Of a DNA stretch of 39,810 nucleotides, positions 1 through 39,810 are shown piece by piece. How positions within the stretch are numbered: position 1 is the first letter of the stretch; each line of letters opens with the position of its first letter. A program made the translations under genes and the position numbers. The DNA is from Planctomyces sp. SH-PL62 (GTDB lineage Bacteria; Planctomycetota; Planctomycetia; Planctomycetales; Planctomycetaceae). The notes under the pieces are model-generated. The model was not told the origin of the DNA. It saw only the letters and a program-made list of their open reading frames with translations, and ran no database searches. The stretch lies in the NCBI GenBank assembly GCA_945893075.1, contig CAMDDX010000023.1, positions 1 through 39,810 on the forward strand, written 5' to 3'.

Positions 1-130
1 CGACACCTCCTGGTCTGGTTTCCTGCGCTCCGGTCCGCAGTCACACGACCAGCAAACTCACGCAGACGAATTCCAGGAGAGGAATACCATACAAACAGCA
101 ATCGCGCCAGCTCGCCCACACTACCCAGCT

Positions 131-520
131 ATGCGCGCTGGCCGTGCGAGCTGGCCCAAGTTCTCGGTCGCCTGCGGAGCCATCTCCGTCGTGATCGCGC
201 TCGTCCTCTGGTTGATTCCTTCCAACCAAGGGCGGGCCATCACCGGCGGCTGCGTGGGTCTCTTCCTGCTCGTCACCGGGGTTGTCTTGTCGCTCAATCC
301 GGTGAACTTCTACCGTCGCTGGCTGTGCTATCTGATCCCGGCCGGTGTCCTGATCGAAGCGGCCGGCTTTTCGTTTGACGTCTGGTTCCGCGAGGCGTCC
401 ACGGACGCCGGCTTCCGCTGGCACGGTGCCGCGAGCAACGGCTTCTTCGTCGCCTGGCCCTTGGTCATTGCCTGCTTTGTCGCGGCCGACTGCTGGACTC
501 GCCGCCCGTCGGCCCATTGA
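131..520 (+). CDS. Small hypothetical membrane protein
   Basis: A 129-residue protein I do not recognise. It is strongly hydrophobic, with about four candidate membrane segments near residues 10-30, 36-55, 64-80 and 103-120. The loops are short and charged, including an FYRRW between the second and third. No enzymatic motif or signal peptide cleavage site is evident. There is no clear ribosome binding site before the ATG, so the true start could differ. It is followed by about 150 nt without a convincing gene. The overlapping minus-strand frames are low-complexity and charged, and I regard them as shadows. An integral membrane protein is likely; the function is unknown. Confidence 0.5.
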   Translation: MRAGRASWPKFSVACGAISVVIALVLWLIPSNQGRAITGGCVGLFLLVTGVVLSLNPVNFYRRWLCYLIPAGVLIEAAGFSFDVWFREASTDAGFRWHGAASNGFFVAWPLVIACFVAADCWTRRPSAH

Positions 521-673
521 CTCCAAGTCAGCAATTGGGGAAGCCCGGCAGGAACGCAACGCCGCGACCGGAGCCTTCGAAAGTTTGAGAAGAGAGGACC
601 AGTGTCTGGTTCAGATTCCAGCCTCGCGATGTAATCCGCACTCACCGTCGAACGATCCCTCATCCCGCAAGGC

Positions 674-1885
674 GTGCCCCAAGTGCGGCTTTACTCCACG
701 TCAGAATCTGCCGAGCAAGGCGAGATCAGCGCCTTGGCCATCGTCGAAACCCTCGTGGCAATGAGCCTTACGATCTGGATCGCCGTCCGCTATCAGACGG
801 TGGTCCACGTCGCGATCAGCGGCTGCATCGCCCCATTCCTCCTGCTCAGAACGCAAGCCTCGACGAAACTCGCGCTGTCGTGGTTTGAAGAATCGGGAAT
901 TGGCGACAGAGTTTTTATGTCTGCTATGAGACTTTTTCAGCGACTCGGTGGCCTAAAAGAACAAAACTCCCTTCTCAAGAATTTTCGCTGGACACTCACG
1001 ATTCCCATTCATACGCCATCTTTTTTAGCCTGTGTTGCGTCATTGCAAGTTGCACGAGTCGCCGCCACGGTGTTCGCAATGGTCTCGGAGCCCACCACGG
1101 CACTTCGGGCGGTCGCAGCCAATTGGCGACGTGTTGCTTTGGCGACAGACGTCTGTTGCTCACCGGAGGTACTTCCGGGCATCGAGACGAATGCCTGCTC
1201 GGGAATCCTGTCTGTTCTCAGGTTTCGAGTTTGGATGAAGTCGACTCGAGAGGATCTCAATTGGAAAAAGCCGGTCTCGTTTTTTAGATGCTGTGTCTTT
1301 TCGCCGGGTGCATTTGCTCTGTTTTATCTGCCGAGCATTCTCTATCGCCTCTCGTTGAAATCGACATCGCTCTTGTACATGCCATTCATGTTCGTCATCC
1401 GCAGTCACATCGGCGAGGATCTGTCGGCGAAGGAACGCATCCACGACATCAAGTTCGGTGCGACCGAGCAACTCCAGTGGCACTACGCCGTGATTGTCGT
1501 GATCGCCAATTCGGCGGCACTCCTGGCGCTGTTCGCGAACATTGCGGTCCTCAACAACGCGATTGAGAGTGGCGGACCGATGATCGCGTTGCTCTGCGAC
1601 TTGTTCCTGCCCACCAACGGACAACAACTGACGCTCAAGGCTTGGCACATCGCACGCTTCGCCAATGCTGCGATTGTGATTGGTTTGCTGTTGTATGCGG
1701 ACAAAGCCGAGCGGCGGTTGGACAGCGGCCGATGGACCGAGAACGAAGTCACGACGACCTTCGAGATCGTGCGGCAAGTGCAACTCGTGCTCGCGCTCTA
1801 CACGACGTTCTGCGCCCTGTCTCGATTCATCCAATTCGCGTTGGACGCGAAACTCCCACCCGTCGGATTTGAATTCCTGCCATGA
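674..1885 (+). CDS. Hypothetical multi-pass membrane protein
   Basis: A 403-residue protein starting at GTG (an internal ATG is possible), with no family I recognise. Hydrophobic stretches near residues 22-58, 110-135, 205-240, 268-292 and 325-343 suggest several membrane helices separated by basic loops. A conserved-looking cytoplasmic stretch contains HIGEDLSAKERIHDIKFGA. The section from about 880 to 1060 is noticeably more AT-rich than its neighbours, which may indicate acquired DNA. It ends 11 nt before a TIR-domain remnant, and its last codons overlap DNA that in another frame reads like the lost part of that TIR domain. The C-terminus may therefore be a junction product. No function is assigned. 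Confidence 0.55.
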   Translation: MPQVRLYSTSESAEQGEISALAIVETLVAMSLTIWIAVRYQTVVHVAISGCIAPFLLLRTQASTKLALSWFEESGIGDRVFMSAMRLFQRLGGLKEQNSLLKNFRWTLTIPIHTPSFLACVASLQVARVAATVFAMVSEPTTALRAVAANWRRVALATDVCCSPEVLPGIETNACSGILSVLRFRVWMKSTREDLNWKKPVSFFRCCVFSPGAFALFYLPSILYRLSLKSTSLLYMPFMFVIRSHIGEDLSAKERIHDIKFGATEQLQWHYAVIVVIANSAALLALFANIAVLNNAIESGGPMIALLCDLFLPTNGQQLTLKAWHIARFANAAIVIGLLLYADKAERRLDSGRWTENEVTTTFEIVRQVQLVLALYTTFCALSRFIQFALDAKLPPVGFEFLP

Positions 1886-1896
1886 TCTCCGGCTGA

Positions 1897-2235
1897 TTGC
1901 CGGTATGGGGCGAGATCGACCGCGGCATCAAGGTCTATGACAAACTGGTCGTCGTCTACTCCCAGCACTCGCTCACCAGCGGCCCGGTGCTCCGCGAGAT
2001 CGAACGCTCGCTGCAACGCGAGGACGATGAGCTGCGAGCCACCGGCCACGCGAAGCCTGTCCTGTTCCCCATCACGCTCGACCGCTACCTGTTCGACGAT
2101 TGGCAGCACCCCCGCAAAGCCGACGTGCTGACCAAAGTCGTCGGCACCTTCCAAGGCTGGAACCGCTCGGCAGAGAAATACACCACCGCCTGCGACCGCC
2201 TGCTCCGCTCCCTGCAAGCCGCCGAACCCGCATGA
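1897..2235 (+). pseudogene. TIR-domain remnant, N-terminally truncated
   Basis: The 112 codons from a TTG match the C-terminal half of a bacterial TIR domain. EIDRGIKVYDKLVVVYSQHS is the characteristic 'I...I..YDKLL.VLS..S' strand-helix block, followed by a conserved VLREIE helix, a KPVLFPITLD strand and the terminal FQGWN...Y..A.DRLLRSL. The N-terminal half, with the first beta strand and catalytic region, is absent: an in-frame TGA lies directly upstream at 1894-1896. The frame shifted by one base just upstream reads HDLRLIAG, which resembles the 'HDL.IG' that normally precedes this block, so a frameshift plus an upstream deletion is likely. TIR domains in bacteria act in NAD-degrading defence or signalling. 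This copy is probably dead. Confidence 0.6.
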
Positions 2236-2296
2236 TGCGCCTCACGCGGACGGCAGGTGACGGTCTCGCGGCACGCCGAACTGAGCTTCGCAGTCG

Positions 2297-2412
2297 CTAG
2301 AAGTGGTTTCAGAACTCGAAAAGTCACCTAAAGCGCCAGCGAGGGAGTCGGGAAATCCGGCGTGGAATCGAACCTCGCTCACGCTGCCGATGACTTTTGA
2401 AACAGCTTCTAG
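2297..2412. repeat. 116-bp MITE-like element with terminal inverted repeats
   Basis: The stretch between the TIR remnant and the DUF1501 gene begins CTAGAAGTGGTTTCA and ends with the inverted counterpart TGAAACAGCTTCTAG. About 17 of the first 21 bases are complementary. It is too short to encode a transposase. The CTAG at both ends could be part of the repeat or a target-site palindrome. It fits a miniature inverted-repeat element or a decayed insertion-sequence end, next to a broken TIR gene. Confidence 0.45.
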
Positions 2413-2424
2413 CAACGGGACGCA

Positions 2425-3822
2425 TCACGCGCCAAACAAATCCAGAATCGGTTGCCCCTCGCTGATGCGATACGGCCGATTCTCGTTGTCATGAATCTCG
2501 AGTTCCGAGCTCAACCCCAGCGAATGGAACATCGTCGCGTGCAGATCTTCGACTGAGACCGGTTTCGTCTTCGGATACGCCCCGTGTTCGTCGCTCGATC
2601 CGTAGACCTGTCCACCACGAATGCCGCCGCCAGCCAGCACAACCGACTGACACGCGCCCCAGTGGTCACGGCCTTTGTTGGGATTAATCTTTGGAGTCCG
2701 ACCGAACTCGCCATACATCGCGACCAGCGTGTCGTCGAGCATGCCACGCTCCGACAAGTCTTCCATCAATGCCGAGAACCCCTGATCGAGCGACGGCAGG
2801 CAATAATTCTCTTTGAGCATCTGATAGCCGGTGATCCCGCCGATGGAACCGGTGCCGCCGTGGTTGTCCCACACGTTCAAGACGTTGCCGTCTTTCGGCG
2901 CGACGTAGTACCAAGTGAACGTCACGAGACGGACGCCCGACTCGACCAGCCGCCGAGCCATCAAGAAGCACTCGCCGTACTCATTGCGTCCGTAACGATC
3001 GCGGAGTGTTTCCGATTCGCCATCCAACCGAAACGCCCGTTTCGCTTCCGGTGAAGTCAGCATCCGAAATGCTTGCTCGCGATAGCTGTCCAAACCGCGA
3101 GTCGCCTTCTGCTGCTGCATCTCTCGGTCGATGCCTTCGACCGTGTTGAGCAAGCCGTATCGCAACTGCAACCGATGCTCATCAACGCCGGGCGGCAGAT
3201 CAAAACTGTGGGGAGCCTTCTCATTCACTTCGGCCGGCGGCTGTGTCTCAATCGGATCGTACTTCGGGCCGAGGAATCCGGCATGAGTCCCCGAATACAC
3301 AACGCCGTCATGCCCGATTGGCCGCGGAATTGTGACGCTCGCCGGAATACCGCTCTGCGGCGAGAAGTATCCGACAATCGAACCGAGCGTCGGGAAGTCA
3401 CGCCGATTCCGAGCGTTCCTCGGCACCGCCAGCGTGTTGTTCACTCGGCCGGTCAAAGTGTGATAAACGCTCGGCTCATGGTTGTTGCTGGGATGCGTCA
3501 GCGAGCGAATGATCGCCAGCTTGTCCGTGTGCTTCGCAATCTGCGGCAAGTGCTCGCAGACTTGAATGCCGGGGACGACCGAATCGATCGGATCAAACAA
3601 CCCGCGGATCCCCTCCGGCGCATCCGGTTTCAAATCCAGCGTGTCATGCTGCGGAGGACCACCCCACAAATAGACGAGGATGGCCGCCTTCGCTTTGCCC
3701 GACCCCTTCGTGATCGCGCGATCTGTTCGCTGATCTGACTCCGCCCGCAAGAGCTGGGGCAGCGTCAATGCTCCCAGCCCCATCTGCCCCAATCGCATCA
3801 TGGCATCGCGTCGATGGAACAT
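2425..3822 (-). CDS. DUF1501 protein
   Basis: A 465-residue DUF1501 protein, a family abundant in planctomycetes that has the alkaline phosphatase/sulfatase-like fold; its substrate is unknown. It begins MFHRRDAMMRLGQMGLGAL, the usual Tat-like or export N-terminus. The core is visible as ILVYLWGGPPQHDTLDLKP, then IIRSLTHPSNNHEPSVYH, a MARRLVESGVRLVTF block and the C-terminal signature GEFGRTPKIN..GRDHWG followed by VLAGGGIRGGQVYGSSD. The ATG is preceded by GAGGAG with a 6-nt spacer. It lies 40 nt downstream of the cytochrome/WD40 gene on the same strand and is probably co-transcribed with it. Such pairs are usually thought to act in the periplasm with cytochrome-domain partners in polysaccharide-related degradation, which is not proven here. 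Confidence 0.9.
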   Translation of the reverse strand: MFHRRDAMMRLGQMGLGALTLPQLLRAESDQRTDRAITKGSGKAKAAILVYLWGGPPQHDTLDLKPDAPEGIRGLFDPIDSVVPGIQVCEHLPQIAKHTDKLAIIRSLTHPSNNHEPSVYHTLTGRVNNTLAVPRNARNRRDFPTLGSIVGYFSPQSGIPASVTIPRPIGHDGVVYSGTHAGFLGPKYDPIETQPPAEVNEKAPHSFDLPPGVDEHRLQLRYGLLNTVEGIDREMQQQKATRGLDSYREQAFRMLTSPEAKRAFRLDGESETLRDRYGRNEYGECFLMARRLVESGVRLVTFTWYYVAPKDGNVLNVWDNHGGTGSIGGITGYQMLKENYCLPSLDQGFSALMEDLSERGMLDDTLVAMYGEFGRTPKINPNKGRDHWGACQSVVLAGGGIRGGQVYGSSDEHGAYPKTKPVSVEDLHATMFHSLGLSSELEIHDNENRPYRISEGQPILDLFGA

Positions 3823-3862
3823 GGCGAACTCCTCATCGGAATCGGAAAGGGCGTGAGATTGG

Positions 3863-6553
3863 TTAGAGCTTCACTTCCTTCAGTTTCTGAATCTCTTGCT
3901 GCAGAGCGGTGACGGGCTGCAAGGCTTGATCGGCCGCTTGTTTGGCCGAGGCAAACTTATCTTCGATCGGCTTCATCGCACCAGTGAGTTCCGCGACTTT
4001 GGCATTTGAGGCAGTCAGCAGCACAACGGCGGCGGCAGCTTTCTTTTCCATATCAGCGACGACGACTTTCGCTTTCTCGACAGCAGCAGCCTTCTCGGCC
4101 AGCAACGTCTTCATCGCGGTCAGACTTGCTGTTTGCTTTTCGAGAACCGTCTTGAGCATCTCGGCAGCGGCAGCGAGTTCCTTGTCGGTCGGAGCCTTGG
4201 CCGCGGCTTCGGCTCCCTTGGCTTGAGCTTCCTTGAGCGCCGGCAGTGCGGCTTCGAGACCGGCAACGGTCGTGGTGATGGCAGCGTGCTCGGCAGTCGC
4301 AGTGGTCAGCACCTGCTTGGCAGCGGCGACCGCGACGTTCGAGTCATCAACGCCCTTCTGCGAAGTCACAACCACTTGTTGAGCGGCGGCGATGTCGGAC
4401 TTCATCTTGTTGACGGCACCCAGAGCCTCTTCCGACGCAGCGACGAGCGGTGCGGCGAGAGCTTGCTTCTCGGTGAGAATTCGTAGCTTCGTGGCGAAGT
4501 CGATCTCGGCGGTCCAGCGGGCGACCTGTTGCTGCGAGGCGGCGAGCTTGGCGTTCGCGGCATCAGCAACGGCTTTCGCGGCAACCGCTTTTTCGGCCAT
4601 CGCTTTATCGGCAACGGTCAGATCGGGGACCGTCTTCTTGACCGCTTCGAGTGCGACGTTGCTGTCAGTGATCAGTTTCTCTTGAGCAACGAGTAGTTCT
4701 TTCCCCTTGGTCAGTTCGAGGACTTTGTCGGCAACAACTTTCTTGTTGTTGGTGAGCGTGGCGGCGCGGTTGTCGAGCAGCGCTTTCAGCGCGGTGACGG
4801 CAGCGGCGATTTCTTTGTCTTCAGCGTTCTTCGTGGCGGCTTCGGTCCCCTTCGTGACCGAGTCGGTCAGCGCGGGGACGACCGGATCGAGCGTCGCGAC
4901 GACCTTCGCAGCGGCATCGTGAGCGGCTTGCGCGGCCACGATGGCTGCTTTGCTCGTCACGGTGGCAGCGGTCGTGTCGGTGACGACTTTCGTGAGCTCC
5001 ACCATCTTGGTGTTGGCCGTGGTGAGGTCGGTCGTGGCTTTGACGGCAGCGGCTTGAGCGGCGGCATATCCATCGGTTGCAACCTTGGCCTCGGCGGTCG
5101 TGGCTTGCACGGCGACGTTGGCGGCGGCGAGTCGTTCTTCGAGCGTTGGCGGGTTCGGTGTCAGGTCGCCGATCTTTACGCCGTCAACGGCGTTCCAAAC
5201 GCGGATCGCTCCCGTCCAATCGGCTCCGATGACGCGATTCGTTTCGTTGCAGATCGCGCAGGCCAGCGCGATGTCTCCCATCGCTTCGAAAGCTCGGATT
5301 GCGGTGCCGTTCTGATCCCACATTTTCACAACGCGGTCGCGGCCGGCGGAAATGATCCGGCCATCGCGAGCGAAATCGACGGAGGAGGCTCCGGCTCCAT
5401 GTGCTCCCCAGCCTTTGACGTTGCCGCCGTTTTCCATTTCCCACAGGCGAACGGTCGTGTCTTCGCTGCACGACGCGAGGATGTTGGAATCGAGCCGCCA
5501 CGAGAAGCCGGTGATCATCGCGGTGTGAGCTTTGAGCGTGTGGAATTCACGGCCGGTCTCGGCCTCCCACACGAACGCACCGCCGTTGCGGTCGCCGGTT
5601 GCCAGCAACACGCTATCCGGCGCGAACGCCAGGGACGTGACCCAGTCGGTGTGCTTCTTCGATTCCCAGAGCTTCGATCCATCGGCGATCGAGTAGACGC
5701 GAATCATCTTCGCCGAACCACCCAGCGCGATCAGCGATTGATCGGGCGAGATGTCTGCGGCCAGAATTGTGTCGAGTTCATCACCGACTTCGGTGACTCG
5801 TTCGCCGGTCTTCACGTTGAAGATCACGACCTTTCCTTGAGCGGACGCGTGACCTCCGGCGACCATCAACAGGCTGCCGCTGCGGCTGAACTTGAGCACC
5901 TGCGGAATGCCTTCCGGGTACGGCAGCACCCCCACCAGTTCGAGCGTGGCCGTGTTGTACAACAGCACTTGCTTCTGACCCGGCACCGCCGCAAGCGGCG
6001 ACCACGGATTGACCGCGAGGCTGGTGATCGCCGTCGTCGTGCGCGTCTTGATGACTGGCGCGAGACTCATGCGTTCCGGCATCGGCGGCGGACCTTCCGG
6101 TCGCACGGTCGGAGCGGCGGCCAGCTTCAAGTCCATCTTCGGTTTCTTGCTGGCGAGCGCTTTGCTGCCCGTCGTTTCGAGTGCTCCGCCGTCGATCCAA
6201 TTCTTGATGACGGCCAGCATCTCCGCCGGCAGTTTCTCGGTGTTGGGGGGCATCTTCGGCTCTTCTTCGTGGTTGATGACCTTCCACAAGATGCTCGCGC
6301 CGGAGTTCCCCGGATCAAAAATTTCGCCCGAACCACCGCCGGTCTTCACGGCCGTGAAGTTCGACAGATCGAGGCCGCCGCTCTTCTTGTCGGTGTTGTG
6401 ACAGGTCAAGCACTTGGCTCGCAGGATCGGCAAGACGTGATCGATGTAGGTGACTTTTGGTGCGTCAGCCGCAGTCGCGGCGGATGCAGAAATCGCCAAC
6501 AGACCGCAGGCCAAACCCGCGACACCGAACCAAGAGAAGAACTTTGCTGTCAT
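3863..6553 (-). CDS. Exported cytochrome c / WD40 protein with Ala-rich coiled coil
   Basis: An 896-residue protein. The ATG at 6553 is chosen because GGGAG lies 8 nt upstream and a clear signal peptide follows (MTAKFFSWFGVAGLACGLLA, ending SASAATA). A longer frame starting at 6622 would run through a palindrome. Next comes a planctomycete-type cytochrome c domain with AKCLTCHNTDKKSGGLDLS (CxxCH, about residue 48) and EEPKMPP. WD40 repeats span roughly residues 165-455, with HTDWVTSLAFAPDS, HTAMITGFSWRLDS and GAGASSVDFARDG. The final 430 or so residues are an Ala/Lys/Val/Thr-rich helical region, probably a coiled coil, containing a long internal duplication. It is likely periplasmic and paired with the downstream DUF1501 gene. 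Minus- and plus-strand ORFs over it are shadows caused by its composition. Confidence 0.88.
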   Translation of the reverse strand: MTAKFFSWFGVAGLACGLLAISASAATAADAPKVTYIDHVLPILRAKCLTCHNTDKKSGGLDLSNFTAVKTGGGSGEIFDPGNSGASILWKVINHEEEPKMPPNTEKLPAEMLAVIKNWIDGGALETTGSKALASKKPKMDLKLAAAPTVRPEGPPPMPERMSLAPVIKTRTTTAITSLAVNPWSPLAAVPGQKQVLLYNTATLELVGVLPYPEGIPQVLKFSRSGSLLMVAGGHASAQGKVVIFNVKTGERVTEVGDELDTILAADISPDQSLIALGGSAKMIRVYSIADGSKLWESKKHTDWVTSLAFAPDSVLLATGDRNGGAFVWEAETGREFHTLKAHTAMITGFSWRLDSNILASCSEDTTVRLWEMENGGNVKGWGAHGAGASSVDFARDGRIISAGRDRVVKMWDQNGTAIRAFEAMGDIALACAICNETNRVIGADWTGAIRVWNAVDGVKIGDLTPNPPTLEERLAAANVAVQATTAEAKVATDGYAAAQAAAVKATTDLTTANTKMVELTKVVTDTTAATVTSKAAIVAAQAAHDAAAKVVATLDPVVPALTDSVTKGTEAATKNAEDKEIAAAVTALKALLDNRAATLTNNKKVVADKVLELTKGKELLVAQEKLITDSNVALEAVKKTVPDLTVADKAMAEKAVAAKAVADAANAKLAASQQQVARWTAEIDFATKLRILTEKQALAAPLVAASEEALGAVNKMKSDIAAAQQVVVTSQKGVDDSNVAVAAAKQVLTTATAEHAAITTTVAGLEAALPALKEAQAKGAEAAAKAPTDKELAAAAEMLKTVLEKQTASLTAMKTLLAEKAAAVEKAKVVVADMEKKAAAAVVLLTASNAKVAELTGAMKPIEDKFASAKQAADQALQPVTALQQEIQKLKEVKL

Positions 6554-6571
6554 GACTTGAACTCCCAACAA

Positions 6572-6648
6572 GTAGGTTGGCTCTCTGAGCCGACCGTTCT
6601 GAACTGACCTTATTCGAACCACAGGGTCGGGTCAGAGACCCAACCTAC
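6572..6648. repeat. Imperfect palindrome upstream of the cytochrome/WD40 gene
   Basis: GTAGGTTGG plus 14 further bases (6572-6594) is nearly the inverted complement of 6626-6648, with a 31-nt spacer. It lies in the 5' leader between the alkyltransferase-like gene and the cytochrome gene. It could form a hairpin in the leader or be a REP-like intergenic repeat. Confidence 0.5.
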
Positions 6649-6686
6649 GAAACTCGGCACATTCCAAAAACTCTTCGCTGCTTCGT

Positions 6687-7238
6687 CTATCGGTCTGGAC
6701 CGGCAGATTTTGCAGGTTGGCCGCGTGAGCTTGCCCGACTGCTCTGTTTGGCTCGACCCGACGAACCGGACGAAACCAAACGACTCTCATAATCCGCAAC
6801 GATCCACTTCTTTCTCTTGGCCACAACTCGTTGCCCTTCGGCTTCGAGCCGAACTCTCAACGCTTCAACACCGCCTGGAAACTTTGGGTTCAATTCGCCT
6901 CCGGATTTCAACGTCCGCCAGTAAGGCGTGATTCGCTTGGCTCCTTCGCTCTCGGCTTCGTCGGCTGCATGAGCGGCGATCCACGCAAAGATGCCGCAGC
7001 ACATTGGGCAGGCCATCGTCGCGTGATGCTTCTGGGCAATCGCCGCCTGAATCTCCTTCGTCGTGATGAGCCGTCCTTTGGGAACGGACTTCATGATCTC
7101 GTCCACTTCTCTCGGAGCCGGAATCACACACGTCCCATCACCCCATCGCTTCGACATCTTGCCTTCGATCTGCGACACCTTCGGCAAGTCTTTGCTGTCG
7201 AGCAGTTTCTCACGCCAAGTTTTGCGGGGCTTGGGCAT
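6687..7238 (-). CDS. Alkyltransferase-like (MGMT-fold) DNA-binding protein
   Basis: About 183 residues from ATG 7238; an in-frame ATG at 7274 is possible. The middle resembles the C-terminal domain of O6-alkylguanine-DNA alkyltransferases: PKGRLITTKEIQAAIAQKH (helix-turn-helix region), then GIFAWIAAHAA, ITPYWRTLKSGGELNP and GGVEALRVRLEAEG, which parallels the usual 'GG...K..LL..EG'. The position of the catalytic PCHR is occupied by PYWR, so the alkyl-accepting Cys is missing. This makes it alkyltransferase-like (ATL), a type known to bind alkylated bases without repairing them and to flag them to excision repair. The N-terminal 45 residues (KTWREKLLDSKDLPKV) are outside the classical domain. 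The C-terminal tail is Ser/Arg/Lys-rich. It is probably cytoplasmic and monocistronic. Confidence 0.7.
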   Translation of the reverse strand: MPKPRKTWREKLLDSKDLPKVSQIEGKMSKRWGDGTCVIPAPREVDEIMKSVPKGRLITTKEIQAAIAQKHHATMACPMCCGIFAWIAAHAADEAESEGAKRITPYWRTLKSGGELNPKFPGGVEALRVRLEAEGQRVVAKRKKWIVADYESRLVSSGSSGRAKQSSRASSRGQPAKSAGPDR

Positions 7239-7339
7239 CGGTAGTTCTGATTCACCAAAGTAACCAAGGTTCAATCGATTCGTGTCAGCCTGGAGAAGTA
7301 ATGGTCACCACTCCGTCCGCCACAAATTTCGCATTCAAC

Positions 7340-7654
7340 TCACAACCTTTTGAGCATTCGCGTTCCGATCAATGGTTCGCCAAGGATCTGAGCTTCGATT
7401 CGTTTTTTCGCTCCGTGCCAATTCACATGAACTTCGACAACTCGCATCTCGACATAACTTCCGTCGGCAAGAAACCCAGGTTGCAGTCCCTTGGGAATAA
7501 GTTGCAACTGCTGAACATTCTCCTGTGACAACGACAGATAACCTGTGAAGCCTGAATCCAACACAAACGGAATTGATCGCGACGGTCCGTCTGCGTCAAA
7601 AACCTCCAAAGGGACGATCATCTCGATTTGATTCCGAACAGTGCCGGTAATCAT
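7340..7654 (-). CDS. Clan AA (retropepsin-like) aspartic protease, frameshifted at its end
   Basis: A 104-codon frame with the clan AA aspartic protease pattern: FVLDSGFTGYLSLSQENVQQL (the D-S/T-G catalytic motif), then FLADGSYVEMRVVEVHVNWHG and GEPLIGTRMLK. It stops early. Beyond it, one frame over, the DNA at about 7285-7346 encodes ELNAKFVADGVVTITSPG, exactly the missing last strand and tail of the family. The shift coincides with a four-base homopolymer (TTTT on the plus strand, 7348-7351): one base fewer restores an intact protein of about 122 residues ending at 7285. It overlaps the upstream partner gene by 4 nt (ATGA), implying translational coupling. Either a sequencing or assembly error or a recent lesion could explain it. 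The substrate is unknown; the partner gene is the best clue. Confidence 0.72.
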   Translation of the reverse strand: MITGTVRNQIEMIVPLEVFDADGPSRSIPFVLDSGFTGYLSLSQENVQQLQLIPKGLQPGFLADGSYVEMRVVEVHVNWHGAKKRIEAQILGEPLIGTRMLKRL

Positions 7655-7911
7655 TGGGAGTGGTTCCGGCGAGCGTAGAACACAACGGGATGGCCGATTC
7701 GTTCCACCCAGATTTGAGCCTCAGGTTGCCGTTCGAGGAGGCGGTCCATTGCATCCAAAGTTTCGTCGGCAACTTCGTAATCTTCACTTTCGACGTCGAT
7801 CGCTACGAGTTTATCTCGACTCGTCGGCTCTAAAAGTTCCTTGAGTCGATTCCGATAGATCGCCTTTCCGCGATCGGCAATCTCGCGATCAGGGAGTCGA
7901 AGTCCTGGCAT
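7651..7911 (-). CDS. Small partner protein of clan AA protease
   Basis: An 86-residue soluble protein starting at ATG 7911, with AGGAG 8 nt upstream. The sequence (REIADRGKAIYRNRLKELL, then DKLVAIDVESEDYEVADE, then PEAQIWVERIGHPVVFYAR) resembles the short proteins found upstream of clan AA aspartic proteases in cyanobacteria and planctomycetes, as I recall them. Its stop overlaps the protease start by 4 nt, so the two are a coupled pair. The arrangement is reminiscent of a toxin-antitoxin or processing module, but no activity has been demonstrated that I know of. The longer minus-strand frame reaching back to 8220 is a shadow of the neighbouring DUF1549/1553 gene; only the segment after the ribosome binding site is taken as real. 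Confidence 0.75.
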   Translation of the reverse strand: MPGLRLPDREIADRGKAIYRNRLKELLEPTSRDKLVAIDVESEDYEVADETLDAMDRLLERQPEAQIWVERIGHPVVFYARRNHSQ

Positions 7912-7922
7912 GACGTTGTCTC

Positions 7923-10364
7923 CTAGTGGTTGAAGACGAACTCTCGCGAGTTCAGCAGCGACCAGAATACGTCTTCGAGGACGGGCTTGGGATCCTTCTC
8001 GTTGACGAGGACTCCGTTTAGAGCGGCCAGTTCTTTTTCCGTCGGCTTGCGAGTGAGCGTGCGGAGATACATTTCTTCGATGATCTGCGGAGGGGTCTTG
8101 CCTTCTTTCAGGCGAAGGTCGATCAAGCCTCCTTGCTGGAGCTTGCTGTTGACCGTGTCGCCGTTGAGCAGGTGCAGAGCTTGCGACAGGTTCGGCTCCA
8201 TCTTCACTTCGCACGAGCAAACGCTGTCGCGGGTCGCTCGGCCGAACGTCGTCAGGAAGTAGGTGGACGTGTTGCCGTCAGCGATTTGAACGGCGCGTGA
8301 GCCGAGCGGCAGGCCGCCGAACTTATCTTTGGTTTGCGTCGCCAGCGTAATGCAGTCCAGCAGCACTTCCGAGCGGATGCGCCGCAGCGTTGCGTGAGAA
8401 AAGTTCCGGTCGTCCAGCGCGTTCGTCTCGTTGGTCTTGGTCGAGAGCTGATAGATGCGGCTGGTGCAAATGTCGCGGACCAGCTTCTTAAAGTCGTAGT
8501 TGTACTCGGTGAATTTCCTGCCGAGTTCGTCGATCAACTCGGCGTTCGACGGCGGGTTGCTGACGCGGACGTCGTCGACCTGGTCGATGATCCCTTGGCC
8601 GAAGAAGTGCGACCAGACGATGTTTGCCAGGTTCTTGGCGAAGTACGGGTTCTCTTTCGAGGCCAGCCAAGTGGCCATGACTTCGCGGCGGTCCTTGCCG
8701 GTAACATCCGGAACGGCTCCACCGAGGAACTTCGGTTTCATCTGCCGACCGCCGACCGGATGAGTCACTTCGCCGCCACCGGCGTTGAAGATGATGATCT
8801 CCCGCGGGTCTTCACCCTGCTTGCGGCCGACCTGCGAAAAGAAGGCGGCGAAGCTGTAGTAATCGTCCATCGTCCAACGATCGAACGGATGGTTGTGGCA
8901 CTGAGCACATTGAACTCGCATCCCCATGAAAACCTGAGCGACGTTTTCGGAGGTCTTCAGCGTGTCGCGTTCGATCTGGTAATAGTTGGTTGCGGCGTTC
9001 GCGAACGTGCCCCCCTTGGCCGAGAGCAACTCGCGAACCATCTGGTCCATCGGCATGTTCTTGGCGACGCGTTCTTGCAGCCATTCGTAGTAGCGGAGCA
9101 TTGGCTTCGTCGTGATCTGCTGGTTCGTGCGGATCTGCAGCAGCTCGGCCCACTTCATCACCCACATCTCGACGAACTCTTTGCGGCCGAGCAGTTCATC
9201 CACGAGCGCGTCCCGCTTCTTCGGGTCAGCGTTGGACATGAACTTGGTGTACTCCTCGACGGCCGGCAGCACGCCGACGATGTCGAGGTACGCTCGGCGG
9301 ACGAATTCTTCGTCGGTGCAAAGCTCACTGGGGTTGATCCGCAGCCGCTTGAGCTTTTCGTTGACGAGGTGATCGACGTAGTTGTTCTCCGGCAGTTGCG
9401 GAGCTGTGTACTGGAACCCCTTCGGCAGCGTGATGAAGTGCGAGCCGACCGTGTGCGTCTCGAAGCGAGCCATCAAGAACGCCTCGCCGCGCTTGCCGGC
9501 CGTGACGAGACCTTGCTGCGAAACGCCTGCCGACGTGTCGTTGTTCGTCATGAAGAACGCCAGCGAGGTGACGTCGCGGTCGGTGCCGTCCGAATACTTC
9601 GCCCGGACGGTGATCTGCTGTGTTGAGCCTTCGCCATCGAGCACTGCGCTGGGCGGATAAAGCTCGACCGCGAGCACCTTCGGCACTTCACCCACATCGT
9701 TCGGAGCCCCCGCTTCCAGCCAGCGGATCGTGGTTTGATTCAGTTCGCTGTTTGGCTCATACCGCTTGCCGCCGGTGTGGGGCACGACGCCGGTGTTCTT
9801 CTCCACCAGCAAACTTTCCGCGGGCAACGCCAGATTGATGCGGCGGCCACTCATCTCGCGAGTCAGGCGATAGTGATCGCCATCCGGATCGAAGCCAAAC
9901 AGCGAGAGCCGAAAGCCGTCTTTGCCGCGAGCCGCTCCGTGACACGATCCGGTGTTGCAGCCGGCTTTCATGAAGACCGGCATGACATCCAGCTTGAACG
10001 AGATCGGCCGATCCGCCGTCGCTTGTGCGACCTCGACCGGCACGACGACCGACTTCCCGCCGAAGTCCACTTTCAGTTCGGTCTTTCCATCGGCGACCGG
10101 GAACATCGTGTGGTTTTCGAATTTCACGAACGCCGGATTGGCAAACGCGAATGTCGCCTGCTTGGTGACGTCGCGAGTAATTCCATCCGCGTACGTCGCC
10201 TGCACGACGATCGACTGCCGATCCCGAATCGTGTTGATCTGCGCATTCGGCGGATAGACCGCGATGGAAACTGGCACGGGTTCTTGAGCGATGGCACTCG
10301 CCGCCAACAAGCCGCTGCCGAAAAGGATCGCTGCCAACCCGGACAATGTTTTACGAAATCGCAT
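7923..10364 (-). CDS. DUF1549/DUF1553 protein with Ig-like and cytochrome-type domains
   Basis: An 813-residue exported protein. ATG 10364 is chosen for its AGGAG with a 7-nt spacer and the following signal peptide (LAAILFGSGLLAASAIAQ). The first 130 or so residues are bacterial Ig-like (VYPPNAQINTIRDRQSIVV). Next comes a planctomycete cytochrome-type segment with AGCNTGSCHGAARGKDGFRL, where haem-like Cys residues are spaced CX4CH rather than CXXCH. A second Ig-like stretch (LYPPSAVLDGEGSTQQITV) follows, then DUF1549 with the MRVQCAQCHNHPFDRW motif, and C-terminal DUF1553 with NIVWSHFFGQGI and LYLRTLTRKPTEKE. It is the last large gene of the block with DUF1501 and PPC genes and probably acts in the periplasm with them. 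The substrate is unknown. Confidence 0.9.
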   Translation of the reverse strand: MRFRKTLSGLAAILFGSGLLAASAIAQEPVPVSIAVYPPNAQINTIRDRQSIVVQATYADGITRDVTKQATFAFANPAFVKFENHTMFPVADGKTELKVDFGGKSVVVPVEVAQATADRPISFKLDVMPVFMKAGCNTGSCHGAARGKDGFRLSLFGFDPDGDHYRLTREMSGRRINLALPAESLLVEKNTGVVPHTGGKRYEPNSELNQTTIRWLEAGAPNDVGEVPKVLAVELYPPSAVLDGEGSTQQITVRAKYSDGTDRDVTSLAFFMTNNDTSAGVSQQGLVTAGKRGEAFLMARFETHTVGSHFITLPKGFQYTAPQLPENNYVDHLVNEKLKRLRINPSELCTDEEFVRRAYLDIVGVLPAVEEYTKFMSNADPKKRDALVDELLGRKEFVEMWVMKWAELLQIRTNQQITTKPMLRYYEWLQERVAKNMPMDQMVRELLSAKGGTFANAATNYYQIERDTLKTSENVAQVFMGMRVQCAQCHNHPFDRWTMDDYYSFAAFFSQVGRKQGEDPREIIIFNAGGGEVTHPVGGRQMKPKFLGGAVPDVTGKDRREVMATWLASKENPYFAKNLANIVWSHFFGQGIIDQVDDVRVSNPPSNAELIDELGRKFTEYNYDFKKLVRDICTSRIYQLSTKTNETNALDDRNFSHATLRRIRSEVLLDCITLATQTKDKFGGLPLGSRAVQIADGNTSTYFLTTFGRATRDSVCSCEVKMEPNLSQALHLLNGDTVNSKLQQGGLIDLRLKEGKTPPQIIEEMYLRTLTRKPTEKELAALNGVLVNEKDPKPVLEDVFWSLLNSREFVFNH

Positions 10365-10471
10365 CTCGTCACTCCTCGATTGAGAGGTTGTTTTGCAAGT
10401 TGTTTGGAACGCTAATTCTCTCTGATCAACACTCATTGGAAAGAGCGAAGATTAGCGGCGATTAGCGTTCT

Positions 10472-12898
10472 CTATTTTCCGGCTTTGGCTTTGGCGTCTT
10501 CGCGAAGTTGTTCCAATCGGCTGAGTCGCTTGGGTGCCACGGCGGCGACCGGCATTGGCGCAGGAGCCGCAGCGGCGACAGCAGGCACGGGCATCGGAGC
10601 CGGTGTGTTTGGCTTGGGCGGCAGCGGCACGTCGATGCGGAGTTCGGCTCCGCCGACGTTATGGGTGACCGGTTCGCCGTTGGCCGTGATCGTCACGACG
10701 CCGAAGATGCCATGCTTGCCGGCGGGGCTGTCCTTCTCGGTGGTGACCTTGAAGACGAGTTCTTTCGTGTCCTTCGTGAATTGCAACGGCTGAGAAAGAA
10801 CCTTGTTGGGCAGCGCGAGCAGTTGGACGTTGGCGTTCCCCTCGAACGGCGTTGTCACTTCGACTTTGCAGACGACTTCCGTCGGCAGGCCCTGATCGAC
10901 CGCCGCGCGTTGCATGGCGAAGGTGACCCACGGAGCAGAGACTTCCAGATTGCCGAGTTGCGTGGACGAGAACGCGGCACCACCGATCTCGGCAGAGCCG
11001 AGCACGAAGATTCGCCACTTTCCGATCTGAGCGTTGCCGGCCGCGTTGATCGGATACAGCGCTTCGTTCTGACCTTCGGGGATTGTCACGGACGGAGCGG
11101 CTCCGATGCCCGGAGGAGCGAACGGGAAGATCAAATTGATGGGGGCTTTGAAGCCTTCTTTACGAGTGGCCACGACCTTCAATTGCATCGAGCCGTTTTG
11201 AGTGAGCGGAACTTTCGGTTCGACGAGGTCGATCTTGAACGGCAGTTCGTCGACAACCGCCACCGCCAGCCGATCAACGTCACGCCACGAGTACATCGAC
11301 TGGCCGGGAGCCGCGATGATGAACTCGGCGCGGTTGAAGAAGCCTCCGCGAATGGCCGGATTGTCAGCGTGTCGTCCGATGAAATCGACCAGCGCACCGT
11401 TGACCGGTGCGTCGGCAGCGGCCTCGAAGACGACCGGCATTGATGCCAGATTCTCGGCCATTGGCTCAGCGACAATTGTGATACCGGCAGGCATCCCTTG
11501 TGGTTCGAGCAGCAGCTTGCCACCAAAGTTGGCTCGGCTGGCATTGATGATCGTGCCAAAGCGGTTCCCCTTCGCGACATAAACTTGGCGACGGTATTGG
11601 CCGTAACGTTCGACCTGCGGGATGCTCAATTGCAGCGACGGCACGACGCCAGTGAATTCGACGCGGTACACGAAGCCCGGCCCACCGCGTTGCAGATGAT
11701 CGGTGACGCTCAGCAAGTATTCGCCGTCGGCTGGGATCGTCACTCGGAAGTAGCTGTCCGGTCCACGCGAGTCATCGTTGCTGACAATGCCGCCACCTTG
11801 AGCGTTGTAAAGCACCATCACCGGGTCGATCGCCGAGCGGATGCGGCGACCGTAGCACTCGACCTCAAAGACTTGTCCCTTCGTGGCCGTGAACTTGAAG
11901 AAGTCGATGTCGCCCGGTTCCTGCAAGATGCCGTTGAAGGCGTTGGGGAGCGTGGCGGGGGTCGCTTGAGCGACGGCGTTGTTCGGTTCGACTTCCAGCG
12001 AGTTGCCATGCTCGAACAGGCGGAACGGATTCGGTGACGGAGCGATCTCAGTGCCGGCCGTCGCAAACAGTCCCGTGAATTCTTTCGAGTCGGTGGTCGG
12101 CAGTTTGAACTTCTGGACGAACTCTCCGGCCGGATCGCCGAGGAATTTCGCGTCGATCTCTTCCCCTAACTTCCCACCCGCCGGATAAACGGCGAGCGGA
12201 CGCGGGAACGTTCCGACGTGCAGCCGATAGGTGCTGCCTCCGCCGTAAGCGGTCTCGCGAATTTGGATGACATACTTGCCGTCCTCCGGCGCGACGATCG
12301 ACGCGACGGAGTCTTGATTGACCAGCGGTGTGTCGTCGGCGGCCGACAACTCGAACCGCTTCATGTCGAGGATCGCAACATACGGATCGAACAGCGCCGA
12401 ACCGAGCCGCATGGCTTCGACCTCGGCGCAGATGCGCTGCCCCTTCTTGGCCTCAACGATGAAGTAATCAACGTCTTCACCGCCAATGCTGCCGACGACC
12501 GTTTGATTCAGAGTGATTGGCTGTGGCTGATCGAAGAGCGAGTTCGGTTCTTTCTCATCAACCTGCGGCAAAGCTCCGATGTAGAACGTCCGATAGTCGG
12601 AGATGCCGGTTTTCGTCCGCACCTGAGCGACGTGCTCGCCGAGCCGGCAGTCGGGCGCGATCTTGACCGTCGCCTTGCAGTTGTTGACGTCGATGGTCTC
12701 GACCTTCACGATTTCAAGACCGGGTGAGTAGAAGAGAATCTGCTCCCCATCGCCAAGCTGCGACCCGCTGAAGGTCAGCACCGCTTCGGTGCCGCGCTGC
12801 ACACCTCGCGGATTGATGATGCTCAGACGTGGTGACGCGGCAAAAGCAGACGTCGCACAAATCACGATCAGGAGTGATGCCAGAATTCTTCGGAACAT
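10472..12898 (-). CDS. Exported protein with pre-peptidase C-terminal (PPC) domains
   Basis: An 808-residue protein. ATG 12898 has GGAG 8 nt upstream and opens a signal peptide (MFRRILASLLIVICATSAFA). An IPT/TIG-like Ig domain comes first (RLSIINPRGVQRGTEAVLTF). Two PPC-type beta domains follow: one with GSIGGEDVDYFIVEAKKGQR and DPYVAILD, the other with EPGDIDFFKFTATKGQVFEV and DPVMVLYNAQGGG...SNDD. The rest is beta-rich with a Pro/Ala-rich tail (PPKPNTPAPMPVPAVAAAAP). No catalytic site is visible, so it is probably a surface or periplasmic binding or scaffold protein. It sits between the DUF1501 and DUF1549/1553 genes on the same strand, the usual planctomycete arrangement. Confidence 0.88.
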   Translation of the reverse strand: MFRRILASLLIVICATSAFAASPRLSIINPRGVQRGTEAVLTFSGSQLGDGEQILFYSPGLEIVKVETIDVNNCKATVKIAPDCRLGEHVAQVRTKTGISDYRTFYIGALPQVDEKEPNSLFDQPQPITLNQTVVGSIGGEDVDYFIVEAKKGQRICAEVEAMRLGSALFDPYVAILDMKRFELSAADDTPLVNQDSVASIVAPEDGKYVIQIRETAYGGGSTYRLHVGTFPRPLAVYPAGGKLGEEIDAKFLGDPAGEFVQKFKLPTTDSKEFTGLFATAGTEIAPSPNPFRLFEHGNSLEVEPNNAVAQATPATLPNAFNGILQEPGDIDFFKFTATKGQVFEVECYGRRIRSAIDPVMVLYNAQGGGIVSNDDSRGPDSYFRVTIPADGEYLLSVTDHLQRGGPGFVYRVEFTGVVPSLQLSIPQVERYGQYRRQVYVAKGNRFGTIINASRANFGGKLLLEPQGMPAGITIVAEPMAENLASMPVVFEAAADAPVNGALVDFIGRHADNPAIRGGFFNRAEFIIAAPGQSMYSWRDVDRLAVAVVDELPFKIDLVEPKVPLTQNGSMQLKVVATRKEGFKAPINLIFPFAPPGIGAAPSVTIPEGQNEALYPINAAGNAQIGKWRIFVLGSAEIGGAAFSSTQLGNLEVSAPWVTFAMQRAAVDQGLPTEVVCKVEVTTPFEGNANVQLLALPNKVLSQPLQFTKDTKELVFKVTTEKDSPAGKHGIFGVVTITANGEPVTHNVGGAELRIDVPLPPKPNTPAPMPVPAVAAAAPAPMPVAAVAPKRLSRLEQLREDAKAKAGK

Positions 12899-12947
12899 GA
12901 GACGAACTCCGTGAGGCAGTAATGAGTCAGCGAGCAAGGGATGTGAC

Positions 12948-13022
12948 AACGGCTTTCGGCTATCTACTCTCAACTGACGGCCGATGAGGCCGATCGCCGA
13001 GAGCCGACGGCCGAAAGCCGTT
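12948..13022. repeat. Palindromic intergenic repeat
   Basis: AACGGCTTTCGGC (12948-12960) is the exact inverted complement of 13010-13022, with further GACGGCC/GGCCGA complementarity inside. It lies between the DUF1501 and PPC genes. It could attenuate transcription between them or be one more REP-like palindrome. Confidence 0.5.
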
Positions 13023-13046
13023 ATCTCAATCCCAGATTATCAATAA

Positions 13047-14342
13047 CTAGGCGAGCAATTCCTTTCGGACCTTGCCGCCATCGACGATTTCGATCGGACG
13101 ATCGCCAGGAGCCATCAGTTCTTTGTCGGCAACGATGCCCAGGCAGTGATAAATCGTGGTTGCCCAGTCTTCGACATTGAGGGCGTCATCTTCCGGTTCG
13201 CTGGCGGTCGAGTTCGACGAGCCGTATACGATTCCCGGCTTCATGCCGCCGCCGGCGAAGACGACGCTGAAGACTTTCGGCCAGTGATCGCGACCGGCGG
13301 TCGCGTTGATCTTCGGCGTGCGCCCGAATTCCGAAGCGATGCAGACCAGCGTGTCCTTCAGCAGTCCGCGACCATCGAGGTCGGAGATGAGCTGAGCATA
13401 CGCTTGATCGAACGCCGGCAACTGGCTGCGGATGCTGCCGTTGATGTTGTCGTGCATGTCCCAGCCGCCGTAGGCCAGCGTGACGAATCGCACGCCCGAC
13501 TCAACCAACCGGCGAGCCATCAGCATTCGCTGACCGGCGGTGTTGCGGCCGTAAGCGTCGCGAATCGGAGACGGCTCCGCGTCAATGTTGAACGCCTCGC
13601 GAGCATCGACCGACGACACGAGTCCGTAGGCTCGTTGATAGAACGTGTCGACCGCGTCGAGCGAGTCGGACTTCTCTTTCGTCTTGAAGTGGTCGTTGAC
13701 CGTGTCGAGGATCGTGCGTCGCCGAGTGAATCGCGTGTCATCGACACCGCCAGGCAGCTTCAGATCGCGGACAGTGAAGCCGGCCGCGGCCGGATCGGAA
13801 CCGAGGCTGAACGGAGCGAACGACGAACTGAGATAGCCGGTGCCGGCGAACTCGTTCGGCTGGCCCGGAATGCAGACGTACGGCGGCAGATTCTTGCGCG
13901 GGCCGAACTCGTGCGAGACCACGCTGCCCATGCTGGGGAACTGCAACGCCGGGCTGGGGCGGTAGCCGGTAAACATGTTGTGCGTGCCACGCTCGTGAGC
14001 CGCTTCGCCGTGCGTCATCGAGCGACAAATCGTCAGCTTGTTGGCGATTTGAGCCGTCTTCGGCATCATCTCGTTGATGAACGTGCCGGAGACGTTCGTC
14101 TGGATTGAGTTCATCGGGCCGCGGTATTCAATCGGAGCATACGGTTTTGGATCCCAAGTCTCCTGGTGAGCAGCGCCGCCGGGCAAATAGATGAAAATGA
14201 CGGACTTGGCTGTCCCCTCTTTGCTCTCGTATTTCTTGATGTCTGCCTTGGCCTTCAAGGCGAAGTAGTCGGCGAGCGTCAGGCCGATGCCTCCGCAAAA
14301 GCCCACATGCAGAAAGTCACGACGTGAAGGACGCATTCCCAT
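13047..14342 (-). CDS. DUF1501 protein, Tat-exported
   Basis: A 431-residue DUF1501 protein. ATG 14342 has AAGGAG 8 nt upstream. The N-terminus MGMRPSRRDFLHVGFCGGIG is a twin-arginine signal. Family motifs follow in order: VIFIYLPGGAAHQETWDPKP, ICRSMTHGEAAHERGTHN with MFTGYRPSP, LMARRLVESGVRFVTL, then SEFGRTPKIN, GRDHWP and VFAGGGMKPGIVYGSSN. It heads the minus-strand block with the PPC and DUF1549/1553 genes and is divergent from the selenoprotein operon across a 550-nt gap. It is predicted periplasmic with an alkaline-phosphatase-like fold; the true substrate is unknown. Confidence 0.9.
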   Translation of the reverse strand: MGMRPSRRDFLHVGFCGGIGLTLADYFALKAKADIKKYESKEGTAKSVIFIYLPGGAAHQETWDPKPYAPIEYRGPMNSIQTNVSGTFINEMMPKTAQIANKLTICRSMTHGEAAHERGTHNMFTGYRPSPALQFPSMGSVVSHEFGPRKNLPPYVCIPGQPNEFAGTGYLSSSFAPFSLGSDPAAAGFTVRDLKLPGGVDDTRFTRRRTILDTVNDHFKTKEKSDSLDAVDTFYQRAYGLVSSVDAREAFNIDAEPSPIRDAYGRNTAGQRMLMARRLVESGVRFVTLAYGGWDMHDNINGSIRSQLPAFDQAYAQLISDLDGRGLLKDTLVCIASEFGRTPKINATAGRDHWPKVFSVVFAGGGMKPGIVYGSSNSTASEPEDDALNVEDWATTIYHCLGIVADKELMAPGDRPIEIVDGGKVRKELLA

Positions 14343-14890
14343 GGAAAAAACTCCTTAGTCTGTTGGCTCAGCGATTTGCCGAGCCGGAACGGTAGGACTT
14401 CAAAGGAAACGTGCCCGATGAGCACCGGCAGGTCTGAAGTTTATCAGAGATTGAAGGCAGGTTGTGTAGAGGCCGGGCTCTCTGGCGGGAACTCACAGGC
14501 AGCTACCGGTCATATCGGCTGGCACCCGTGAGTTGGGCAATAGGGGAACGTCTCGACCCCCAAAGTGTCAAGGGGGAGCCCTTAAACTTCCACCAAGTTC
14601 AGTCGATCGATCGTGAATCGGAGCGATTCGAGGACGTCGGTGAATCGATCGAAGTTTTTGCCGTCACGATCGGCACTACCGCCACGGCCCCCCACGACGG
14701 TCACGGCGTCATCGAGTCGCTGTTGGTGTCAAAGCTGACGCTCGACCAACACGGTCAAACCCTGCCTGTGTTTGGAACTGGCTGACTTCTACAATCCAGC
14801 TTGAGGCATGGCAGTCGAATCCTTTCAATGCCTGCCAGTGTTGTCGACCGTGCCCGCATCCGACGAGCGGCTGATTCCGGAGGACTGATG
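14343..14890. other. Divergent intergenic region, about 550 nt, no convincing gene
   Basis: This gap separates the minus-strand DUF1501 gene from the plus-strand selenoprotein operon and must hold both promoters. A 107-codon plus-strand frame from TTG 14462 to 14785 has no ribosome binding site, no recognisable domain and unremarkable composition, so I do not call it. I could not pick out a convincing promoter or riboswitch by eye. Confidence 0.4.
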
Positions 14891-16336
14891 ATGGACTTGC
14901 GCGGCGAAGGTTCCATTGTGTTAGTCTCGTGCTACGAGTTGGGGCACCAACCGCTCGGTGTCGCCATGCCGGTGGGATTCTTGCGACGCGCGGGTTACTT
15001 GCCGGTGGCGATCGACATCGCGGTCGAGAAGTTTGACGCGGAAATCGCGGCGAGGGCGCAGTTCGTCGGGATTTCCGTCCCCATGCACACGGCGATGCGG
15101 CTAGGCGTGCGGGTCATCGAGCGGTTGCGTGAGATCAATCCGCACTGCCATATCTGCTGCTACGGTCTCTATGCCGCGTTGAACTCCGAGTACCTGCTGG
15201 CCCACGGCGCGGACTCGTGCATCGGCGGCGAGTACGAAGGGCCGCTGGTCGCGCTGGTCGAGTCGCTGGAATCCGAGACCGATGCTCAAGTCGCGGGCGT
15301 GATCCGGCGTCAGCAACCGGCGGGACCGAATCTCGTGCGGCTGTCGTTTGCGATTCCCGAACGAGACGCGCTGCCGACTCTGGATAAGTACGCCCAGTTA
15401 GAACACAACGGCCAGCGTCGCACGGCGGGTTACGTTGAAGCCAGCCGCGGTTGTTTGCATTTGTGTACTCACTGCCCCATCCCGCCGGTGTACGAAGGCC
15501 GGTTCTTCACCGTGCCGCCGGACGTCGTGCTGGAAGACATCCGCCGCCAAGTGCAGGCGGGAGCCACTCACATCACGTTTGGCGATCCGGACTTTTTGAA
15601 CGGCCCCAAGCATTCGCTGCGTGTGGTTCGCGCGATGCACGCCGAGTTTCCAACGCTCACCTTCGACTTCACGGCCAAGGTCGAACACCTTTTGCATCGC
15701 GGCGAGGACTTACCGGAATTCGCCGCCGCCGGTTGCTTGTTCATCATCTCGGCCGTGGAATCGCTCAGCGAAAAAGTGCTGCGGATTTTCGACAAGCAAC
15801 ATACGCGGGAAGACGTGACCGCGGCGCTGACGATCGTGCGCGATGCGGGCATCGCGCTGCGACCGACATGGGTTGTCTTCACACCGTGGACGACGCGCGA
15901 AGACTACTGCGAAGTGCTCGACTTCATTGAAGCCAACGGCCTGATCGATCACGTTGATCCGGTGCAGTACGCGATCCGCCTGCTGATTCCACCCGGCTCT
16001 TGGCTGGCCGAACATCCGGAGACTCTGCCGCATCGCGGGCCACTGGACGAGGCCGCGTTCAGCTACCGCTGGACGCATCCCGATCCGCGCATGGACCAGT
16101 TGCAGAAGGGGATCGCGCGGCTGGTGGAAGAGGCCACTCGCGCGGGCGAGGACACCGCGACGACGTTTTACCGCGTGTCGGATTTGGCTCACGAGCGACA
16201 AGCTCCGGTCATCGTTCGCTCGCTGCCGTTGGATCGCCGGAAGGCTCCGAGGCTGACCGAATCTTGGTTCTGCTGAGCGGAGCCAACCGAGGGTCAGTTG
16301 GACCCTCTCAGCAACAGCACGACGAACATGTTTTAA
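14891..16336 (+). CDS. CUAEP-tail radical SAM selenoprotein (Sec at 16274-16276)
   Basis: A 481-residue radical SAM protein read through a UGA. The start at 14891 follows GGAGG by 7 nt; 14888 is an alternative ATG. Residues 10-130 resemble a B12-binding-like domain (VSCYELGHQPLGVAMPVGFL; GGEYEGPL) but lack a clear DxHxxG. The radical SAM core carries RGCLHLCTHC, i.e. CX3CX2C for the 4Fe-4S cluster, followed by THITFGDPDFLNGPKHS. At the apparent end, WFC-TGA continues in frame as GCG GAG CCA ACC, giving Cys461-Sec462-Ala-Glu-Pro-Thr, then 16 further codons to a TAA at 16334. CUAEP/CCAEP is, as I recall, the defining tail of a known radical SAM (seleno)protein family. A hairpin 12 nt after the UGA supports decoding. 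It opens an operon with DUF169 and metal-handling selenoproteins; its reaction is unknown. Confidence 0.88.
16289..16307 (+). promoter_or_regulatory. Predicted SECIS hairpin (radical SAM gene)
   Basis: A perfect 7-bp stem GAGGGTC/GACCCTC with loop AGTTG. The loop begins 19 nt after the UGA at 16274-16276, inside the recoded tail. A G lies within the first two loop bases, as usual for bacterial SECIS elements that bind SelB. Confidence 0.75.
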
Positions 16337-16338
16337 GT

Positions 16339-16504
16339 CCTTGGAGTGCTGCGGCTCGACGCAGCCCTCCATTCAATTGAAATAGCGACTCTCAAAGTCC
16401 TCAAAACGTCAATACGAAGTCGGCTGAACAACCGCGATTGTTCTGACAATCAACCTCTTCGTTCCAACTGAATGGAGGGCTGCGTCGAGCCGCAGCACTC
16501 CAGG
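16339..16504. repeat. Palindromic repeat family A, copy 1
   Basis: About 166 bp with 35-bp terminal inverted repeats (left arm starts CCTTGGAGTGCTGCGGCTCG; the right arm mirrors it, ending GCAGCACTCCAGG). It begins 2 nt after the TAA of the radical SAM selenoprotein and ends within the ribosome binding site of the DUF169 gene. Two further copies occur at 21388 and 22691. It has no coding capacity and looks like a MITE or long REP element. Confidence 0.85.
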
Positions 16505-16513
16505 AGTTTGCTC

Positions 16514-17200
16514 ATGAGCACGGCCACACGGTTGATTGAGTTATTAGCGTTGCGGTCACAGCCGGTCGCGATCAAGTTTCAGGATGCCGCACCGGCAGGC
16601 GTGCCAAGGATCGAGGCGGCCGCGCTGGCCGGTTGCACCTATTGGAAAGTCGCTGCCGAGGGACGCACCTTTTACACGACAGCGTCAGACCATTACGGCT
16701 GTCCGATCGGTTCGCACACGCACGGTATCGACTTGCCGGAAAAAACGGCGAAGGAGTTGGAGGGGCTGGTCGGGACAATGGTGCAACTCGAATACATCAA
16801 CATGGCGGAAGTCCCCGACATTCCGCGGCGCGGGGAGACGTTCGGCGTCGCCATCTATGCACCGCTGACCGCAGCCGCGTTCGCTCCTGACGCCGTCCTG
16901 GTGTCCGGCAACGCGAAGCAGATGATGTTGCTGGCAGAAGCGGCGCACGCGGCGGGTCTCGATTGCGACTCGTCGATGGTTGGCCGTCCCACCTGCGCGG
17001 CGATCCCAGCAGTGATGCAATCGGGACGCACCGCCACGAACCTGGGTTGCATTGGCAATCGCGTTTACACCGAGCTGCCGGACGACGAACTGTACTTTGC
17101 GATCGCCGGCTTGCAGCTCGAACCGATCGTCGAAAAACTGGTGACTATCGCGCACGCCAATGACGAGCTGGAAAAGTTCCACCGTAGTCGTGTTGCCTAA
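16514..17200 (+). CDS. DUF169 family protein
   Basis: A 228-residue protein starting at ATG 16514, with AGGAG 7 nt upstream (the AGG is contributed by the end of the repeat). A longer frame from 16472 would run through the repeat and is rejected. It matches the DUF169 pattern: QPVAIKFQDAAPAGVPRIE, then FYTTASDHYGCPIGSHTHG, GVAIYAPL, MMLLAEAAHAAG, GRPTCAAIPAVMQSGR and LGCIGNRVYTELPDDELYFA. Conserved Cys residues in YGCPIG, PTCAAIP and LGCIGNR suggest metal or cofactor binding. The function is unknown; members are often found with metal, corrinoid or radical-SAM genes. It is the second gene of the selenoprotein operon. No signal peptide is seen, so it is probably cytoplasmic. Confidence 0.85.
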   Translation: MSTATRLIELLALRSQPVAIKFQDAAPAGVPRIEAAALAGCTYWKVAAEGRTFYTTASDHYGCPIGSHTHGIDLPEKTAKELEGLVGTMVQLEYINMAEVPDIPRRGETFGVAIYAPLTAAAFAPDAVLVSGNAKQMMLLAEAAHAAGLDCDSSMVGRPTCAAIPAVMQSGRTATNLGCIGNRVYTELPDDELYFAIAGLQLEPIVEKLVTIAHANDELEKFHRSRVA

Positions 17201-17223
17201 ACTCAAACAAGGAGACCCAAACT

Positions 17224-17844
17224 ATGTCCGTTGATCGTTGGCTCGCAGCTCTGGCGTGTTCGCTGCTGATGGCATCCACCGCCAGTGCCCAAGTGCAAAG
17301 TGGCGTGATGACGGTGACCGGGGCCGAAATGCACTGATGAGCCGGTGTGGCGCGAGATGCCACAGCACGTCTGTATGACGTGGACGCGGATACGATTTCA
17401 TTCAAACGATTCAACAAGACCGGCAAGTACGACATTGGGACAGTGACGTTTCGAGCCAAGCCTGGAAAACTGATCGACCTCGACAAGCTGCACGAGAGCG
17501 TTTGGGCGACGCGACTTTCCGGCGGAACCAGCAGTGGACTGGTGAGCCTCGAAGTAACCGTGACGGGAATGATTGTTGTTGGCGAAAAGGAGACGACTCT
17601 CAAAGTCACCGGCGCGGAGCCTGAGTTCGTGCTGGCGCAAAACCCAGAGGCCGATTTCAAAAACGCTTTCGACGAATTGAAAGCCGCCTTGGAACGGGGC
17701 GAGAAAGTCACCAGCGTCAGCGGGCGACTCGATGGTTGGTCCGGCCGGTGGCCCGAAATGTTGAAGAAGCTCCCGGCCAAACCCCGGCGGATTCTGGTGA
17801 CTCGTTTTGAAGTGATGCAGAACTCGGAAACGAAAACTCCATGA
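17224..17844 (+). CDS. Exported protein with vicinal selenocysteines (Sec38-Sec39)
   Basis: A 206-residue reading frame interrupted by two adjacent TGA codons (17335-17340). The ATG has AAGGAG 9 nt upstream. Codons 1-22 form a signal peptide (LAALACSLLMASTASA), so the N-terminal piece is meaningful. Without recoding it would be a 37-residue peptide, and the remaining 167 codons would lack a start and ribosome binding site. The junction reads VTGAEMH-Sec-Sec-AGVARDATARLY, resembling an HMA-like 'GM.C..CA..V' metal site. The mature protein is periplasmic, beta-rich, with a C-terminal region (ERGEKVTSVSGRLDGWSGRW). Hairpins at 17346 and 17366 could serve as SECIS. Its TGA stop overlaps the next ATG (4-nt overlap). 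I do not recognise the full-length family. Metal or selenol chemistry is inferred from the motif and neighbours. Confidence 0.78.
17366..17382 (+). promoter_or_regulatory. Predicted SECIS hairpin (Sec-Sec gene)
   Basis: A perfect 6-bp stem CACGTC/GACGTG with loop TGTAT. The loop begins 31 nt after the second UGA and 34 nt after the first. A second hairpin (stem TGTGGC/GCCACA, loop GCGAGAT, 17346-17364) lies closer, at 11 nt from the second UGA. Either or both could act. Confidence 0.6.
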
Positions 17845-18173
17845 AACCGATCAACGAACAGAAACGAACGACTGGGAATCGAGCCGTCAGCGCGTTGAGT
17901 GCGCTGTTCGGCACGGCGGCGATCGTCCCCAACTGAACTGCCGCAGCGATTCTTTCCTTGCTCGGGTTAGCAGGGAGCACAGCCGCAACGGTCGTCAGTT
18001 GGTTGTCGCCAGTCTTCATCGGGCTGACGGCGGTGCTCTTGGGCCGCGCGCACTATGTGCTTTACGTTCTGAAACGCGGCAACCGTACTTCGACCGTCAT
18101 CACCTGGCTGACGACGGTTTTGGTCATCGGCTTTTGGACATGGAAATGGATGAAGTCAACCGGGATCTGTTAG
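17841..18173 (+). CDS. MerT-like membrane selenoprotein (Sec32)
   Basis: A 110-residue protein with one in-frame TGA (17934-17936). The ATG overlaps the previous stop (ATGA). Three membrane helices are predicted at about residues 17-45, 50-68 and 86-103. The pattern VPN-Sec-TAAAILSLLGLAG, then SPVFIGLTAVLLGRAHYVLY, parallels the first two helices of MerT mercuric transporters ('CC..PL.L..LG..G' then 'YRP.F...T...LG.AFY'). Sec takes the place of a helix-1 Cys that passes metal ions across the membrane. Without recoding there would be a 31-codon stub, and the remainder would start inside a helix. A strong SECIS-like hairpin follows. Its last codons overlap the start of the decarboxylase gene by about 34 nt, indicating translational coupling. 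Confidence 0.78.
17955..17976 (+). promoter_or_regulatory. Predicted SECIS hairpin (MerT-like gene)
   Basis: An 8-bp stem (17955-17962 with 17969-17976, one G-U pair) and loop CGGGTT beginning 26 nt after the UGA. The CGGG loop start is shared with both hairpins of the MerT-MerP fusion gene. Confidence 0.72.
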
Positions 18174-19375
18174 AGATCGTTCGCCGCTTCGGCACGCCGA
18201 CCTACGCCTTCGACGTGCGGCGCTTACGGGCGCAGGTCGAGAAGCTGCGTACTCATTTGCCGGCCGCCATCGAGATTCTGTATTCGCTCAAGGCGAACGC
18301 TTCGCTTGGCATTTGTGATGTGCTGAGGGACTGCGGAATCGGTGCCGACGTCGCTTCTGCGGGTGAGTTGGCCACGGCCGTGGAAGCCGGCTTCCCGTCT
18401 CAGCGGATCTTCGTGGCTGGACCGTTCAAACTTCCGGAAACACTCGCGCAGCTTCGCGACTTGCCCCCAGCAGTCATCTCGGTGGATTCGCCGAGCGAAT
18501 TGCAAATGCTGGCCGAACAGCGTTTGCCCAACCCGATCGTGTTGCGGTTGCGCCCCGACTTCGGTTCGCAGGCGGTCGTCGCGGCGGGACACGAGTCGCG
18601 GTTTGGCTTTGTCGGCGAAGATGTCTCGTCGTGCCGCAAACTGGTGAACTCTCAAGCGGTCAACGTCATCGGCTTCCATGTTTTTTCCGGCTCGCAATAT
18701 CTGAACGCCGAAGGGATCGTCGCACATTTGCGGGGCGCGTTGGCGATCTCTCGACGGGCGGCCGACGATTTGGGGATCGCGCCCGAGCTGCTGAATCTCG
18801 GCGGTGGCTTCGGCATCCCTTACGCATCGACGGCCGGCGAGTTGGATCTGCGAATCATTGGCGAGGAACTGGCGATGATTGCCGAGCAACTGCCGACCAC
18901 GCGGATCGTGTTGGAACTGGGCCGGTATTTGGTGGCTCAGGCCGGTTGGTATCTGACGTCGGTGCTCGGCCATCAGACCTTTCAAGGCCGCGCGGCCGTG
19001 GTGGTCGATGGCGGGACTCACCAGCGCGCCGATATGTGCGGTCTTTGTCTGCGGACGAAAGCCAACCCGCCTCTGGCCTTGGACGCACCGCCGTCTCCGC
19101 TCTCGCCCACCGACGTGTTGGGTTGCCTGAGCCTGCCGGCCGACGTGCTGACTGAGTCCAGTCTGTTGCCCCGTCTTGAACCGGGCAACGTGTTAGCGTT
19201 CGCCAACGCCGGTGCGTATGGCCTGTGGTCTTCGCCAGCCATGTTTCATGGCAGCCCTCTGCCGGCCGAGGTCGCGTTTGACGGATCAGGAATTCAATTG
19301 ATGCGCGAACGGCGATCGGCAAGAAGTATTCTGGACGATCAACGACATTTGAATGTGCGAGGTCATGATGCGTGA
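18140..19375 (+). CDS. Type III PLP-dependent decarboxylase (LysA/ornithine decarboxylase-like)
   Basis: About 411 residues from ATG 18140 (18146 also possible); the start is inside the end of the MerT-like gene. It shows the alanine-racemase-fold decarboxylase pattern: GTPTYAFDVRRLRAQVEKL, then the PLP lysine in YSLKANASLGICDVL, DVASAGELATAVEAGF, GFHVFSGSQ, LNLGGGFGIPY, the phosphate-binding-type LELGRYLVAQAGWYL and the C-terminal GNVLAFANAGAYGLWSSP. It is closer to the diverse decarboxylases of biosynthetic clusters than to housekeeping lysA, since the usual 'CESGD' reads LGCLSLPADVL here. The amino-acid substrate is unknown. Its place inside the selenoprotein operon suggests a small-molecule or chelator step, which is inference. 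Its stop overlaps the next gene. Confidence 0.85.
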   Translation: MEMDEVNRDLLEIVRRFGTPTYAFDVRRLRAQVEKLRTHLPAAIEILYSLKANASLGICDVLRDCGIGADVASAGELATAVEAGFPSQRIFVAGPFKLPETLAQLRDLPPAVISVDSPSELQMLAEQRLPNPIVLRLRPDFGSQAVVAAGHESRFGFVGEDVSSCRKLVNSQAVNVIGFHVFSGSQYLNAEGIVAHLRGALAISRRAADDLGIAPELLNLGGGFGIPYASTAGELDLRIIGEELAMIAEQLPTTRIVLELGRYLVAQAGWYLTSVLGHQTFQGRAAVVVDGGTHQRADMCGLCLRTKANPPLALDAPPSPLSPTDVLGCLSLPADVLTESSLLPRLEPGNVLAFANAGAYGLWSSPAMFHGSPLPAEVAFDGSGIQLMRERRSARSILDDQRHLNVRGHDA

Positions 19376-20273
19376 ATTTTTCAGACGGATGATGTGTGTC
19401 GTTGTGCCCCTGATCGTGACGGTGACAGGCTGGTCCCGTTCGGCGCATGCGGAGGAACCGGCCGCCGCGCCCCCCAAGGTTGAAGTCCTGACGAATTCGA
19501 TCGGCATGAAGCTCGCTCGCATCCCGGCGGGGAAGTTCGTGAGGGGATCGCCGCGCACTGAGCCGGAACGAGTCCGCGGAGAATCGCAGCACGACGTGAC
19601 CATCACTCAGCCGTATCACCTGGGTGTGTACGAAGTGACTCAAGCCGAGTTCACCAAGATCATGGGTGGCCAGATTCAACCGACGTTCGGCAACAACAAC
19701 GGCGGCGGCCCGGACCATCCGATGGAGAACATGGAGTGGACTCAGGCCGCTGAGTTTTGCAAGAAGCTGTCGGCGCTGCCGGAAGAAATCAGCGCCGGCC
19801 GCAAGTATCGCCTGCCGACGGAAGCTCAATGGGAATTCGCCTGCCGCGCTGGAACGGTCACGGCGTTTCATGGCGGTGCGTCGCTTTCATCGCTCAAGGC
19901 CAACTGCAACGGAACGACACCCTACGGTGATGCGGAGCCGGGGCCCTATTTGCGCCGCACGGCCAAGGTCGGTTCGTATCCGGCCAACGCCTTCGGTCTG
20001 TACGACATGCACGGCAATGTCTCGGAGTGGTGCGCCGACTGGTACGATCCGGCAGCCTATGAAGAGAATCCTCAGACAGACCCGCGCGGCCCGCCGGTCG
20101 GAACGTTTTCGGACGACTTCGGCAATTTTTATCTGGTGGTCCGCGGTGGCTCGTGGCTCGACGATGCGCGAGCGTGCCGCTCGGCGTACCGGCAGAAGGC
20201 GATGCACAAAAACCGTTATCCGTGGATCGGCTTTCGTGTCGCGTGCGACGTCGACGCGAAACAGGCCAAGTAG
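19365..20273 (+). CDS. FGE-sulfatase (formylglycine-generating enzyme-like) domain protein
   Basis: About 302 residues. ATG 19365 or 19368 is chosen because GAGG lies just upstream; 19353 is a longer alternative. A signal peptide (VVVPLIVTVTGWSRSAHA) precedes the domain. Family motifs: SIGMKLARIPAGKFVRGSP, YHLGVYEVTQAEFTKIMGG, PMENMEWTQAAEFCKKLS, YRLPTEAQWEFACRAGT, NAFGLYDMHGNVSEWCADWY, VVRGGSWLDDARACRSAYR and GFRVAC. The paired active-site cysteines of true FGE are not evident, as in many bacterial relatives that are binding or other oxidative proteins. It is exported. It starts within the end of the decarboxylase gene and precedes two metal-binding selenoproteins by 27 nt, so it belongs to the operon. 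Relatives include EgtB/SenA-type C-S/C-Se bond-forming enzymes, but no DinB domain is present here. Confidence 0.85.
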   Translation: MMREFFRRMMCVVVPLIVTVTGWSRSAHAEEPAAAPPKVEVLTNSIGMKLARIPAGKFVRGSPRTEPERVRGESQHDVTITQPYHLGVYEVTQAEFTKIMGGQIQPTFGNNNGGGPDHPMENMEWTQAAEFCKKLSALPEEISAGRKYRLPTEAQWEFACRAGTVTAFHGGASLSSLKANCNGTTPYGDAEPGPYLRRTAKVGSYPANAFGLYDMHGNVSEWCADWYDPAAYEENPQTDPRGPPVGTFSDDFGNFYLVVRGGSWLDDARACRSAYRQKAMHKNRYPWIGFRVACDVDAKQAK

Positions 20274-20300
20274 ACCAGCCTGACCTCTGGAGCGAACAAC

Positions 20301-20639
20301 GTGAACCTCGTGACGACACGACTGATTGGTTTGGCCATATTCGTGGCGGCGTTGTTGTCAGGCTGCGGCCGTTCGTCCGCACCTGAGTCGTCGACGGCGG
20401 CCGGCACCGAAACCGTAACGTTCCATGTCACCGACATGGGTAAGCGATTGGCCTTGATGTGAGAAGATTGACCCAATCGGGTGAAAGAGGCCCTGGTAGG
20501 GCTTCCCGGCGTTGAGTTGGTCCGCGACGAATGGGACCATGACCTGCTGACGGTCACCTTCAACCGACAGCAGATGACGGTGGAAAAGCTGCACGCGAGA
20601 ATCGTCCAGGAAGGCTTTGAAGCGGACGTGAAGAAGTAG
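20301..20639 (+). CDS. HMA-domain (MerP-like) lipoprotein with UxxU (Sec54, Sec57)
   Basis: A 112-residue frame from GTG 20301 (GGAG 8 nt upstream) containing TGA at 20460-20462 and 20469-20471. The N-terminus has a lipoprotein signal, AALLSGC, with Cys22 as lipid site. The rest is one heavy-metal-associated domain: TVTFHVTDMG, then LALM-Sec-ED-Sec-PNRVKEALVGLPGV, then LLTVTFNRQQM and ARIVQEGFEADV. In HMA/MerP domains the metal ligands are MxCxxC; here both Cys codons are UGA. Flanking sequence fits the family on both sides in the same frame, which argues against random nonsense mutations. A near-perfect hairpin follows. It is probably anchored on the periplasmic side and passes a soft metal to the MerT-MerP fusion encoded 29 nt downstream. 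Confidence 0.82.
20487..20505 (+). promoter_or_regulatory. Predicted SECIS hairpin (UxxU lipoprotein gene)
   Basis: An 8-bp stem GAGGCCCT/AGGGCTTC (one G-U pair) with loop GGT. The loop begins 23 nt after the second UGA and 32 nt after the first. A single element may serve both codons. Confidence 0.72.
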
Positions 20640-20668
20640 GCGAATCCCACGAACCCAGGAGTCAGTCC

Positions 20669-21385
20669 ATGTCGAGCGACTTAGAACGTCAGTCATTGCC
20701 CGTCGCCAATTGCTGAACGACGACGGCGAAGACGTTGCCGGGCGCAACGACGACACTCTCGAATCCTCCTTCCAATCGCGGCGAGTTGATCGCCAAGATC
20801 GGCACGATCGTCTCGGCGCTGATGGCATCGAGCTGTTGCTGGTTGCCAGTGCTGTTGTTGGCGGTCGGCGTCTCCGGCGCGGGGATCGCCTCGGCTTTGG
20901 AAGCCTATCGGCCGATCTTCATGGTCGTCACGTTCTGCTTCCTGGGGATGGCGTTCTACTTCACCTACCGGCCTCGGCGAGTTGCCAGCACGGCGGCCGA
21001 TTGTTGCGCACCGTCCACCGAGACCATCGGCAAGCGGCGGTTCAACATGATGGCGTTCAACAAAGTCATGCTGTGGACCGTCACGCTGATGGCCGTTGTG
21101 TTTCTCTTCTTTCCGCAGGCCGTGACCGGATTGATCGGCACCGGCAGCGACAAGATCACTGCGGACATGACCCGCACCGAGGTCAAGATCATCGGCATGA
21201 CGTGTTATGGCTGAGCGGCCAAGGCCGCTGCGGCCCTGCATCAAGCACCGGGTGTGCTTGCCGTCCAAGTCGATTATGAAAAGCGTCTCGCCACCATCGG
21301 CACGCAGCGCGACAAAGTTGTGCCGCGCGACGAACTGCTCAAGTCGCTCAAGTCGATCGGGTATAGCGGCGAAGTCGTCGAATAG
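20669..21385 (+). CDS. MerT-MerP fusion selenoprotein (Sec16, Sec182)
   Basis: A 238-residue frame from ATG 20669 (AGGAG with a 7-nt spacer) with TGA at 20714-20716 and 21212-21214, ending at TAG 21383. After ANC-Sec-TTT near the N-terminus come MerT membrane helices. The first carries the metal pair in MASSCCWLPVLLLAVGVSG, then YRPIFMVVTFCFLGMAFYFT, a loop with DCC, and MLWTVTLMAVVFLFFPQ. The C-terminal 65 residues are a MerP/HMA domain: EVKIIGMTCYG-Sec-AAKAAAALHQAPGV and SLKSIGYSGEVV. The metal motif GMTCxxC therefore has Sec for its second Cys. The family imports Hg(II) or related soft metals. An ordinary call would end at 21214 and start at 20735, losing the metal site. It is last in the operon; a palindromic repeat starts 3 nt downstream. 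Confidence 0.85.
20733..20749 (+). promoter_or_regulatory. Predicted SECIS hairpin 1 (MerT-MerP gene)
   Basis: A perfect 6-bp stem CGTTGC/GCAACG with loop CGGGC. The loop begins 22 nt after the UGA at 20714-20716. Confidence 0.68.
21242..21260 (+). promoter_or_regulatory. Predicted SECIS hairpin 2 (MerT-MerP gene)
   Basis: A perfect 7-bp stem CAAGCAC/GTGCTTG with loop CGGGT. The loop begins 34 nt after the UGA at 21212-21214. Confidence 0.72.
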
Positions 21386-21387
21386 AG

Positions 21388-21557
21388 CCCCTGGAGTGCT
21401 GCGGCTCGACGCAGCCCTCCATTCATTTGGAATGACGACGTTGATTGCCAAGAAGGGGGCGCTGTACTCAGCGGGATGTCGTGACGTCGGTTTAGAGACG
21501 ATGAGCGTCGCTATTTCAATCGAATGGAGGGCGGTGTCGGGCCACCGCACTCCAGGG
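21388..21557. repeat. Palindromic repeat family A, copy 2 (inverted)
   Basis: About 170 bp. The left arm CCCTGGAGTGCTGCGGCTCG is intact; the right arm has diverged (GGCGGTGTCGGGCCACCGCA in place of the usual mirror). Its interior matches copy 3 in reverse orientation. It fills the gap between the convergent MerT-MerP and TlpA-like genes, starting 3 nt after one stop and ending 6 nt from the other, so it could act as a bidirectional terminator. Confidence 0.85.
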
Positions 21558-21562
21558 CGCGG

Positions 21563-22675
21563 CTACTTTCCGACGGGGCGTTCCGCGAGCAGCGCGTCAA
21601 CGGCTTTGTCGAGATCCTCGCCCTTCAAGTCCTTGAACCGGATGACTCCACGAGCATCGAGGACATAGATCGCAGGACGCTCGGTGACTTCCCATCTCGT
21701 CTGAATCGGGCCGTCCGGGCTGCCCTAATCCCACCAGCTTCGCCAGGTGATCTGTTCCTTTTCGAGCGTCTTCTTCAACTCCTCCCGATCCTCGTCGCTG
21801 TTGATGCCGAGGAGGACGAATCGTTTCTCTTGATCTTGCAGACGTTTCACGAGCGACCGCTCGTGCGGGTACATCTCCCGGCAGGGGCCTCACCAGTGGC
21901 CCCAGAAGCTGAGCACCACGACCTTGCCGCGATGCTCGCTGAGCTTGAACGTCTTGCCGAAGATGTCCTCGCCAACGATCTCCGGAGCGACCCGGCCGAT
22001 CGACAAGTGGCGGATGCGGAACAGAGCCTTCTCGGCAATCTCGCCCAACTTGCCGTCAGTAGTCGACACGTCGGCAAACGACTTGAGCATCAGCTCGTAG
22101 TGTTGCTCGCGTTTCTTTTCCAACTGCTCGCGGTCGAGTGATTTCAAGTGCTTGCCATATTCCGCGCCGTAGAACTGCATCACGCGGTCGGCCGACTCCG
22201 GTTCCTTTTTCAATTGGTCAACGACGCTCGCCTGTTGGTCGAGCAGATAAGCCAACTGTCGACACGCCTGGCCGCGCACCTTTTCGTTGCGACTCTTTTC
22301 CAGTGCCGTTCGCAGCAACTTCTCGGCCGCAACAGCCGGAGTCCGTGCGACGTGCCGACAAGCCGCACCGAATTGTTCGTTGTTGAGATGATCGCGCTCC
22401 AGCAATCCCAAGGCCCGCGTTGCTTCGGGGCGGAGACGGAGTTTGGTCAGCACCCAGACCAATGAGTCGATCGCAACGGGATCGCTGGGGTGTTGCTCAG
22501 CCAGTTCGAGAAATCGCCCGGCCAATTCTGGAGCCTTCGCTCCCTCTTCGTACTCGTCGAGCAACTTCTGATACCGAGCCGCCGGCGCAGTCGTTTCTTT
22601 TTGCGATGCGTTCGCCGGGACGACGATTGAAAGAATCAGCATCAAGCTCAAGACACAAATGACTTTCGATGACAT
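21563..22675 (-). CDS. TlpA-like thioredoxin selenoprotein (WUGPC) with an in-frame TAG
   Basis: A 370-codon frame from ATG 22675 (AGGA with a 6-nt spacer) with a signal peptide (CVLSLMLILSIVVPANA). Residues about 30-215 are helical, repeat-like (LERDHLNNEQFGAACRHVAR). A TlpA/AhpC-type thioredoxin domain follows: RVAPEIVGEDIFGKTFKLSE, then VVLSFWGHW-Sec-GPCREMYPHERSLVKRL, so the first active-site Cys codon is TGA (21892-21890, codon 262). The frame continues with family sequence (VLLGINSDEDREELKKTL; ITWRSWWD) but meets a TAG at 21727-21725 (codon 317). After that, PIQTRWEVTERPAIYVLDA and DALLAERP complete the domain to a TAG at 21565. The TAG may be a nonsense mutation (one change from GAG), an error, or rarely readthrough. 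Probably a periplasmic thiol/selenol redox protein; the copy may be inactive. Confidence 0.72.
21848..21865 (-). promoter_or_regulatory. Predicted SECIS hairpin (TlpA-like gene)
   Basis: On the minus strand, a perfect 7-bp stem CACGAGC/GCTCGTG with loop GGTC. The loop begins 31 nt after the UGA at 21892-21890. A GGUC loop resembles the SelB-binding loop of E. coli fdhF. Confidence 0.72.
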
Positions 22676-22690
22676 GTTCTGTCCTTTCTG

Positions 22691-22857
22691 CCCTGGAGTG
22701 CTGCGGCTCGACGCAGCCCTCCATTCGATTGAAATAGCGATGTTCAAAGTCCCCCAAACGTTGCGACAACATCCCATTGAGCGCACGCCGCCGTCTTGGC
22801 AATCAACGTCGTCATTCCAAATGAATGGAGGGCTGCGTCGAGCCGCAGCACTCCAGG
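22691..22857. repeat. Palindromic repeat family A, copy 3
   Basis: About 167 bp with near-perfect 36-bp terminal inverted repeats starting CCCTGGAGTGCTGCGGCTCG. Its internal sequence matches copy 2 in inverse orientation, including TTGGCAATCAACGTCGTCAT. It lies 15 nt upstream of the TlpA-like gene start and ends 3 nt before the peroxidase stop. With copy 2 it brackets the TlpA-like gene in opposite orientations. Confidence 0.88.
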
Positions 22858-22859
22858 GA

Positions 22860-24158
22860 CTAGCGTTTTCTTTTGAGTCGCACAAACGGATCGGAAAACT
22901 TTGGGTCGGAGATCAGCGATTCGTCGGTGAGCGTCTTCATGAAGGCCACCAGAGCCGCTTTCTGTTCGCCGGTGAATTGAAAGCCGATCGTGGCACGTTC
23001 GCCCGGCTGTTCGCCGAATGCCAAGCCGAGATTCTCGTGAGGATGAATGCCGCGGCTGTAATGTTCGACGACCTCCTCCAGCGATTTGAAACGCCCATCG
23101 TGCATGTACGGCGCGGTGAGCGCGATGTTCCGCAACGACGGCGCTTTGAACTTGCCGTCGTTGGACGGCGTGAACGGGTCGTTCGTCGGTCGACCCAACG
23201 CCCCCAGCCCTTGATCCTTGGATTTCAGGTCGAGTCCATTGTTGAATGCTTTGGGCATGCCGAACGTCGGCGGGATATGGCAGTGAGCACAGCCCATCTC
23301 CGCGACTCCACCGATGCCGTCGATGAACAGCGACTTGCCGAGATTCTCCTGCTCCGTGAATTTGTCAAATGCCGCCGAGTAATTGCCGCCAGCAGCGTCC
23401 GCCGCGCGATCGAATTTGGCATTCAGCGCGACCATGCTCCGCAAGAACTGCGCGACCGCTTTGGCGATCCGATCGCTGGTCACTTCGGGCGACCCGAACG
23501 CGGCGGCGAAGAACGGCGGGTAATACGGCAGCTTCTGGAGCTTGGCTTCCAGTTCGCCCAACTCCATTCCCATTTCGATGCGGTCCTGGATCGGCATCAG
23601 CACCTGAGCTTCCAGAGTCGCAGCTCGTTCGTCCCAGAAGAATCCTGGCCGTGCCCCTTTGAAATTCGTGAACCGCAGATTTGCCAAGCCCATCGAGTTG
23701 CGTCCGGTGCGGCCCCCTTCAAATCCCAAGCTGAATGGTTTCGGATCGGAGAAGCCCGCTCGCTGCCCATGACACGCCGCGCAGGACACGGTGTTGTTGC
23801 GCGAGAGTTGCGTGTCGTAGAACAACACCCGACCCAGTACCGCGCCCTCGTTGGTCAACACGTTTTGTTCGGTCGAGTTATCGCCCTGCGCGAACTCCGC
23901 CGCATCAACATGCTTGGGCAATCGGACTTTCTTGTAGTCATCCGGCCGCTGTGGCAGCAGCGGCACATCAACACCGCCAAACGCCGCGCGCAGAGCGGCC
24001 CGCTCCCGATCATTCAGCGTGCCGTCCTTGTCAGCATCAAATTGCCGCAGCAGAGCCTCTCGTCGAAACGATTCGACGGACAGTTTCGGCTCCTCGGCCG
24101 CGACACTCAGCGCGAGCGACCAGACAGCAAGAACGAGAGTCATGCGGAGGCCAGACAT
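22860..24158 (-). CDS. Di-haem cytochrome c peroxidase (MauG/CcpA family) with EF-hand
   Basis: A 432-residue exported protein. The ATG is preceded by AAAGG; the signal peptide is LRMTLVLAVWSLALSVAA. An EF-hand-like calcium motif, FDADKDGTLNDRERAALR, sits near residue 40. Two haem c sites follow: VSCAACHGQRAGFSDP (about residue 128) and MGCAHCHIPPTFGMP (about 290), each CxxCH. Further family motifs are GRNSMGLANLRF, FFWDERAATLEAQVLMPI, KFKAPSLRNIALTAPYMHDG and SLEEVVEHYSRG. Such enzymes reduce peroxide or oxidise protein or small substrates in the periplasm. It could be co-transcribed with the TlpA-like gene downstream, although repeat copy 3 intervenes. It has a complete reading frame with no recoding. 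Confidence 0.92.
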   Translation of the reverse strand: MSGLRMTLVLAVWSLALSVAAEEPKLSVESFRREALLRQFDADKDGTLNDRERAALRAAFGGVDVPLLPQRPDDYKKVRLPKHVDAAEFAQGDNSTEQNVLTNEGAVLGRVLFYDTQLSRNNTVSCAACHGQRAGFSDPKPFSLGFEGGRTGRNSMGLANLRFTNFKGARPGFFWDERAATLEAQVLMPIQDRIEMGMELGELEAKLQKLPYYPPFFAAAFGSPEVTSDRIAKAVAQFLRSMVALNAKFDRAADAAGGNYSAAFDKFTEQENLGKSLFIDGIGGVAEMGCAHCHIPPTFGMPKAFNNGLDLKSKDQGLGALGRPTNDPFTPSNDGKFKAPSLRNIALTAPYMHDGRFKSLEEVVEHYSRGIHPHENLGLAFGEQPGERATIGFQFTGEQKAALVAFMKTLTDESLISDPKFSDPFVRLKRKR

Positions 24159-24201
24159 GCTTGCCTTTTATCACGCGGGGCGGACGCCTGAAAGCAGTGG
24201 C

Positions 24202-24310
24202 GACAGAATCATGTTTCACAGAATCATGAAAACCAAAGCCGCTCCTGAGCGGGCTCGTTGCTTAGAATCCTCTCCTCTGTTTTCATGATTTTGTGAAACA
24301 TGATTTTGTC
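24202..24310. repeat. Palindromic repeat between divergent genes
   Basis: A 32-bp arm at 24202-24233 (GACAGAATCATGTTTCACAG at its start) is the imperfect inverted complement of 24279-24310. It occupies the gap between the divergent peroxidase and senB genes. It is AT-rich compared with surroundings and may carry promoter or operator function; I see no transposase. Confidence 0.7.
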
Positions 24311-24328
24311 GTCCCGAAATCGAAACAC

Positions 24329-25276
24329 ATGCGACTGCTGATCGTCACACCGGCCCCCAAGGGCTCTCGCAAAGGGAATCGCATCACGGCGGATCGCTGG
24401 GCGCGCCTGCTGCGGCAACTGGGGCATCGTGTCGAGACCACCGAGGCTTTCCGCGATCAGCCGTGCGATGTGCTGATCGGGTTGCACGCTCGCAAGAGCG
24501 CCGCGTCGATTCGGAGTTATCGAGCACAGCGGCCCGACGGACGATTGCTCGTGGTGCTGACCGGGACCGACTTGTATCACGATTTGCCGCAGAGTCGCGC
24601 CGCACAACACTCGATTGAATTGGCCGATCGGCTGGTCGTGTTGCAAGCTCGTGCCGTTGATGCGTTGCCGCGCGGATTGCGGTCCAAAGCGCGGGTCATC
24701 GTTCAGTCCGCGATCGGACCAACGTCGCGTCCGTCTCCGAGAAAAGACGTCTTTGAAGTGTGCGTCGTCGGACACTTGCGACCGGTCAAGGATCCGTTTC
24801 GTACGGCACTGGCCACGCGGCGTCTGCCGCCGGAATCACAGATCAGCGTTTCGCATTTGGGTGCGGCGCTTGATCCGGGGATGGCACGCCGAGCAAGCGA
24901 CGAAATGCTTCGAAATCCGCGCTATCACTGGCTGGGAGACTTGCCGCATGCGCAAGCTCTGCGCGTGCTGGCTCGTAGCCGGGTGTTGGTCAACAGTTCG
25001 AAGATGGAAGGGGGGGCGAATGCCATTTGTGAAGCGTTGGCGTGCGGTGTGCCTGTGCTGTCCTCACGCATCGCGGGGTCCATCGGATTGCTGGGCGAAG
25101 ATTATCCGGGCTATTTCGAAGTTGGCGACACGTTGGAATTAGCGGCCCTGTTACGTCGCTTCGAGTCGGATGCCGCGTTTCGCGAGCAACTGAAGTCACG
25201 CTGCCGGGATCTCGCGCGGATTGTGGAGCCGAAACGTGAGCTGGCCGCGTGGCGGCGGTTGTTGACGGAACTGTGA
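24329..25276 (+). CDS. senB: Selenosugar synthase SenB (TIGR04348-type glycosyltransferase)
   Basis: A 315-residue GT-B type glycosyltransferase starting at ATG 24329; a GTG at 24293 inside the palindrome is the longer alternative. No strong ribosome binding site is seen. The sequence follows the TIGR04348 family closely: LLIVTPAPKGSRKGNRITAD with RWARLLRQLGHRV, IGLHARKSAASI, LTGTDLYHDLPQS, DRLVVLQARAVDALP, VVGHLRPVKDPFR, RYHWLGDLPHAQALRVLARS, NSSKMEGGANAICEALACG and LLGEDYPGYFEVGD. This family includes SenB, which joins selenophosphate and a UDP-sugar to make a selenosugar in selenoneine synthesis. SenA and SenC are not adjacent, so the end product here is uncertain. Its proximity to six selenoprotein genes makes a selenium role likely. 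A dioxygenase gene follows 64 nt downstream. Confidence 0.85.
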   Translation: MRLLIVTPAPKGSRKGNRITADRWARLLRQLGHRVETTEAFRDQPCDVLIGLHARKSAASIRSYRAQRPDGRLLVVLTGTDLYHDLPQSRAAQHSIELADRLVVLQARAVDALPRGLRSKARVIVQSAIGPTSRPSPRKDVFEVCVVGHLRPVKDPFRTALATRRLPPESQISVSHLGAALDPGMARRASDEMLRNPRYHWLGDLPHAQALRVLARSRVLVNSSKMEGGANAICEALACGVPVLSSRIAGSIGLLGEDYPGYFEVGDTLELAALLRRFESDAAFREQLKSRCRDLARIVEPKRELAAWRRLLTEL

Positions 25277-25340
25277 GGTCACACACTTTGCGAAAGAAGC
25301 CCGGCTTCTAACACTACGAGCCCACGAGGAGCGATTGCTC

Positions 25341-26144
25341 ATGAGCCATTTCCGAATCTCCGCCAGCCAGATCGACCAGTACGAGGAGGACGGCTTCTTC
25401 ATCGTGCCGAACTTGCTCGATGCCGAAGAAGTCACACTGCTGACGCAGATTGCTCGCGCGGACCACGAACTGACCCAGAAGAAAGCGACCCGCGCGGATG
25501 GCGAGGGTGGGGCGATCGACCTCGTGGTCGAGAATGAACTGCCGGACGATGCGATCTACAGCGCGATCGTTCGCAGCGAGCGGATTGTCAATGCGATGGA
25601 GACACTGCTGCTCGACGAGGTGTATCACTACCACCACAAGATGATCCTCAAGGAGCCGCGTGTCGGCGGCGCGTGGGCTTGGCATCAGGATTACGGCTAC
25701 TGGTACAACAACGGCTGTCTGTTCCCGCACTTGGCGAGCTGCATGATCGCGCTGGACAAGGCGACTCGCGAGAACGGTTGCCTGCAAGTCCTGCGCGGTT
25801 CGCAGCATCTCGGCCGCATCGACCACGGTAAGACCGGGGATCAAACCGGAGCGGATCTCGAACGAGTCAACGCTGCGCTGCAACGCTTCGAGTTGGTTTA
25901 CTGCGAACTCGATCCCGGTTCGGCGATCTTCTTCGACTGCAACCTGCTGCACCGCTCGGATCAGAACAAGAGCGACCAGCCACGCTGGGCCTTCATCGGC
26001 TGCTACAACGCCAAGCACAACGACCCGTACAAGGATTCGCGGCACCCGCGTTATTCGCGGCTGGAACGCTGGAACGATTCGCGCGTGAAGGAAGTTGGCC
26101 AACAACAGTGGGCGAGGTTGCAGCGATTGGCGGAAGGGACTTGA
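25341..26144 (+). CDS. Phytanoyl-CoA dioxygenase (PhyH) family oxygenase
   Basis: A 267-residue Fe(II)/2-oxoglutarate-type dioxygenase. The ATG is preceded by GAGGAG with a 9-nt spacer. Family features: QIDQYEEDGFFIVPNLLDAE at the N-terminus, the metal triad start in WAWHQDYGYWYNNG (HxD), MIALDKATRENGCLQVLRGS, the distal metal histidine in FFDCNLLHRSDQN, and the 2-oxoglutarate-type Arg in QPRWAFIGCYNA. The substrate is unknown. It lies 64 nt downstream of senB on the same strand and may be co-transcribed. Whether it acts in selenium metabolism is speculative; PhyH proteins hydroxylate many small molecules. It is probably cytoplasmic. Confidence 0.9.
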   Translation: MSHFRISASQIDQYEEDGFFIVPNLLDAEEVTLLTQIARADHELTQKKATRADGEGGAIDLVVENELPDDAIYSAIVRSERIVNAMETLLLDEVYHYHHKMILKEPRVGGAWAWHQDYGYWYNNGCLFPHLASCMIALDKATRENGCLQVLRGSQHLGRIDHGKTGDQTGADLERVNAALQRFELVYCELDPGSAIFFDCNLLHRSDQNKSDQPRWAFIGCYNAKHNDPYKDSRHPRYSRLERWNDSRVKEVGQQQWARLQRLAEGT

Positions 26145-26147
26145 GGG

Positions 26148-26915
26148 TCAGCTCGCGTTGTTGGTCGAGTGGTTGTAGGTCACTCCGCCCAGGTCGGCGA
26201 GCTTGCGCATCAGCTCGTCGGTGAGCGCTTGCAGCAACTCTTGCGTCCTGCGTTGGCCTTGCCAGGGGCTGAGGTCGATCGGCGTGCCGTAGGTCACGCG
26301 CACGCGGCAGGGGGTATAGAACGGTGCGATCATACTCTCGGATTGCGGCACGCCATGAATATAGACCGGGATGACCGGCACGTTCGCTTTCAGCGCGAGG
26401 AACGCGATTCCGGAATCTGCGGCTCGCAGACCGTCACCGGTATTGATCCCCCCTTCGGGAAAGATGCCGATCAAATCGCCCCGTTCCAATCGCCGCACCG
26501 CCTCGCGAGTTGGTCCCACGTCGTGGCCGTTGCGGTTGACTGGGATCGACTGCATGGCCCGGCTGATCCAGCCGGTCAGGCCCGGCTGTTCGAAGTATTC
26601 GCGAGCCATCAAGTACCCGATCACGCGGATCGACCGCGCATGTTCTTCGTATCGCAAGTGCGAGTTCATCCATGCCACCATCGGGTCGATGGGGCTGCGA
26701 TGATTCGACAAGATGATCGCACCGCTCGATTCAGGATACGGGCAGCGTCCATTCGCTCGCCAGTGAAACATGAACGCGACGTAGATCCGCTCGACCAAAT
26801 ACAGCAGCCAGACCTTCCAACCGTCCCGGCAGCGCCGCTGCGAAGCCAATAGCAACCCGACCGCGATCGCCGCGTAGGCCAGCAACACCAATTGAGCAAG
26901 TTGATCGGGCGTCAT
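26148..26915 (-). CDS. 1-acyl-glycerol-3-phosphate acyltransferase-like (PlsC family)
   Basis: A 255-residue PlsC-type acyltransferase. An N-terminal membrane segment (LAQLVLLAYAAIAVGLLLA) precedes the catalytic NHRSPID (HX4D), GYLMAREYFE, SIPVNRNGHD, the substrate-binding GIFPEGGINTGDG, and PVIPVYIHGVP. The family transfers acyl chains to lysophosphatidate in phospholipid synthesis at the inner membrane. The exact acceptor is not determined. It is convergent with the PhyH gene, with only 3 nt between stops, and divergent from purD across a 365-nt gap. No clear ribosome binding site is visible. Confidence 0.88.
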   Translation of the reverse strand: MTPDQLAQLVLLAYAAIAVGLLLASQRRCRDGWKVWLLYLVERIYVAFMFHWRANGRCPYPESSGAIILSNHRSPIDPMVAWMNSHLRYEEHARSIRVIGYLMAREYFEQPGLTGWISRAMQSIPVNRNGHDVGPTREAVRRLERGDLIGIFPEGGINTGDGLRAADSGIAFLALKANVPVIPVYIHGVPQSESMIAPFYTPCRVRVTYGTPIDLSPWQGQRRTQELLQALTDELMRKLADLGGVTYNHSTNNAS

Positions 26916-27043
26916 CGGTAGCCAACGAGTTCATTGGAACGAAGTGCGTATTGAGTAGTGAGTCCGCACCAGTCGATCAAGAGCCGTGGACGCTTTCCAG
27001 CATTCGGGTGCGTTCGCTGCACTTTGCGTGAGCCGGGTGAGCC

Positions 27044-27170
27044 GGGGTCAGGTCTTCAAATTTCATTTTTGGCCACCCAAACCACCCCATACTCAAATCC
27101 CACATCGCCATTCCAAATCACATCGCGCCTCATTCGCGAGGCCAAAAATGAAATTTGAAGACCTGACCCC
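27044..27170. repeat. 127-bp element with perfect 31-bp inverted repeats
   Basis: The arm 27044-27074 (starting GGGGTCAGGTCTTCAAATTT) is the exact inverted complement of 27140-27170, around a 65-bp centre. It lies in the 365-nt divergent gap between the plsC-like gene and purD. I see no gene in the rest of that gap. It resembles a MITE or REP element mobilised by a tyrosine (IS200/REP-type) transposase, which is not present here. Confidence 0.85.
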
Positions 27171-27280
27171 TGATCGGCTCCACAGGCTCGGTCGCTTCGC
27201 GGTCAGCCGCTATCATTCGCCGCTTTGAGCCACGCTGGTTCACTGTCCGGATTGAGTGAGTTGGGATCGGGGGATTTGTG

Positions 27281-28570
27281 ATGAAGGTTTTGGTCATCGG
27301 CCAAGGGGGCCGAGAGCACGCGCTGTGCTGGAAGCTGAAGAACTCGCCGTCGGTCGCGCGGGTCTATTGCGCTCCGGGGAATGCCGGCACCGCGTTGGAA
27401 GCGACGAACGTGGAGATCGCCGCCACAGACATCGAGCGGTTGGTGCAATTCGCCAAGTCGGAGCGGATCGACCTGACCGTTGTCGGTCCGGAAGCCTCGC
27501 TGGTAGCGGGCGTGGTCGATGCCTTCCAAGCGGCAGGGCTGCGGATCTTCGGCCCCACGAAGAAGGCCGCCGAGTTGGAAGGGAGCAAACTCTTCTCGAA
27601 AGAATTGATGCGGAAGGCCAACGTGCCGACCGCCGAGTTCCGTTCGTTCTCGCGATTTCAAGATGCGGTCATGTATCTCGAAGAGCGTGAGGAAACGCCG
27701 CTGGTCGTAAAGGCGGATGGACTCGCATCGGGCAAAGGGGTCTTCGTCTGCAAAGACCGTCAGGAGGCACTCGCCGCCGTCAAGCAGATCATGGTCGATC
27801 AGGCTTTCGGTGCGTCGGGAAACAAGATCATCATCGAAGAATGCCTGCACGGTCACGAGGCGAGCATCCTCGCCATTGTCGACGGCAACACGATCCTGAC
27901 GTTGGAAGCATCGCAGGACCACAAGCGCGCGCAAGACGGCGACGCTGGCCCAAACACCGGTGGCATGGGAGCGTACTGCCCGACGCCGCTGATCACTGAC
28001 GAGCTGATGGATCAGATTGTCGAAAAGGTGCTGGTCCCGACGATCCACTTCATGAACGTCGAAGAGCGACCGTTCAAAGGCTGTCTCTACGCCGGAATCA
28101 TGGTGACGAACCAAGGTCCGAAGGTGTTGGAGTTCAACGTCCGCTTCGGCGACCCGGAAACGCAGCCGGTGCTGATGCGGCTCAAGTCCGACTTGGGTGA
28201 ACTGCTCAAGGCCGCCGCGGATGGCAAGCTGGCGGAGTTCGGTCCCGCCGAATGGGATCCTCGTCCGGCTGTCTGCGTCGTCATGGCCGCTGAAGGTTAT
28301 CCCGGGACCGTGAAGAAGGGCTCAGTGATCCGCGGTCTCGATGACGCGGCTGAGATCGCCGATGCGAAAGTCTTCCACGCAGGGACCGCTCGCAAAGGGG
28401 ACGACGTTGTGACCGATGGTGGCCGAGTGCTCGGCGTCACCGCGCTGGGGGCGGACTTCGCCGAGGCCAAGCTCAACGCCTACCAAGCCGTGAAGTGTGT
28501 CCGCTGGCAAGGTGGCTGGTGTCGCAAAGACATCTCGGATCGCGCGCGGTCGTACGTCACGGAAGGCTGA
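27281..28570 (+). CDS. purD: Phosphoribosylamine-glycine ligase
   Basis: A 429-residue PurD (GAR synthetase) catalysing the second step of purine synthesis: ATP-dependent joining of glycine to phosphoribosylamine. It is close to the family's usual length of about 425. It shows MKVLVIGQGGREHALCWKL, the N-terminal VGPEASLVAGVVDAFQ, the ATP-grasp domain with PLVVKADGLASGKGVFVC, GPNTGGMGAYCPTPL, LYAGIMVTNQGPKVLEFNVR and FGDPETQPVLMRLKSDL, and a C-terminal VVMAAEGYPGTVKKG. The start at ATG 27281 follows a G-rich stretch. It is followed closely by the epmA-like gene. A standard housekeeping gene with no irregularities. Confidence 0.96.
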   Translation: MKVLVIGQGGREHALCWKLKNSPSVARVYCAPGNAGTALEATNVEIAATDIERLVQFAKSERIDLTVVGPEASLVAGVVDAFQAAGLRIFGPTKKAAELEGSKLFSKELMRKANVPTAEFRSFSRFQDAVMYLEEREETPLVVKADGLASGKGVFVCKDRQEALAAVKQIMVDQAFGASGNKIIIEECLHGHEASILAIVDGNTILTLEASQDHKRAQDGDAGPNTGGMGAYCPTPLITDELMDQIVEKVLVPTIHFMNVEERPFKGCLYAGIMVTNQGPKVLEFNVRFGDPETQPVLMRLKSDLGELLKAAADGKLAEFGPAEWDPRPAVCVVMAAEGYPGTVKKGSVIRGLDDAAEIADAKVFHAGTARKGDDVVTDGGRVLGVTALGADFAEAKLNAYQAVKCVRWQGGWCRKDISDRARSYVTEG

Positions 28571-28607
28571 GCGCCGGCAACTTTGCAACCTCCTTCTTCT
28601 GAAACGG

Positions 28608-29618
28608 ATGAACGGCCGAATGCCCACCGAATTTCGCCCTGCGGCTTCACTCGAAGTTCTCCGCCTTCGTGCAAGACTGCTGGCCTTCACACGCCGCTTC
28701 TTCGATGAGTCCGGCTATTGGGAAGTCGACACGCCGATCCTGTCGCACGAACGTGTGATCGATCCGAACATCGAACCCTTCGTCGTATCCGGATCGGCGA
28801 GCGAGCAGTTGTCGCTGCAAACGTCCCCCGAATTCGCGATGAAGCGGCTGTTGGCTTCCGGAGCCGATGCGATTTATCAACTCGGCAAAGTGTTTCGCCG
28901 TGGAGAACTTGGCCGGCTGCACAATCCAGAGTTCACAATGCTGGAGTGGTATTGCGTCGGCGACACGCACCACGAGCAGATGAACTTCGTGGAGAAATTC
29001 GTGACGGCGTTCGCACGCAACGTTGAGCAGCAGTCCTCCGTGGCCCCATTGCCCGCAGTCCTCAACTCGCAGACCTTCGAGCGTCTGACCTACGACCAAG
29101 CGTTTGAACGACACACCGGCTCGAAGGTGCTTTCACGTCCGACCGGAGAAATCGTCGCACTGGCTCGGAGGTTGGGAGTCAGCGCTCCCGAAAGTCTGCT
29201 GCCGAATGACCGGGACGGTTGGCTGAACCTGCTGCTGGCCGAACGAGTCGAGTCGCACCTGGGCCACGACCGGCCGACGTTCCTCTACGATTATCCCGCT
29301 TCGCAAGCCGCGTTGGCTCGCGTGCGTGTCGCGGGTCCAGTCTCCGTGGCCGAGCGGTTTGAGCTGTACGTGAGCGGCATCGAACTCTGCAACGGCTATC
29401 ACGAACTTACCGATGCCAACACGCTCCGCGCCCGCATTCGTCACGAAGCGACCGCGAGTGGACAGCACATCCCGGAACCGGCTCGCTTGCTGGCCGCGAT
29501 GGAGCAAGGTCTCCCTGCATGTTCCGGCGTGGCGCTGGGATTTGACCGCTTGTTGATGCTCTGCCTCGGAGCCAACTCGATCCGCCAAGTGATCCCGTTT
29601 CCGTTCGAGATCGCCTGA
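28608..29618 (+). CDS. epmA: EF-P lysine lysyltransferase EpmA (GenX/PoxA-like)
   Basis: About 336 residues (ATG 28608 or 28620; no clear ribosome binding site). A class II lysyl-tRNA-synthetase catalytic domain without the anticodon-binding domain, the hallmark of EpmA/GenX: motif 1 region [20 protein letters not shown], motif 2 in [20 protein letters not shown] with MLEWY, and motif 3 in [38 protein letters not shown] is also characteristic. EpmA attaches beta-lysine to elongation factor P, helping ribosomes through polyproline. Neither efp nor the mutase epmB lies in the window. It is 37 nt downstream of purD on the same strand and ends just before a hairpin. Confidence 0.88.
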
Positions 29619-29645
29619 TTTCGACGGCGTGCTTTGCGCAAAAAA

Positions 29646-29705
29646 GTAGCCTGACTCTCCGAGTCGGGAGCCTTGCGGGCTTCCCGACTCGGAGAGTCAG
29701 GCTAC
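29646..29705. terminator. Perfect 24-bp palindrome between convergent genes
   Basis: The arms 29646-29669 (GTAGCCTGACTCTCCGAGTC at the start) and 29682-29705 are exact inverted complements, with a 12-nt loop. It lies between the convergent epmA and DUF1559 genes and so is a good candidate bidirectional terminator. The same arms recur, expanded, at 32537-32775. Confidence 0.75.
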
Positions 29706-29723
29706 GACGGGTTGAAATGGCCT

Positions 29724-30686
29724 CTAGTATTCGCCGACACGCTCGCCGCCGTCGCGCGTGGCGATCGCCTTGAGGATTTTGAAATCGGTGTTCTTGGAGA
29801 TCGACCGGCTCGATCCATCCGCGAGGCAGAAGTTGCAGGTGTCCGCGTGCCAACTGCCGAAGCCGAAGAAGTGGATTCCCGACGTCGTCCAGTAAGTATC
29901 GAACGAAGAGGGACGCATGGTCGGAATCACGCCGTCGGTGCCACGATCGGGAATGTTGTTGTTGTCATCGTCGGCGAACCGGGCACAGCAGCTATTGCCG
30001 TCTCCCCAAAAGCCCATCATCGATTCGCCAATCAACAGCGTGTTGGACTCGCCGTCACGAATCCCGCGGAACGAGATCGCGCTGTCCTGAAACATGATCC
30101 CGGTGCCATTGGCCGCGCCAATGCAGCCACGATAATTTGAATAGCCGTAGCCGCTCGGCCGACTGGAAGGGAGAGCGCTCGACGGGCAGGTGTAGGTGCC
30201 AATCAATTGTTGGCAGGCGACCAAGTTGTCGGAGACCGTCATGGGCATCATGGCGTTGTACTTGGGCATGTTGAAATTGACGCCCACCGTGCTCTGTCCC
30301 ATCTGTGACAGAATGAGAGCTTGCCAACTCCAACTGTCCGAGTAAGTCCAGTCGTTCAACTGCACTTGTTGGACAACCCCGTTGATGGCCGGTCCCAACG
30401 GAACGTTGATCGGCGAGGGAAACGCCACCAAAAAACCGGCCGTCGGACTGACGATGAATCCCGAAGGGAAGCACTTGTGCGAATCGGCGTAGTTGTGGCA
30501 GGCCAGCGACATCTGCTTGAGGTTGTTCAAGCACTCGGTTTTCCGAGCGGCTTCGCGAGCTTGCTGCACGGCGGGCAACAGCAGTGCCGCCAGGAGCGCG
30601 ATGATGGCAATCACCACCAGCAGTTCGATCAGCGTGAAGCCGGATCGGACGGACTGAGTGCGGTCTGAGAACAAAGGGGTCTTCAT
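29724..30686 (-). CDS. DUF1559 prepilin-like protein
   Basis: A 320-residue DUF1559 protein. The ATG has GGAG 8 nt upstream. It begins with a type IV prepilin/pseudopilin leader and helix: [20 protein letters not shown] with cleavage expected after the Gly, then [20 protein letters not shown] and [13 protein letters not shown]. The C-terminal H-X9-DG motif is [12 protein letters not shown], preceded by [16 protein letters not shown]. Planctomycetes have many copies, and they are thought to be pseudopilin-like surface or secretion proteins. It is probably monocistronic. Confidence 0.93.
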
Positions 30687-30758
30687 GAGGGAATCTCCGG
30701 CAGCTAGAACGGTTCGCCCGCGAATACGAATCGGAGCGTATCAGCCAACAAATACCTG

Positions 30759-31403
30759 TCAATCGAGGAAGTTTCTCCAAGCCGAGTACTTGCGCGAGCT
30801 GAGTTGATGCGCCAACGACGGACTGCGAGCCGGCCGGCTCGGCAGACGAAACAACCTCATGCCGGCTTCCTGCGGCGTGCGGCCTCCCTTGCGGACGTTG
30901 CACTTCAAGCAGGCGCAGACAATGTTGTCCCAGGTGGATGGCCCACCGCGGCTGCGCGGGACGACATGATCGAGACTGAGATGACTGTTGCCGAATTTCT
31001 TGCCGCAGTATTGGCAGCGATTCTCGTCCCTCAAAAAAACGTTCCGGCGGTTGAACTTGACCGCGTTGCGCGGCACGCGGTCGTAATCCAGCAGCCGGAT
31101 CACGCGAGGCACTTGGATCGAAAAGCTGACGGTGCGTATCCAGTCATCCCACTCGCAGAGTTCTTCGACCGCTTGTTTGGCGTCGCTTAACTCGCGCCAA
31201 CGGTCGAAGTCAAAAGTCTGGTACTGGCCGTCCTCAACAGAGACGACCTCAGCCAAGCCCTTATAGAGCAGCGTGAAGGCTCGCCGCACAGCGACAACAT
31301 GCACGGGCGCATAAGCTCGGTTCAGAGCCAAGACGCTCGCTTGCATCGCCGGAGAGGGGCCGGATCGTGGCGCAACAACGTGACTGGAACGTGTAGAAAT
31401 CAT
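30759..31403 (-). CDS. HNH endonuclease
   Basis: A 214-residue HNH nuclease. The ATG at 31403 gives the longest form; conservation probably begins at the ATG at 31346 (MQASVLALNRAYAPVHVVAV). Neither has a clear ribosome binding site. The HNH zinc-type domain lies at about residues 128-185: NRCQYCGKKFGNSHLSLDHV with VPRSRGGPSTWDNIV and ACLKCNVRKGGRTP. It has the metal-binding His (DHV) and two CxxC-type zinc pairs. This is the widespread stand-alone type found in actinobacteria and planctomycetes; its biological role is not settled. It is followed downstream by the DUF1559 gene start, about 70 nt away. Confidence 0.9.
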   Translation of the reverse strand: MISTRSSHVVAPRSGPSPAMQASVLALNRAYAPVHVVAVRRAFTLLYKGLAEVVSVEDGQYQTFDFDRWRELSDAKQAVEELCEWDDWIRTVSFSIQVPRVIRLLDYDRVPRNAVKFNRRNVFLRDENRCQYCGKKFGNSHLSLDHVVPRSRGGPSTWDNIVCACLKCNVRKGGRTPQEAGMRLFRLPSRPARSPSLAHQLSSRKYSAWRNFLD

Positions 31404-31649
31404 GGGACCATTCCAACGGACTGAGTCCGGAACGGTCGAATCTCGCTTCCCAAGCGGGGCGGAGTCTAGCGGTGGGTTGGAACACGAACAACTCCCTACG
31501 GCGGCTGTTTCGGGGAGCCTCCCGGACCGTCACCGACTCAGTGTCTCACCGGTTAGTCTGAAACCTGGGAAGAGCGCCGAGGCTGGAATCGTTATCGTGC
31601 CTGACTGTTCTGCGAACCGCTTGATCCGAGAGTTCCGGCGAGTCACTTC

Positions 31650-32540
31650 ATGAGTGGTCGAACCTGCAACCCAGAGCGTCCCGCAACCGTTGGGTTGATC
31701 GGTCTCGGCTTGATTGGTTCGGCGGTCGCCGAGCGATTACTCGCCGCCGGCCACACGGTCATCGGATTCGATATCGTCGAAGAGTCCCGAATCAAACTCA
31801 GCCAACTCGGCGGAGTTCGCACCGCAACCGTGCAAGAGGTCGCTCAAGCGACCGATATCGTGATGCTCGCGCTGCCGAACGATGGGATCTCGGCCAAAGT
31901 GCTGCGCGATATCGACGGCAGCCTGCGTGCCGGTCAAATCCTCGCTGACTTGGGAACCGGCAATCCACGCACAGCGGAATCGCTTGCGGCCAAGTTGAGC
32001 GATCGAGGCGTGCAGTTCCTCGATGCGACGATTTCCGGCAGCAGCACGCAGGTGCGGCGCGGCGATGTGCTGGTCATGGTCGGTGGCGAAGAATCCGCGT
32101 TCGCCGTCTGTCAGCGGTTGTTTGAGTCGTTCGCTTGGCAAGTTCGGCATGTCGGGCCAAGCGGCCAGGGTGCGTGGATGAAGCTCGTGACGAATCTCGT
32201 GCTCGGCTTGAACCGCGCGGCGCTGGCCGAAGGTCTCGCCTTCGCCGAATCGGTCGGCCTCGATCCTGCGGACGCACTCAGCGTGCTGCGTGACAGCATG
32301 GCCTACTCGCGCATCATGGACACGAAGGGACCGAAGATGGTCGCTCGCGACTTCACGCCGGAAGCGCGGTTGTCGCAGCATCTCAAAGACGTGCGACTGA
32401 TCCGCGCAGCCGCCAAGCGAGTCGGTCAGGCGCTGCCCTTGAGCGACGAGCATCAACGCTTACTGGAACTCGCCGAATCGCTCGGACTGGGCGGCCTCGA
32501 CAACAGCGCGATCATCGAAGTGTTGCGGCAGCCGCCGTAG
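31650..32540 (+). CDS. Beta-hydroxyacid dehydrogenase (3-hydroxyisobutyrate dehydrogenase family)
   Basis: A 296-residue NAD(P)-dependent oxidoreductase. The Rossmann motif is VGLIGLGLIGSAVAERLLAA with GHTVIGFDI. Then come IVMLALPNDGISAKVL, the substrate-binding FLDATISGSSTQVRRGDVLV, the catalytic-lysine region GQGAWMKLVTNLVLGLNRAA, and ERLSQHLKDVRL-like C-terminal residues (ARLSQHLKDVRLIRAAAKRV). The family oxidises 3-hydroxy acids such as 3-hydroxyisobutyrate, tartronate semialdehyde partners or 6-phosphogluconate relatives; the substrate here cannot be told. Its stop codon TAG (32538) lies within the left arm of a palindromic repeat shared with the convergent recQ gene. Confidence 0.9.
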   Translation: MSGRTCNPERPATVGLIGLGLIGSAVAERLLAAGHTVIGFDIVEESRIKLSQLGGVRTATVQEVAQATDIVMLALPNDGISAKVLRDIDGSLRAGQILADLGTGNPRTAESLAAKLSDRGVQFLDATISGSSTQVRRGDVLVMVGGEESAFAVCQRLFESFAWQVRHVGPSGQGAWMKLVTNLVLGLNRAALAEGLAFAESVGLDPADALSVLRDSMAYSRIMDTKGPKMVARDFTPEARLSQHLKDVRLIRAAAKRVGQALPLSDEHQRLLELAESLGLGGLDNSAIIEVLRQPP

Positions 32541-32775
32541 CCTGACTCTCCGAGTCGGGCACGCTCCGGCGGTCGTCGGGCACGCTCCGGCGGTTGTCGG
32601 GAACACTCCGGCGGTCGTCGGGTACGCTCCGGCGGTTGTCGGGCACGCTCCGGCGGTTGTCGGGAACGCTCCGGCGGTCGTCGGGAACACTCCGGCGTTC
32701 GTCGGGAATACTCCGGCGGTCGTCGGGAACACTCCGGCTCAGACGCAAGGCCCCGACTCGGAGAGTCAGGGCTAC
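32537..32775. repeat. Palindrome-bounded tandem repeat (9 x 21 bp)
   Basis: The arms 32537-32559 and 32752-32775 are near-exact inverted complements of each other and match the hairpin at 29646. Between them, 32554-32742 holds nine tandem 21-bp units with core CTCCGGCGGT and alternating variants; the units differ at a few positions. Each arm supplies the TAG stop of one of two convergent genes. This is a minisatellite in an intergenic palindrome, not a CRISPR, since there are no unique spacers. Confidence 0.88.
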
Positions 32776-34940
32776 GACTCTTCCCCAAAATGCTCCCGCA
32801 CGCGCAAGCAATCGAGCACCGGGCGGATCAGTTCGTACGAGACCTCGCCGTTCAGTTCGTCGAAGATCGTTCCTAAACGCTCGAAACCGTGTTTCCGAAC
32901 GGCGGCCTCGATACGCGGGATCAACTCGGCTGGCACCCACGGCGACGGGTCCGTAATTCCGTCGTGGCGAATGAACTCAGCGAGGTAGCCGGTAACCGTC
33001 GAAGTTGCGCGGGAAATGACGTTGGCGACATCCCCGATCGACCTGCCTTCGCGGAACAGGCGAAACGCGGCGAGGGCGGAGAGGTTCGGGCCGTTGTCCT
33101 CGGTGGCCGTTCTGCCTGGCGTGTCGGTCGCGACGCCATGCTGTTGGCAGTAGTTCGTGATGCAGGCGATGAACTCTTGGCCGAAGTCCGCAAGCTTCTT
33201 GTCGCCGACTCCTTTAACCGAACGAAAATCGGCGATCGTTGTCGGCCGTCGCCGAGCCATCTCGCGCAGCGCGGTGTCGCCGAAAACAATGTACGCCGGC
33301 ACGCTCAACGCGCCCGCCTTTGCTCGGCGGAGATCGCGTAGCGTGTCGAACAACCCGCGATCGACACCGTCCCACGAATCCCCGATGACCACCGCTTGCC
33401 GCTTCTCGCGCTTCGGAGGCGCGGGCCGCAACAGCTTCGGCGTCAGTTCCCCTTTAATCAGTTGCCAGCCGGTCGGCGTGAGTTTGAGGATGTTGTATTC
33501 GCCGTCCTTCTTCAGAAAGCCTTGGCCGACGAGTTGCTCAATCCAATCGCGAATCGTTTTTTGCGCAACGTCTTTCAGCAGTCCATGAGTGCTCAGCTTG
33601 TCGTGTCCGTTTTGCAGAATGCGTTGATCAAGCGAGCCTTTCAACACGAGCGCCGTGTAATCGCCGCCGAATCGCTGGTCCTGTCGAAACACGCTCGACA
33701 GGATCTTCTGGCCGATGACCTGCGCGTCCTCGACTAAATCCAATTGGCCGAGACAGACATCGCACGCGCCGCACGACTCGGCTTGCTCGGCAGGCAGGTC
33801 TTGGCCGAAGTAGTTGACGAGCGCCCGATGCCGGCAGTTGGCTCCCGTCGCGAATTTGGAAATCGCTTCGAGCGACTGCGCTGCCGCTTCGCGCACCGGA
33901 CCGGGGGGGGACTCTTCGAGCATTCGCTGCCAGCGGATGTATTCGCTGCCGGAATGAAACAGACAGCAATCGGCTTCGAGTCCGTCGCGGCCGGCTCGCC
34001 CGCTTTCCTGCTGATAGCTTTCCAGCGACTTCGGCATCCCATAGTGAATCACGAACCGCACGTTCGACTTGTCGATCCCCATGCCGAATGCGACCGTCGC
34101 CACGATGATGTCGCAACGGTCCTCGATGAAATCGTCCTGGTGCCGCCGCCGCTCGTCGTCGGCCATACCGGCGTGATACGGCAGTGTTTTGAAATCCTGG
34201 CCGTTCAACTCGATCGAGAGCTTGTCCACATCGGCCCGCGTCGTGCAGTAGATGATGCCCGATTCTCCCTTGTGCCGGTCGAGCACCTCGCGGACTTGGC
34301 CGAGTCCGCTTTTGCGACGCTCGACCTTGTAGATCAGGTTCGGCCGATCGAACGAACCGACCAGGACGTCCGGCTGCCGCAGTTCGAGCGACTTGGCGAT
34401 GTCGTGCCGCACCCGCTCGGTCGCCGTCGCGGTGTAAGCGTGCAAGCCGACGTCCGGAAAGTTGGCTCGCAGCAGATTGAGTTGCCGATACTCTGGCCGG
34501 AAGTCGTGTCCCCATTCGCTGACGCAGTGTGCTTCGTCGATCGCGAACATCGAGACCTTGAGTCCCTTGAGAAACTCGATCATTCGATCTTGAACGAGCT
34601 TCTCCGGGGAGACGTACAGCAATTTGACTCGCTCGGCGCGAATATCCTCGGCGACTCGCGCGCGTTCCGCGCCGGTCTGCGTGCTGTTGACGAACACCGC
34701 CGGGATGCCGTTCGTCCGCAGCGCATCGACCTGATCCTTCATCAGCGAGATCAACGGCGAGACGACAATCGCCAAACCGTCGAGACACATGGCCGGAGCC
34801 TGATAGCACAGCGACTTGCCGCCGCCCGTTGGCAACACGACGACCGAGTCGCGTCCGTCGAGCACACTGCGCATCGCCGCCTCTTGCAGCGGGCGGAACC
34901 CGTCGTAGCCCCAATAGCGTTGTAGTACGTCAAGCAGCAT
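32772..34940 (-). CDS. recQ: ATP-dependent DNA helicase RecQ
   Basis: A 722-residue RecQ helicase that unwinds DNA 3'-5' in recombination and repair. Helicase motifs: GYDGFRPLQEAAMRSVL (motif 0), VVLPTGGGKSLCYQ (Walker A), VVSPLISLMKDQVDAL, FAIDEAHCVSEWGHDFRPEY (DEAH and the aromatic loop), AYTATAT, GIIYCTTR, VATVAFGMGIDKSNVRFVIH and QQESGRAGRDG (arginine finger). The zinc-binding RQC has CRHRALVNYFGQ and CGACDVC. An HRDC domain (LREMARRRPTTIADFRSVKG) and a C-terminal helix-turn-helix-like extension (GRSIGDVANVISRATSTVTG) follow. Length and order fit RecQ plus an extra HTH_40-type domain. Its TAG stop lies in the right arm of the adjacent repeat. Confidence 0.95.
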   Translation of the reverse strand: MLLDVLQRYWGYDGFRPLQEAAMRSVLDGRDSVVVLPTGGGKSLCYQAPAMCLDGLAIVVSPLISLMKDQVDALRTNGIPAVFVNSTQTGAERARVAEDIRAERVKLLYVSPEKLVQDRMIEFLKGLKVSMFAIDEAHCVSEWGHDFRPEYRQLNLLRANFPDVGLHAYTATATERVRHDIAKSLELRQPDVLVGSFDRPNLIYKVERRKSGLGQVREVLDRHKGESGIIYCTTRADVDKLSIELNGQDFKTLPYHAGMADDERRRHQDDFIEDRCDIIVATVAFGMGIDKSNVRFVIHYGMPKSLESYQQESGRAGRDGLEADCCLFHSGSEYIRWQRMLEESPPGPVREAAAQSLEAISKFATGANCRHRALVNYFGQDLPAEQAESCGACDVCLGQLDLVEDAQVIGQKILSSVFRQDQRFGGDYTALVLKGSLDQRILQNGHDKLSTHGLLKDVAQKTIRDWIEQLVGQGFLKKDGEYNILKLTPTGWQLIKGELTPKLLRPAPPKREKRQAVVIGDSWDGVDRGLFDTLRDLRRAKAGALSVPAYIVFGDTALREMARRRPTTIADFRSVKGVGDKKLADFGQEFIACITNYCQQHGVATDTPGRTATEDNGPNLSALAAFRLFREGRSIGDVANVISRATSTVTGYLAEFIRHDGITDPSPWVPAELIPRIEAAVRKHGFERLGTIFDELNGEVSYELIRPVLDCLRVREHFGEES

Positions 34941-34988
34941 GATCGCGACATCGAAAGGGCTACCTCCGAGCCTGTCAACTCAGGCCCG

Positions 34989-35094
34989 GCTGATGGCTGT
35001 CGGCTGAAAGCTGTTGGCTGTCATCTCAACTCCGCCGTTCTAGGAGTTTGAAATTACAGCCGACAGCCTTCAGCCGACAGCCTTCGGCCGGAGA
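34989..35094. repeat. Degenerate palindromic repeat upstream of DUF1549/1553 gene
   Basis: GATGGCTGTCGGCTGAAAGC and neighbouring bases (34992-35026) mirror 35054-35090, where ACAGCCGACAGCC and CAGCCGACAGCCT occur in near-tandem. It lies in the gap between the divergent recQ and DUF1549/1553 genes. The composition is related to the palindrome at 12948. No gene is seen in this 230-nt gap. Confidence 0.6.
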
Positions 35095-35169
35095 CGCTTG
35101 CGGGAACTCGGCCAAGATCGAATGATGCTCACCATTCCATTTGCTCCAGCCTCCGGATTGAGAGTTCGC

Positions 35170-36804
35170 ATGTTGCAACTCAGGATTTCAGTGCTGGCCG
35201 TCCTCTGCGGTTGGGTAGTCACGGTGTCGGCCGACGAGCCTCGGCTGCGCGACCGCATCGACGAATCGGTCGCCTCCGCGTGGCAGCGAGAGAAACTGAC
35301 TCCCGCCGCTCCCGCATCCGATGCGGAATTCCTCCGGCGAGTTTCGCTCGATCTTGTCGGCACAATCCCGACGCATGACGAAGCGGTCGCATTTCTCGAT
35401 GACGTCTCGCCCGGCAAACGAGACGCGCTCATCGAACGCTTGCTGGCTGATCCGCGACGCGCGCAGCATCAGGCGGACTTGTGGGATCTCATCCTCTTCG
35501 GCCGCAACCCGCCCGGCTACGACACGGATAAGCGGGACGGCTTTCAGACTTGGCTGCGTGAGCAATTCGCAAACAACGTTCCTTATGACGTGCTGGCTCG
35601 GACGATTCTCAAGGCCGAAGGAAACTCGGCCGAGCAAGGTGCTCCGCTGTTCTTCGTGCAGTACCGCAACCAGCCGGAGGACTGCAACGAGGCGATCACG
35701 CAGACGTTTCTGGGCATCCAGTTGCAGTGCGCTCGCTGCCACGATCACCCGTTCGAGCCGTGGACTCAGCTAGACTTCTTCGGCATGGCCGCGTTCCTCG
35801 CGCGGCTGGAAGTCGTGCAGGTCGGCAAGAAAGACGAACTGACGATGTGGGCCATCGGCGAGAAGAGCACCGGCGACGTGCTCTTCACAGGCCCAGCCGC
35901 CAAACAGACGCCCGGCAAGAAGGGTGAGCCGGTTAAACCAAAATTCCTGCACGGCGAACCGCTGGTCGAACCGCCGCTGCCCGAGGGTTTCAAAGAGGTG
36001 AAGTTCGAGAGCAACAAGCCGCCACCCGCTCCGCAGTTCTCGCGCAAAGATCAGCTCGCTGAATGGATCACGAAGTCGGACAATCCGTACTTTGCGCGAG
36101 CGATCACGAACCGCATCTGGTCGCAGTTCTTCGGCCGGGGCCTCGTGCATCCGGTGGACAACATGAGTCCCTCAAAGGTGCCGACGCATCCGGAACTGCT
36201 CGACGAGATGACGAAACAACTGATCGCGCATCAGTTCGACCTGAGATGGCTGACGCGCGAGTTGGTCAGCAGCCGCGCCTATCAGTTGTCATCAAACGGC
36301 TCAACCGGCGAGCCGCTGCCAAACTGGTTCGAGCACGCTCGATCGCGTCCGCTGTCCGCCGAAGAGTTGGTCGCGTCGTGGCGAGTCGCGACCGGATTCG
36401 ATGTCGTCGAAGCCGCGAAGGAAAAACCAGACGACAAGAAGCCAAACTCACGGAGCCGCTTCAAGCCGCTCCAATGGGAATACGTGATCCGCTTCTTCGG
36501 CCAACCGAACAACGGCACCGGCGACTTCCAAGGCGGACTGCAAGAGCATCTCTATTTGAACAATGGCCAGCTCGGCAGCTTACTGGTGACGGGGCCGGGC
36601 AGCTTGCTCGATGCCATCTCGAAGTCGGAAGCCTCGCCAGAGGAACGCATCGACCGATTGTTCCTCAGCCTTTTGACTCGCCGCGCGACGGATGCGGAGA
36701 AACAGCGATTCGCCGAATACCTTGCGTCCGATAAGAATGCCGATCGCCTGCGAGACGCCATTTGGGTCTTGATGACCTGCGGTGAGTTTCGATTCAATCA
36801 CTGA
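35170..36804 (+). CDS. DUF1549/DUF1553 protein
   Basis: A 544-residue exported protein. ATG 35170 is chosen because a signal peptide follows (MLQLRISVLAVLCGWVVTVS); the longer frame from 35098 crosses a repeat. DUF1549 has FLRRVSLDLVGTIPTHDEAV, ADLWDLILFG and LQCARCHDHPFEPWTQLDFF with its CxxCH. DUF1553 has NPYFARAITNRIWSQFFGRG, LVSSRAYQLSS and LLTRRATDAEKQRFAEYLAS. Unlike the larger paralogue at 7923 it lacks the Ig-like and CX4CH regions. It is followed by a palindrome and then a DUF1501 gene on the same strand, the standard planctomycete pair. Predicted periplasmic; the substrate is unknown. Confidence 0.92.
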   Translation: MLQLRISVLAVLCGWVVTVSADEPRLRDRIDESVASAWQREKLTPAAPASDAEFLRRVSLDLVGTIPTHDEAVAFLDDVSPGKRDALIERLLADPRRAQHQADLWDLILFGRNPPGYDTDKRDGFQTWLREQFANNVPYDVLARTILKAEGNSAEQGAPLFFVQYRNQPEDCNEAITQTFLGIQLQCARCHDHPFEPWTQLDFFGMAAFLARLEVVQVGKKDELTMWAIGEKSTGDVLFTGPAAKQTPGKKGEPVKPKFLHGEPLVEPPLPEGFKEVKFESNKPPPAPQFSRKDQLAEWITKSDNPYFARAITNRIWSQFFGRGLVHPVDNMSPSKVPTHPELLDEMTKQLIAHQFDLRWLTRELVSSRAYQLSSNGSTGEPLPNWFEHARSRPLSAEELVASWRVATGFDVVEAAKEKPDDKKPNSRSRFKPLQWEYVIRFFGQPNNGTGDFQGGLQEHLYLNNGQLGSLLVTGPGSLLDAISKSEASPEERIDRLFLSLLTRRATDAEKQRFAEYLASDKNADRLRDAIWVLMTCGEFRFNH

Positions 36805-36810
36805 GCCTTC

Positions 36811-36867
36811 GTGGGGCACGTTTCCAACGTGCCCGTCCTGTCCGGGCACGTTGAAAACGTGCCCCAC
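36811..36867. repeat. 25-bp inverted repeat between co-directional genes
   Basis: The arms GTGGGGCACGTTTCCAACGT... (36811-36835) and 36843-36867 are near-perfect inverted complements with a 7-nt loop. It sits 6 nt after the DUF1549/1553 stop and just before the DUF1501 ribosome binding site, so it could attenuate transcription or protect the upstream mRNA. Confidence 0.75.
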
Positions 36868-36882
36868 GTTTGGGAGCCGACC

Positions 36883-38154
36883 ATGAACCCAAGTTGCTCA
36901 CCCAGCGAACATCTCAGCCGACGAGCATTATTCAAAGGGACGCTGGCCACAGCCGCCGGCGGAGTCGTCATGAACTTCGGCGGCTTGACCAGTTCGGCCG
37001 CGCTGGCCGAGGAAGTCAAACGCGAGAAGAAGCATTGCATCCTGCTCTGGATGAACGGCGGAGTTTCTCAATTCGAGACGTTTGACATGAAAGTCGGCCG
37101 GCCGACCGGCGGTGTGTTCCGGCCGATCTCGACCAACGTTCCCGGCACTCAAGTCTGCGAGCTGATGCCGAAGATGGCTCAGCAAATGGACAAGGTCGCC
37201 GTCATCCGCTCGATGCGAACGTCGGAGGTCGATCATCCCGGCGGCATCTATCTGATGCACACCGGCTATCGGCCGAGTGCCAACGTTCGGTTCCCGGAAG
37301 TCGGCGCGATCGTCGCGAAGTATCACGGCAGCGAAGGCTCGGACCTGCCGAACTTCGTCAAAGTCTCGACGCAAGGAGACGCCGGTGCGGGGTTCCTCGG
37401 CCCGAAGTATTTGTCGTTCTCGGTCGGTTCACGCGGCGAATTGCCAACGTTCTCGGCCTCGCCACATGATCCCGCTCACGAACTGCGAAGACATGAACTG
37501 CGGACGTTCCTCGAAGACGAATACGCCCGCACGCGCAAGAGCGATCTCGTGCGCATGCACCGCGAGTCCTATGAAGCCGCGCGGCGGCTGAACAAAGCCC
37601 GCGAGGTCTTCAAGATCGACGCCGAATGGGAACAGCATCGCGAGTTGTACGGCGACAGCGCATTCGGACGCCGCTGCCTGCTGGCTCGGAAGTTGGTCGA
37701 GTCCGGCGTGCCGTTCATCGAAGTCGGGCAGAGCAGCTACGACTCGCACGCCGACAATTTCGCGTGGCACAAAGGACTCGCCCCACCGATGGAACACGCC
37801 TGGGCCGGTCTGCTGGTCGATCTGCAACAGCGGGGCTTGCTGGAGAAAACACTCGTCGTCTGGACCGGCGAGATCGGTCGGACTCCGAAGATCAACAATC
37901 GCGCCGGCCGCGATCATTACGTCCGCTGCTGGACCACCGCGCTCGCTGGTTGCGGCATCAAAGGGGGAGTCGTCTATGGTGAGTCCGATGCCGACGGCGT
38001 CGATGTCAAAGACAAGCCGGTGACTGAGGGAGATTTCTTCGCGACGATCTATCACGCCCTGTCGCTCGACCCGAAGACTGAGAATCTGGCGGGAGTGCGC
38101 CCGGTGCCGCTGGCTCCATTCGGATCGAAGGTCGTCAGTGAGTTGTTTGGGTAG
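36883..38154 (+). CDS. DUF1501 protein, Tat-exported
   Basis: A 423-residue DUF1501 protein. ATG 36883 has GGGAG 6 nt upstream; the longer frame from 36811 is just the palindrome translated. A twin-arginine-type leader (HLSRRALFKGTLATAAGGVV) is followed by ILLWMNGGVSQFETFDMKVG, VIRSMRTSEVDHPGGIYLMH with TGYRPS, LLARKLVESGVPFIEV, TGEIGRTPKIN, GRDHYV and TALAGCGIKGGVVYGESDAD. It is the third member of this family in the window and is paired with the upstream DUF1549/1553 gene. A hairpin repeat lies just after the stop. Confidence 0.92.
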   Translation: MNPSCSPSEHLSRRALFKGTLATAAGGVVMNFGGLTSSAALAEEVKREKKHCILLWMNGGVSQFETFDMKVGRPTGGVFRPISTNVPGTQVCELMPKMAQQMDKVAVIRSMRTSEVDHPGGIYLMHTGYRPSANVRFPEVGAIVAKYHGSEGSDLPNFVKVSTQGDAGAGFLGPKYLSFSVGSRGELPTFSASPHDPAHELRRHELRTFLEDEYARTRKSDLVRMHRESYEAARRLNKAREVFKIDAEWEQHRELYGDSAFGRRCLLARKLVESGVPFIEVGQSSYDSHADNFAWHKGLAPPMEHAWAGLLVDLQQRGLLEKTLVVWTGEIGRTPKINNRAGRDHYVRCWTTALAGCGIKGGVVYGESDADGVDVKDKPVTEGDFFATIYHALSLDPKTENLAGVRPVPLAPFGSKVVSELFG

Positions 38155-38169
38155 AAGAAAAACAGAAGA

Positions 38170-38242
38170 GCTGGCGAAAAATGGAGGGCGGAAAATGAAG
38201 CCAGTGATGTCTTCCATTTTCCGCCCTTCATTTTTCGCCAGC
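38170..38242. terminator. Long hairpin between convergent genes
   Basis: A 31-bp arm at 38170-38200 (GCTGGCGAAAAATGGAGGGC at its start) pairs almost perfectly with 38211-38242 across a 10-nt loop. It lies between the convergent DUF1501 and rpiA genes, 16 nt after the DUF1501 stop, and is a candidate bidirectional terminator or REP element. Confidence 0.7.
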
Positions 38243-38354
38243 ATGTCTCCGCGAACCGCCATCAAGTTGGAATCAGCTCACAGAATGCGCTCGCATTCAA
38301 CGACTCACGTCGTTGGATAAATGGGGTCACTACGAGCAAAGGTGCGCAGTCGAA

Positions 38355-39068
38355 CTAATTGCCCGATTCGCGAACGTCGACGCGGCCGTCGGCGTAGCCG
38401 ATGAGGACACGCTCGGCCGTGCCGAGAAACAGACCGGTATCGACGACTCCCGCGATCGCGAGCACCGCGCTTTCCAATGCCCGCGCTGCTGCCCCGTCTC
38501 GCAATGGCTCGGCGAGTTTGCAGTCGAGCGTCAGGTTGCCGTTGTCTGTCAGGAAAGGTTCCGTCCCGCCCACGACTGGCCGAGTGGTCGGCGTCAGGCC
38601 GAGCGCTTTCAACTTCCGCACGACGTAACCGTGGGCGAGCGGGATAACCTCGACGGGAATCCGGCCGCGTTCGCCGAGCGTCCGTACCAGCTTCTCCTCG
38701 CCGACCAGAATGATCTGTCGCTTCGATGCGGCCGCGACGATCCGTTCGCGAACCAGCGCGCCCCCCCAGCCTTTGACGAGATCGAGGTTCGGTGCCACTT
38801 CATCCGCCCCATCGACGGTGAGATCCAGCTCCAGATCTTCGGTCAGCGGCACGAGCGGGATGCCCAGTTCGCGAGCCTGCTTGTCCGAGGCGTTTGAGGT
38901 CGGCACCCCCGTGATTTTCAAACCCGCCTGCACACGCTCGCCGAGCTTCGCGATAAACGCGGCCGAAGCACGGCCGGAACCGAGTCCGACACACATGCCA
39001 TCGCTGATCATGTCCAACACACATGCGGCCACGGAAAGCACTGCGGGATCATTTGAGACATTCGACAT
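38355..39068 (-). CDS. rpiA: Ribose-5-phosphate isomerase A
   Basis: A 237-residue RpiA, interconverting ribose 5-phosphate and ribulose 5-phosphate in the pentose phosphate pathway. ATG 39068 is chosen for its AGGGAG with a 6-nt spacer; the longer frame to 39146 has no such site. Motifs: DGMCVGLGSGRASAAFIAKL (phosphate loop; the usual GTGSTA reads GSGRAS), TGVPTSNASDKQARELGIPL, LDLTVDGADEVAPNLDLVKG with WGGALVRERIVA, then VGEEKLV and LTDNGNLTLDCKL. Length and order match the family. It is divergent from leuS across about 365 nt. Confidence 0.95.
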   Translation of the reverse strand: MSNVSNDPAVLSVAACVLDMISDGMCVGLGSGRASAAFIAKLGERVQAGLKITGVPTSNASDKQARELGIPLVPLTEDLELDLTVDGADEVAPNLDLVKGWGGALVRERIVAAASKRQIILVGEEKLVRTLGERGRIPVEVIPLAHGYVVRKLKALGLTPTTRPVVGGTEPFLTDNGNLTLDCKLAEPLRDGAAARALESAVLAIAGVVDTGLFLGTAERVLIGYADGRVDVRESGN

Positions 39069-39212
39069 TTCAGGCTCCCTGTTGACGACGTGAGAGTGAG
39101 TCACTGTTGATTCTGTGAGGGTGCAGAGGTGATGCAGCGAAAGCAAGTCCGCGAACGACTGCCACGAACGACAAATATCCGACTCTTCAATTTCGCGACG
39201 GTTTGCGTACTT

Positions 39213-39293
39213 CCTCTGTGTCCGCAGTCGCGTCTCTGTGGTGTCAATCTAAACATTTTTGACACCACAGAGACGCGACAGGGGACACAGAGG
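39213..39293. repeat. 35-bp inverted repeat in the rpiA-leuS gap
   Basis: The arms 39213-39247 and 39259-39293 (CCTCTGTGTCCGCAGTCGCG... and its near-complement) flank an 11-nt AT-rich loop. The element fills part of the divergent rpiA-leuS gap. The remainder of the gap shows only an AT-rich, GAAATTTGAAATCTGAAAT-type run just before leuS and no gene. Confidence 0.75.
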
Positions 39294-39433
39294 GAAGGCC
39301 ACAGGAAGGCGAATCGTTTGCATGATGATTTCCTGTTTGCCGCACTACTTCGTTTTGAACTTAGCCGTTCCTACACTCCCGCCCTGTTTTGGGATTTGAA
39401 ATTTGAAATCTGAAATTTGAGATTTGAATCACG

Positions 39434-39810
39434 ATGCCTCGCTACGACGCCAAACGCCTCGAACCCAAATGGCAAGCCTACTGGGAAGAACATCAAACCT
39501 TCGCGACCGGCCCGTTCGATCCGGCCAAAGAAAAGATGTATGTGCTCGACATGTTCCCGTACCCGTCGGGAGCCGGTCTGCACGTCGGGCATCCCGAAGG
39601 CTATACGGCGACCGACATCGTCTGCCGGTACAACCGCATGCAGGGGAAGCAAGTTCTGCATCCGATGGGCTGGGATGCCTTCGGACTCCCCGCCGAGGAA
39701 TACGCGATCAAGACCGGCACGCATCCGGCGATCACGACCGCGAAGAACATCGAGACGTTCAAGCGGCAACTGAAATCGCTCGGCTTCAGCTACGACTGGA
39801 ACCGCGAGCT
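39434..39810 (+). CDS. leuS: Leucyl-tRNA synthetase, 5' part (runs off the window)
   Basis: The first 125 or so codons of LeuRS, open to the window end. [20 protein letters not shown] is the class I start, followed by [20 protein letters not shown] with the HIGH-type signature HVGH, then [20 protein letters not shown], the [20 protein letters not shown] block specific to LeuRS, and [20 protein letters not shown]. The enzyme charges tRNA-Leu in the cytoplasm. The ATG at 39434 is not preceded by a clear ribosome binding site; an AT-rich repeat-like run lies upstream. The KMSKS motif and editing domain would lie beyond the window. Confidence 0.94.

Follow-up and report, generated by a model that had tools for sequence, protein, structure and literature searches.

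A nine-gene cluster with nine in-frame UGA codons

The window, that is, the whole stretch of DNA analysed here, comprises 39,810 nucleotides from Planctomyces sp. SH-PL62 and contains an operon-like cluster of nine genes, eight on the forward strand and one, encoding a TlpA-type protein, on the reverse strand. Six of them carry in-frame UGA codons, nine in all, within 14891-22675 and at the coordinates originally given. The genes are listed with the residues that we assign to UGA as selenocysteine (Sec, U) and with the basis of each assignment.

14891..16336, forward strand: radical SAM selenoprotein with a CUAEP tail, 481 aa, Sec462 (UGA 16274-16276); translation, NF040546, PF04055, PF02310
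16514..17200, forward strand: DUF169 protein (PF02596); Pfam, relatives
17224..17844, forward strand: UU protein, adjacent Sec38-Sec39 (UGA UGA 17335-17340), apparent signal peptide; translation, relatives
17841..18173, forward strand: MerT-like membrane protein, Sec32 (UGA 17934-17936) in helix 1; NF033560 below its cut-off, profile match to the MerT part
18140..19375, forward strand: PLP-dependent decarboxylase; Pfam, closest solved structure BtrK
19368..20273, forward strand: FGE/PvdO-like protein, apparent signal peptide; Pfam, structure match
20301..20639, forward strand: lipoprotein-like HMA (MerP-like) protein, UxxU with Sec54 and Sec57 (UGA 20460-20462 and 20469-20471); Pfam, alignment
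20669..21385, forward strand: MerTP-type fusion, Sec16 (UGA 20714-20716, CU tail) and Sec182 (UGA 21212-21214, GMTCYGU); Pfam, homologues
21563..22675, reverse strand: TlpA/ResA-type thioredoxin-fold protein, Sec262 (UGA 21890-21892, WUGPC); NCBIfam, Pfam, alignment

The gene for the UU protein ends at an ordinary UGA that overlaps the next ATG. The DUF169 gene has a further upstream ATG at 16472, which lies inside a repeat and is not common to the relatives. The best match of the decarboxylase among solved structures is the glutamyl-carrier decarboxylase BtrK (E 2.3e-58, against 3.2e-35 for the next), and that of the FGE-like protein is PvdO (E 1.6e-20). No carrier-protein or pyoverdine gene was seen in the cluster.

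We examined 392 genomes taken from a larger group, including that of the organism itself. Conservation of the gene order in other planctomycetes had been proposed as a check; of the five closest relatives, three carry the full nine-gene set in this order. The other two, L029 and L031, have a partial set and keep the Mer part without the radical SAM gene in the available sequence. Their contigs go on without homology, for 1.4 kb before and 3.3 kb after the cluster in L029 and for 9.8 kb before it in L031, where part of the TlpA gene is also missing; these versions are therefore rearranged, truncated or misassembled.

The UGA codons are almost certainly read as selenocysteine

Every relative covering a given UGA retains it: 3/3 for the radical SAM, UU (both codons) and MerT-like genes (L028, L030 and L032), 4/4 for both HMA codons and for TlpA, and 5/5 for both MerTP codons. 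Among the relatives covering them, purifying selection was evident on both sides of the UGAs, with pN/pS 3' of the last UGA between 0.00 and 0.28 in the six genes (the radical SAM value is based on 19 codons). Divergence at 4-fold sites from -5 to +15 codons around the UGAs was about half that elsewhere (82/694 versus 1117/4375 pairwise differences) and was lower in each of the six genes taken singly. For both comparisons L032 was omitted from MerTP, owing to a length difference, and the partial L031 from TlpA.

A SECIS-type hairpin had been proposed after each TGA. We used a simple score of our own, in which a Watson-Crick pair counts 1 and a GU pair 0.25, the loop has 3-8 nt with a G in its first two bases, and the loop starts 16-37 nt after the UGA. 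All nine Sec sites score at least 6. Among all TGA triplets of the window, counted on either strand and with the nine sites included, 79 of 1272 reach this value. The hairpins, one of them common to both HMA codons, are as follows.

16289..16307, forward strand: hairpin of radical SAM Sec462; score, covariation in distant loci
17366..17382, forward strand: hairpin of the UU protein; score
17954..17977, forward strand: hairpin of MerT-like Sec32; score
20487..20505, forward strand: hairpin common to HMA Sec54 and Sec57; score
20733..20749, forward strand: hairpin of MerTP Sec16; score
21242..21260, forward strand: hairpin of MerTP Sec182; score
21848..21865, reverse strand: hairpin of TlpA Sec262; score

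The summed score of these seven independent hairpins is 47.75, a value reached by none of 1000 synonymous recodings (mean 25.2, sd 3.1, maximum 38.75). The hairpin of the CUAEP gene shows covariation across distant loci. Rfam at the gathering threshold found no match in the window. At four loci, the UGA that ends the UU gene as a normal stop reaches 2.0-2.25, and because UGA thus acts as a hairpin-less stop in the same operon, we rejected a general reassignment of the codon.

The genome encodes selA (524 bits) and selB (342 bits), both over their cut-offs. The tRNA-Sec sought along with them did not appear in the organism's own assembly, which is 93% complete, by Rfam (150 of 1531 candidates scored), by one pattern search or by blastn with a relative's gene. 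In the genomes of five relatives, it was found over the Rfam cut-off in four and by ARAGORN, with a UCA anticodon, in three.

Could these frames instead be decaying genes or read errors, with UGA an ordinary stop? The missing tRNA-Sec would fit, as would the truncated versions in two of the five relatives and an in-frame TAG at codon 317 of the organism's own TlpA frame, where four relatives have a sense codon. Against this, the UGAs are present in all covering relatives with low pN/pS downstream of them, the hairpins are in place, with covariation in that of the CUAEP gene, and selA and selB are present, which makes decay or error hardly credible. We are thus almost certain that the UGAs in all six genes are read as Sec, as originally predicted. 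Two-sided third-position divergence was also used to look for more Sec sites, but antisense frames swamped the signal and it added nothing.

The UU protein

Comparisons of the UU protein with Pfam, NCBIfam, PDB and plasmids gave chance-level matches or none, and we found no homologue beyond close relatives. Its predicted structure has an HMA-like order of strands and helices, which is not trustworthy at a mean pLDDT of 37. Compared as a profile, it matches HMA with a probability of 3.9% (P 0.0034, against 0.1 for the reversed control), a resemblance that is suggestive at most. In the accessible literature, a wording search for vicinal or adjacent Sec residues found no paper that combined two of its six terms. 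The cluster thus adds a protein without a Pfam or NCBIfam family that carries two adjacent Sec residues.

Mer-type, HMA and TlpA selenoproteins

Each Sec had been predicted to stand where a redox or metal-binding Cys is expected. The MerTP search listed 41 matches besides the cluster's own, and in the 29 assigned to loci and aligned, the U182 column holds Cys in 28 (one gap) and the U16 column in 22 (three gaps, four other residues). The Secs of the HMA, TlpA and MerT-like proteins align with metal-binding or redox Cys when compared with distant folds. In five of the six proteins Sec falls at a metal-binding, redox or vicinal Cys of relatives or related folds. Alternation with Cys was seen directly at both MerTP sites; for the CUAEP tail, no Cys form was found in the 10 loci compared.

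The MerT and HMA domains resemble those of mer operons (MerT, MerP, MerTP) in their metal-binding Cys, here partly replaced by Sec, but the cluster proteins fall below the equivalog cut-offs. The MerT-like protein scores 30 bits against NF033560 (cut-off 130), gives a profile match to the MerT part and has no match on plasmids; the MerTP-type fusion scores 103 bits (cut-off 180) and the MerP match 30 bits (cut-off 92.55). MerA was over its cut-off in none of the six cluster genomes (best 379.9 bits versus 454.45), and a scan of the nine proteins of the cluster and ten from its flanks revealed no mer regulator or reductase. We therefore ruled out filing the cluster as mer, with MerTP, MerT, MerP and MerA all below cut-offs. 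Models of HMA-type and MerT-type selenoproteins likewise match below their cut-offs, namely the UxxU metal-binding selenoprotein NF041115 (28.6 bits, cut-off 95) and the MerT/CopZ fusion selenoprotein NF045683 (60.9 bits, cut-off 375). Selenoproteins of mercuric transport already appear in lists of 2008 and 2026, and the parts of these papers available to us do not link them to a CUAEP enzyme (PMC2398784, PMC13188914).

The CUAEP radical SAM enzyme and its kinship to ArsL

The radical SAM selenoprotein combines a B12-binding-like domain (PF02310) with a radical SAM domain (PF04055). At 704 bits against NF040546 (cut-off 500), it is a member of the CUAEP/CCAEP family and shares its C-terminal CU-AEP motif. 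The motif reads WFCUAEP, and the UGA is present in 10/10 loci compared; the T. roseum record is annotated to end at WFC, while its DNA continues UGA-AEP. The model itself names no function, we found no characterised CUAEP-family enzyme, and the other CUAEP loci examined have different neighbours. Mer modules were absent near five distant CUAEP loci of the phylum, so the coupling of CUAEP to Mer appears confined to one narrow group. At three of five other phylum loci (L033, L034, L036), the CUAEP gene has ATP-grasp amino-acid ligases in its neighbourhood, with none among the neighbours scanned or annotated at L037 and in T. roseum; the present cluster has a BtrK-like decarboxylase. ATP-grasp genes are also found close to the RCCLKC gene at two of three plasmid loci examined.

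The next-best model after NF040546 is ArsL (NF040542), the radical SAM enzyme of the arsQML arsinothricin operon. The enzymes share the same architecture, with 32-38% identity over 83-85%, and the vicinal Cys-Cys near the ArsL C-terminus has a counterpart in the Cys-Sec of the cluster enzyme. This comparison was made with three RCCLKC proteins and needs a long gap, as the CUAEP proteins carry ~60 residues more where the tails align. We nevertheless rejected filing the cluster enzyme as ArsL: it scores 336 bits against a cut-off of 450, has Sec for Cys, and carries FCUAEP in place of the RCCLKC tail. ArsL was over its cut-off in none of 382 phylum genomes. Unlike arsQML, the cluster has no adjacent ArsM or ArsQ and carries Mer-type import instead; scanning its nine proteins and ten flanking ones likewise showed no ArsR, ArsM or Acr3-like gene. 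ArsL is predicted to use SAM as the donor of a 3-amino-3-carboxypropyl (ACP) group that it transfers to As(III); arsinothricin is described as a glutamate analogue (PMC8552651).

Comparison with the SAO operon

The SAO (Sec-assisted organometallic) operon and selenoprotein neighbourhoods are reportedly treated in papers by Haft and co-workers. SAO, too, comprises six clustered selenoprotein genes, with a presumed role in organometal handling (PMC13188914). Its families differ from ours: no Sao model (SaoB/C/L/P/T/X) was among the NCBIfam matches of the nine proteins at E 0.01, which rules out filing the cluster as SAO and agrees with the earlier view that this is not the Sao set. The cluster is therefore neither SAO, classical mer nor arsQML. 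No literature naming CUAEP, CCAEP or RCCLKC, or joining 'selenoprotein' with 'arsinothricin', was found in a search that fell short of most subscription papers and of two Haft papers.

Proposed function

The cluster had been interpreted as a metal import and processing system built around Mer-like proteins. The selenoproteins, the SECIS-type hairpins, selA and selB, the gene order in three of five relatives and the lack of Sao matches all agree with that interpretation, and the Mer-type modules are real. Its Mer-centred view needs refinement, however, since the six selenoprotein genes include that of the radical SAM enzyme, a CUAEP family member with ArsL as its next-best model; the likely output therefore shifts from transport towards a carbon-element bond.

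We consider it quite possible, if short of probable, that Sec-armed Mer-type import feeds an ArsL-like enzyme whose product, an organometal(loid) amino acid, then undergoes decarboxylation; this estimate allows for L029 and L031, which keep the Mer part without the radical SAM gene. The import would concern a soft element such as arsenic, mercury or a comparable metal or metalloid, which would become part of a small organic compound. In the periplasm, selenols would be kept reduced by the exported TlpA-type selenoprotein. The UxxU lipoprotein, perhaps with the Sec-Sec protein, would capture the element for transfer to the two carriers, MerT-like and MerTP, and the Sec sites of these would deliver it into the cytosol. 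There the C-terminal Cys-Sec of the CUAEP enzyme could bind the element, much as the terminal Cys-Cys of ArsL may bind arsenite. Transfer of the ACP group from SAM would then yield an amino acid that resembles glutamate and contains an element-carbon bond. Decarboxylation by the BtrK-like enzyme would give an amine, and final maturation outside the cytoplasm may be due to the exported FGE/PvdO-like protein. In favour of this pathway we count the family match with ArsL as next model, the Cys-Sec pair set against Cys-Cys, the ATP-grasp genes near related enzymes, the decarboxylase closest to BtrK and the metal modules. Points against it are the lack of a characterised CUAEP enzyme, the ArsL score below cut-off, the missing RCCLKC tail and the long gap between the tails, the lack of ArsR, ArsM and Acr3-like genes among the proteins scanned, and distant CUAEP loci without Mer modules or, at L037 and in T. 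roseum, without an ATP-grasp neighbour among those scanned or annotated.

The Mer-type parts could also serve soft-metal (Hg-like) uptake and detoxification, with Sec for tighter binding and the radical SAM enzyme modifying a protein or cofactor without forming a carbon-element bond. The MerTP, HMA and MerT-like proteins are what such a system would contain, and MerA-type homologues of up to 380 bits occur below threshold in the cluster genomes. We find this rather doubtful, given the scores below the mer cut-offs, the lack of an above-threshold MerA in the six genomes and the lack of a mer regulator or reductase among the proteins scanned; it also leaves the decarboxylase and the ArsL kinship without explanation. 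PvdO, named dihydropyoverdine dehydrogenase in NCBIfam, matures the metallophore pyoverdine, and ACP transfer is used in some metallophores. These points, together with the structural match of the FGE-like protein to PvdO, would fit a metallophore pathway: the radical SAM enzyme and decarboxylase would make an organic ligand that is matured by the exported FGE/PvdO-like protein, and the metal brought by this ligand would enter through the Sec carriers. Such a pathway is unlikely, as the nine proteins include no ligand-backbone synthase or ligand receptor and the nearest characterised radical SAM family acts on arsenic. Very unlikely is a seleno-metabolite cluster in which selenium is the element and the FGE-fold protein acts like SenA or EgtB: the genome does handle selenium (selA, selB), but the match to SenA is far below its cut-off (34 bits versus 420), the FGE-like protein looks exported, and Mer-type carriers are not known for selenium.

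The preferred bond-forming pathway can be taken further, in a form that we regard as possible but speculative. The cluster may be a dedicated biosynthetic operon whose building block is a toxic soft element, perhaps mercury, which Mer-type selenoproteins would hand to an ACP-transferring radical SAM selenoenzyme; the organometallic amino acid formed would be decarboxylated and exported, and CUAEP would represent a second, selenium-dependent branch of carbon-element bond formation of the ArsL type. The cluster joins metal-handling selenoproteins with putative ArsL-type carbon-element enzymes, a link that we did not find in the literature reached, the Haft papers aside. The purpose of its dense Sec use becomes testable. 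If the proposed function is true, it would assign a function to the annotated but uncharacterised CUAEP selenoprotein family and predict that organometal(loid) natural products form a family of their own, new to science.

Organization of the cluster

The cluster comprises eight consecutive genes on the + strand, followed by a TlpA-type gene on the - strand. Signal peptides and the lipobox of its proteins were assigned by eye.

Genes of the cluster (window positions)
14891-21385, + strand, eight genes in a row:
gene 1, radical SAM enzyme with a CUAEP tail
gene 2, DUF169
gene 3, UU protein with adjacent Sec-Sec, secreted-looking
gene 4, MerT-like membrane protein
gene 5, PLP decarboxylase
gene 6, FGE/PvdO-like protein, exported-looking
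gene 7, HMA protein with UxxU, lipoprotein-like
gene 8, MerTP-type fusion
start at 22675, - strand, TlpA-type protein with WUGPC

The ten flanking proteins that we scanned are ordinary, several of them of planctomycete type, and include no metal-transport or ars/mer genes. The TlpA frame carries an in-frame TAG (window 21725-21727, - strand), either a true lesion or an error in the sequence. Intact copies exist, since four relatives have sense at this codon. At window 16339-16502, 21386-21558 and 22690-22858 the cluster genes are separated by a palindromic repeat about 165-170 bp long. Its 31-base end occurs five times in the window (none expected from shuffles), copies sit at different gene junctions in three relatives' loci (L028, L030, L031), and it resembles a small mobile (MITE-like) element.

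Evidence for selenocysteine at the nine UGAs

The original prediction was that these in-frame UGAs define six selenoproteins, each UGA being followed by a hairpin at SECIS distance. We found short-loop hairpins at all nine, with the loop starting 19-34 nt downstream of the UGA. On a scoring rule devised in this analysis, all nine sites scored at least 6, as against 79 of the 1272 TGA triplets in the window (the nine sites counted in). The summed score, 47.75 for the seven independent hairpins, was reached by none of 1000 synonymous recodings (mean 25.2, sd 3.1), and the UU gene's terminating UGA, an ordinary stop, scored 2.0-2.25. Four-fold sites differed in 82 of 694 comparisons near the UGAs versus 1117 of 4375 elsewhere. 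The UGAs are retained in every relative that covers them, the frames are open on both sides, and pN/pS downstream of the last UGA is 0.00-0.28. Together with selA and selB, both of which were found in the genome, these data uphold the prediction, and the cluster UGAs very probably encode selenocysteine.

Across ten CUAEP loci (nine distinct sequences), the hairpin stem is kept via double changes at two pairs. The proportion of paired cells (88.9%), the cells altered on both sides (9) and the covariation (0.325 versus 0.144 when shuffled) were each reached by 0/500 shuffles; pairs changed on both sides and further pair types showed no excess (reached by 291/500 and 497/500 shuffles, respectively). 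The hairpin of one phylum locus, L033, scores best with a 4-nt loop and is thus out of register with the others.

Absence of selB and tRNA-Sec had been named as grounds for rejection. selB is present; tRNA-Sec was not found in the assembly itself (484 contigs, 92.9% complete), most likely through assembly loss, we infer. For three relatives' genomes (L028, L031 and L032) ARAGORN called a tRNA-Sec with a UCA anticodon, and that of L030 has an Rfam match above cut-off (55 bits) without an ARAGORN match there.

The TGAs were also proposed to fall at redox or metal-binding Cys columns. Among 29 aligned MerTP homologues, 28 carry Cys in the U182 column (one gap) and 22 in the U16 column (three gaps, four other residues). 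Both HMA Secs align to the MerP CxxC, and the TlpA Sec aligns to the first Cys of WCGPC in the thioredoxin-family structure 2yp6. A profile match, though weak (15 bits, E 8e-4), places MerT-like U32 at the second Cys of the helix-1 pair in MerTP, and the Cys-Sec of the radical SAM enzyme aligns to the Cys-Cys of RCCLKC proteins across a long gap. For the UU protein, neither the 391 other phylum-sample genomes nor plasmids yielded a homologue, so the evidence for its two Sec sites is the hairpin plus their retention in three relatives.

Most phylum MerTP homologues (L055-L083) share an NPxGSCCL-like N-terminal motif that includes a vicinal Cys pair before the first helix, with Cys at the second place in 22 of 29. 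One homologue from another planctomycete family (L079 1501-2193, - strand) has two in-frame TGAs, of which one takes the place of the HMA motif's first Cys (GMTU), and is perhaps a further Sec-containing MerTP.

Conservation in relatives

The MerTP query retrieved five relatives (83-93% identity). The gene order is kept in three of them: L028, L030 and L032 have all nine genes, with TlpA in L030 about 9 kb apart from the rest. The assemblies known to carry the complete cluster number four, all of metagenome type and from a single narrow group. In L029 the decarboxylase, FGE, HMA and MerTP genes are present, together with just the end of the MerT-like gene; L031 retains MerTP, part of HMA and part of TlpA. 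In these two loci (L029 1446-5150, L031 9838-12590) homology ends within genes (HMA, TlpA, MerT-like) and the contigs continue without it, reflecting rearrangement, loss or misassembly.

The CUAEP enzyme and a possible product

The radical SAM enzyme matches NF040546 at 704 bits (cut-off 500); the next-best model is ArsL (NF040542; 336 bits, below its cut-off of 450). ArsL, in the available text of PMC8552651, belongs to arsQML, the cluster that makes arsinothricin, a glutamate analogue; its predicted reaction is transfer of the ACP group from SAM to As(III).

CUAEP enzymes occur in six of the 392 phylum-sample genomes (own included), with one TGA each, and on a Thermomicrobium roseum plasmid, also with UGA. 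The T. roseum gene is annotated as far as WFC; the DNA runs on through UGA and AEP, with a hairpin (L038 16390-16431), and the record is probably a truncated selenoprotein annotation. Neighbours were scanned in four of the other five phylum loci (all but the short contig L035), and in three of these, L033, L034 and L036, an ATP-grasp amino-acid ligase lies near the gene. Two of three RCCLKC-tail plasmid loci also have an ATP-grasp gene. L033 also has DUF169 (60% identity), L033 and L036 have NfuA-like genes, and L037 has an FGE-fold and an N-acetyltransferase-like gene; the available stretches of these five loci lack UU, MerT-like, HMA and MerTP genes. The nearest solved structure to the cluster's decarboxylase is BtrK (E 2.3e-58), far ahead of diaminopimelate decarboxylases (3.2e-35). 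ArsL kinship, the ATP-grasp neighbours and the BtrK-like decarboxylase lead us to propose that the product would be a glutamate-like amino acid, tailored by differing amino-acid enzymes in different hosts.

The analysis shows the parts, the Sec sites and the gene block; we infer the direction of flow, bond chemistry, product and element. The ArsL half suggests arsenic and the Mer half mercury, and we prefer neither. No MerA above cut-off (454) was present in the six cluster genomes, which have sub-threshold homologues of up to 380 bits.

Relation to known selenoproteins

Mercuric-transport and UxxU metal-binding selenoproteins (PMC2398784, PMC13188914) and a six-selenoprotein SAO operon (PMC13188914) are listed in the accessible portions of earlier work, planctomycete selenoproteins are reported in that of PMC4807772, and the CUAEP family already exists as an NCBIfam model. 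We found no use of the family name in the literature searched. 'CUAEP' and 'NF040546' are absent from the available main text of the review PMC13188914, a term search of the accessible deep-Sep text (PMC12013277) gave neither CUAEP nor mercury, and the available main text of PMC4807772 has neither 'mercur' nor 'radical SAM'. The components are therefore partly known and their combination is new to the sources searched. We rate the cluster as belonging with the multi-selenoprotein systems for organometal chemistry, an already known kind.
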